Source of the DNA: Bacilli bacterium
GTDB lineage: Bacteria > Bacillota_I > Bacilli_A > RFN20 > CAG-826
Direction: 5' to 3'
DNA length: 42,757 nucleotides
Assembly: GCA_017479485.1 (NCBI GenBank)
Contig: JAFVCC010000020.1
Location: 1-42,757, forward strand
Every line of letters begins with the position of its first letter. Position 1 is the first letter of the stretch. The position numbers were made by a program, and so were the translations under genes. Shown here piece by piece: positions 1 through 42,757 of the stretch. The notes under the pieces were generated by a model. It searched no databases. It was not told the DNA's origin and saw only the letters and a list, made by a program, of their open reading frames with translations.

Positions 1-20
1 ACTCGGATGGGCAACGAAAA

Positions 21-287
21 CTATTTAGCTAAGAAATACCTTTTGTTTTTTACGGTGCCCACCGAAGAAACCAGGCCAGCGTCAACCAGTCGATACAGAA
101 TAGTTTTGGTAGTAGACAAACCAAACCCTAGCGAAGAGGCAATGTCCTTTGCCTTACACTGCCCGTTGTTTAGCAAGAAGGAAAGGATCTTTTTTTCTTT
201 GTCGCCATATTTAGTGTCGGGTTTAGCGTCGGAGTTTTCGATAGAATCCGCTTTTCCTTTGACACTAAAACATATTTTCTGACACTT
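21..287 (-). pseudogene. C-terminal winged-helix fragment without a start codon
   Basis: An open minus-strand frame of 88 codons ends at a TAG at 21-23. It is closed upstream by a TAA at 288-290 and contains no ATG, GTG or TTG ahead of the conserved part. The translation contains a typical winged-helix DNA-binding fold: a first helix KKILSFLLNN, a helix-turn-helix KAKDIASSLGFGLSTTKTIL, then a wing ending in KNKRYFLAK. Domains like this often form the C-terminus of AlbA_2-type ATP-binding or Fic-type regulators. The N-terminal part is missing, so this is probably the tail of a decayed or frameshifted gene. The winged-helix reading is fairly secure; the parent family is a guess. Confidence 0.5.
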
Positions 288-510
288 TTAATCAAAGATG
301 TTCCAATGAACTCACCAATGGAAATACTTCAGTAGTGCTCTGATAAGAAAGATCGGAAATCCGTTCGATAATCGTGCGGTGGATTCACGTAAAACGAAAA
401 ATGTGCCGACGACGTCGACACAATTTTGACTCGTGGAGCGCGATGCGGGCTGTTTCGGTGATGAATAATTAATCTCGATGTTATCGGAAGAATATCAAAA
501 TTATTTAGTG
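288..510. other. Intergenic stretch with no convincing gene
   Basis: No frame here has a start with a ribosome site and a plausible protein. The only structure I see is an imperfect inverted repeat, GTGCCGAC-gac-GTCGACAC, near 402-420 (one mismatch). It may be an old operator or chance. The segment lies between the winged-helix fragment and the repeat-bounded element. Confidence 0.4.
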
Positions 511-592
511 CTCTAAACATGTTGGGGGGTGCGGGGGGCCTCTAAACTTTCTGGGGGGACTTTCGACACCTATCTAAACTTTCTGGGGGGAG
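511..592. repeat. Three direct repeats of a CTCTAAAC...GGGGGG unit
   Basis: Units at 511-529, 540-560 and 573-592 share the core TCTAAAC followed by a G-run; the last two share TCTAAACTTTCTGGGGGGA. A closely matching copy lies inverted at 802-822. Multiple short subterminal repeats are typical of insertion-sequence ends, for example the IS21 family. No transposase gene is visible here. Confidence 0.6.
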
Positions 593-822
593 CCTTTTAC
601 GCCGAGAAAATCCATCGCGGCGAGCGCCCCTTTGGTAAGATCGCCGATGGCAAAGAACCACCCTATTTTTGGATAGAGGCGGGATTCCAAAGGGACGGAG
701 GCTCGCCGCGGCGGAGGAATTGGAGTAAATGGCCGGGCACCGAAAAAAGGGACTGAAGCCATCGTCCAGTCCCCCCATTTTCTTTAGTGGGATTTGCAAG
801 GGTCCCCCCAAAAAGTTTAGAG
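540..822. mobile_element. Small element bounded by 21-bp inverted repeats (MITE-like or IS remnant)
   Basis: The 21 bp at 540-560 and the reverse complement of 802-822 differ at one base, giving a 283-bp element. No intact transposase lies inside; a short minus-strand frame stops within the left repeat at AAAGTTTAG and could be the last codons of a lost transposase. I see no clear target-site duplication. An internal minus-strand terminator lies at 743-773. The repeats are seen directly; calling the element mobile is inference. Confidence 0.45.
743..773 (-). terminator. Rho-independent terminator
   Basis: On the minus strand GGGACTG pairs with CAGTCCC around an 11-nt loop, followed by TTTTTT. 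It would stop minus-strand transcripts running leftward past the terminator of the structured RNA at 865-892. Confidence 0.6.
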
Positions 823-864
823 CGCCTTTCTTTTTGCGAGGATTTCGTGATTTTTGGCCCATAT

Positions 865-892
865 AAAGAAAACGCCACGCATCGCTGCGTGG
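865..892 (-). terminator. Terminator of structured RNA copy 1
   Basis: On the minus strand CCACGCA-GCGA-TGCGTGG forms a 7-bp stem with a GNRA loop, followed by CGTTTTCTTT. The second copy at 14148-14176 has the same stem with a GCAA loop. Confidence 0.8.
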
Positions 893-2329
893 TGTCACTC
901 GGCTTTCCGGTTTAACGGCTTGTCTAGCTCCAATTTCGCCGGGACATTTCATATTCAAGGTTTACCTTGCGGGAGATTCCAACCAACCGCTCCTCAGGAG
1001 AAGAGGATCGTTCCTTACCTTGATGGCCCTTGATTCCATCCTATTCAGGAACAAGTTTTTTGTTCTGCGGTGTACCGCTGAGAGGAACTCTTATCCTCCT
1101 AGGCATGCCCTCGGCAACAACCTTGGCATGTCTTTGCTCCGGCCTTAGGTTATCCTTCTTAGCCTAAGTGCCTTAGCCACGTTCCGACTTCACGAGTTGC
1201 AGGGTGGAACGACTTCCTTCGAGGACCGTAGTCTTCGATCTCCCCTGGAGGAAGAACTCCAGGTTCGAGGCTTTTCCAGCGGTTTACCGCGCGCCGAGCC
1301 TCTTTTGGCACCTGCTGGTTATGAATTCCCAACAGTTCACGGACACCCCCAGCAGCATGAATGCTGCCGACTTGTTCGCAACCCCATTTCCAGTTTCACT
1401 GACGGCAGGGCTATCGTCGCTTCCTATGGGTTATCCCAGGAAGTCTACCATACGCGGCGGAGGATCTTTCAATCACGCGGATGCATACGGAGCAGAGACT
1501 TTTCGGTTTACCGTGAGCTTTCTGCAGGCTCGGAGGTTTTTCCCCTCTCGTGGTCTTGCAACCACATCCACTTGATTTCTATTTCCTAGTTCTACTAGGC
1601 GGCGGAGCGGATTGGATCGCCGCGGTCATCTTCTTTCGAAGCAGCCCGTTGACTCATTGGACCTTTGCTTTTACAAACAGAGGGTTTACTGAGGCCGTAA
1701 TTCTTGGTTTCCAACCAGCGGATTCGGTGTTCCGCATTGACGAATTACTTCGCCAATTTTGGTGGTTTCGTTCGTTTTGCCGAACTCCTCCATCTGCCTT
1801 GGTTTCTCCGGTTTACCGGTGGAGGCAGGCTTCCTCCCGGGTGTTACCCTTTCTCCTTTGTTCCGACCTCGGCAGGTCTTCGCTAGGGAATCATCACTCC
1901 TTTTCTAGTGCACTAGGCGGCGGTGATGTTGCCGCGTGGGTTTCCGGTGAAGGCCGTTCGCCCAGCTTTCGGATTTTCCCTTTCCAGAGCTTTCCGCAGG
2001 ACCCATTCTCCTAGATTCACTAGCCGCCTGGGTTTTCCTTCAGCGGTGGCTTTCCTTACCCCATGGCAAGGAGCCCTTGCGCTTGCCTCTTCCTTCAACC
2101 ATTTCAGATTGAAGTTTCTTCAAGCGTCCTCCCTTCACCGGTTTACCAGCAGGCGGAGCGTGCCTCAGGAAGCAGGTTTCAAGTTTCCTTCTTCCCTTTG
2201 TCTCTTACAAGGCAGCAGACCTTTCAGGAGTCAAGCTCCCTCGGGGCGTCTTGCGTTCCCCTCACCTTACTTTAGTAAGGTGTTTCCCCGGTTTCGCCCT
2301 GCCTTGCGGCTTGGCGTTCCCCGCGGAAC
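866..2329 (-). ncRNA. Long structured noncoding RNA, copy 1 (about 1.46 kb)
   Basis: The minus strand carries a sigma-A promoter (2335-2362), about 1464 nt without a convincing ORF, and a GNRA-capped terminator (865-892). A second copy of nearly identical length lies at 14149-15612. Stems that differ between copies keep their pairing. At 1244-1263 a 7-bp stem CCTGGAG/CTCCAGG corresponds to an 8-bp GAAA-capped stem at 14531-14550. At 1550-1565 GUGGU/ACCAC corresponds to GCAGCC-GUAA-GGUUGC. At 1905-1916 CUAG-UGCA-CUAG corresponds to CUCG-UGCA-CGAG. G-U pairs and GNRA loops fit the minus strand only, fixing the orientation. Short hairpins capped by UAAA recur, at 907-918, 956-969, 1279-1290, 1504-1513, 1808-1819 and 2138-2149; 1067-1078 has a UACA variant. 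Known giant RNAs (OLE, ROOL, GOLLD) are mostly 600-800 nt, so this may be a new class or a distant relative. The RNA call is strong; the function is unknown. Confidence 0.85.
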
Positions 2330-2334
2330 ACATA

Positions 2335-2362
2335 ACTATACGCTTCTTTAAAAAGGCGTCAA
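2335..2362 (-). promoter_or_regulatory. Promoter of structured RNA copy 1
   Basis: Minus-strand -35 TTGACG (2357-2362), 16-bp spacer, -10 TATAGT (2335-2340); predicted start near 2329. An A-tract precedes the -35 box. Further upstream is an inverted repeat TAGATAC-TTT-GTATCTA (2397-2413) and an ACGTGCGCACG palindrome, both also present upstream of copy 2. Confidence 0.8.
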
Positions 2363-2396
2363 CACTTTTTTTGCAAAAATTTTCGAAAAAGTTTTG

Positions 2397-2413
2397 TAGA
2401 TACTTTGTATCTA
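2397..2413. promoter_or_regulatory. Conserved inverted repeat upstream of the RNA promoter
   Basis: TAGATAC-TTT-GTATCTA is a perfect 7-bp inverted repeat about 35 bp upstream of the -35 box. Copy 2 has TAGATAC-AAA-GTATCTA at the matching place (15689-15705). Survival of the arms while the centre is flipped suggests a protein-binding site. Confidence 0.45.
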
Positions 2414-2442
2414 AAATTTCAAAAATTCTTTTTTGTGTCAAT

Positions 2443-2464
2443 ATACGTGCGCACGTACGTTAAA
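2443..2464. promoter_or_regulatory. ACGTGCGCACGT palindrome
   Basis: ACGTGCGCACGT is a perfect palindrome followed by ACGTTAA. It lies between the leftward RNA promoter and the rightward gene at 2500. Related sequences occur at 4246-4266, 15735-15745 and 15767-15784. It may be an operator; nothing in the sequence proves this. Confidence 0.35.
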
Positions 2465-2499
2465 ATTAGATAAATAATCGCGAACTGGGGGCTATAACG

Positions 2500-2694
2500 A
2501 TGAAAGAAAAACCAACGGAAAAGAGGGCAAAGAAGAAAGAATCGATTCCCGCAGGGGCCGACGACACCCTTAAGGAGATGGTTTCTGCCTTAAACGAATT
2601 GCCGACGGATGTCTTGGAGCAACTTCTTCATAACCTGGAAGAAATCGAGAAGTACAACAAGGAGCACCCCAAAAAACTCGAAGAAGACGAATAG
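2500..2694 (+). CDS. Small charged hypothetical protein (64 aa)
   Basis: The ORF starts with ATG after a G-rich ribosome site (CTGGGGGCTATAACG) and ends at 2694. The protein is very charged: a Lys/Glu-rich N-terminus (KEKPTEKRAKKKE), then a predicted helical part (residues about 22-50) and an acidic end LEEDE. No domain is recognised. It is transcribed divergently from structured RNA copy 1 and is followed by a hairpin shared with the converging aminopeptidase gene. A cytosolic helical protein is likely; the function is unknown. Confidence 0.65.
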   Translation: MKEKPTEKRAKKKESIPAGADDTLKEMVSALNELPTDVLEQLLHNLEEIEKYNKEHPKKLEEDE

Positions 2695-2738
2695 AAAAAT
2701 GGGGCCGCAGATCAGCGCAGTCCCATTTATCATTTTTA
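2694..2738. terminator. Bidirectional terminator
   Basis: AAATGGG and CCCATTT pair around a loop that itself holds a small CGC/GCG stem. There are T-runs on both sides (AAAAAT on the left, ATTTTTAG on the right), so it can serve both the 64-aa gene and the converging M18 aminopeptidase. Confidence 0.7.
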
Positions 2739-4103
2739 GTCTTTCGCGGTAAGGAAGGTTTTGTAGCCAAGGTAGGCTTCATATACGTCGACCTTGGATA
2801 CGATTTCCATCGGTGCGTGCATGTTGTGCACGGCGATGCCCGCGTCGATGACGTTCATGTTGTAGTTGCCTAAGATGTAGGCGATCGTTCCGCCGCCACC
2901 TTGGTCGACGCGACCAAGTTCGGCATTTTGCCAGTGAACCCCCGCTTCATCCATGGTGCGACGCACCCAGGCATAGTATTCCGGGTTGGCGTCGTTGCTG
3001 CCGGATTTCCCGCGCGAGCCCGTATATTTATTGAATACAAGACCTTGGCCGAAATAAGCGGCATTTTTGGGGTCGTTGACGGAGGCATAAAGGGGATCAT
3101 AGCCGGCGGAGACGTCAGAACTAAGCATCCGGGACGCTTCGAAGATGCCGCGCACGGCATAAAGCGCATCCGCTTCGCCCGAAAGTTTGGCCAATTTGGC
3201 GACAACATTTTCAAAGAAGAGCGATTGAGCGCCGGTGGCACCGACGGAGCCGATTTCTTCTTTGTCCACCAGGATGCAGACGCCCGTATATTCGAGGTCA
3301 TCCACATCTAAGAGGGCTTTGAGAGAGGTGTAAGCGCAGACGCGGTCGTCATGGCCGTAGCCCGCGACCATCGAGCGGTCTAAGCCATAGTCCCTGGCTT
3401 TGCCGGCAGGAGTGACTTCGATTTCAGCGGAAATGAGATCTTCTTCATCGATACCATACTTATCCTTAAGGATGGCTAGGACGTTGCGTTTAACGGGTTC
3501 TTTTTCCTCATCGTTTAACGGGATGGAGCCAAGGGAGATATCGAGGTCTTCGCCTTCAATCACCTTCGCGGCGGTTTTTTGAAGCTGGTCCGCGGAAAGG
3601 TGGATGAGCAAATCGGTGATGCCAACGACTGGATCGGACGGATCTTCGCCGATATTCACATCGACCTTAGAACCATCTTTCTTCACGACGACGCCATGAA
3701 GGGCTAGAGGGATGGTGACCCACTGGTACTTCTTCACGCCACCGTAATAATGGGTATCGCCTAAAGCGAAATCCGTGTTTTCGTAGATGGGGTGCTCCTT
3801 GAGGTCGAGGCGCGGGGAATCGATATGGGCGCCAAGGATGCGGAGTCCTTCGCTTAACGGTTTGCGGCCGATGATAAAGGCAGCGATGTTCTTGTTTTTG
3901 TTGATGAAATAGAGTTTATCGCCCGCTTTAATTGAGGTGGCCTTGTTGCCATCCTTAAACCCAGCCTTTTCGAGTAGCTCCACGCTTTCTTTAACGACAA
4001 GGCGTTCGGTTTTGCCAAAGGAGATGAACTCCTTATAGTCTTCGGCAAAGTCCATTACTGGGGCTTTGTCTTCGTATTTTTTCCATGCATTTTTACGGTA
4101 CAT
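2736..4103 (-). CDS. M18 family aminopeptidase
   Basis: A 455-aa cytosolic metalloaminopeptidase of family M18 (aspartyl aminopeptidase type), which removes N-terminal residues using two metal ions. Metal-site signatures are visible: GAHIDSPRLD (residues 91-100, with H93 and D95), VDKEEIGS in the middle, and VHNMHAPMEIVSKVD near the end. YTGSRGKSGSNDANPEY fits the family too. Length matches bacterial members. The frame is open 23 codons further upstream, but the ATG at 4103 sits after a strong GGAGGTAAGAAA ribosome site and is chosen. It is monocistronic, ending at the terminator at 2694-2738. Confidence 0.93.
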   Translation of the reverse strand: MYRKNAWKKYEDKAPVMDFAEDYKEFISFGKTERLVVKESVELLEKAGFKDGNKATSIKAGDKLYFINKNKNIAAFIIGRKPLSEGLRILGAHIDSPRLDLKEHPIYENTDFALGDTHYYGGVKKYQWVTIPLALHGVVVKKDGSKVDVNIGEDPSDPVVGITDLLIHLSADQLQKTAAKVIEGEDLDISLGSIPLNDEEKEPVKRNVLAILKDKYGIDEEDLISAEIEVTPAGKARDYGLDRSMVAGYGHDDRVCAYTSLKALLDVDDLEYTGVCILVDKEEIGSVGATGAQSLFFENVVAKLAKLSGEADALYAVRGIFEASRMLSSDVSAGYDPLYASVNDPKNAAYFGQGLVFNKYTGSRGKSGSNDANPEYYAWVRRTMDEAGVHWQNAELGRVDQGGGGTIAYILGNYNMNVIDAGIAVHNMHAPMEIVSKVDVYEAYLGYKTFLTAKD

Positions 4104-4263
4104 TTTCTTACCTCCAAGGCGAGATGATACATAAGGAGCAGAAAAAAGCAACAAATATGAATACTCATTCACATATTTATGTAACGTTTGTATCTAAGAT
4201 ATATTCCTTACAGCCCTTAATTATACTTTTGGAGTCAGTTTCATACGCGAAGGCGCACGTACG
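4104..4263. promoter_or_regulatory. Upstream region of the M18 gene with an ACGTACG motif
   Basis: This 160-bp gap separates the aminopeptidase start from the stop of the exonuclease. GCGCACGTACGTTAA at its right edge (4252-4266) repeats the motif at 2450-2464. The rest is AT-rich and probably holds the aminopeptidase promoter, but no single -35/-10 pair is convincing. Confidence 0.3.
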
Positions 4264-5196
4264 TTAAAGGATATCTTGGGTCAGCTCTTCAAGCGTGATG
4301 ATTTGGCTCTTGGTTTTTCCTTTGACGATTGCGGCAAGGCTCCGCTTCTCTTCTTCGTCCATGACGACGTAAAGATCCGTGTTAAAGAAATCCGTGTTGG
4401 GCACAAAACCTGCGCGCATGGCGACGGATAGAAGCAAGGCAAAAGCGTCTTCCGAAGCAAAAACGTCGTTGCTGCAATAAATGGTTTTGCCCACTTTGAT
4501 TTTCGGGGTTTCTTCGACGAGCTTCTTCCACTTCGCGCGATTCTGATCCATCCGGGCTTGGCGAAGCTGGCTTTGATGGATTTCGTCATTTCGATGCCTG
4601 CGTTCTTCCATGTATTTCAGCGATTCGAGGTTCGAACTTGGAACTAGCGCGGCAAGTTCTTCTGTGCTTTTCCCCGTTTCCTTCATGACGGCCTCGAGGA
4701 CTTTCATCGTCGCGTAAGCATCGTCCATCGCGCGGTGTTCGTGAAACGGCTCTCCATCGGGGCAAAGTATTTCATACGCGCGTTCCAAGGAAACGCGTTT
4801 CGCGTTGAATTTCGCGGTCAATCCGAGATAGCGTTGGATATCGCGGACGTGGAAAGAAAAGAAGTCCAGCTCATAGGAACGGCAATCTTTGGCTAAGAAA
4901 ACAATATCGTTATTCACCCCATAACCAAATACCGTCACCTCATCCTGAGTCAGGAGGGAACGGATTTCCTCATAACGCTCCGGAAAGGGCGGATTCGCGC
5001 GGTATTCTTCTTCGGAATAGGTGAGCTTTAAATCGCTTTGGCCATAACGTCCGCTGAGGCGGAACTCACCCTCGGGATCCATTAGGATATTCCGCTGCTC
5101 GAGCACCTCAAAAGAAGGCGTCGAAAGGACGAATCCAAATTCGCAGATTTCATAATTGCCATCCGCGCATTCTAAATCGAAGAAAAGATATTTCAT
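4264..5196 (-). CDS. DEDDh 3'-5' exonuclease (DnaQ-like)
   Basis: A 310-aa protein with an N-terminal exonuclease domain of the DnaQ/polymerase III epsilon type, cutting single-stranded DNA or RNA from the 3' end with two metal ions. Visible motifs are FDLEC (D7, E9) for Exo I, GVNNDIVFL for Exo II and EHRAMDDAYAT for Exo III, with the His typical of DEDDh enzymes. Residues beyond about 190 form a basic helical stretch (SQLRQARMDQNRAKWKK) and a small C-terminal domain I cannot name. The ATG at 5196 is chosen over one at 5229 because it follows GAAGG and lies 5 nt after the stop of the glutaredoxin-like gene. The two are probably cotranscribed. Confidence 0.85.
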   Translation of the reverse strand: MKYLFFDLECADGNYEICEFGFVLSTPSFEVLEQRNILMDPEGEFRLSGRYGQSDLKLTYSEEEYRANPPFPERYEEIRSLLTQDEVTVFGYGVNNDIVFLAKDCRSYELDFFSFHVRDIQRYLGLTAKFNAKRVSLERAYEILCPDGEPFHEHRAMDDAYATMKVLEAVMKETGKSTEELAALVPSSNLESLKYMEERRHRNDEIHQSQLRQARMDQNRAKWKKLVEETPKIKVGKTIYCSNDVFASEDAFALLLSVAMRAGFVPNTDFFNTDLYVVMDEEEKRSLAAIVKGKTKSQIITLEELTQDIL

Positions 5197-5201
5197 CTCG
5201 T

Positions 5202-5495
5202 CTAACAGCCTTCGCCCGTAATCGTACAAGACGCTTTTACGGGGCTAGAGGAAAGTCCGGCTTCTTCCGGAACGAGGGTGATGCGCCCATCCTCCAAGAT
5301 GAAGCACGGAATACCAATGCGACCCTCTTTAGCGCAGGACGCAAACTCAGGCTCATTGTCCCTTAAATCCAAAAAGGCGTGCAAATTGCGCACATTTTCT
5401 CCGATATCGATAAATTCGTAATTCGGATTCCCTTCAATTTGGGGTTTTAATACTGCGCAGTCGGGGCAGCTTGGCATTCCATAGATTTTAATCAT
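5202..5495 (-). CDS. Glutaredoxin-like protein
   Basis: A 97-aa thioredoxin-fold protein with a redox CPDC motif (C10, C13) after the first strand (MIKIYGMPSC) and a conserved Ile-Pro turn (RIGIPCF) before the third strand. It likely reduces disulfides or mixed disulfides in the cytosol. The ATG follows GAGGAAGTCACG, a good ribosome site. It lies directly upstream of the exonuclease gene and 28 nt after the stop of the 465-aa protein, so these three may be read together. Confidence 0.8.
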   Translation of the reverse strand: MIKIYGMPSCPDCAVLKPQIEGNPNYEFIDIGENVRNLHAFLDLRDNEPEFASCAKEGRIGIPCFILEDGRITLVPEEAGLSSSPVKASCTITGEGC

Positions 5496-5523
5496 CGTGA
5501 CTTCCTCAGCCCCTATTTTACGT

Positions 5524-6921
5524 TTAATTCAACGTCGCAGCGAAAATAAACATCGCATCGCAAAGTGGCTCATCCGCCTCGAAGTGAATCTCCTCGAGAG
5601 AAAAGCCGTTGATGGTTTCGCGGAGTTCGTAATTTCCGCCATCGGCAAGATAGAGGTCTTGGGCATCGGTATGGAGGCCGTGGATATCGAAGCCATGGTC
5701 GCAGCGGAGGTGAAAGAATCTCACGTTGCCGACTTTGATGGAACGAGGCTTGCGGTCTACGAAACAATCTCTTTGGAACTTCCAACCCACGTTCCTACTC
5801 GCTAGGTCCAAGGCGAGCGTATAGAATGCATCGCCTTGTTCGTGCGCGCTTTGATAGGCGGCATTCGCCTTGGCGACGCGATCATGAAACTTACTATCCA
5901 GGAACAAGTTTGTCTCCAATAGTTTATAGGTCAGCTCAATCCAACGCGATAAGGCAAAATGCAGTAACGATTTTCCTAGCTCGGCAATGGAGGCGAGGGT
6001 TTGCTCATAATGACCTAGCCGCTTGAGAGATCGTTTTAAATCGCGCAAGACTCCTTCCACGACTTCTACCTCCATGGTCCGTGGATGTCCTTTATATCCA
6101 CCGACTGCATCGCCGAGGCAGGCGCGGTGAAACCACTGGTTACGAAGCCATGAAACACGTTGGAATAATTCTTTGTCCCCAAGCTCGTCTTGGAACGAGC
6201 GGGACAGTTCTGAGAACCTTGGGGAATACGAAGCGACGGTTCGATTCGGCTCGCATTCTGCTTCTAGCGTAAGGAAGATCTTTTCCACGGAAGGGCGCAC
6301 GATTTGGCTTAAATACATTTGCTTTTGTTTGACGTCGTCGTCATATTGCGAGTAAGTCTCGTTGCTTTTGCCGCAGCATTTTTTCGCTTGGGCTTGCAAT
6401 TTGGCGTGAAATTGGACGAGGTTTTTCCTGCCGACATCAAAGAAGTTATCAAAACGGAACAAGCGGTGAATAATGGCGTGGGCTTGATACGCTTGGCTCA
6501 AAAAAATGAGGACGTAATACTGCCCAAATACAGTCAGTTCTTTGCCGCTACAGGTGATGTCAAACAAAGGCTGACATAGCGAAAGCATTTTGGCTTTAAG
6601 GCCGTCGTTCAAATAGAGTTTGCGGTTGCAAAAGATATGGGCAGCGTTGGTGCGGATGGCGGCGTAGAGGCTGAAAAGTTCGCGAACCTCCGTGCTATCC
6701 AGTTTGGAAACGATGGGGAGAACGGTCGAAAGTTTCACGATTTTATCCGCCTCTAGCGGATCGCGAACGTCCATGTGAATGGTGTAGAAGAGATATCGGT
6801 CGATATCGGAGCACCAAGAGATAAAACAACTTTTGATGCGGATGAGGGGGTTGCCAATGAGCTGATATCCTTCGAATACGCCCATAGACAAAGAAAGCTT
6901 TGCATTAGAAATTGCAGGCAT
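5524..6921 (-). CDS. Uncharacterised protein with two HEPN-like Rx4H motifs
   Basis: A 465-aa, mostly helical protein with no family I recognise. It contains two similarly placed segments, ELFSLYAAIRTNAAH (81-95) and ELFQRVSWLRNQWFH (251-265). Both read ELF-x5-(I/L)R-x4-H, 170 residues apart. The second matches the HEPN nuclease signature (R, polar residue, x3, H) well. Two HEPN-like halves would suggest a pseudo-dimeric RNase, as in many toxin or defence proteins; this is inference. No signal peptide is seen. The ATG at 6921 follows AAAGGATTCAAATA; the frame is open to 7029, but that start lacks a ribosome site. A promoter at 7217-7245 would give a leader of nearly 300 nt. Confidence 0.8.
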   Translation of the reverse strand: MPAISNAKLSLSMGVFEGYQLIGNPLIRIKSCFISWCSDIDRYLFYTIHMDVRDPLEADKIVKLSTVLPIVSKLDSTEVRELFSLYAAIRTNAAHIFCNRKLYLNDGLKAKMLSLCQPLFDITCSGKELTVFGQYYVLIFLSQAYQAHAIIHRLFRFDNFFDVGRKNLVQFHAKLQAQAKKCCGKSNETYSQYDDDVKQKQMYLSQIVRPSVEKIFLTLEAECEPNRTVASYSPRFSELSRSFQDELGDKELFQRVSWLRNQWFHRACLGDAVGGYKGHPRTMEVEVVEGVLRDLKRSLKRLGHYEQTLASIAELGKSLLHFALSRWIELTYKLLETNLFLDSKFHDRVAKANAAYQSAHEQGDAFYTLALDLASRNVGWKFQRDCFVDRKPRSIKVGNVRFFHLRCDHGFDIHGLHTDAQDLYLADGGNYELRETINGFSLEEIHFEADEPLCDAMFIFAATLN

Positions 6922-7335
6922 TATTTGAATCCTTTCAATATGGTTGCCTTTTATCGTTCGAAAGGCGGCGAAGTCGCATTCGCGATGGAAAACAGCATCG
7001 CTGATGAATCGCGGGCCCCAATAGATCATCTTTGTAGGGGCAGACAGAAAACAGGGTTCTTTGTGAGTTACTTATCTCGAAGATAAGAGCCATTCCATTC
7101 CGGAATCGACATTCTTCTCGGGCGTTTTCTGCGGAGCAGGATTCACGAGGAGTGCTTTTGGAGCGTTTCTACGTGTTCGTTATCCTCCCTTCAAAGATAG
7201 AACCGCTTCCTCAACTATTAGATAGAAGGGCGAAAGAAAATTCAACAAAAGTTCCGAGGAATTTTTGCATCAAATTTCAAAAATCGTAGCAAAAAATCAA
7301 AAAAACTGCGCAGAAGTCGTTTAATTCCGTTGAAA
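6922..7335. other. 414-bp intergenic region with promoter, long leader and possible leader peptide
   Basis: The region between the 333-aa gene and the 465-aa gene holds a minus-strand promoter at 7217-7245. In the leader there is a 14-codon ORF at 7068-7112 (MSIPEWNGSYLRDK) preceded by GAGAAG. Its end overlaps an inverted repeat CTTATCT-tcg-AGATAAG. Near 7260-7320 the minus strand is T-rich after CTGCGCAG and may terminate the 333-aa gene. No larger gene is visible. Confidence 0.4.
7217..7245 (-). promoter_or_regulatory. Probable promoter of the 465-aa protein gene
   Basis: Minus-strand TTGAAT (7240-7245), 17-bp spacer, TCTAAT (7217-7222). Predicted start near 7210, about 290 nt before the chosen ATG. 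Confidence 0.5.
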
Positions 7336-8337
7336 CTATTTTTTGAAGCCAAAGTGGCGTTGCTTGAATCTTGCGTTATTCATGGTCGTGCGATCAATGC
7401 CTTTTCGCTGCACGTAGGTGGCGTAGGTCCAGCGCCTGAAGCATTCGGTGACCAGATCCAAATAGACTTCATCTTTGTCATTTAGACTATAGATAAAGAT
7501 CGGCTCACAGTCTCGCTCAAAGAAAATGACGATGGCGCTGGCTTGTTCGGGAATGAGTCGCGGATCCCATTCGGGGACCTTCTCGAAATCCTTGAGTTGC
7601 CCTTGATACGGGGCGTCGAGCTCGAGGAAATGCAAGTAGTCCTCACGGTTACGAAAGCCCAAAGCATAAGCGACGTCAGAGCGATTGGCCATATGGTCGA
7701 GCCCATGAATGTCCACATTCTTAAATACAGCGCCCGGGATCAAGATGCGCGGAAAGGGTGGGTTATCACGGAAATGGAAATAGCGGAACGTAAAGCCAAA
7801 GTCCTGTGGCTCGCCTTCATATACACCATGGAGGACATTTGCATTGCTCTCTTCGAGCAGGTCTTCAGGAAACATGCGATGCTTATCCCGGAAACGGGAA
7901 CTATCGATTTCCAGCAAGTGACCGAATAATTCGTTATCCTCGTCGCTTTTATAAATCTCCAGCATTAACTCGATCGCCTGAGCGACGCCTTCGGCCCGAG
8001 TCCTATCCACTTCTTCATCCGATGATTGAGGGATGTAGAGGTGACGGACTACCCGCTCCTCGCAATATATCGTGGTGTAACAAGATGCCGACACGGCATA
8101 GAAGGGCTTATGGCCCTCGATATGCGTCGTCGTAGTCTTGATGAAGTAGATGTACGGAAAGGGGACCATGCACTCATAAATTTTGGTCATGAAGCCATTC
8201 TCGCTAAGGTCCGCTTCAGCCCAGTAATAAACCTCATCTTCATAGAAATCGATATGGGCTATAGCGGAAGCAAAAACATGCTCGCGGTCCACACACAAGC
8301 TTCCTCTGTAAACAAGCGATTTTAAGGGTTTTGCCAT
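7336..8337 (-). CDS. Uncharacterised protein, paralogue of its upstream neighbour (333 aa)
   Basis: A soluble 333-aa protein of unknown family, clearly related to the 335-aa product upstream. Shared features are an early YEDEVYYWAEADL (YDDELYYIAEQDI in the partner), MVPFPYI, a central IPGAVF and MANRSDVAYALGF, DFEKVPEWD, and a C-terminal RRWTYATYV followed by a basic tail ending RHFGFKK. The ATG lies 6 nt after the stop of the partner and about 8 nt after AAAGG. Tandem duplication followed by divergence is the simplest history. There is no signal peptide or membrane segment. The basic C-terminus could bind nucleic acid, but that is speculation. Confidence 0.75.
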   Translation of the reverse strand: MAKPLKSLVYRGSLCVDREHVFASAIAHIDFYEDEVYYWAEADLSENGFMTKIYECMVPFPYIYFIKTTTTHIEGHKPFYAVSASCYTTIYCEERVVRHLYIPQSSDEEVDRTRAEGVAQAIELMLEIYKSDEDNELFGHLLEIDSSRFRDKHRMFPEDLLEESNANVLHGVYEGEPQDFGFTFRYFHFRDNPPFPRILIPGAVFKNVDIHGLDHMANRSDVAYALGFRNREDYLHFLELDAPYQGQLKDFEKVPEWDPRLIPEQASAIVIFFERDCEPIFIYSLNDKDEVYLDLVTECFRRWTYATYVQRKGIDRTTMNNARFKQRHFGFKK

Positions 8338-8343
8338 GGTTTT

Positions 8344-9351
8344 TTACCTTTTTGCACGAAAATTGTGACGGTTTAACCGATTGGGGTCGATCTTATTTTT
8401 CTTGCGGTGGGTCCGCTCGATGAACGCCTCATAGGTCCACTGCTGCATACAACGATATCCAAAAGTATCAAGAGTGAAAATATCCTGCGTGTCTTGAGCA
8501 AGCGTGAGGCAGTCATACCTTCCGGCAAAGAAGTAGACAACAAGGAGAGGTATGTCTGCTTCGACGAGAGAGAAATCGCCTTCGGGCACCACTTCGAAGT
8601 CTTCAATGGGCTTGACGTCCTTTTCCTTCTCGATGAATTCCGCCAGTTCACGGTAATTCTTAAAGCCCAAGACGTAGGCGATGAGGCGGCAATCAATGAA
8701 GTTATCGATGCAATCGAAGTCATAGGCGCTAGGAATCGCTCCGGGAATATCGATATAGTGGTAAAGGTCCCCTTCCCGAATATGGAGGCGTTTTTCTAAG
8801 ACGCCCACTTCGATGAGTTCGTTCCCCCGGATGCAACGAAGCCGGTTTTTTCGGCTCCAGGCAAGCGTTTCCTCAGGAGTCATTTGGTACGCTTCGGTAA
8901 AGAACTTCCGTTTGCTTTCTAGAAAGGAAGCTAAGTCCTGGGCTTTCTTATCCTTTTGGTAGTTTTGCCAAAGTAATTCAAGGAGCTTCCGAACCTCTTG
9001 ACGCCGCTCTACGTCAAAAGGAACCCCATTGCCGCTTTGTGGTATCTCGATGCGGCGGGCGACGTTATGCTGTTTCCGTAAATCTTCATAGCAATCGACC
9101 CACACACATTGAAACGGGTCGTAGTTAATGCTGCCCAGTTCCTCTTCTTCGATGGATTGAACCAGGCAATAAGGCACCATGAATTCCTGCAGAAGCTTGT
9201 CATAAGATCCATCGCCTTCGATGTCTTGCTCTGCAATGTAATAAAGCTCGTCATCATAAATCTCTAAGATGACACGGCAATTTTGGTAAACATCCCTTCC
9301 GCCGTCGCGGAGTCTGCCCAAAAAAGTTAAAATCTGCAGAAGCTTGTTCAT
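8344..9351 (-). CDS. Uncharacterised protein, first of the tandem paralogue pair (335 aa)
   Basis: A 335-aa soluble protein related along its length to the 333-aa product: YDDELYYIAEQDI near residue 32, FMVPY, DIPGAIPSAYD, CRLIAYVLGFKNY, DFEVVPEGD, and QQWTYEAFI followed by a basic tail ending RHNFRAKR. I recognise no known domain. The ATG at 9351 has only a weak ribosome site, but it lies 8 nt after the stop of a 31-codon ORF with a strong one (9360-9455), which suggests translational coupling. The divergent neighbour is the ZIP transporter. Confidence 0.75.
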   Translation of the reverse strand: MNKLLQILTFLGRLRDGGRDVYQNCRVILEIYDDELYYIAEQDIEGDGSYDKLLQEFMVPYCLVQSIEEEELGSINYDPFQCVWVDCYEDLRKQHNVARRIEIPQSGNGVPFDVERRQEVRKLLELLWQNYQKDKKAQDLASFLESKRKFFTEAYQMTPEETLAWSRKNRLRCIRGNELIEVGVLEKRLHIREGDLYHYIDIPGAIPSAYDFDCIDNFIDCRLIAYVLGFKNYRELAEFIEKEKDVKPIEDFEVVPEGDFSLVEADIPLLVVYFFAGRYDCLTLAQDTQDIFTLDTFGYRCMQQWTYEAFIERTHRKKNKIDPNRLNRHNFRAKR

Positions 9352-9359
9352 TTCTTAGT

Positions 9360-9455
9360 TCATTTTAGGGCATAGTCCAATAAGTCGAAATCAAAACCTC
9401 TCACTAATTTGTTAATCTTTATTAACTTTTTATTGACATCCCTTTTTGTAGCCAT
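9360..9455 (-). CDS. Short ORF (31 aa) ahead of the paralogue pair
   Basis: ATG at 9453-9455 follows AGGAGAAAATAAT, a near-ideal ribosome site, and the frame ends with TGA 8 nt before the ATG of the 335-aa gene. The peptide starts MATKRDVNKKLIKINK and ends LLDYALK: a basic amphipathic N-terminal half and an acidic/hydrophobic end. It could be a leader or coupling ORF, or a small protein. Its start codon overlaps the -10 box of the divergent ZIP promoter, and I see no strong minus-strand promoter further upstream, so confidence is moderate. Confidence 0.5.
   Translation of the reverse strand: MATKRDVNKKLIKINKLVRGFDFDLLDYALK
9411..9426. promoter_or_regulatory. Possible metal-regulator operator (GTTAAT-N4-ATTAAC)
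   Basis: A perfect 6-bp inverted repeat, GTTAATCTTTATTAAC, ends 6 bp before the -35 box of the ZIP transporter. TTAA-rich inverted repeats are typical for zinc or manganese regulators such as AdcR or Zur types. The regulator is not in the window. Confidence 0.4.
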
Positions 9456-9460
9456 ATTAT
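9433..9460 (+). promoter_or_regulatory. Promoter of the ZIP transporter
   Basis: TTGACA (9433-9438), 16-bp spacer, TATTAT (9455-9460). The leader contains a small CCTGC-AAAAG-GCAGG hairpin before the GCGAGGTAATTCT ribosome site. Confidence 0.75.
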
Positions 9461-9497
9461 TTTCTCCTGCAAAAGGCAGGGAAAGCGAGGTAATTCT

Positions 9498-10286
9498 ATG
9501 AATTCCATCGGCTATACGATTCTCGGATTTGCACTCATCTTCGTCGCCACTACGCTTGGCGCGGCAATGGTATATCTCTTCCGTAAAGAGCTGTCCCCCA
9601 AGCTCAATACGATTCTTCTCGGCTTTGCCGGAGGCGTCATGATCGCGGCTTCGATTTGGTCACTGATTCTTCCTGCAATTGAGGATTCTTCCTCCTGGGG
9701 AAAGTGGAAATTTATGCCTGCGGCCATAGGTCTCATCATCGGCGCAGCTTTCATGGTTCTTATTGATAAAGTTGTCCCCCACTTCCACAAAGGAACAGGC
9801 GAAGAAGAAGGCTTGCATAGCGGCCTTTCGAAACCCACGAAGATGTTCCTTGCCATGACGATTCATAACGTCCCGGAAGGCTTAGCCGTCGGGTTTGCGT
9901 TTGGTGGAGCCGCATTAATCGGTAACCAAGAGGCGTTTCTTGGGGCACTAGGTTTAGCCATCGGCATTGCCGTGCAGAACTTCCCCGAAGGTGCTGCCGT
10001 ATCGCTTCCCATGGCGTCTCAATTAGGCAGCAAGCATAAGGCATTCCTCTACGGGGCATTCTCTGGAATCGTCGAACCGATTGCCGCGGTAGTTGGTTAT
10101 TTCCTTGCTACGGCCATCGCCGGAGCGATGCCCTGGCTTCTCTCCTTTGCCGCTGGCGCCATGCTCTTTGTCGTCGTGGAAGATCTCATCCCTGACGCCC
10201 ATTTAGAAGAACACCCCCATCTTGGAACCTATGGCATCATGGCCGGTTTCATCGTCATGATGGTGCTCGACGTTGCGCTCGGATAA
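9498..10286 (+). CDS. ZIP family metal transporter
   Basis: A 262-aa membrane protein with about eight transmembrane helices that imports divalent metals, most likely zinc, possibly Fe or Mn, into the cytosol. The family's metal-site helices are present: HNVPEG (H123, N124, E127) and QNFPEGAA (N161, E164). A His/acid-rich loop (HFHKGTGEEEG) lies between helices 3 and 4. Length matches ZupT-type bacterial members. The ATG follows a GAGG ribosome site. A strong promoter and an adjacent inverted repeat (9411-9426) suggest control by metal level. The NERD-domain gene follows 30 nt downstream, probably in the same transcript. Confidence 0.92.
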   Translation: MNSIGYTILGFALIFVATTLGAAMVYLFRKELSPKLNTILLGFAGGVMIAASIWSLILPAIEDSSSWGKWKFMPAAIGLIIGAAFMVLIDKVVPHFHKGTGEEEGLHSGLSKPTKMFLAMTIHNVPEGLAVGFAFGGAALIGNQEAFLGALGLAIGIAVQNFPEGAAVSLPMASQLGSKHKAFLYGAFSGIVEPIAAVVGYFLATAIAGAMPWLLSFAAGAMLFVVVEDLIPDAHLEEHPHLGTYGIMAGFIVMMVLDVALG

Positions 10287-10316
10287 AGGTTGCCCTCGAA
10301 GCGAAAAAACGCCACA

Positions 10317-10997
10317 ATGGGCATCATGTCAAAACTCTCTCGAGGCAAGAAAGGCGAAAATAAAGTTCGAAAGGCACTTGAAGCACTGCCGGGATACCAC
10401 CACGTCTTAAACGACATAACGTTTGTCGATGCGAAGAATGAAATGTCGCATCAGATCGACCACATTCTCATCCATCCTAACGGCATCTTTGTCATTGAAA
10501 CCAAAACCTATTTTGGAAACATGGAAGTCATGGAAAACGGGGCCTGGGTGAAAACGGTTCGCCACGATAGCACCCGCATCCATAATCCGCTTCATCAAAA
10601 CAAAAGCCACGCAAAGGTAACGCGCAAAGCCCTTGGATCTGACTTTGATGTTATCCCGGTCGTGGTTTTTGCCAACAACAACGCGCCCTATGTCCCCGAC
10701 GATAATGTCATCAATTTGAAAGACCTTTCGTTATTCATTGATTCCTATCCTTATGTTGGGAAACTAGGCAAAGAACTTATGGATGTGGCTAAGGCGAGGA
10801 TCGAGGCAGCTAGCGTGAAACTTAGCAAAGACGAGCATCTGGAAAACATTGGATACCTCAAAGAGTATCGCAAGGCAAAGCAGCAAGAAATCACCATTGC
10901 TTTAGAACAAGGAATCTGCCCGTGGTGCGGCAAGAAAGTGGAGCACCAAGGCTTTCATTATTACTGCATTTCCTGCAAATTTGACTTCACTTTATAG
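10317..10997 (+). CDS. NERD-domain nuclease-related protein with C-terminal zinc ribbon
   Basis: A 226-aa cytosolic protein. The NERD domain covers roughly residues 8-125: GKKGENKVRKALEALPGY, then QIDHILIHPNGIFVIETKTY, where D, E and K form a PD-(D/E)XK-like nuclease core. A helical linker follows, then a short zinc ribbon CPWCGKK...CISCKF at the C-terminus. The family is thought to act in DNA processing. The frame extends upstream to a TTG at 10290 with its AAAGG too close; the ATG at 10317 (or 10326) fits the family N-terminus MSKLSRGKKGE better. It is probably cotranscribed with the ZIP gene, without an obvious functional link. Confidence 0.82.
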   Translation: MGIMSKLSRGKKGENKVRKALEALPGYHHVLNDITFVDAKNEMSHQIDHILIHPNGIFVIETKTYFGNMEVMENGAWVKTVRHDSTRIHNPLHQNKSHAKVTRKALGSDFDVIPVVVFANNNAPYVPDDNVINLKDLSLFIDSYPYVGKLGKELMDVAKARIEAASVKLSKDEHLENIGYLKEYRKAKQQEITIALEQGICPWCGKKVEHQGFHYYCISCKFDFTL

Positions 10998-11034
10998 AAA
11001 AACGCTGCAAAAGCCGAATATTTAGATTGATTTT

Positions 11035-12441
11035 CTACTTTAAGAATTTTCCGATAAGCTTCTTTTTCTTCGCGGTATGCGGATGCTCGCGCAAGGGTAG
11101 ATTCATCCGCGTTTTGCCGAATAAAACAGTGGAGGGGTGAGAGAATTCGCGGAAGCCCCACTCGCCGTGATATGCGCCCATCCCCGAATGGCCCGTGCCG
11201 TTGAAGGGGACGCCTTTCACCATAAGGTGGACACAAACTTCGTTGACACAGCCGCCACCATATTGGGCGGTGCTCATCACTTTCTTGGCCCATTTGATGT
11301 CCTTGGTAAATAGATATAGAGCGAGGCCGTGCTCTCGAGATTCTATAGTCTCCAGCAACGCATCGATTTCTTTATCCTCGAAAGGCACGACCGGAAGCAA
11401 CGGACAGAAGAGTTCATGGAGGACGATTTTCTCGTCGATGGAGACGGGATAAATGACCGTGGGCTCAAAATGGAACGTATCGGGGTTGCCATGGCCGCCG
11501 AAAACGATACGGTCTTGATATTCCATCGCCTCCTCCGCGCAATATTGATATGCTCTAGGCCCGATAAGATGTGGATAATCCGGGTTCTCGAGCGGTTTCT
11601 CGCCAACTTGCCGGATTAGTTCTTTCTTTAACGCCTCGATAAACTGCGGTGCAACATCTTTCGCGACCGCGACTTGGTTGATATTGATGCAAATTTGGCC
11701 CGAGTTCAGCGTTTTGAAAAAGGCGATCTTGCGTGCTGCGTCGAGGATATCGGCGTCTTTGCGAACGATGGCCCAGTTGCCGTTCTCTCCGCCAAGCTCC
11801 AAGGCGACCGGAGTCAGATTCTTTGCCGCCATTTCCATAACGTGGACGCCGACGCGAGGCGAGCCAGTATAGAAAATCTTGTCGAAGCGTTCTTCGAGGC
11901 AATAATCCGCCACATCGTGGCCTCCGTCGATCACAATGCAGTATTCAGGCGGGAACGCATCGGCGATGATACGCTCCATGCAAGCGGTGCAGGCTTGGGA
12001 TTTCGATGATGTCTTTAATATGGCCGTATTACCCGCTGCAATGGATGCCGAGAGGACGCCGAGGGTGAGCAAGAACGGGAAATTAAATGGGGAGACAATG
12101 AGCGCTACACCATATGGCATCTTATAGACACGCGTTGTCGTCGATGGGAAAGCTAGAAGCCCACTAGAATGACGCTCTGGTTTCGCCCACTTCTTTAAGC
12201 CATGGATGGCTTCATTGATTTCCAAGATGATCGGGCCAATGTCGCAAAGGTAGGCCTCAAAGTCGCTGCGACCGAGGTCTTCCTTTAATGCCTGCTCCAT
12301 GTCTGATTGATGCTTGATGACAGTTTGTTTGAGCCGGATGAGCATCTCCTTGCGGAAGGCAAGCGGCAAAGTGGCCCCCGTGCGAAAATATGCACGCTGC
12401 TTTTCCACCGCCTCATGAACGCGTTGTTTATCCCATTCCAT
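11035..12441 (-). CDS. Aldehyde dehydrogenase family protein
   Basis: A 468-aa NAD(P)-dependent aldehyde dehydrogenase related to short bacterial class 3-type enzymes, oxidising an aldehyde to the acid. The oxyanion Asn (PFNFP, N120), general base Glu (ELGG, E215) and nucleophilic Cys (SGQIC, C251) are all visible. Two spots differ from the usual pattern: ELGGK reads ELGGEN (E219), and the cofactor motif reads ILKTSSKS rather than LKPSE. The long basic C-terminus (HTAKKKKLIGKFLK) may be a membrane-binding tail. The ATG follows GAGGTCACATCT. It lies 94 nt downstream of the SDR gene, on the same strand. Confidence 0.9.
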   Translation of the reverse strand: MEWDKQRVHEAVEKQRAYFRTGATLPLAFRKEMLIRLKQTVIKHQSDMEQALKEDLGRSDFEAYLCDIGPIILEINEAIHGLKKWAKPERHSSGLLAFPSTTTRVYKMPYGVALIVSPFNFPFLLTLGVLSASIAAGNTAILKTSSKSQACTACMERIIADAFPPEYCIVIDGGHDVADYCLEERFDKIFYTGSPRVGVHVMEMAAKNLTPVALELGGENGNWAIVRKDADILDAARKIAFFKTLNSGQICININQVAVAKDVAPQFIEALKKELIRQVGEKPLENPDYPHLIGPRAYQYCAEEAMEYQDRIVFGGHGNPDTFHFEPTVIYPVSIDEKIVLHELFCPLLPVVPFEDKEIDALLETIESREHGLALYLFTKDIKWAKKVMSTAQYGGGCVNEVCVHLMVKGVPFNGTGHSGMGAYHGEWGFREFSHPSTVLFGKTRMNLPLREHPHTAKKKKLIGKFLK

Positions 12442-12535
12442 AGATGTGACCTCTAGGATAATTATCTTCCTTTCTCTTCAATAGAGAAAAGAAGGACATG
12501 CTGAAAAGAGGGGGTGCGTCAATCAAAATATGAGA

Positions 12536-13192
12536 TTATTGAGGCCAAACAAAGGTGTTATTTAAATCGTTTTCGCCGTTATCCACCAGGATGTCTTGCC
12601 CAGACATCGATCGATTGGTAACGGTAAGGAAATAGACCCAGTCCGACACCTCCTCAAGGCTCATCCATTTCTTTAGCGGGGTGACATCCATAATAGCCTT
12701 CCACGAGGATGCATCATCTATGACGGTTTGGTTTGAGGAAGTTAGCACGCCACCAAGGGAAAGCGAATTCACGGTCACGCCCCGAGGAGCCAAACGGCAG
12801 GCCAAATTCTTCATATAGCCCACCACTCCAGCTTTGGATGCTACATAGTAAGGGAACTCATATCCATTACGGGCGGAAGCAGAAGCGTTGAATAAGACCG
12901 AGCGAAGCTTGGCGGAGCAAGAGTACTTTTCTGCGACGCGGATGGTCGCTTTGAGGTTGTTGTCGATATCGTCTTCGGAGTTTTGTAATCCCGCGTTGCA
13001 GATCAAGATCTCAATATCCTCGATTTTCGGCAGCTTATCGTAACGGAGATCAGCCTGATAGTGGTGATAGTTTATGTGAGAGACCGAAGCCTCTTGGATA
13101 TCAATGCCATAAACTTCATGGCCCTTTTCCAAGAAGCGTTCTGCTGCAGCGCGCCCGATGCCGCTGCTGGTTCCGGTGATGAGTATCTTCAT
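12536..13192 (-). CDS. SDR family oxidoreductase
   Basis: A 218-aa short-chain dehydrogenase/reductase using NAD(P)H. The cofactor motif TGTSSGIG is at residues 6-13, NAG occurs in ICNAGL, and the active site reads FNASAS...YYVASKAG, giving the Ser-Tyr-Lys triad. The C-terminal SGQDILVDNGEN is typical of classical SDRs. Though open further upstream, the frame starts at the ATG at 13192: it follows AAGGAATTGGT and overlaps the stop of the transporter gene by ATGA. The substrate cannot be told from sequence. Coupling to the transporter suggests a shared pathway. Confidence 0.85.
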   Translation of the reverse strand: MKILITGTSSGIGRAAAERFLEKGHEVYGIDIQEASVSHINYHHYQADLRYDKLPKIEDIEILICNAGLQNSEDDIDNNLKATIRVAEKYSCSAKLRSVLFNASASARNGYEFPYYVASKAGVVGYMKNLACRLAPRGVTVNSLSLGGVLTSSNQTVIDDASSWKAIMDVTPLKKWMSLEEVSDWVYFLTVTNRSMSGQDILVDNGENDLNNTFVWPQ

Positions 13193-13956
13193 ACCAATTC
13201 CTTCTCTTCCAAATAATCGAAGTAATTTTGACCGACATGTTCCCTTTTCCACAAGCGACAAACCATGTAACCAAAGGGAGAGAAAATAACTTCCATGACG
13301 AGTTCTAATGCGGCCCCTAGAACCGAGCAAGTGACGCATTGAAGGAAGGTCCAACGGAAACCATCCCAGAATATCGGGGCAAATACCATAAAGCAAAGGA
13401 CGGCGAAGATTAAGTTATCAAAGAATTGCCCTAAGAAAGTGCTGAAGAAACTACGAGTGACGAACGCAAGCTTTCCGTCGGGGTTTTTACGGAACGCTTT
13501 GCCAATAGCGTAATTCGTAAAGTTATTGATGACGGCGGAGGCGAGGAACGCCACAGTAGAACTAAGCAAAATGAACCAGGTACCGCCGAAGATCATATTG
13601 AATGCCGAATAATCCGTATCGGGGCTTGGATTCGGGAACAAGCTGACCAAATAGAAGATCAAACACATCAACAAGTTGACGACGCATGCGAATATTGAGA
13701 GCTTGGTCGATGCCTTTGGCCCAAAATGTTTGGTCACGACATCCATGCAGAGGAACGACAACCAGCTGATTAAAATACCGCCATCGATGGCAATAATGTC
13801 GTTTTGAACTAAGGTTTTGTTCGCGAGAAGGTTCATCGCGATGACGGAAATGACAAAAAGGGCCACCACTGGTGAAGGGATGGACCTCAGGAGCAAGACC
13901 GTCTCTTTGACCCACGATTTGAATCGCGAGCCGAAAGTTGGCTTATTTTCTTTCAT
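13189..13956 (-). CDS. VUT family / YhhQ-type queuosine precursor transporter
   Basis: A 255-aa membrane protein with about six transmembrane segments in the VUT (YhhQ) family, whose studied members import queuosine precursors such as preQ0/preQ1. Family features are FLCMDVVTKHFGPKAS (about residue 70) and SFFSTFLGQFFDNLIFA (about residue 170). The ATG at 13956 follows a strong AAGGAGAAATAAG site; a longer frame to 14028 is rejected. I looked for a preQ1 riboswitch in the leader and found none. The SDR gene overlaps its stop codon. Confidence 0.82.
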   Translation of the reverse strand: MKENKPTFGSRFKSWVKETVLLLRSIPSPVVALFVISVIAMNLLANKTLVQNDIIAIDGGILISWLSFLCMDVVTKHFGPKASTKLSIFACVVNLLMCLIFYLVSLFPNPSPDTDYSAFNMIFGGTWFILLSSTVAFLASAVINNFTNYAIGKAFRKNPDGKLAFVTRSFFSTFLGQFFDNLIFAVLCFMVFAPIFWDGFRWTFLQCVTCSVLGAALELVMEVIFSPFGYMVCRLWKREHVGQNYFDYLEEKELV

Positions 13957-14147
13957 CTTATTTCTCCTTGGTTTTCGTTTATAACGCGAAGGATTTAGAG
14001 GCCGAACTCCGCGGCGCCTTAATGGCACGAGGGAAGTATACTCCTTCTGCGAAAAGAATAGCCATGAAAGATCAACGAATCATTTGAATTAGCGAAAATC
14101 TATTGTTTTAATCGCGAGTTGCAAAGATTTCGCGATTTTTGGCCCAT

Positions 14148-14176
14148 AAAAGAAAACGCCACGCATTGCTGCGTGG
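14148..14176 (-). terminator. Terminator of structured RNA copy 2
   Basis: Minus-strand CCACGCA-GCAA-TGCGTGG followed by CGTTTTCTTTT. It has the same stem as copy 1 with a different GNRA loop. It separates the RNA from the transporter gene downstream. Confidence 0.8.
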
Positions 14177-15612
14177 TGTCACTCGGCTTTCCGGTTTAAC
14201 GGCTTGTCTAGCTCCAATTTCGCCGGGACATTTCATATTTGAGGTTTACCTCGTGGGAGATTCCAACCAACCACGTCCCTTGCGGGATTCGTTCCTTACC
14301 ACCATCGCACGCTTGACCATGCGGGGCATTCAGGAACAAGTTTTTTGTTCTGCGGTGTACCGCTGAGAGGAACTCTTATCCTCCTAGGCATGCCCTCGGC
14401 AACAGCCTTGGCATGTCTCGACCTTCGCTACGGGGTACATCTTCATTCGCCCGATTGCTACGATCACGTTCCGACTTCACGAGTTGCAGGGTGGAACGAC
14501 TTCCTTCGAGGACTTTCGTCTTCGATCTCCCCCATACCTTTCGGCATAGGTTCGAGGCTTTTCCAGCGGTTTACCGCGCGCCGAGCCTCTTTTGGCACCT
14601 GCTGGTTATGAATTCCCAGCAGTTCACGGACACCCCCGGAGGCACAAGTGCCACCGACTTGTTCGCAACCCCATTTCCAGTTTCACTGACGGCGGGGCTA
14701 TCGCAGCGCCCTGGTTTTTTCCAGGTACGCATATGCCTTGGAACGTCAGCTTCTCAGCGACGCCCTGATCCAAGGCAAGCAGACACTTTTCGGTTTACCG
14801 TGGGCTTTCTGCGGGCCCGGAGGTTTTTCCCCTCTCGCAACCTTACGGCTGCATCCGCTTGATTTCTATTTCCTAGTTCTACTAGGCGGCGGAGCGGATT
14901 GGATCGCCGCGGACATCTCCTTTCGAAGCAGCCCGTTGACTCGATGGCCCGTCATCCTTGCGGAATTGGGGATTCCCGAGAACCACTGTCTTCAGGTTTA
15001 CCTGGCGGATTGGTTCTTCCGCGCATTGGTCTCACGACCACGCTTTGACGCTTCCGGAACTTGCGCTCGTTCTTCGTCAGCCCTGATTCATCCGGCTTAC
15101 CGGCGGAGGCAGGCTTCCTCCCGGGCGTTACCCATTGTCCATTGCTACAGCCTTGGCAGACGTTCACTCCGGATCGGCCAATGTTTTTCTCGTGCACGAG
15201 GTGGGTTTGGTCTTCCCACTTGGGTTTGCGACGAAGTTCGCTACCCCAGATTGTGGATATTCCCTTTCCAGGGCTTTCCACAGGACTCCTTTTCAAGCTA
15301 ACGCTTCCGCCAGAGCAACCATCGGCGGTGGCTTTCCTTACCCCATGGCAAGGAGCCCTTCACAAGCGCTTCCTCCAAACGTCGTTTCAGACGCTTGTTT
15401 CTTCGCTCGATCACCTCATTCATCGGTTTACCGATCGGCGAGGCATTCCTTCCGATTCGCCATCAAGCGACGAACCGCATTTGATGTTTGCACATCAGCA
15501 GGCCTTTCAGGAGTCAAGCTCCCTCGGGGCGTCTTGCGTTCCCCTCACCTTACTTAAGTAAGGTGTTTCCCCGGTTTCGCCCTGCCTTGCGGCTTGGCGT
15601 TCCCCGCGGAAC
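14149..15612 (-). ncRNA. Long structured noncoding RNA, copy 2 (about 1.46 kb)
   Basis: This is the second copy of the RNA at 866-2329, with matching promoter, terminator and length. The first 100 nt and many single-stranded parts are almost identical to copy 1, while several arms are replaced by other sequences that still pair. Examples are GGCA-CUUG-UGCC at 14641-14652 (GCAGCA-UUCA-UGCUGC in copy 1, 1352-1367) and CCUGG/CCAGG near 14710-14724 (CUUCCUGGG/CCCAUAGGAAG near 1430-1442). UAAA-capped hairpins recur at 14241-14252, 14567-14578, 14791-14800, 14993-15004 and 15422-15435; 15092-15103 has a UAAG loop. The RNA sits between the LOG gene and the transporter gene on the same strand, but its own signals make it an independent unit. 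Plus-strand frames of up to 187 codons are antisense and change frame relative to copy 1. Confidence 0.85.
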
Positions 15613-15617
15613 ACATT

Positions 15618-15645
15618 ACTATACGCTTCTCGAAAAAGGTGTCAA
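15618..15645 (-). promoter_or_regulatory. Promoter of structured RNA copy 2
   Basis: Minus-strand -35 TTGACA (15640-15645), 16-bp spacer, -10 TATAGT (15618-15623); start predicted near 15612. Spacing and upstream A/T-tracts match copy 1. Confidence 0.82.
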
Positions 15646-15688
15646 CACTTTTTTGTAAAAATTTGCGGAAATTTTCGAAAAGGTTTTG

Positions 15689-15705
15689 TAGATACAAAGT
15701 ATCTA
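15689..15705. promoter_or_regulatory. Conserved inverted repeat upstream of the RNA copy 2 promoter
   Basis: TAGATAC-AAA-GTATCTA lies at the place equivalent to 2397-2413, with the arms unchanged and the central triplet reversed. Confidence 0.45.
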
Positions 15706-15730
15706 AATTTTTGAAATTGTTTTCACGACT

Positions 15731-15784
15731 TATATACGTGCGCACGCGCTCTTAATATGTATTCGTACGTGTGCAGTCACACGT
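15731..15784. repeat. ACGTG-type palindromes between the LOG gene and RNA copy 2
   Basis: ATACGTGCGCACG (15733-15745) matches the element upstream of RNA copy 1. A second inverted repeat, ACGTGTG-CAGT-CACACGT (15767-15784), follows the stop of the LOG gene directly. It lacks a T-run, so a terminator role is uncertain; an operator or processing site is possible. Confidence 0.4.
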
Positions 15785-15785
15785 C

Positions 15786-16316
15786 TTAATCTAAGATTCC
15801 TGGAAGTTCTTCTATCGATGAGATGAAAAATACGCGCTTCATATGCTCGGCAAGAATGAAACCCTCATCCACTGCATGGTAGAGAAAGTTCTTTAGGTCT
15901 TCGTAATACCCGTCGACATTAAGGAAGATAATCGGCTTGTTTGGGCAGTCGAAGTTGCCGACACAAAGGATATCGGATACTTCGTCGAGCGTACCCGATC
16001 CACCAGGCAGTGCAACGAACGCATCGGACATGGAAATCATTTTGCTTTTCCTCTCCCCGAACGTTTTTGCGACATAAATATCACTGAGGCATTCGAATGA
16101 ACCTATCGTAGATTCAAACATTTCCAGTCCAACGCCATGAATGCAAGCTCCGTGTTCATATGCGACGCGAGCCAAAACGCCCATAAGCCCACAGTCGCTC
16201 GCCCCATAAACCAATCCTTTATGGGTATCGCCGATATACGCGCCAAGCTCTTCTGCCGCTTGGATATAAGAGGGCCTATTACCGTTAGTTGACCCACAAA
16301 AAACAGCAATATTCAT
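15786..16316 (-). CDS. LOG family protein (TIGR00730 Rossmann fold)
   Basis: A 176-aa cytosolic protein of the LOG/lysine-decarboxylase-like family; characterised members are phosphoribohydrolases releasing free base from cytokinin or nucleoside monophosphates. Motifs: an N-terminal VFCGSTNG, VYGASDCGLMG, GERKSKM (87-93) and the signature PGGSGTLDE (104-112). The ATG at 16316 follows GGAGGGATATGCG, a strong ribosome site. The frame continues upstream to 16553 without family similarity and is rejected there. It is divergent from the SDR gene at 16521; the palindromes at 15731-15784 follow its stop. Confidence 0.88.
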   Translation of the reverse strand: MNIAVFCGSTNGNRPSYIQAAEELGAYIGDTHKGLVYGASDCGLMGVLARVAYEHGACIHGVGLEMFESTIGSFECLSDIYVAKTFGERKSKMISMSDAFVALPGGSGTLDEVSDILCVGNFDCPNKPIIFLNVDGYYEDLKNFLYHAVDEGFILAEHMKRVFFISSIEELPGILD

Positions 16317-16423
16317 CGCATATCCCTCCTCTTTTTCTATTTTACCTGCCGCCCTTCTATTCGACACTAAATTATTGCAGCACTTATTCATTGCGCGAGC
16401 GGATATGTCGCTGACCTCGTTAT

Positions 16424-16453
16424 TGATAAAGATAAATTGGCAACGATATAAGG
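16424..16453 (+). promoter_or_regulatory. Possible promoter of the SDR gene at 16521
   Basis: TTGATA, an 18-bp spacer and TATAAG. An overlapping alternative is TTGGCA-N17-TACATT. The divergent 204-bp gap must also hold the LOG promoter. Confidence 0.35.
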
Positions 16454-16520
16454 TTTTGCTACATTTTACCCGGGCCAAGACCGCGCATTCGCCCGCGTAT
16501 TCCGCCACGCCGGCCAATAG

Positions 16521-17495
16521 ATGTACGAGCGGAAGCTCGAACTTAAGAAACACAGAAAGAAAGACTCTATCTCCGAAATGATTCCCTCAAAGTTGCTCCG
16601 CTACGCTTCAAGCCTCAACCTGCCACAGAAGAAAACTATCGTCATCACCGGGGGCAATTCCGGTATCGGCTTTGAGGTCGCCCGCTATCTTTGCCATTTT
16701 AATTGGAACGTAATCCTCGCCGTAAGAAATATGGAACGGGGTGAGAAGGCGAAGGCAGCCTTGCTCGAGGAGTTTCCTAATTCTCGTGTCGAGGCATGGC
16801 ATTTTGACGCATCGAAATCCGCTTCGATTGAATCCTTTTGCAAACGGATCAAGGCAACCCATCTCGATATCGACGTCTTCTATTGCAACGCGGGTATCTA
16901 CCGTACCCCGTTTGAGCTCGGCGAGCATGGTATCGAGCAGCAAGCCTATACCAACTTTGTATCGAACTACCTTTTATTCCGCGAATTAAAAGAATATTTC
17001 CTTAGCTTAGGCCATCCCATAAAGTGGATTCTCACCTCTTCCATCACCGCAAGGTTACAAACCTGGAACGATGATGATTTCCATGGCGGAGACAAATACC
17101 ACAAAGGCCACGCCTATGCGCGCTCAAAAGTCGCCGTGAACCATCTTTATCTTTATCTCAAAGATGAATGCCAAGGAACGCCGATAACGCCCTTATTAGT
17201 CCATCCCGGCATCACTCATACAGCTCTTATCAACAAAGCCTACCATGGCCGACCCTTTCAGCTCGCCATCCAGTCTTTTATGAGAACGTTTTTCCATTCT
17301 CCGACGAAGGCCGCTTTATGCACGTTATATCTCCTGCAAGAGAAGGTTTCGTCGCCCCGCTTCTGCGGGCCACGAGGGATTTTTCATTGGACGGGATACC
17401 CCACCGTTTACCCTCTATATTTAGGTAACGCGAAAGAATACCGCCATACCATTGAACGCTTAAAAGATATCCTTGCAGAAAAGGAAAAAGCTTAG
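16521..17495 (+). CDS. SDR family oxidoreductase (retinol-dehydrogenase-like)
   Basis: A 324-aa short-chain dehydrogenase/reductase. The motifs are TGGNSGIG (43-50), YCNAGIY, and TSSITA...YARSKVA, giving Ser, Tyr and Lys. The length and late sequence resemble the longer retinol-dehydrogenase/WW-oxidoreductase-like group, which reduces or oxidises lipophilic carbonyls or alcohols. The start at 16521 lacks a clear ribosome site; ATG at 16578 is an alternative giving a more typical N-terminus. It converges with the nine-gene operon, whose last gene ends 36 bp away, with no strong terminator between. Confidence 0.85.
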   Translation: MYERKLELKKHRKKDSISEMIPSKLLRYASSLNLPQKKTIVITGGNSGIGFEVARYLCHFNWNVILAVRNMERGEKAKAALLEEFPNSRVEAWHFDASKSASIESFCKRIKATHLDIDVFYCNAGIYRTPFELGEHGIEQQAYTNFVSNYLLFRELKEYFLSLGHPIKWILTSSITARLQTWNDDDFHGGDKYHKGHAYARSKVAVNHLYLYLKDECQGTPITPLLVHPGITHTALINKAYHGRPFQLAIQSFMRTFFHSPTKAALCTLYLLQEKVSSPRFCGPRGIFHWTGYPTVYPLYLGNAKEYRHTIERLKDILAEKEKA

Positions 17496-17531
17496 CAATT
17501 TTTCGTTAAAACCCTTCAAATCACGCTTCTT

Positions 17532-18494
17532 TTAATCGTTATGCAGGAAATAAACCTGCAGCATCGCGCGGTGGCAATCGAAATAATAATCGTAATAATC
17601 GCCTTTGCTATATGGCGACAAAGAACCGCGTATAAAAGCGTTGATTTCTTCCGACTCAATCGGAAAATGAAAACGTAGAACCGTGAAGGAGTCTACTTTG
17701 GTTTCCACCACTTCCGCCTCTTCGGCTTGATAGCCATAAGTCACTTCGCCTTTATGGCGCATGGTAAAGAGCAGGTCATCTTTCGGGCACCTCGGGAAGG
17801 AGACGCCTTCGAGTTCGTGATGATCTTCATGGATTAAGTCATCGTTGTTGAATAAATATAGGACGCCTTGGACCATCTTTTTCGTAATCGAGGCATTCCA
17901 CGCGAAATCGAAATGGTAATAGTCGCGCCCGATGCGGATGATGTTCCATGCGTGGCTCACGGTCGCACCGTCTTTCTCTGCTTTTCCAGCGACGATCATA
18001 CATTCAAGCCCAATACGGTCGCAGATTAACGCCGCTGCTTTGGTAAAGCCTTCGCAGCGAGCTTTTCGCTCGATTAAAGCCCCGTAGGCGGTGCCATTAG
18101 TCTTGCTTTGGTGATTTTCTCCACCGACACGGCGGCAGAGATAGCTGTTGAGCCGCTCGACTTTCTCAACGTCCGTATGGCAATCGCGGAGGATGATCGC
18201 GCTGATGCGCTCCACCTCGCGAAGCACCTCACTGCTACGCTGCGCTAGCTCGGAGCCCGAGGAGATAAACTCAAAGACAAACTCCCCGTTAGAAATGCTG
18301 AAGCGCTGAGAAAGAAGAAGATTCGGGTTGCCGAAGCTAATCGCTTCAGAGAAGAGCTCGAACTCCTCCTGAGACGGCGTTTTGGTTAGGCTGCAAGGAA
18401 CGCGGTCCCTGCCGCTTCGAAGCGCAGCGACGCAATCGCCATAGGCGGACTGAAGTTCCCTGCCTAAAGCATCAAAGTAAGGGTTGGCAATCAT
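17532..18494 (-). CDS. Transglutaminase-like cysteine protease-fold protein, operon gene 9
   Basis: A 320-aa protein with a transglutaminase-like domain. The Cys-His-Asp triad is visible at C147 (ARCEGFTKAAAL), H181 (SHAWNII) and D196 (YYHFDFAWN). No signal peptide is seen, so it probably acts in the cytosol or on the cytosolic end of a membrane partner. Bacterial relatives are usually peptidases or protein cross-linkers. Its ATG overlaps the stop of the InlB/Hint gene by ATGA, so production is coupled to it. Processing or cross-linking that protein is one idea, but they may lie on opposite sides of the membrane. Confidence 0.82.
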   Translation of the reverse strand: MIANPYFDALGRELQSAYGDCVAALRSGRDRVPCSLTKTPSQEEFELFSEAISFGNPNLLLSQRFSISNGEFVFEFISSGSELAQRSSEVLREVERISAIILRDCHTDVEKVERLNSYLCRRVGGENHQSKTNGTAYGALIERKARCEGFTKAAALICDRIGLECMIVAGKAEKDGATVSHAWNIIRIGRDYYHFDFAWNASITKKMVQGVLYLFNNDDLIHEDHHELEGVSFPRCPKDDLLFTMRHKGEVTYGYQAEEAEVVETKVDSFTVLRFHFPIESEEINAFIRGSLSPYSKGDYYDYYFDCHRAMLQVYFLHND

Positions 18495-21400
18495 GCGGGC
18501 ACCTCCATATAGTGAGTTTGGAAGATAGTGAGAAGATTGATGAGGCCTTCTTCATTTAATGAACCAGTGCCAAGCACGATAGAGAGGTACTTTGCATTAT
18601 CGATGACATAATAGACTTCTGGAGCCAAGTATTCACCGAAGTCTTCAGGCTCCGTTGTTCCATAAATCTCCAGCAATTCAACCATATTTTCCGGAATAAC
18701 CACATGGTTTTCGTCCATCTCAAAGATGTTCATAAATGCATCCATTTCGACAAAAGTACCGAGCACGCCATTGAAGTAATGGTTCATCGTTTTACCGGTG
18801 AAAATCGCGCCGGTATCAGTCGTACCGATTCCAGCGTCGACGCTGAGCAGCGTTACATGCGTGCCATCGTCTTTGAAGAACTCGTGTCCGATGAGTCGCT
18901 CGTAGTTATACTTATTGACCGTGATGTAGCGGTTGGTGGTCGCATCGAACAAACCATGCTGATCGATGATTTCCAGCGTGGTATCGTCGGAGAAGAGAAG
19001 ATGCATAATGAACTCCGTAACATCCGTAGTTGTGTGGGCATAGAGCACCGGAACAGCGCATTCTTCGCCCGTATAGTGGTCAAAGGCGAGCACCATGTCA
19101 CCGGGACGGACATCGCGGATCATCTTGGTGGAATAGTCGGCCATGGTGATCAGAGTATCCGCGCCAACGCAAGTAGGTTTAGCATCCCAAGTGGCGTAAA
19201 TCTTAATATCGTGGTCAGGCATCGGAGTCTTTTCATTAAAGACCGCGTCGGTACCCTCAACCTTCCATTGTATGAAGGTATATTCCGTATTGTTTTCTTT
19301 AGCCCTTGAAACAGGAGTCAAAGGTCCCGTTTGCCCATAGTAACGGTTCAGAGTTGCAGCGCCATTTAGCTTCCCGCCGTCCGGGTCGAAAGTAATCGTA
19401 TAGATAAGCTTCTCCCAAATCGCATAGAGGGTCGTATGTCCCGTAACAACCGCATTGAAGTCAAAGGCGCTAGTAGCATTCGCGCTGGCGCCCCAATAAA
19501 GGAAGCTAAGTCCTGTTCCACTTGGATCGGCGGGTTTGGCAACCTTGTCACCATACGTAACCGTAACGGCATTAGGCACGTTTTGGATGTTGTGTGAGAC
19601 GGGGTAATTGTCGTCGTTAGCAACGAACGTAATGGTGCACTCCCACTTCGCGTAGAGGGTCATAGAGGCCTCCGGACGATCGCGGGTGAAGTCCCACTTG
19701 TTCTCGAAGGTCTTTTCCTTATACCAGCCCACAAAATGCCATGAAGGCAGATCCTGGGTTTGCGGATCGGTAACATTCTCGCCGTAGACGACGATTTCGT
19801 TATTGGGAAGGGCGCCGATGGGGCTAACGTAGGAGATGGTGTAACGCTCGAGGTCATAGGTCGCCACGACGTTCAACGGACCATTAATGGGGTCATCCGG
19901 ATTAAACGTGGACTTGTTTCCATTCGCATCGACCACGAGCCAGCGACCTTGCGTATAGCCTATTGCCGCAGGAACGGAGGGAACTTCAGTGAGTTTCTCA
20001 CCTTGATTCACCATGTATTCCTTGGTGTAAGTGCTATCGACGGAAGAAGAGAACGAAACCTTGAATTGCGTCCTTTCCCAACGCGCATAAAGGTCTAAGA
20101 CGGTGTCAGTAGGCGTCGCAAAGTAATCTTCGCTGATGCGGTCGGTCTTGAAGTCCCAAAGGAGGCTATCGTCTAAAGACTCACCGCGATACCAGCCTAC
20201 GAAGGTCCAGCCGTATTCTTCCATGACGCCCGGATTGGCCACCGCCGCGCCATAGCCACGTTCTTGACTCGGATAGGTCGCGCCATGGCCGTTACTATGG
20301 AAGTTAATCGTGTATTTCAACGCTTCCCATTTCGCGTAGACATAAGTTGTCGTCTTGTCGATTCGATAGTGTTCGAAATCAAACGGCGTCGTACGCGCTT
20401 CATCTTCAAACCAACCCTGGAAAACATAGCCAGGAACATGGGCGGGCACGGGAGCAACGCCGCCGTTGACGGGTTCATCAGGAACATAATCGTGTTCGTC
20501 TTTTGGGGCCACGCCAACGCCGCCCATGTCATAGACGACAACATAATTGCCATCGCTGACCCAATGGGCTTTTAACGTGATGTCCCCTTCGACTTTCTTG
20601 CCGAAATCCCATGGGGTGCCGTTCTCATCGAACCAGCCGACGAACAGCCAGTGCGCCGCGGAAGGATCCGCAGGTTTTTGAACCAAATCGCCAAAGCGGA
20701 TGGTTTGATCCGCAATTGGCTCTGCAGCTTTGCCGTCAAGGTCAAAATGTACCTTGTGTTCAATGCCAAACCAGATTGGAGTAAGAAGCGTTTCAAAGGT
20801 TGGCTCGAAGTTGTTGTCCTCTTGGTTGGTAGCATAGCTATCACGGAGCGATTTATAGATTTTGTTGATGTCGGCGGAGACAAGGTATTCGCCTTGGTTG
20901 TTTAATTCTCCAGCGTATTCGGGAGAAGTGAAGTGTTGGAACATGTAGCCATAACGGGAAATGCTTCCGGTTAAATGGAAGTCTTCGCCATAAGCTGCCG
21001 TGCCATCGTTATACATGGCGTCGGAAGCGCCAAGTTCGCTCGAATCAAAGCGAACCTGGAACGTATTCTTTACGAAGTATGGTTCTAAGGTTACCGCGCT
21101 GACATCGTGGAAGTTGTCTGTACGGAAATTTTCGCCGCCGTCTGCATCGACTAGATTGCTAACGCTGGCTGCGGTAAGACGGTCGAATTCCGCGCGAGAG
21201 TCGACATAAATCAGCCCACTCTCCACATCTTTCCAGCCCACGAAGCGGTAACCCTCTTTGGTCAACGCATCACGATAGCTTCCCCACGAAAGGAGATCGA
21301 TTGGGTTGTAATCATAATGACGGACGGGATCGACATGCAAAGTCGCCCCGTCTTTATCCAAGTAAGTGATGCCGAAAGATTCATTTGGGTTGAAAACGGC

Positions 21401-22852
21401 ATATAAATCAATGTTTTTTGACTCGATATCGCGAACATAGAAGGAGGATACGACGTCACCGATTTGGTATTCCGCCGCGGTAGCGTTTTTGCTCCTGCTA
21501 AAGCCGATGAATCTTCCTTCGCCAGGAATCTTCTTTGTCGGAACGGAAATTTCCACCGGGGAGCCATAGGAGAAAGTGGATGACGCGATGACTTCGTCGC
21601 CGTTTAAATAACGCACGTTAAACTCAGGACGAGCCCAAACGCCGTAAAGATGGTAATCGAAGGTGTCGGTTTCAAAGAGGTGGAACGCCGTTTCTAACGG
21701 CCCATAGGTAACTTCACGCGCATCAGGGTCAGCGCTCCAGCCGCGGAAAATGTAGTCTTTCGCATAGGCTAAGCCATCTGCCTTAGGCAAGGCGACGCCG
21801 TCGTTATAAAGGAAACCGTCTTCCTGCTTTTCCGTATTGGTCGCGCCATCGCGGAAATGGAAGTGGACGGTGTATTTCTGCGCCTCAAAGCGTGCATGGA
21901 GCTTCACATCGCGGTCGAAAACCATGTCCTTGCGATAGTCGCTGCCACGGTCATTGTATGTCCAGCCACGATACGTGTGTCCTTCATAGGAAATGGGATG
22001 TTCACGTTCTAAGTCCGCATAGGTGCTTCCTCTCGTGACTTCGAGGGAAATATATTCTTTAACGTTCTCCTCTGCCTTTTCAAAACTCCCGCCTTCGCGA
22101 TAAAGCAGCACGGAGACCTTGTTGGTAGAAGAAGGCGTGATGAAAATCCGCTGGTTCACCTCGGCCCAAGTGGGGCTTGCCATATAGTCGTTATAGAGAC
22201 TCTCTTTGACATAAATATGGGCGCCAGAGGCGATGCGATTTGCATCGATTGCCGCGAGGACTTTATCGCTCTTTATTTCAATCCGTTCCAAGCGCGGAAG
22301 CATTTCAAAATCACTAAAATCAAGGGGGGCGTCAGTCTGAATTTGAAGATTTTTAACCGTGGCGAATTCGCTTTCGGTAATGAGGCCATCTTCCTCAAGG
22401 TTATAGCCTGAACCCGTTAAATACGCCGAAGTGGATTCGCTTGAGAAAGCGATGGTAAAAGGCGCTTCGACAACCACGTCTTCAAACGAGGTCTTCTGAT
22501 ATACGATGCGGCCCGAGCCGATGCCGACCGCGGTAAATGCCGTGCCGTCCTCAGAAAGCTTGAGCAAGCCATCATTTTGGACGTAGTCCTTGCCGTTTAC
22601 GAGCGCTTCAACGCGGACAATATAATCTTTTTTCTTAATCCAATCGAACGTCTTCGCGTTATCGCTGAGCATGTCGTCCATGGCCATGGATGCGCGGAAT
22701 TGTAATGGAATTCCCTTCACGTTCTTGTCCGCGTGCTCGGTCTGCAAGAAGCGCTTGGTATAGAAGCTTGAGCCCACGCCCGCGCCGGCGGCGACGAGAC
22801 CAAAAACGGTAAAGAGAAGGAATGGAGTACGTTTTTTTACATAAGCTGGCAT
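18491..22852 (-). CDS. InlB-repeat surface protein with C-terminal Hint domain, operon gene 8
   Basis: A 1453-aa protein. The N-terminus has a basic start and one hydrophobic segment (about residues 11-32), likely a signal anchor. After a domain of unknown type come about ten InlB B-type (Listeria-Bacteroides) repeats with the pattern YTxxFxxxG...GWY...LYAxW, between about 300 and 1225. From C1228 starts a Hint (intein/hedgehog-type) domain: CVGADTLITMAD, VRPGDMVLAFD, a QHGLF block and TMNHYFNGVLGTF. Such repeats are adhesive or structural; Hint domains can self-cleave or ligate. About 90 residues follow the Hint core. It is unusual to find such a surface protein inside an operon of cytosolic ATPase and GTPase genes. 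Confidence 0.85.
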   Translation of the reverse strand: MPAYVKKRTPFLLFTVFGLVAAGAGVGSSFYTKRFLQTEHADKNVKGIPLQFRASMAMDDMLSDNAKTFDWIKKKDYIVRVEALVNGKDYVQNDGLLKLSEDGTAFTAVGIGSGRIVYQKTSFEDVVVEAPFTIAFSSESTSAYLTGSGYNLEEDGLITESEFATVKNLQIQTDAPLDFSDFEMLPRLERIEIKSDKVLAAIDANRIASGAHIYVKESLYNDYMASPTWAEVNQRIFITPSSTNKVSVLLYREGGSFEKAEENVKEYISLEVTRGSTYADLEREHPISYEGHTYRGWTYNDRGSDYRKDMVFDRDVKLHARFEAQKYTVHFHFRDGATNTEKQEDGFLYNDGVALPKADGLAYAKDYIFRGWSADPDAREVTYGPLETAFHLFETDTFDYHLYGVWARPEFNVRYLNGDEVIASSTFSYGSPVEISVPTKKIPGEGRFIGFSRSKNATAAEYQIGDVVSSFYVRDIESKNIDLYAVFNPNESFGITYLDKDGATLHVDPVRHYDYNPIDLLSWGSYRDALTKEGYRFVGWKDVESGLIYVDSRAEFDRLTAASVSNLVDADGGENFRTDNFHDVSAVTLEPYFVKNTFQVRFDSSELGASDAMYNDGTAAYGEDFHLTGSISRYGYMFQHFTSPEYAGELNNQGEYLVSADINKIYKSLRDSYATNQEDNNFEPTFETLLTPIWFGIEHKVHFDLDGKAAEPIADQTIRFGDLVQKPADPSAAHWLFVGWFDENGTPWDFGKKVEGDITLKAHWVSDGNYVVVYDMGGVGVAPKDEHDYVPDEPVNGGVAPVPAHVPGYVFQGWFEDEARTTPFDFEHYRIDKTTTYVYAKWEALKYTINFHSNGHGATYPSQERGYGAAVANPGVMEEYGWTFVGWYRGESLDDSLLWDFKTDRISEDYFATPTDTVLDLYARWERTQFKVSFSSSVDSTYTKEYMVNQGEKLTEVPSVPAAIGYTQGRWLVVDANGNKSTFNPDDPINGPLNVVATYDLERYTISYVSPIGALPNNEIVVYGENVTDPQTQDLPSWHFVGWYKEKTFENKWDFTRDRPEASMTLYAKWECTITFVANDDNYPVSHNIQNVPNAVTVTYGDKVAKPADPSGTGLSFLYWGASANATSAFDFNAVVTGHTTLYAIWEKLIYTITFDPDGGKLNGAATLNRYYGQTGPLTPVSRAKENNTEYTFIQWKVEGTDAVFNEKTPMPDHDIKIYATWDAKPTCVGADTLITMADYSTKMIRDVRPGDMVLAFDHYTGEECAVPVLYAHTTTDVTEFIMHLLFSDDTTLEIIDQHGLFDATTNRYITVNKYNYERLIGHEFFKDDGTHVTLLSVDAGIGTTDTGAIFTGKTMNHYFNGVLGTFVEMDAFMNIFEMDENHVVIPENMVELLEIYGTTEPEDFGEYLAPEVYYVIDNAKYLSIVLGTGSLNEEGLINLLTIFQTHYMEVPA

Positions 22853-22867
22853 GCGTCTTCCCCCTTT

Positions 22868-25720
22868 CTAGAACACATACACGAAGCACAAGATGTAGAG
22901 TCCAATCAGAAGGCCCGCCATCAAGATGTCTTCGATTATCGTAATGGGGCGCATCTTTTTGCCCCATATGGTCTTGTAGTTCATAAACGCGATGACCCAC
23001 ATGAAGCCCGCGCCCATGAGGACGAAGGAAACATAGAAGGCATAATAGGATCCTGCGGTGATCCAGGTGCGCGAAGCAGCAGAACCAACAATCGTCAAAA
23101 CTCCAGTGATAATCGCGTGGATGAAAGCGAAGGCAATACGGTGACCGACGTCACGCAAAGCCGCGAGGGCCGCCCGCTCCTCCATCTTCTTTTCTAGTGT
23201 CAGCTGCGCGAATTCGCGGCGCAAAGCAAAGCGATCTTTCGCCCGTTCTTGCATCCGGTCATTCCAGGACACTTCCCCGTCCACCGAGAGGATGCGCGAA
23301 GCGAGCTCTAAGCAGGCTGCTTCGACGTAGTTACGATCTTTCTCGCGTGGCTTCGCGCGAACTTGCACCGATGCGACCGGCACTTTGTCCTCGCCCTCGT
23401 TGATTTCCAAGGGGCTTTCTTCCGTCGAAGGAGCAAGCGCTTCGCCGCCCTTCATCGAGGTATCCACTTTCATCGTAACAAGCGATTTGAATGCGCCGCG
23501 ATCAACAAAGTGGAGTACCACTTCCTTCATACGGTCGATGGAAAGGGAACGGAACGTAGTGAGAACCGACTCTTTACGGAACTCAAAGATATCCGATTCG
23601 TTCTTAATTGCCGTGTCGTGGCGTTGGATCTCGGGCTCACGCAAATCAATCTGTTCCTGGATTTCCTTGGCTTTTTCATGACGGTTCGCCTCGCGGAGCA
23701 AGACGATAAGACGTTCGAAGGTCGGCTTCCCGTCCGTGGTATAAATCTTGAGGTCCAACTCACGGACAATCTTCGGATCGAACTCATGGAAATAGGTGGA
23801 AGCATAGTATTTGGTTAAGGCATCTTTTCCGGTCTTTTCCAAATCCAATTCATCGATTTTTTGTAACGAAGAAGCGAGATCTGCAAAGTTTTTCACTTTT
23901 CTCTCGGGCAAATCGAGATAGATCGCAAATGCTTCTTCGAGGATGTCTTTCTTCGCTCCCTCATCGCCGCCGAAGAACACGACGGTCGTTAATGAGGCGA
24001 TGACGGTAGGTATCATGCCACGCTTCTTGAAGTAAGCCACCGCTTCTTCCACGATGTCGGCGCGCTCCGCTTCGGTCTTCAACGAAGCAACGTATTGGAA
24101 GAAGAATTCCAGACGGCGCGCCTCATCGAGGTTGTTCTTCTCGAAGATCGTCTCGATGGTAAAGGTCCAGGTCGTCTTCGCTAATTTGGCTAAGTTGAGC
24201 AAACCAAAGATCCGCACCTCGTCATCGAGGGAAGCAATACTGCCAAAGAGGCGGTCCGTAATATCCGCGATATAGTCCACCAACGCGTCCGCGTGAGAGG
24301 CGTGGGCAGAAAGCCACCGACGGGCAAAAGCAAGGAAGGATTCGAATTCCTCGGGGTTATCGAGGAGGTAGTCCATCTCCGTTTCCTGGAAGAACGCTTT
24401 CGCTTCGGGATTCACGAGCTGCATCTGCAGCAAGTTGGCACGGTAAGCTAGTTCCCCTTCATCGCTATAGTCACTGCCCTTACGGAAGAGCATGCCATGG
24501 AGGAAGTCCTGGACTTGAATCTTTGACATGTCGTCATGGATGCCGTTATAGAGTTTCCATAGGCTCAGGAAAATGTCATTTCGGATGTCTTGGAACAAGC
24601 GGGAATAGTTGCCGTCATTCGCAACATGCACCACCTTAAGGTATTCCAAGGCTTGGCGCGGGAAACGGCGGAAAGTCGCATTAATCGTGCGTAGGTTATC
24701 GAGAATCAAATGAAGGTAATCTCGCTCTAGGGTGCCCTTCTTTCCAATTTCGAGCTGTTCGAGGCCCGTTGGATCGCGGTCGAGAAGAAGGATCGTCGAG
24801 GCTAAAGATCCGAGTTGTTCTAAATCGGAAATCTTCTTGCCGAGTCGTTCCGCATGCTCCATAAGCTCCTGGAGAATCTCTGCGTTATCCGCGGCGCGGC
24901 GAAGCAGTTTAACGAGGTCTCCACCCTGCTTGGTGTCACGCCATTCGAACTCATCCGCAGGATACTTGAGCCCAACGTAATCGCCGATATCACTGAGGTC
25001 TACCGAGTCGATTTTTTCGCGGGGTATGCCGAGGACTTGATAACCTGGGCGAGGGGTGGCTACGAGGGTAGCGAAAGAGAGGCTCTTTTCTTCTTCCGCA
25101 GGCAGGAAACTCATCCATGCCCTCAACGATTTCACAAAATTCTCGTACTGGCTCGGCACATAATAGACCACCATGGGATGGCCGGATTTCTTTGCTTTTT
25201 CATAGGTTGCGGTGAACGCGATCATGTTGTCGATGTCCTGCGCAAAGGAGTCTAAATCAAACGCGCTTCGTTGATACTGATCCGCGCGAACTTCGGGTAG
25301 AGGCGGAAGTTCATCGTGCGCCACCGGAAAATCCTGTACCCCACTTAGTGGTCTTTCGTCAAAAGCGTCAAAGCCACGGCAAGGCAACGCTTCACTGGCG
25401 ATGAGGTAATGCTTCATTTCGCCCGTGCCGCGGAGATTGGCGCCTCGGCTGGAGGGGCGGTTGCAGTTGATGGCATAGATGTGCCTGCCCTGGGCATCGA
25501 TCGTGTGGCGGTAAACGCGCACCTTTAACGACCCTTCGGTGCCTTCTCCCGAGAAGGAGCCGCCCGAGACAAAACCACGCTGATCATCATATCGTTCAAG
25601 GCCGAGGTAATCTTGGGCCTCTTCGAGCGCCTGAGATTCGTCCATGGTAATGGATTCGGTTTTCTGAACGACGCGGTCTACTTCGTCATAGCAATAGATG
25701 CCTTCGATGATTCTACTCAT
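22868..25720 (-). CDS. GTPase-associated protein 1 (GAP1)-like membrane protein, operon gene 7
   Basis: A 950-aa protein. The first 200-250 residues, including VYRHTIDAQGRHIYAINCNR and RGTGEMKHYLIASE, resemble the GAP1 N-terminal domain found beside double-GTPase proteins in predicted conflict systems. The middle is a long helical region. Around residues 860-948 three hydrophobic segments follow (AFIHAIITGVLTIVGS, YYAFYVSFVLMGAGFMWVIA, ILMAGLLIGLYILCFVYV), so the protein is anchored by its C-terminus with the bulk in the cytosol. The gene lies 4 nt after the GTPase gene with a strong GGAGGTAAGGAT site. The family assignment is from memory of motifs and should be treated as likely, not certain. 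Confidence 0.65.
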   Translation of the reverse strand: MSRIIEGIYCYDEVDRVVQKTESITMDESQALEEAQDYLGLERYDDQRGFVSGGSFSGEGTEGSLKVRVYRHTIDAQGRHIYAINCNRPSSRGANLRGTGEMKHYLIASEALPCRGFDAFDERPLSGVQDFPVAHDELPPLPEVRADQYQRSAFDLDSFAQDIDNMIAFTATYEKAKKSGHPMVVYYVPSQYENFVKSLRAWMSFLPAEEEKSLSFATLVATPRPGYQVLGIPREKIDSVDLSDIGDYVGLKYPADEFEWRDTKQGGDLVKLLRRAADNAEILQELMEHAERLGKKISDLEQLGSLASTILLLDRDPTGLEQLEIGKKGTLERDYLHLILDNLRTINATFRRFPRQALEYLKVVHVANDGNYSRLFQDIRNDIFLSLWKLYNGIHDDMSKIQVQDFLHGMLFRKGSDYSDEGELAYRANLLQMQLVNPEAKAFFQETEMDYLLDNPEEFESFLAFARRWLSAHASHADALVDYIADITDRLFGSIASLDDEVRIFGLLNLAKLAKTTWTFTIETIFEKNNLDEARRLEFFFQYVASLKTEAERADIVEEAVAYFKKRGMIPTVIASLTTVVFFGGDEGAKKDILEEAFAIYLDLPERKVKNFADLASSLQKIDELDLEKTGKDALTKYYASTYFHEFDPKIVRELDLKIYTTDGKPTFERLIVLLREANRHEKAKEIQEQIDLREPEIQRHDTAIKNESDIFEFRKESVLTTFRSLSIDRMKEVVLHFVDRGAFKSLVTMKVDTSMKGGEALAPSTEESPLEINEGEDKVPVASVQVRAKPREKDRNYVEAACLELASRILSVDGEVSWNDRMQERAKDRFALRREFAQLTLEKKMEERAALAALRDVGHRIAFAFIHAIITGVLTIVGSAASRTWITAGSYYAFYVSFVLMGAGFMWVIAFMNYKTIWGKKMRPITIIEDILMAGLLIGLYILCFVYVF

Positions 25721-25724
25721 ATCC

Positions 25725-27902
25725 TTACCTCCGAATGAGTCCCGTCTGTACCATCAGCCACACCAGCGGAAGCTCCATGCGGACGCGGCTAGGCAAATAT
25801 CGGATTTCCTTTTCCGAGCTCCGGGATTCCTCGCTAAGCACATCGTCGCTGCCTAAGGCGGACAAGGCGAAGAACTTGACGTTGGGGAACATCTCCTTGA
25901 TTTTGTCGATGTGTTTGCCCCATTGCTTGCCTTTGAGGTATTCCTCAATTTCGTAGCTGGAATTATCAATGTGGATTTGAAGGTCGCTGCCCTCATATTT
26001 CCCGTTTTTGGGGAAGAGCTCTGCCATGTTCCTTTGGGTGACATGGCAATTGGGGTCGAACACGTCTTTGAATTTGGCGTTGCGGGGGTCGTAATGTTCG
26101 TCGTAATGGTGGTCGATTTTCGTTAAAACGATGGCAACGGGCACCTCTTTTAGGTCAGCACGCCCTTGCGGGGAAAGGGTCTGGAGTTGCGACAAGGCAA
26201 GCACAAGATTCTCTGCTGGGGTCAAGTTGAGGTTGGACGTTTTGGTCTTTTGAGGGGTGTCGTCGGTTTCGTAATTGGTGTCGAGCAACGCGATGAAACC
26301 GTCCGCGACGTCGATGCTATGGAGCTGCGGAAATTTATAGGGCAGGAAATATTCGCCCGGCACGTCATAGAAATACATGTGGCCAAGATCACCAAGACGG
26401 TATCCAATCGGGTTCCAGGATAGGACCGGACCGAGGTTGCCATGAGTTTGGGATTCAATGGCTCCGTCAACGTTGATGGCAAAGCGTTTCTTCACACGCA
26501 AATCGAGGATACCTTCATCCGATGTGCGGTCACGTTCATAACGGTCGTCGCGGGTGAAGGTGTTTTTCGCGCCAGGAACTTCTTTTAAGCCATAAGGAAT
26601 TACTTCGTTAACCGCATATGCCTCGGGGCCGCGGAACCGTGGCGCGAGTAAACGAACGATTTCTTTTAAGATGAATGGGTCAGAGTTATAGATGCCGTCT
26701 CCGGAACGCTTCATGTTGATGAGCGAGGAGAGGAAGATGGTTTTGCCGGATTTCGGGTAGCCGACCGTAACGATTTTTGGCGCGGGCAAAAATTCATATT
26801 TCTCCGGCAAAACCAGCTTATTTGCCGTGATTGCGCCACCGCTAATCTTGGTGAGTTCTGCCTCACAGAAAATGAGTTTCTTTTGTTTACGCAGATTCTC
26901 TTTATCGAAATTGATGTCGGTTCCAAGGCGGAATTTCTTTCCTTGGCAATTGAAGATGCCCGTGCGAGCCTCCGTGACCTCTTTCGCGATGGGTCTTCCG
27001 CAATAAGGACAAACCGGGACTAGCCCCCGCTCTTTGCGGCGCTTGATAATGGCCTTTTCTTCCGCGATGCGCACTTTTTCAACCGGATCTTTCTCTGCGA
27101 CGTCTCGCGGCTTTGATTCGTCCGACAAAATATAGTCTTCCGAGGGGTTCCAGTCTTGATCTGGAGAGAAGACGAGACGGAAGTTAAATCCGAGCGTCTC
27201 TTCGACGTAAATCGAGCCCGTGACGTGGTTCGAATCCAACGCATTCCTCTTGAGGATGATTTCCGCGGGACGCGTCTTATCCTTTCGCTGCTTGATGACG
27301 TTTTCGGGCCGATGGTCGATGACCGTGGTCGGTTTGGCACCCGCTTTACGGATGACGTTTAGCTTTAAGTTCTTAAGTAGGCGGGGGTAAGTGATATCGA
27401 AGACGATGTATTTTCCCTTTTCCACAATCGTGTAATAGATCTTGTTTTTGTGGCGGAAGTTAATCGCGAAAACATAGATGTCCTCGAGAGGTATTTTGCT
27501 CGTTGGAACATCAGGTAAGTTGCCCGGACGGATAAAAACGATGCGTCCTTGGCAAGAGATGTTCTCGCCCTGCCCCGAGATGAATAAAGAGTTGGTTTCT
27601 GGAGCCGAGTCTTCGCCAGTGCGCTCATTTAGATCGGTATAGGAATATGTCGGCAAATCCGCTTCGCCTTTGCTCGGGTCGGGCAGGCCGATGGCATTGG
27701 CCGCCATTTCGATGCGGGCATGCTTGTAGAGTTGGCGGAACTCTTTCGGAAAAACGATTTGCACACGCATGCCATTGTCGCGGCTTATTGCATTGAAGTC
27801 GCGGACGAGGAAGAACTGAAGGTCTTTGCCTTCCGCCACTTTCTTTCCTTTGGTCTCACCGCCCATGCATACACAGCGGTATTCAAATAGGGTTTCGCTC
27901 AT
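25725..27902 (-). CDS. Large GTPase with zinc-binding insert (double-GTPase-like), operon gene 6
   Basis: A 725-aa cytosolic protein. The N-terminal 290 residues are of unknown fold and rich in strands. A CPYCGR motif (298-303) with further cysteines forms a probable zinc ribbon. The NTPase domain starts with GYPKSGKT (Walker A, 381-388), followed by YFYDVPGE (the DxxG site) and VLTKIDHH (the TKxD motif giving GTP specificity). This resembles the DO-GTPase2 group found with GAP1 partners in NTPase-based conflict systems. The gene overlaps the radical SAM gene by ATGA and has an AAGGAGG ribosome site. The GTPase reading is solid; the subfamily is inference. Confidence 0.78.
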   Translation of the reverse strand: MSETLFEYRCVCMGGETKGKKVAEGKDLQFFLVRDFNAISRDNGMRVQIVFPKEFRQLYKHARIEMAANAIGLPDPSKGEADLPTYSYTDLNERTGEDSAPETNSLFISGQGENISCQGRIVFIRPGNLPDVPTSKIPLEDIYVFAINFRHKNKIYYTIVEKGKYIVFDITYPRLLKNLKLNVIRKAGAKPTTVIDHRPENVIKQRKDKTRPAEIILKRNALDSNHVTGSIYVEETLGFNFRLVFSPDQDWNPSEDYILSDESKPRDVAEKDPVEKVRIAEEKAIIKRRKERGLVPVCPYCGRPIAKEVTEARTGIFNCQGKKFRLGTDINFDKENLRKQKKLIFCEAELTKISGGAITANKLVLPEKYEFLPAPKIVTVGYPKSGKTIFLSSLINMKRSGDGIYNSDPFILKEIVRLLAPRFRGPEAYAVNEVIPYGLKEVPGAKNTFTRDDRYERDRTSDEGILDLRVKKRFAINVDGAIESQTHGNLGPVLSWNPIGYRLGDLGHMYFYDVPGEYFLPYKFPQLHSIDVADGFIALLDTNYETDDTPQKTKTSNLNLTPAENLVLALSQLQTLSPQGRADLKEVPVAIVLTKIDHHYDEHYDPRNAKFKDVFDPNCHVTQRNMAELFPKNGKYEGSDLQIHIDNSSYEIEEYLKGKQWGKHIDKIKEMFPNVKFFALSALGSDDVLSEESRSSEKEIRYLPSRVRMELPLVWLMVQTGLIRR

Positions 27903-28510
27903 ACGGGGTCCTCCTTTTTGGAATCACGGATGTTTACTTTCGGATAGAGTTCACGGAATCCTTCAAAGGGGATCCCGATGAAGTGGACTTCGTCGCCGAC
28001 GGGGATGTAGTCGATGCGCTGCCCGTCTGCGATATAGTCCTCATAGGCTTTCTGATATTCCTTTTTGAAGAAATAGAGGCGTTGGTTGGTGCTTCCTCTT
28101 AATGGATGCTTATCGAGTTTGCTCTCGATGAAGGGTCCATCGACGAGCACGGCGATGTGGCTTAGGACATAATCGATATCGGGGTCATGCTTGCTTTGTA
28201 GTTCTTCCAGCAAGAATCCCGTGAAGACGAGGATGTCTTCCTTGTCATCCTCCACAAGGTGGCGGACAAGGATCGCTAAGTCTTTCGCCTGCAAGAAGGG
28301 TTCCCCGCCGGATATGGTCACCCCCGTGAAGGGATAGTCCTTTATCGCAGCATAGATGTCATCCACAGGAGCATCTTTGCTCTTGTCGAAATACTGTAGC
28401 TCGGGGTTGGCGCAGCCTTTGCAGTTGCGAAGGCAACCCGTCACCCAAATCCCGATGCGCATACCGATGCCTAAGGATGAAATTGGAAACAAAATCTTGC
28501 CGATTTGCAT
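27899..28510 (-). CDS. NrdG-like radical SAM activating enzyme, operon gene 5
   Basis: A 203-aa radical SAM protein with the cluster motif CLRNCKGC (C26, C30, C33) and the SAM-binding SGGEP (67-71). Length and the early VTGCLRNCKGCANPEL pattern match NrdG, the activase that installs a glycyl radical on anaerobic ribonucleotide reductase. No NrdD or other glycyl-radical protein occurs in the window, so the substrate may be an operon partner. The ATG at 28510 lies 2 nt after the coiled-coil gene's stop, and its own stop overlaps the GTPase start. A longer frame to 28651 is rejected because it runs into the neighbour. Confidence 0.88.
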   Translation of the reverse strand: MQIGKILFPISSLGIGMRIGIWVTGCLRNCKGCANPELQYFDKSKDAPVDDIYAAIKDYPFTGVTISGGEPFLQAKDLAILVRHLVEDDKEDILVFTGFLLEELQSKHDPDIDYVLSHIAVLVDGPFIESKLDKHPLRGSTNQRLYFFKKEYQKAYEDYIADGQRIDYIPVGDEVHFIGIPFEGFRELYPKVNIRDSKKEDPV

Positions 28511-28512
28511 AG

Positions 28513-30390
28513 TTATTTCCGTGGATCGATGGTTTTGTAGAGTTTTTGCTCGCGCCGTTCCGTTTTGAAAGAACCGCGATTTGCAGTGTTTTCCTCTTTT
28601 CGCAATACGTAGTGGTATATGGATTCTATGTCGGCATCGCTGACGCCCCACTTCCGTAACAGCGCGATGGATTCTTCTTCCGTCTGGCAGCGATAGAACT
28701 CCGCCTCGTCATACATCGACTCGGTGACTTCATCGCCCATTTCTTCGGCGTGGATTTCCGGTAATCCAATAGAATGGAGGCTATCCGTCATCTCGGAGGA
28801 CCAACCGCAGGAAGAATGAGTTTTACGAAGCTGCTCTTCGGTGGTCGCTTTCATGCCGTTGCTTAAGATGACGCCGCGAGGATAGATGGCTAGCGGTTCG
28901 CCATATTTCGCCTTTGCATCAAAGATGACGCCAGGATTGTCGGGGTGAGTGTAGAGGAAGCTCACACCATCTTCCGCCATCTTTTTATCCACGATACGGT
29001 CTTCGCCAATTTGGGACATGAGGGCTTGGCTGGTCGCGAGGGCTTGGCGCTGGGCAATGGCGTATTCGATTTGGGCCGTCTTTTCTTCCATTTCCTTGAT
29101 CTGGTCCTCGTAACGGGTGGGGTCGAAGAAGTAATCAGAGATTCCAGTAGCCTCGCCAACGAGCAAATCGCGCGCTTTCTCGTACTTTTCTTGTGCTGCT
29201 TCAAATTTCGCGTGGCTTTGCGCTTCTTCCGCCACTTTCTCTGCGAGGGCTTTGGTGCGGCTAAGGATCTTCTTGAGCTCGTTGCTGGTCTGCGCTTGGG
29301 CAAGATGCATGGAGGCGTTTTGTAAGTCTGCGGCGTAACGCGAGGCCTCTTCACGGGATTTCCGCGTCAAATAATCGGAGGAGAAAATCGCCGCCTGCAT
29401 ATCGAAGACCTCTTTGGCTAACGCAAGATTCTCCTGCATGGAAGAGTTGTCTTCTTTAACGAGATGGGCCGCCGCCATTGAGGCGTTGATACGGGCGGAG
29501 ATTTTGGCCAGTTCCGCCAGCTGCGCAGCGACATTTTCTTTGGCTTTATCCATGGTCGCATAGCTTTCCGCGGTGGCAAGCGCGGCGCGGCGCTCCTCGA
29601 GTTTACGCTGAATGAACGCCTCCACTTCACGGAAGGGTTTTTCGCACATGGGGTCCGCGTTTCGAATGAGATTTAGGACATCCTGCTGATATTCGCCGAT
29701 TCCCATTTCCGCCACTTTGTCGACTAAGGCATCAGCTTCCTTAACGAAGGCTCTAATGCGCGATTGGCGGGCATTAATGTTCTGCTCAAGTATCTTTAAT
29801 TGTTTCTCTGGGCTCACTTTGCCCGCGGTAGAAAGGGTGAGATGTTCTGTGCCTCGTAGGTCCGAGGAAAACTGGGCAGCGTTTAAAGCCGCAATGTATT
29901 TTTGGGAATCGCTCTGTGCCTTCTTTAACTGTTGCTGCTGGTTTTTGGCTTCCTCGTTTAACGCAGCAAGTGAGTTTTGGATTTCCGACGATAGTTCTTT
30001 CGTCATGTCCACGGATATGTATTTGCCGCGCTCTGGAGCAATGGTACGAAGTTTGGCCTGCACCTGGCCGCGCACCGCTTCAATCGCGGCGAGATTTTGT
30101 TCAAAGGAGGCCGTTACTTTTTTGATTCGTTCGTTCTCATCTTTAATGCGTTTGACTTTCTCCGCTTTAAATTGCTCCCCATCTTCGATCGCTTGGCGCG
30201 TTTGGGCAATGATGTTTTGCAGGGTGTCGTAATGGATACCGCCATACCAGGCGTCGTTGCTCACAACGGTGCAAATCCTCCCGCCTTCGACGCGAATCTG
30301 TACGCCGGAAATGGCGCGCATTTGGGCGACGATTTCTTTCGCAAGGCGGCTATCGCCGATATCGTAGTTGTAATACTTGGGTCCGGACAT
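28513..30390 (-). CDS. Coiled-coil protein of the MSGPKYY type, operon gene 4
   Basis: A 625-aa soluble protein starting MSGPKYYNYDIGD. After a short N-terminal domain (to about residue 75) it is dominated by helical, Glu/Lys/Ala/Gln-rich coiled-coil sequence to about residue 450. A compact C-terminal part follows (FLYTHPDNPGVIFDAKAKYG and later). No catalytic motif is seen. Proteins with this unusual N-terminus occur in other bacteria, but I know no function for them. A scaffold or filament role for the ATPase and GTPase partners is plausible. The ATG follows AAAGGAGTGACCTT. Confidence 0.75.
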   Translation of the reverse strand: MSGPKYYNYDIGDSRLAKEIVAQMRAISGVQIRVEGGRICTVVSNDAWYGGIHYDTLQNIIAQTRQAIEDGEQFKAEKVKRIKDENERIKKVTASFEQNLAAIEAVRGQVQAKLRTIAPERGKYISVDMTKELSSEIQNSLAALNEEAKNQQQQLKKAQSDSQKYIAALNAAQFSSDLRGTEHLTLSTAGKVSPEKQLKILEQNINARQSRIRAFVKEADALVDKVAEMGIGEYQQDVLNLIRNADPMCEKPFREVEAFIQRKLEERRAALATAESYATMDKAKENVAAQLAELAKISARINASMAAAHLVKEDNSSMQENLALAKEVFDMQAAIFSSDYLTRKSREEASRYAADLQNASMHLAQAQTSNELKKILSRTKALAEKVAEEAQSHAKFEAAQEKYEKARDLLVGEATGISDYFFDPTRYEDQIKEMEEKTAQIEYAIAQRQALATSQALMSQIGEDRIVDKKMAEDGVSFLYTHPDNPGVIFDAKAKYGEPLAIYPRGVILSNGMKATTEEQLRKTHSSCGWSSEMTDSLHSIGLPEIHAEEMGDEVTESMYDEAEFYRCQTEEESIALLRKWGVSDADIESIYHYVLRKEENTANRGSFKTERREQKLYKTIDPRK

Positions 30391-30426
30391 AAGGTCACTC
30401 CTTTCGCTTTTTTGTTTCAGATGGGG

Positions 30427-32433
30427 TTAGAAGCCGAGCCGCTTCCGTTTCGATTCGATGTCTTGAATGGCGGATACAATGTCGTCGAATTCTTTTTCCG
30501 CCTTGGCGCGGACGGTTCCATAATCGCGGTCTTTATCGATGAAGGCGCGTTGGAGCATCGGCGCGGCCTCCCCAAGGAAGGGGAAGGGATCTTTACTTCG
30601 CACTGCCGCTTTGAAATGTTCGAGGAAGGTGCGCTCCACGCCGCCGATGACCACCGGAGCCTGATTGATGTCCCATTCGTTATGGATGCGCAAATAAGTA
30701 TCAAAGCCATCGTGATCATCCTCGAAGTCCAGCTTCAAAAACGGCTCAATCCAGGCAGGATTCACCCCAGATGCGCTATCCTTTGCCCGCTTTGCGGCGC
30801 GGATAAATTTCCAAAAACTCTGCAATTCGGGGGTTTCTTCTGCGATTTTAGCCTGAACGCGATAACGGAGGGTGAGTAAACGGATGGCGTCTTGCTTCGC
30901 ACGGCTTTCTTCCGTCACGAAGTGTTCATAGATGAAAGAACCGTCCTTGAGGTACTCGCTACGCAAGACCATCAAGAAGTAATATGGGTCGCTAGATCCC
31001 ATGCCGGGATAAGAAGGAATGTTGGGGAAAAGGTCTTCGTTGCCAACGACGATGTCGGAATAGAAGTTAAATACATCGTCGACACATTTGGGGTCCAACG
31101 CTTTCTCGAGCATTGCGTCAAAGCTCGGAGCATAAAGCACGCGCAAGGAATCGCTGGTGGACTGGATGTAGAGGAATTCATGAAGCTCTTCATAGAAGAT
31201 TCTCGCGATGTCGGTGTATTTAGAATAGGAATTCACGCGGCTTTGGAAGAAGGAAGAAACATAAGGTTCCTTCACTAAGGACAAATAAAAGCGGATGAGT
31301 TCCTGGTTATCGTTCATCACCGCCTGACGGAAATGGACGAGGTATTCATGAAGCGAAGCGATCTCAAAAATTCTGCCGTGGTACTCAGTCCGGATTTTGC
31401 CTTTATAAACCTTTGCAATTTGTTTGGTTAGTAGTCCCTTATCCACAAAGAGGTCGTACATCGCATCGGTTTTATCGAAATCGTTGCTATTGATGTCGTA
31501 ATTCACTTCGCTTTCTGGAAATTCGAATCCCGGTTCGGAGATTTGTCGCACATAGGAAAGGAACGTAGGGTCGAAGGCAAGGTTTCCATATTCGTCGATG
31601 GTGAAGACGACGTCTTTGCCGGTGCTTAAGTTGATGTAGAGAGCATCAAAGAGCTCATGGAAGCGACGCACGGAATAGTTTTGCTTTTGGAAATAGAAGG
31701 TGTCGCTAGGCGTGGGTTCTATCTCTTTTGCTGCGTTGCGGTTACATTCCGCCGCTTTCTTGCTCGCATCGAAATAACTGGCGCCGCTAAATTTGATGCC
31801 GCCAGGGATTTGCCCTTCGATGAAGGATTGGTGGCATACTGGGCACTTGGCCAAGCGGTTCTTCATTAGAAGCGTCTTATATTCTTTGCAGTTGGGGCAA
31901 TATACGACGACGTATGTGCCCTTCGCTGTAGCAAGGCATTCATTTACGAAGGCAAGAATTGCGGCAGGTTTTAACGCCTCCTTGCTCTCTCCAAGGAACT
32001 CAAGTTGATCTTTCTTGCTCTCCAAATCATGAAGAAACTTCGCGACCCGGCTTTCTTCGCGCACGGGAAAAAGGCGGTCGAGATCCTCGTCATAGCGGTA
32101 GAGTTTATGTTCCGTTTTGGCCCCGCCTTCATTAAAGGCATCAATCAAGCTACGGAGTTTCGACGTGCGATCTGAAGGATGGTTACGCCCGGTGGCGATA
32201 ACAAAGTCGCAATCGGCTTGCTGGATCGTATCCTTGTTTGGAAATAGCGTTTTCCAAATGGGATGATTGACGGGGAAGGCTTCATGTAAAATGGCGCGCT
32301 TCTCCTCGGGCAAGCCGGTGACGGCGACCTGTTGGTAGGAAATTTCTGATGTAGTCTCGGTAACGATATCGACAAAAATGTCGCTCACGTGGTGGCCGAG
32401 GTCTTTTTTGTATACGTTCACCTTGGTCGCCAT
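30427..32433 (-). CDS. Zinc-ribbon protein of unknown function, operon gene 3
   Basis: A 668-aa soluble protein with no family I recognise. A treble-cleft or zinc-ribbon motif is clear: CPNC at C179/C182 and CPVC at C197/C200. The part before it contains DFVIATGRNHPSDRTSKLR; the part after is long, helical and aromatic-rich. The start at 32433 is chosen because GGAGAAGAAATGAT precedes it and it lies 1 nt after the stop of the 193-aa gene; the ATG at 32451 is less well placed. It is probably a structural or recognition component of the nine-gene system. Confidence 0.75.
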   Translation of the reverse strand: MATKVNVYKKDLGHHVSDIFVDIVTETTSEISYQQVAVTGLPEEKRAILHEAFPVNHPIWKTLFPNKDTIQQADCDFVIATGRNHPSDRTSKLRSLIDAFNEGGAKTEHKLYRYDEDLDRLFPVREESRVAKFLHDLESKKDQLEFLGESKEALKPAAILAFVNECLATAKGTYVVVYCPNCKEYKTLLMKNRLAKCPVCHQSFIEGQIPGGIKFSGASYFDASKKAAECNRNAAKEIEPTPSDTFYFQKQNYSVRRFHELFDALYINLSTGKDVVFTIDEYGNLAFDPTFLSYVRQISEPGFEFPESEVNYDINSNDFDKTDAMYDLFVDKGLLTKQIAKVYKGKIRTEYHGRIFEIASLHEYLVHFRQAVMNDNQELIRFYLSLVKEPYVSSFFQSRVNSYSKYTDIARIFYEELHEFLYIQSTSDSLRVLYAPSFDAMLEKALDPKCVDDVFNFYSDIVVGNEDLFPNIPSYPGMGSSDPYYFLMVLRSEYLKDGSFIYEHFVTEESRAKQDAIRLLTLRYRVQAKIAEETPELQSFWKFIRAAKRAKDSASGVNPAWIEPFLKLDFEDDHDGFDTYLRIHNEWDINQAPVVIGGVERTFLEHFKAAVRSKDPFPFLGEAAPMLQRAFIDKDRDYGTVRAKAEKEFDDIVSAIQDIESKRKRLGF

Positions 32434-32434
32434 A

Positions 32435-33016
32435 TCATTTCTTCTCCACAAAATAAGGTTTCCCGTTTCCGGGCTTCTTTTTGAGATGAATTGACTCTTT
32501 GTATTCGAGAAGCTGCTCGAAGCTTTGGATGTTCGTGTCCACTAAAGCGGGGCGAAGGTTCTGCACCTTAGGAAGGAGCTTAACGCACATGGAGAGCGCG
32601 TTCGCAACCGCTTCATAGATACGTTCTAATGACGGCTCCTTCTGCGTATCGATGGCGCAGAAGGAGGCAAGGTGCGTCAGTAACGCACTGACGTTTGCGA
32701 CATCTTCGCTGGCAGGAACCGCCTTTTCTTCCGAGGAAAGGCTTTCGATGGTCCGCAAAGCATAGTCAAACTTTCCCGCAAAGGATTCGAGTAAGTTTTC
32801 TAAGGCAACCCAATAGGGAAGCGCCCCGCGAGAAGCAAACTTACTCGGCAGGCGAAGCGTCGATGAATCGTCGCCAAAAAGCAGCAGCATCGCCAACTTT
32901 AGCTTGCCAGTAAGACGCCAATGCTCAAGTAACGTCACGGCGCCTTCGTCTTTGCTTGAAACCGAGTCAAGAAGGCGAGCAAAGACATAGATTTCCTTGT
33001 CGCGGGAGATATCCAT
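32435..33016 (-). CDS. Small helical hypothetical protein, operon gene 2
   Basis: A 193-aa, predominantly helical protein without recognised motifs or membrane segments. It ends in a Lys-rich tail (KKKPGNGKPYFVEKK). It sits between the AAA+ ATPase gene (8 nt upstream) and the zinc-ribbon gene (1 nt downstream), so it is probably an adaptor or partner of one of them. Confidence 0.7.
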   Translation of the reverse strand: MDISRDKEIYVFARLLDSVSSKDEGAVTLLEHWRLTGKLKLAMLLLFGDDSSTLRLPSKFASRGALPYWVALENLLESFAGKFDYALRTIESLSSEEKAVPASEDVANVSALLTHLASFCAIDTQKEPSLERIYEAVANALSMCVKLLPKVQNLRPALVDTNIQSFEQLLEYKESIHLKKKPGNGKPYFVEKK

Positions 33017-33024
33017 ACAGGGTG

Positions 33025-35292
33025 CTATTCAACGTATAAGCCGTAATCGGGATGGTAACGTAAAGCAGCAGGGACGGAATCAAAGACGAGCTCTTCGCCT
33101 TCCTTGCCATGCTCCATGCCATAACGGTAGACAAAGTCTTGGATGGCCGAGGAGAGAAGCTCGGTAACGCGGGTGACGACGCCACGTCCGCCAAGATCAA
33201 GAACAGAGCTCTCAGTGACCGAGTCGAGGATGAACTTCTCCGCCGCGGCATCGCTAGTGTCGAGATGAATATGGAAGTCGTGGTCTTGCTCATAATAAGC
33301 AACGGCCTTCTTGATGGTTCCTTTCGCGATCATCTTGGCCACGTCGGGGCTGATGAAGTGGTACGTGAGGATGTTATGCTCGCCGATACGGCCGAGAACT
33401 TCGCGACGGCTGATGCCCTCGAAGTAATTGACGATGCGTTCCTTGATGGTCTTTTCGGCAAAATCGTTGAAGAAGGCCATCGGGCTCTCGAAGCCAAAGT
33501 GCTGATAGTAGTCGCGGAATAGGGCGTGATTGGGGAAGCTCATATTGAGGCCTTCGGCGCTCGCGCGGTCGCCTTCAAGACGCCGCAGCGCTTCAAAGAT
33601 TTCTTCCTTCTTGTCCGCGGTGGCCGCTTCTAAGCGTGCGACGATTTCCGCTTCATCTTGTGCCAGCTTTACTTTGGCCGCGTTTTTCGCGGCAGCGCTC
33701 GCGTCTTTTAGTTCGCTGGTCACACCGAGGTTGGAAGTGAAAACGATGATGGACTTTGTGAAATAAACGGTTTCGCCTTTGCCGTCGGTCAAACGTCCTT
33801 CGCCGAGGATCTGCAGGAATTTATCCCAGATGGAGGAGTCCGCTTTTTCGATTTCGTCGAAGAGGATCACGGTGAAGGGATTGTTCTTCACGGCGCGGGT
33901 AAGTTCGCCACCCGCCTCATAGCCGATGTATCCTGGAGGGGCGCCAAATAGACGCGAAGCCGTATGGGCTTCTTTGAATTCGGACATATCGAAGACGACC
34001 ATGGCGTCTGGGTTGCCGAAAATTTCCTCGGTGAGGCGCTTGGTCATTTCCGTTTTACCAGTGCCAGTAGGCCCAGCGAGGAAGAAGACGGCGCGCGGAC
34101 GGCGGTCGCTCTTACTGATGGTCGAGGTACCGGTGACCGCGGCTTTAATGGAAAGCTGGATGGCCTGAATGATATGGTCTTGGCCCTGGATCGCTGCGCT
34201 TAAAGTCGAAGGGAGACGTTCGATCTTGTCGTACATATCGAAGCTTCTCCACGGATCTTTGCTGCGGCCCGACTCGAACTTCAAAACCACCTTGTCGATA
34301 TTGCGGAGATTGCGGTCGGCATCGTCTTCGCTGGTGATGATGAAGCTACGCAGTTGCTGCAAGCGACGGAGCGAATAGCCCTGGGTGAAGGCGGTGAAAC
34401 GGTCGAGCATCTTCTTCTCTTGGTCTGCGGGAATCGCGCCGAAGACGCTTTCGAGCTCATTATGGAAGTAGGCTTTACGGAAAGCGATGTCGAGCGGGGC
34501 AAGGTAAATCTTCTTGATGCTCGGGTTCGAATCCTCGGCCTCAAACCAGGTGGGGAGGTCGTTGATTTTGTCCACGAAAAGCATGAGTTTGCAGGGGGTA
34601 TCGTTAAGCTGGGTCGCGCCATAGAGGATGGTTAATGGCACGTTTTCGCTCGAATCCGGATCGCCAGGGCGCGTCATATAGCGTGAAACCCCAGGAAGAA
34701 TGAAGAGGAATGGCTTCGTGTTTTGATATTCTGGGCTAGAGGGATGGTATTCCACACGGATTCGTCCCGTGGCTTCGTCACGGACTTCTTCGCGGCGGAC
34801 GTTGTCGCCATAGTCCTTCATCGCGTCGCGGATGCGTCGCACGTCTAAAGCGAAACCGCCCTGTTGGTTGGAGCTCGCGGTGTCGCGGACTTCGGATGCA
34901 TAGTCGCCGCGGTAGTATTTACGGAACAATTCGATGTTCGGGTTGGGAATCATGTTCCCATTCGCATCGCGCACCTGCGCCTCGAAGAAAGTAAAAGAAT
35001 TAAATTCGTTGCGGTTTTGGCTTTCGTTTGGCGCTGGCGCACCACCGAGATCTTCGTCTTGGGACGAGGCAGTTTCCACTACTGCACCCGCCTTTTTGTT
35101 GTTGTCATAGAACACGACGCAGAAACGATCGCTATATAGCCGCGCGAGCGTCATTTCCAGCGAATCATACTGATACCCTTCGCCTAAAGGTGAGGGAAAA
35201 AGGTCGTGGATGCTGCCTTCAAGAATGAATGAGGAAAATGAGTCAACGTAAATCGACAGATCGTTCTGCCACTTAACATCATAAGATGCCAT
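33025..35292 (-). CDS. ClpB-D2-like AAA+ ATPase, operon gene 1
   Basis: A 755-aa cytosolic AAA+ ATPase with one complete ATPase domain. Walker A is GPTGTGKT (407-414), the pore loop GYIGYE (454-459), Walker B ILFDE (476-480) and sensor 1 FTSN (518-521), all as in the second ring of ClpB/ClpC unfoldases. The pore-loop Tyr suggests that it threads polypeptides. The first 340 residues are not a Clp N-domain; they include KLMLFVDKINDLP, perhaps a degenerate first ATPase domain. The C-terminal part resembles the Clp small domain. It is the first gene after the promoter at 35321-35349, with a GGGGGC ribosome site. Confidence 0.88.
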   Translation of the reverse strand: MASYDVKWQNDLSIYVDSFSSFILEGSIHDLFPSPLGEGYQYDSLEMTLARLYSDRFCVVFYDNNKKAGAVVETASSQDEDLGGAPAPNESQNRNEFNSFTFFEAQVRDANGNMIPNPNIELFRKYYRGDYASEVRDTASSNQQGGFALDVRRIRDAMKDYGDNVRREEVRDEATGRIRVEYHPSSPEYQNTKPFLFILPGVSRYMTRPGDPDSSENVPLTILYGATQLNDTPCKLMLFVDKINDLPTWFEAEDSNPSIKKIYLAPLDIAFRKAYFHNELESVFGAIPADQEKKMLDRFTAFTQGYSLRRLQQLRSFIITSEDDADRNLRNIDKVVLKFESGRSKDPWRSFDMYDKIERLPSTLSAAIQGQDHIIQAIQLSIKAAVTGTSTISKSDRRPRAVFFLAGPTGTGKTEMTKRLTEEIFGNPDAMVVFDMSEFKEAHTASRLFGAPPGYIGYEAGGELTRAVKNNPFTVILFDEIEKADSSIWDKFLQILGEGRLTDGKGETVYFTKSIIVFTSNLGVTSELKDASAAAKNAAKVKLAQDEAEIVARLEAATADKKEEIFEALRRLEGDRASAEGLNMSFPNHALFRDYYQHFGFESPMAFFNDFAEKTIKERIVNYFEGISRREVLGRIGEHNILTYHFISPDVAKMIAKGTIKKAVAYYEQDHDFHIHLDTSDAAAEKFILDSVTESSVLDLGGRGVVTRVTELLSSAIQDFVYRYGMEHGKEGEELVFDSVPAALRYHPDYGLYVE

Positions 35293-35320
35293 AAATGCCC
35301 CCTATTTATTTGCACCCTTA

Positions 35321-35349
35321 ATAATACGGGCATACATGTATTCGCACAA
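35321..35349 (-). promoter_or_regulatory. Promoter of the nine-gene operon
   Basis: Minus-strand TTGTGC (35344-35349), 17-bp spacer, TATTAT (35321-35326). The spacer contains a TACATGTA palindrome. Predicted start near 35314, about 20 nt ahead of the first ATG. Confidence 0.6.
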
Positions 35350-35361
35350 GGCGAAAGGAAG

Positions 35362-36045
35362 CTACATTTGTTTCAGGTATCGGAGGATTGCTTTAGCCTG
35401 CCGTTGCTCGACGTCTTTAAAATGACCGCCTTCTTCCATGTGCAAGGACACCTGGATGCCGAGATACTTAAGATGTTCGTAGAGCTCTCTAGTCTTTGCT
35501 TCAACGATCTTTAACACCACATTTTTGCTGTTGGACTCTTTATTGCCCAAGGATAAATCCACATATCGGACGTTTGGCGATAAACCCTCGCGTTTTAAAT
35601 AATCCACAAACCCTTCAAACCACAGGGAACCCGAGGCGGAAATCACCGCGTCAAAAGAGGTGCTTTTCGTTCCAGCGTAAAGGGCAAATAGACCCGCAAG
35701 GGAATAGCCCGCGATTGCATAGCTACGGGAATTTAGGCCGTATTTCTCCTTGATCGCGGGGATGAGCTCTCCTTCAAGCAAGGATAGAAATGCAGGGCCG
35801 TCTCCAGAATACCCTGGATCGTCAGGGAAGATTGGGTTCATTGGATAAGGGGATAACTCCTTGTTCCAGTCGATGGAAGAAATAACGATGAGGTTAAAAG
35901 GCTCCGTAAAGTCACGTGAGACCAATGAAAACACCTTTTGTCCTTCTTCCGCCTCGTAACAAAGTAGAAAAACGGTCCTTGCATTTGGGTCCATGATAAA
36001 TGCTTCTACCACTTTATTAAGAAGAGAAAATCGTTCGTTAATCAC
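35362..36045 (-). CDS. Alpha/beta hydrolase, putative esterase
   Basis: A 227-aa alpha/beta-hydrolase of the putative esterase (esterase D/Fes-like) group. The nucleophile elbow is GYSLAG (S115), followed by FALYAGTKS; the late EEGGHFKDV carries the probable catalytic His. No signal peptide is seen. Likely substrates are small esters or thioesters. The start is uncertain: the frame opens with GTG at 36045 without a good ribosome site, and ATG 17 codons later is an alternative. It lies just upstream of the nine-gene operon, which has its own promoter. Confidence 0.72.
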   Translation of the reverse strand: MINERFSLLNKVVEAFIMDPNARTVFLLCYEAEEGQKVFSLVSRDFTEPFNLIVISSIDWNKELSPYPMNPIFPDDPGYSGDGPAFLSLLEGELIPAIKEKYGLNSRSYAIAGYSLAGLFALYAGTKSTSFDAVISASGSLWFEGFVDYLKREGLSPNVRYVDLSLGNKESNSKNVVLKIVEAKTRELYEHLKYLGIQVSLHMEEGGHFKDVEQRQAKAILRYLKQM

Positions 36046-36072
36046 GAGATAAGAGTAGCACCGAATCGAGGA

Positions 36073-36591
36073 TTACTTCAGGACAATATATCCTCGCCAT
36101 CCACGAACCGAATAATAAGAATCCGCGCCATTATGGAAAACAAACGTTCTGCCATAGCGGTGCTCCATAAAAAGCGCCCCGCCTTTTTCACGAACCTCTT
36201 TCGGCGTGGCAATCCAAGAAGAGGTTTTCAAATCGATTTCCTCGATGGACTGCATTTTGCGATAGATGGCTTCGTCGATGAGTGAGACGCCCATCCCTTT
36301 TGCTTGTGAGCAAGCGTCGCCCTTAGGCGGGTTCTTTGTTCTGCTTTTTAACGCCGCCTCATCGTAGCAAAGACCGCGGCGCAGCAAAGGCGTCTCTTTC
36401 GCAAAATCGCATAGAATCAGCGCCCCATCATCAAGCAAGAGGACGTCAGGTTCTCCGCCGGACTCTTCCATACTGGTTAGAGCCCTAAGTAGCGTAGAAT
36501 CACCTTTGATTCGCGTTTCAACGTCCTCCCATTCAATGTTTGGGTGACGGGACACGTGAGCGAAAAACCGCTTCTTTAAAGTTTCGACCAT
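36073..36591 (-). CDS. DUF4256 family protein
   Basis: A 172-aa protein matching the DUF4256 family from memory. Conserved segments are MEESGGEPDVLLLD, RRGLCYDEAALKSR, DLKTSSWIATPKEVR, GGALFMEHRYG and FHNGADSYYSVRGWRG. Length fits. The function is unknown. The ATG at 36591 follows AAAGGAGACGCCTCT, better than the ATG nine codons upstream. It is followed by the esterase gene 27 nt downstream. Confidence 0.85.
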   Translation of the reverse strand: MVETLKKRFFAHVSRHPNIEWEDVETRIKGDSTLLRALTSMEESGGEPDVLLLDDGALILCDFAKETPLLRRGLCYDEAALKSRTKNPPKGDACSQAKGMGVSLIDEAIYRKMQSIEEIDLKTSSWIATPKEVREKGGALFMEHRYGRTFVFHNGADSYYSVRGWRGYIVLK

Positions 36592-36741
36592 AGAGGCGTC
36601 TCCTTTGTTTTGGTTCATGTGTCTTTTATGATGCCATAGAGGCGAAAAAAGTCACCATCGAAGAGGGTGCCCTTATAAACAGCAAAACATTCCCGGGATT
36701 TAAAGCGCAACTCCCTGCGTAACCAAAATATTGGAATGGGG

Positions 36742-37317
36742 TTAGCCGCTCACTTTCTGGTGGAATCGAACCGAAGCAAAGCGGCGCGCAAGATCGCGGT
36801 GTAAATCGCGCCGTTCTTTGTTCTCGACCAAAAGAATCGTTAATGCTTCCCACAAGGTAACCGTGGTCGCGATGTCGAAGATATAACTGACGATTTCCTT
36901 TGCAATTCCGCCATCTTTCCAAAAACCAAGCAGGAAAATCATGCTGACTAGAAGCACCACGCCTACGCCTACAAGGCCTAGGGCGATTCGGTTTTTAACT
37001 CCCGCTTTACGGATGGAGCGTTTACCCGTGAGCACCACGTTTTTCCGAAAAATGTCGTTCATCTTCTCCTCGCTATAGCCATCCATGTCCTCAAAGGAAA
37101 CTTCCAAGTCGATTTTGTATTTCCGAGGCGCGTGCTCATAGGCGGCGACTACCCATTCCATGAAGTCGTCGTTAAGCACCGGTATCTTCGTTATGGCCGC
37201 TTGGTCAAAGATGTCTGCTGGACGATGGAATTCCAACTGGACATGGGTGCATTGGTTTTTGTGATCGACGTCGAAAAACTCTTCTTCAATATTTAAGAAC
37301 TCTTCGGTTTTTTCCAT
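36742..37317 (-). CDS. Small membrane protein of unknown function
   Basis: A 191-aa protein with an acidic soluble N-terminal domain (to about residue 110), then two hydrophobic segments (IALGLVGVGVVLLVSMIFLLG and a second around VSYIFDIATTVTLWEALTIL), and a basic C-terminal tail (RRDLHRDLARRFAS). The positive-inside rule would put both ends in the cytosol. The ATG at 37317 follows GGAGGCCCCATC. No family is recognised. It is divergent from the M6-like lipoprotein gene across a 219-bp gap. Confidence 0.7.
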   Translation of the reverse strand: MEKTEEFLNIEEEFFDVDHKNQCTHVQLEFHRPADIFDQAAITKIPVLNDDFMEWVVAAYEHAPRKYKIDLEVSFEDMDGYSEEKMNDIFRKNVVLTGKRSIRKAGVKNRIALGLVGVGVVLLVSMIFLLGFWKDGGIAKEIVSYIFDIATTVTLWEALTILLVENKERRDLHRDLARRFASVRFHQKVSG

Positions 37318-37536
37318 GATGGGGCCTCCTAGCAAACGAGCTTCAATGCCGTTTTGAATTCGGGTAAATGATATCGAAATCCAAATTACTCAACACACCT
37401 TAGGTGAACTTTAAACGGATTTTGTTCGCCGATCGGTCATATCAATATTGCGATTTGCTGTTCGAAGATTTTCCCCTTTTAACCCAAGCGAGCGCGGGCA
37501 TGGCATAATGTATCCATAGATTTTGGAGGAAGGAAC
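37318..37536. promoter_or_regulatory. Divergent intergenic region
   Basis: This 219-bp gap must hold promoters for both flanking genes. A palindrome CACCTTAGGTG lies near 37397-37407, and CATAATG near 37503 could be a rightward -10 box, but no clear -35 goes with it. Confidence 0.3.
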
Positions 37537-40500
37537 ATGAAACGCAAGGCAACCTTACTTCTCGCTTTATCTTGTGGGCTCGTTCTCGCCGGTTGTGGCT
37601 TGGTGCCTCAACCATCAAGTCGCGCGGCAACAAGCGACTCTTCGGCCCAGCAGCAATCTTCCAGTGAAAAATCAGCGGAAAGTTCGCCAAAGAGTTCGGA
37701 TTCCAGCAAGTCCAGCAGCATCGATCCTATCCCTAGTTCCAGCGAAGATGCCGGACCAAGCATCACGATCCCCGTTGGGGAATTTGGTCGCGTCGACGTG
37801 GAGCCGCATCAATATGCAACCGTCAAATATCACATCGCCGTCCCCTATGAAACCAATTGGTACGCCTTCCCTAAGCCCACGCTAAGCTCCTATCAAGGCG
37901 ACTACCATTTCGTCTATTCCGACTCCGAGAACATCGCATTCAAAGAAGAAGGGAACGAACTCTTTATCCGCTTGAAATACAAGTTTGGCGGTTTCTTCAA
38001 CATGGAAGCCTTGGACGAGAACAATGACTCCATTGCCAAAATCTACCTCCAAGCCGAGACCACACAGGTCGGACGTGGCGAAATCCGCGTCGAGACTACC
38101 GACGGGGAGGCTATCAAAGAAAACCAAACCGTGGTCATCGCGCCGAATTCTTCCATCGGTATTGTTGGCTACTACAATTCGACGCGCACCCTCGACATGT
38201 TTGAGATCGAGGACTCAGCCATCGCCTCGTTAAACGTCAGCACTTACTTCGTTACCATTAAAGGTTTGGCCTTAGGAAAAACAAAAATCTCTGCAAATCT
38301 CACCCAAACGGATGCAAAAGGCGATTCTTATAACTATTCTTTCTCCTTCTATGTCGAGGTCTTTAAGGACACTACGCTACAAAAGATTGAGCTCGAAGGA
38401 AACGAAGTTTATCTCTATAACAACGAGGTGCGATATAACGGTGACGTCATCGCGACCTACGCCGATAAGAGCACCCGCAAGCTGAGCGTCGATGAGGTCG
38501 ACGTTACGCTTGACCAAGATGGCTTAGCCCGCTTCTCCTATACCTTCAATGGAGTCACCAAAGAGGCGACGTATCAGCCAAAGGAAGTATCTGGCAAAGC
38601 TTATGATGCCACAAAGGTCGGCTTTGATTTCCATAACGCCTGGGCCAACTACGGCACGGGAATGAGCACGCTTGCGCTCTCTGGTGAAGTGAAGCTCCTC
38701 GTCATCCCCGTTTGGTTCAAGAACTCCGACACCTTCTTCTCCGCCTCCAGCAAAGACGAGATTCGCGCCGATATTGAAGAGATGGTCCTTGGCGAGAACC
38801 GCGATGGTTTTGAATCATTGAAGACGTTCTATGAAAAGGAATCGGGAGGAAAAGTAAGCATCTCCGCGACCATCGCGCCGTGGTATGAGGACGATTATGA
38901 CTCGACCCTTTATAACGACCAAATCACCTCTACGGCCACTGGTTTAGCTACGCGGGCGACCATTGATTATTTCTCCAACCACACTGATGACGACAAAAAG
39001 AACTACGACCGTTCTAACGACGGAAAAGTCGACGGCCTCATCATGATGTACGCCGCGAACTTCTATGGTCAGAGCAAGCAATCCAACAACTCCGTCGCTT
39101 TCTGCCATCGGTTTAACAACTCCGGCGTCGGAGCGAACGAACACCTAAATTCCTATTCTCTCTGCCCCGTAGGCGGAATGTATGGGTTCGATGGAGTCGG
39201 AACTGAAGCGCAGCGTACTGCAGCGGACTTATCCAAAGTGAACCCGCGTGCCTATGCCAATGGCTCCACCACGATCATCCACGAAGTCGGCCATATGTTC
39301 GGCGCGAAAGACCTCTATACCGAAGCCGGACATAACTACGCCCATCAAACCGAGGAAGGCTATGAGCCCGCGGGATTCTTCTCGATGCAAGATAATAACG
39401 TCGGCTCCCATGACCCACTTCAAACCATGCTCTATTCCTGGGCCGACCCAATCGTCTTCTCCGCGCAGGATTATGAAAAGGGGCAAACCGTCGACGTCTA
39501 TATCGACGATTTCCAGTCTGGGCACGCGCCAATTTTGCTCTCGAATGACTGGAACGCCCTCAATTCGCCCTTTGACGAGTATATGCTCCTTGAGCTCTTC
39601 TCCCCCACTGGTCTCAACCAATACCACGCGGAAAAAGGCGGTAAATTTGACGCGACGGGCAACGGCATCCGCCTCTGGCACGCTGATGCAGCCATGCAAT
39701 ATGCCAACAATGGCAAGCGCGTCTATGACATTTCTAGGATCGGCTTAACTTATCTCGCAGATAACCATAATCTCGGCGACAACCGCTTCCACTTCCTCCA
39801 ATATATCCGTAACGATGAGGCCGAAGATTACCAAGCCAAATCAACGCTCAATCCGAGTGGCCTCTTCCATGCTGGTGACTCCTTCTCGATGGAACGCTTT
39901 GCCTCTCAAACGGTAAATGGTGATGGCATCCTTAACTCGGGCAAGAAGCTCGGCTGGGAGTTTGAAGTCACTTCCATCTTCCATAATGGCAGCGACAAAT
40001 ATGGCGGTACCATCCGCCTGACCCGCGTCGATGACACGATTACCGAGTTCAAGGCCTCCACCAACATCAGCGCCACCAAAGCATATGATGTCAGCGAGGT
40101 CGACGTCACCGAAGACTTTGGATTAGATGAAAACCATCTCAGCCTTACGTTGAAAAAGAACGATGCGACCGAAAACGTGCAAACCGAGTGGCAATCTCCC
40201 AACTATTTGTTGCTCCTTGATTCGGCAACAAACCATAACGGTTCAAGCGCGCTCATCTCCATGAAGCCACAGGAAGACTGCCGTTATCTCATCAAGAAGA
40301 TCACGGTTTATTACGTCCCCTCCACGACCTATACCGAGCGCGGCGTACCCACCGTCATCGTTAACGGCAGCACCGTTGATGGGACCGCTTTGCCCTACGA
40401 CTCGTCCCTCACGGAAAACGATCCGTTATTCATGTGCATGGGCTATGAATATGGGGTCAACGCTCAAAGCGTAACGATTGCCAACCAAAGCGAGCATACC

Positions 40501-40560
40501 CTGCAAATCGCCTCTATTTGCATCGAATACTCCATAATACCTAATTCGTTAATAGCGTAA
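37537..40560 (+). CDS. Secreted M6-like zinc metalloprotease lipoprotein
   Basis: A 1007-aa lipoprotein. The signal peptide ends in LAGC (lipid-modified Cys about residue 19), followed by a long Ser/Lys linker (to about 65). Beta-rich domains follow; one around 280-350 is bacterial-Ig-like (LQKIELEGNEVYLYNNE). The protease domain starts near 360 and contains the M6-type zinc motif HEVGHMFGAKD (from about 582) and a likely Met-turn, FSMQDNN. The C-terminus (about 850-1000) is a beta-rich, possibly carbohydrate-binding domain. It probably degrades host or dietary proteins at the cell surface. The ATG follows GGAGGAAGGAAC; the gene ends before a strong terminator. Confidence 0.88.
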   Translation: MKRKATLLLALSCGLVLAGCGLVPQPSSRAATSDSSAQQQSSSEKSAESSPKSSDSSKSSSIDPIPSSSEDAGPSITIPVGEFGRVDVEPHQYATVKYHIAVPYETNWYAFPKPTLSSYQGDYHFVYSDSENIAFKEEGNELFIRLKYKFGGFFNMEALDENNDSIAKIYLQAETTQVGRGEIRVETTDGEAIKENQTVVIAPNSSIGIVGYYNSTRTLDMFEIEDSAIASLNVSTYFVTIKGLALGKTKISANLTQTDAKGDSYNYSFSFYVEVFKDTTLQKIELEGNEVYLYNNEVRYNGDVIATYADKSTRKLSVDEVDVTLDQDGLARFSYTFNGVTKEATYQPKEVSGKAYDATKVGFDFHNAWANYGTGMSTLALSGEVKLLVIPVWFKNSDTFFSASSKDEIRADIEEMVLGENRDGFESLKTFYEKESGGKVSISATIAPWYEDDYDSTLYNDQITSTATGLATRATIDYFSNHTDDDKKNYDRSNDGKVDGLIMMYAANFYGQSKQSNNSVAFCHRFNNSGVGANEHLNSYSLCPVGGMYGFDGVGTEAQRTAADLSKVNPRAYANGSTTIIHEVGHMFGAKDLYTEAGHNYAHQTEEGYEPAGFFSMQDNNVGSHDPLQTMLYSWADPIVFSAQDYEKGQTVDVYIDDFQSGHAPILLSNDWNALNSPFDEYMLLELFSPTGLNQYHAEKGGKFDATGNGIRLWHADAAMQYANNGKRVYDISRIGLTYLADNHNLGDNRFHFLQYIRNDEAEDYQAKSTLNPSGLFHAGDSFSMERFASQTVNGDGILNSGKKLGWEFEVTSIFHNGSDKYGGTIRLTRVDDTITEFKASTNISATKAYDVSEVDVTEDFGLDENHLSLTLKKNDATENVQTEWQSPNYLLLLDSATNHNGSSALISMKPQEDCRYLIKKITVYYVPSTTYTERGVPTVIVNGSTVDGTALPYDSSLTENDPLFMCMGYEYGVNAQSVTIANQSEHTLQIASICIEYSIIPNSLIA

Positions 40561-40583
40561 TCCTTGCAAAAAGGGCTTTATTC

Positions 40584-40615
40584 AAAAAATCGGCGCAATT
40601 CCGCGTCGATTTTTT
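40584..40615. terminator. Bidirectional Rho-independent terminator
   Basis: AAAAAATCG pairs with CGATTTTTT around an inner GCG/CGC stem. The A- and T-runs serve both the M6-like gene and the converging cstA gene. Confidence 0.85.
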
Positions 40616-40641
40616 AACTCATCAAAGAATTGCAGAGTTTT

Positions 40642-42150
40642 TTATTCGTGGTCTTCCGACGTTTTCACATCATCCACATAGTTGGGTTTCAACATGCCAC
40701 GGATCATGAAATACACGTAGACGGCAAAGATAGCTCCGCCGATGACGCCGCCGATTAAATAGGCTTCCCACATCGGAACAAATCGGCCGAGAGCAATTTT
40801 CGGTTCGCCGAAGATATAGGTGATGACAACGGCGGTCATAATCGCGGCGGGTATTCCGGTAAAGAGTGATTTCAATTTGTTGTCGCTCGTCTTTAGTAAG
40901 TAGATTGTCGACACCCATAGCGATACCGCGGCAAGGGTTTGGTTGCTCCACGCAAACCACCGCCAGAGCAAATTGAAGTTCTCGCTCTCCAGGAAGTTCC
41001 ATAAGCTGATGAGCACAACGATGCCAAATAGCGGCAAGGTCAAAAGGACGCGTTTACGAATCTTGGTTTGGTCGATATGAAGCCACTCTCCCACGATAAG
41101 ACGGCAGCTACGCAAGGCGGTATCGCCACTGGTGATGGGGCAAATGACGACACCAACGACCGCGAGGACGGTACCCACTGGCCCAAGGAGTGTCTTCGAG
41201 ATTTCGTAAACGGAACTAGAATTGCCTCCAACATCGTGAAGTGCTTTCCAGCCTTCCGCTGTGTCGACGTGGTAGAACGCCATCGCCGCAGCGGCCCAGA
41301 TTAAGGCGATGACGCCTTCGGCAACCATCGCGCCATAGAAGACTTGGCGACCTTCTTTCTCGTTCTTGATGCATTTGGCAATCATCGGCGATTGCGTGGC
41401 ATGGAAGCCGCTTACCGCGCCGCAAGCGACCGTCGTAAGCATAAAGGGCCACCATGGGAGATCGCCGTTAGCGGCGGAAAAGTCTTTGACGTGGCCAATA
41501 AGTTCCAGCATAGGATATTGCCCTTGCTGGAAAAGAATGCCGCCGATGACGGCAAGGGCCATGGCAATTAAGATGACGCCAAAGATCGGGTAAAGCTTGC
41601 CGATAACTTTATCGATCGGAACGATGGTGCTTAGTAAGTAATAGGCTAGAATGATCACCATCCAAATCCAGGCGGTCACATTTCCTCCCGTCAAAACTTC
41701 AAGCAATTTGGACGGAGAGACAACAAATACCGCGGTAACCAGCAATAAAAGGACGATGGAGAAAATGCGAACCAACACTTCCATCACCTTGCCCACATAG
41801 CGGCGGGATAAGGAAACAATAGAGGCTCCTTTGTTGCGGCTAGAAATCATGCCCGAGAAATAGTCATGGACCGCGCCGCCTAAGATGCAGCCGAAGACGA
41901 TCCAAAGGAAAACGATAGGGCCGAAGAGGGCGCCACTGATAGCGCCAAAGATGGGTCCGGTGCCCGCAATGTTCAAAAGTTCAATCAAAAAAGACTTCCA
42001 TTTGCGCATCGGCGTGATGTCTACGCCATCCGGACAAGCAATGGCTGGTGTCTGGCGGGTTGAATCAGCACCAAACACTTTTTCGGTAACGCGGGAATAC
42101 ACGAGATACCCGCCGATAAGTGCCGCAAGGGCAATAAAGAAGGTCCACAT
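40642..42150 (-). CDS. cstA: Carbon starvation protein CstA family transporter
   Basis: A 502-aa membrane protein with more than ten hydrophobic helices, of the CstA family, which imports peptides and/or pyruvate in studied bacteria. Typical features are the N-terminal YLVYSRVTEKVFGAD, FGPIVFLWIVFGCILGGAVHDYFSGM, and GFHATQSPMIAKCIKNE. It is of the shorter type common in Bacillota. The start at 42150 fits the family, but no clear ribosome site precedes it. It converges with the M6-like protease at a shared terminator. A protease plus a peptide importer is a sensible pairing, though they are not cotranscribed. Confidence 0.9.
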   Translation of the reverse strand: MWTFFIALAALIGGYLVYSRVTEKVFGADSTRQTPAIACPDGVDITPMRKWKSFLIELLNIAGTGPIFGAISGALFGPIVFLWIVFGCILGGAVHDYFSGMISSRNKGASIVSLSRRYVGKVMEVLVRIFSIVLLLLVTAVFVVSPSKLLEVLTGGNVTAWIWMVIILAYYLLSTIVPIDKVIGKLYPIFGVILIAMALAVIGGILFQQGQYPMLELIGHVKDFSAANGDLPWWPFMLTTVACGAVSGFHATQSPMIAKCIKNEKEGRQVFYGAMVAEGVIALIWAAAAMAFYHVDTAEGWKALHDVGGNSSSVYEISKTLLGPVGTVLAVVGVVICPITSGDTALRSCRLIVGEWLHIDQTKIRKRVLLTLPLFGIVVLISLWNFLESENFNLLWRWFAWSNQTLAAVSLWVSTIYLLKTSDNKLKSLFTGIPAAIMTAVVITYIFGEPKIALGRFVPMWEAYLIGGVIGGAIFAVYVYFMIRGMLKPNYVDDVKTSEDHE

Positions 42151-42378
42151 GGGTGCAAATATACCACTTATCGGGCGCGCGGATATACCAAGTATTTTTA
42201 CCGTCTCGTTTTCAAATATCTTAAAATTCTTGCAAATCCGCGATTAAAAATGGGTTTTGCAGTGTTTTTTTGTTTTCGTGCAGCATCGTTAGGGAAACAT
42301 AACTCATGACGAGTTACATCTAATGGCAGCTTTGTGACACACGTCGTTTAAAATATGGAAAACCATTGGAGGTTTGCC
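42151..42378. promoter_or_regulatory. Divergent intergenic region
   Basis: This gap between cstA and the last lipoprotein contains an inverted repeat TAACTC-ATGAC-GAGTTA (about 42300-42316), a possible operator. No promoter is clear enough to call. Confidence 0.3.
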
Positions 42379-42757
42379 ATGAACAACCGCAAAGCTTTGC
42401 TCTTATGCCTTATTCCGTTAATGCTCTCCTGCGCGAATACGTCCTCTTCCCCTGCCGCGGCATCTAGTGTCGCCCCCGCTACTTCTAGCGGCACTCCAAC
42501 TGCATCCAGCGACGCTCCGGCCTCGTCCAGCAGCCCCGCCGCTTCATCAAGTAGCTCCGCTGCACCTAAGGGCGACTACCTTTTCTATCAACTCAAAGAA
42601 GGAGCAACCAAAGATGGCCTTGAAGGCGCCCCTTGGGTCAACTCCGTCAAGGAAGGCATCGCAGCCAAATTGGTCAAGCCGTCGCTAAAAGACGATTTCT
42701 ATCTTAACAAGACTTACGACATACAGATCACCGCGAAACTTGAGCCGGGCGACATTG
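42379..42757 (+). CDS. Lipoprotein, 5' part only (runs off the window)
   Basis: The ATG follows GGAGGTTTGCC. The first 18 residues form a lipoprotein signal (LIPLMLSC), then a Ser/Ala/Pro-rich linker to about residue 63. The folded part starts GDYLFYQLKEG and includes KPSLKDDFYLNKTYD. The DDFY segment recalls the N-terminus of M13 (PepO-like) metallopeptidases, but the catalytic part lies outside the window. The frame is open to the last base. Confidence 0.8.
   Translation, partial: MNNRKALLLCLIPLMLSCANTSSSPAAASSVAPATSSGTPTASSDAPASSSSPAASSSSSAAPKGDYLFYQLKEGATKDGLEGAPWVNSVKEGIAAKLVKPSLKDDFYLNKTYDIQITAKLEPGDI

Follow-up and report, generated by a model that had tools for sequence, protein, structure and literature searches.

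ROOL, which is located in phages and prophages and often lies near tRNAs, forms a homo-octameric nanocage, and OLE localizes to the membrane with Oap proteins. GOLLD is the largest of the three classic ornate RNAs, with many members longer than 800 nt, and both ROOL and GOLLD assemble as homo-oligomeric cages, the solved ROOL being a phage-associated RNA of 659 nt (PMC12286853); OLE is about 600 nt long (PMC9723947). By size and style these three are the closest described systems (PMC12286853; PMC9723947) to the RNA described here, which comes from the window, by which we mean the whole 42,757-nt stretch of DNA that was analyzed. Computational comparison of this DNA with related genomes identified two copies of what is almost certainly a structured noncoding RNA gene, a judgment made from sequence alone, with the following features:

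866 to 2328, minus strand: ncRNA gene copy 1, a predicted transcript of ~1,463 nt, kept across ~35 copies, with covariation, promoter and terminator
14149 to 15611, minus strand: ncRNA gene copy 2, 77% identical to copy 1, with 41 pairs altered on both sides relative to copy 1
2335 to 2362, minus strand: promoter of copy 1, TTGACG-N16-TATAGT, preceded by A/T tracts
15618 to 15645, minus strand: promoter of copy 2, TTGACA-N16-TATAGT, recognized from the sequence
866 to 892, minus strand: intrinsic terminator of copy 1, CCACGC-AGCGAT-GCGTGG-CGTTTTCTTT, with compensatory changes in relatives
2397 to 2413, no strand: operator-like palindrome TAGATAC-AAA-GTATCTA, ~33-34 bp upstream of the copy 1 -35 box
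15689 to 15705, no strand: operator-like palindrome of copy 2, about one helical turn farther upstream than at copy 1

An earlier note on this DNA had read a structured noncoding RNA of about 1.46 kb on the minus strand, with a good promoter, dense stems, a terminator, no convincing ORF and no family to which it could be assigned, and every part of that reading was upheld. The promoter at 2362-2335(-) has counterparts in 31 of the 35 homologous copies, which carry a -35/-10 pair, mostly TTGNNN-N16-TATAGT, with A/T tracts upstream, and we infer that the copy 1 transcript starts ~7 nt past the -10 box. At the other end, the terminator at 892-866(-) is preserved in relatives through compensatory changes in its stem (CCAGGC/GCCTGG, CCTCGC/GCGAGG and CCCCACA/TGTGGGG). 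Compared with 20 dinucleotide shuffles, the minimum free energy (MFE) z-score was -7.5 for copy 1 and -11.7 for copy 2, against -1.3 for a neighboring gene. Since the antisense strand also scored -6.5, single-sequence energy does not fix the strand; we assign the RNA to the minus strand because of the promoter, the terminator and the greater number of G-U than of A-C cells in paired columns (801 vs. 422), which is in line with a minus-strand RNA. Transcription itself is inferred from the conservation of promoter and terminator, without transcript data. Two details, the second copy and the repeat architecture described below, were absent from the note; the second copy was recovered as a full-length match in the window's own genome (14135-15630, same strand as copy 1, 77% identity).

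Coding capacity on either strand was ruled out by frames that are not conserved and by the pattern of indels. The longest frames differ among copies in position and strand, are mostly antisense and mostly no longer than in shuffled sequence, with a few antisense frames exceeding the shuffles, and in three pairwise comparisons of close copies only 3 of 71 indels had a length divisible by three (68 did not). No conserved ORF and no coding-type indel pattern was found across the homologous copies, so that a conserved ORF with protein-like changes, one of the outcomes that would have refuted the RNA reading, did not materialize.

The second such outcome, a lack of covariation among homologues, was likewise not met. 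Covariation was evaluated on 31 non-redundant sequences by a G-test with average-product correction, with a null in which the inferred substitutions were replayed at random sites along the tree, a procedure modelled on the idea of R-scape but not R-scape itself. Over all column pairs 21 pairs were significant, 20 of them within the RNAalifold structure (18 and 17, respectively, in an earlier alignment), and when the test was restricted to the structure 78 of 361 pairs were significant, with 43 of the 72 helices holding at least one. Three alignments simulated without structure gave no significant pair in either form of the test. Comparison of the two window copies showed 41 pairs altered on both sides and still paired, 28 altered on one side and 27 broken, against 4-6, 11-15 and 95-100, respectively, in a control with slid partners. 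Structure and covariation test came from one alignment, a concern which is eased by testing all column pairs, by the controls and by comparing the two copies directly. The long-range helices are almost without covariation support, and a helix closing the 5' and 3' ends (871-880 with 2309-2318) was dropped because its 5' strand varies while its 3' strand is invariant in the copies compared.

The third possibility raised beforehand was that a scan with the Rfam covariance models would reveal a known class. No match was obtained in Rfam 15 at the gathering threshold, nor at permissive E-values for the window copy and five homologous loci, and among these five loci there were zero matches at E <= 0.5 to group II introns, rRNA, tmRNA or any other Rfam RNA; the open-access literature likewise yielded no such RNA. 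With Rfam silent, covariation strong and no ORF conserved, the structured noncoding RNA reading stands, and nothing marks it as a known class.

The nucleotide search for homologues that had been proposed did find them: BLASTN returned matches in 19 of the 31 genomes of the window's genus (18-19 of 31 when BLASTN and covariance-model searches are taken together), and no match in the sampled other genera. Covariance models made from two ~130-nt blocks of the RNA recovered the same genus genomes and added four genomes of a second genus of the same family, whose copies share the architecture when read. Relatives thus number 23 genomes in two genera of one Bacilli family, usually with 1-3 copies per genome and often with two. 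Weak covariance-model matches in genus g44 and in G215 look false and were dropped: when read, L142 and L143 fall inside a coding region or coincide with a terminator of another kind, and L144 has no feature of the RNA. Searching 84,980 species genomes with a 20-mer from the core returned 27 contigs, each from an uncultured Bacilli, Bacillales or Erysipelotrichaceae MAG and many tagged rumen or abomasum, and the named loci are from uncultured Bacilli/Erysipelotrichaceae genomes, mostly from rumen; in a class-wide sample of 395 genomes the window's own genome was the sole match. A phage, viral or plasmid origin was set aside because phage records, viral contigs and plasmids gave no match in any collection searched. 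Complete copies are all 1.38-1.60 kb long, the main group measuring 1.38-1.47 kb and a divergent subgroup B (L032, L034 and L035) ~1.56-1.60 kb, and the two groups occur together in genome G011. In the tree the copies of the two genera interleave, which suggests, on sequence grounds, either duplication before the genera split or later transfer. Twelve of the 31 genus genomes, including nearly complete ones, are without the RNA, which is therefore dispensable. In G004 a lone match to the RNA 3' end (C7:32964-33048, E 4e-10) lies ~760 bp downstream of a full copy and is possibly a truncated relic.

Upstream of the promoter, the palindrome TAGATAC-N3-GTATCTA or a variant of it lies 31-36 bp from the -35 box in 15 of 28 testable copies, compared with 1.8% of shuffled sequence, and its two arms change together; in the window's genome the exact palindrome occurs only at the two RNA genes. 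We infer that a dimeric DNA-binding regulator, an activator, probably controls the promoter. No recurrent neighboring gene or protein family was found beside most copies. The window copies adjoin chromosomal housekeeping genes, with no tRNA in the window, and the M18 aminopeptidase locus next to copy 1 is retained in G018 and G003. Since neighbors differ among copies and lie on either strand, with no particular gene attached, the RNA probably acts in trans, again an inference.

Several other elements were recorded in these surroundings. One contig (L055, G003:C198) joins the copy 1 upstream flank to the copy 2 downstream flank, either by a deletion through recombination between two RNA copies or as an assembly chimera. 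Just downstream of copy 1, at window positions 510-823, lies a short element bounded by inverted repeats of ~20-24 bp (GCTCTAAAC...TTGGGGGG), with additional direct repeat copies at one end, which looks like a MITE or insertion sequence remnant. Elsewhere, positions 18491-22852 encode a 1,453-aa protein with four Listeria-Bacteroides repeats (Flg_new), the C-terminal part of which reads by eye like a Hint/intein domain that Pfam did not report, and three consecutive proteins (501, 333 and 335 aa) at 5524-9351 have no Pfam match.

Within the RNA itself, the outstanding property is repetition. URNA-tetraloop hairpins whose stem has 4 or more pairs number 5-9 per complete copy (6-9 in most), compared with 0.3-1.1 in shuffles. 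In the family alignment eleven URNA or closely similar hairpins follow each other at intervals of 126, 108, 97, 104, 117, 85, 104, 112, 210 and 110 columns, the hairpin being missing at one of twelve expected positions. The units and associated features of copy 1, with the evidence for each, are as follows:

2263 to 2282, minus strand: first hairpin unit, CACCUUAC-UAAA-GUAAGGUG (covariation, hairpin count, copy comparison)
2129 to 2158, minus strand: unit with a URNA hairpin inside a CUCC/GGAG-type helix (covariation, anchors, copy comparison)
2012 to 2046, minus strand: M1, hairpin A (2024-2046) and URNA hairpin (2012-2023), with a pseudoknot of loop and 3' tail (pseudoknot test, copy comparison)
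1905 to 1935, minus strand: M2, hairpin A (1917-1935) and URNA hairpin (1905-1916), pseudoknot CAUCAC/GUGAUG (pseudoknot test, copy comparison)
1808 to 1837, minus strand: M3, hairpin A (1821-1837) and URNA hairpin (1808-1819), pseudoknot GCCU/AGGC (pseudoknot test, copy comparison)
1705 to 1735, minus strand: M4, hairpin A (1718-1735) and second hairpin (1705-1717), pseudoknot CCG/CGG (pseudoknot test, copy comparison)
1585 to 1622, minus strand: M5, hairpin A (1600-1622) and second hairpin (1585-1599), pseudoknot AUCCGCU/AGUGGAU (covarying pseudoknot pair, E below the resolution of the null)
1492 to 1525, minus strand: unit with URNA hairpin CGGUAAACCG enclosed in a helix (covariation, anchors, copy comparison)
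1382 to 1410, minus strand: unit with a CAGUGAAACUG hairpin inside a CCCC/GGGG helix (covariation, anchors, copy comparison)
1213 to 1342, minus strand: most conserved core, GGAAUUCAUAACC ... GGCGCGCGGUAAACCGCUGGAAA (conservation)
1180 to 1211, minus strand: expected position of a twelfth unit, a conserved stem-loop without a URNA loop (anchors, copy comparison)
1067 to 1099, minus strand: M6, twin hairpin with loop AAG and tail CUU (pseudoknot test, copy comparison)
957 to 990, minus strand: M7, twin hairpin, pseudoknot unsupported (pseudoknot test, copy comparison)

Most units contain a URNA-looped hairpin of 4 bp and, after it, an A-rich linker, and in seven units a 5-6-bp hairpin stands directly before a second hairpin. 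With curated anchors the period of ~105 columns gave R = 0.90 and p 0.003 or less when compared with randomly spaced positions kept a minimum distance apart, and it was not significant with unfiltered, uncurated hairpins (p 0.065); both the repeat anchors and the pseudoknot regions had been picked by eye before testing. The units also resemble each other outside the hairpins, with z-scores against shifted anchors of 6.7 for sequence (4.3 without the A-rich tail) and 5.5 for the bracket pattern. Five of these, M1-M5, form a pseudoknot between the first hairpin's loop and the tail that follows the second hairpin. Loop and tail taken from one copy match each other better than loops and tails drawn from different copies (z 3.5-6.8, permutation p <= 0.0002), and for M5 the unbiased covariation scan recovered the pairing as well. 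An M6 pseudoknot is plausible and could be little tested because its loop AAG and tail CUU are nearly invariant, and the loop-tail fit test gave no support to a pseudoknot in M7. The core is conserved at 85-92%, with the unpaired stretches GAAUUCAUAAC and GCGCGGUAAACCGCUGGAAA invariant. As predicted from these comparisons, the RNA is a chain of about a dozen similar pseudoknot-and-hairpin units of ~105 nt, a modularity that was unexpected.

Taken as a whole, the explanation we consider likely is that of a new giant structured noncoding RNA class with its own promoter and terminator, acting in trans as a multivalent scaffold of about twelve units. The RNA would be transcribed from its own strong promoter and end at its own intrinsic terminator, the repeated units would offer an identical docking surface many times, and the RNA would join copies of itself or many copies of one protein into a large particle, its specific activity being held by the conserved core at window positions 1213-1342. 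This scaffold mechanism by itself, oligomerizing or binding many copies of one protein around a conserved core, is an inference that we hold only tentatively; no partner protein was identified, nor any ligand or oligomer interface. That about twelve tandem, diverged, pseudoknotted units of ~105 nt make the RNA an analogue of repeat proteins, a scaffold of extended or ring-like shape which displays a docking site a dozen times and carries one conserved active unit, stands just short of an even chance.

Set beside a protein sponge, a ribozyme and a cage of the ROOL/GOLLD type, a scaffold or particle fits best, at odds that remain below even, and these readings overlap. In the first, the URNA hairpins would titrate a single RNA-binding protein in the manner of CsrB/CsrC and CsrA. 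Most complete copies offer 6-9 hairpin sites that are nearly identical, and the trans location and the possible dedicated regulator site upstream speak for this reading too; we judge it unlikely, as a sponge could do without the five locked pseudoknots, the unvarying length and a core of such conservation, and no partner protein was identified. A ribozyme or RNA machine, with a catalytic core (catalysis being inferred) and the repeats as its scaffold, would account for the invariant unpaired stretches of the core and for the size and intricacy of the RNA, but the absence of a match to any known ribozyme or intron family in Rfam leaves it distinctly unlikely. Equally doubtful is an oligomeric cage, perhaps phage-derived: no Rfam model and no phage record, viral contig or plasmid matched, and the window copies sit among chromosomal housekeeping genes without a tRNA near, even though size, ornate structure and rumen origin are alike and ROOL and GOLLD form homo-oligomeric cages (PMC12286853). 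A further reading, mobile or selfish DNA with a structure that counts at the DNA level alone, or else a decayed gene, could explain multiple copies at different loci, a patchy spread across the genus and the G003 contig that fuses the two flanks. It is very improbable given that the compensatory changes include G-U pairs on the strand predicted to be the RNA, that promoter and terminator are conserved, that the element has neither a transposase linked to it nor a long conserved frame, and that several copies retain their neighbors between species.

Apart from rRNA, very few bacterial RNAs exceed 1 kb and are demonstrably structured, and the RNA described here, outside Rfam 15 and well supported by covariation, is about twice the size usually quoted for GOLLD. 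If the repeat reading is true, it would clearly exemplify a natural RNA constructed on the plan of a repeat protein, well suited to cryo-EM and to learning what giant RNAs do; its two paralogues, the operator-like site and the patchy spread in one genus provide handles for genetics and transcriptomics.

Compared with known systems, the new RNA shares with CsrB/CsrC-type sponges, in which one RNA carries many copies of one hairpin motif, the repetition of a hairpin (URNA here, with protein binding inferred), whereas those sponges are much shorter, lack pseudoknotted units and a long conserved core, and their covariance models were unmatched. In the preQ1-II riboswitch the loop of a hairpin pairs with a downstream segment and a second hairpin sits in the intervening sequence, a likeness to our units in topology only, since here the fold recurs along one RNA that is not a cis-regulatory leader and has no Rfam match. 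OLE, like the new RNA, is large and highly structured, has a conserved core and belongs to Gram-positive anaerobes, but at about 600 nt (PMC9723947) it is shorter, its covariance model was unmatched, and the new RNA, set against it, has no recurrent neighboring gene or protein family. ROOL, first found in rumen samples, is also very large with multiple pseudoknots; its covariance model did not match at gathering or permissive E-values, its phage or prophage and tRNA context is absent here (the window has no tRNA, and nothing matched in the phage, viral or plasmid collections), and its description, in the accessible portion of PMC12286853, is without the ~105-nt internal repeat. GOLLD is likewise a giant, ornate, standalone bacterial noncoding RNA of unknown function, but it occurs in phages and prophages near tRNAs, where the new RNA is chromosomal with no tRNAs in the window and no matches in phage or viral collections, and its Rfam model was not matched. 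We do not file the new RNA under GOLLD, ROOL or OLE because no Rfam model matches and the phage and tRNA context of ROOL and GOLLD is absent. With all complete copies at 1.38-1.60 kb, against more than 800 nt for many GOLLD members (PMC12286853), the suggestion of the earlier note that the RNA would rank among the longest structured bacterial RNAs apart from ribosomal RNA is borne out. We regard it as a new RNA class, for which "large ornate RNA" is a loose umbrella that would cover it.
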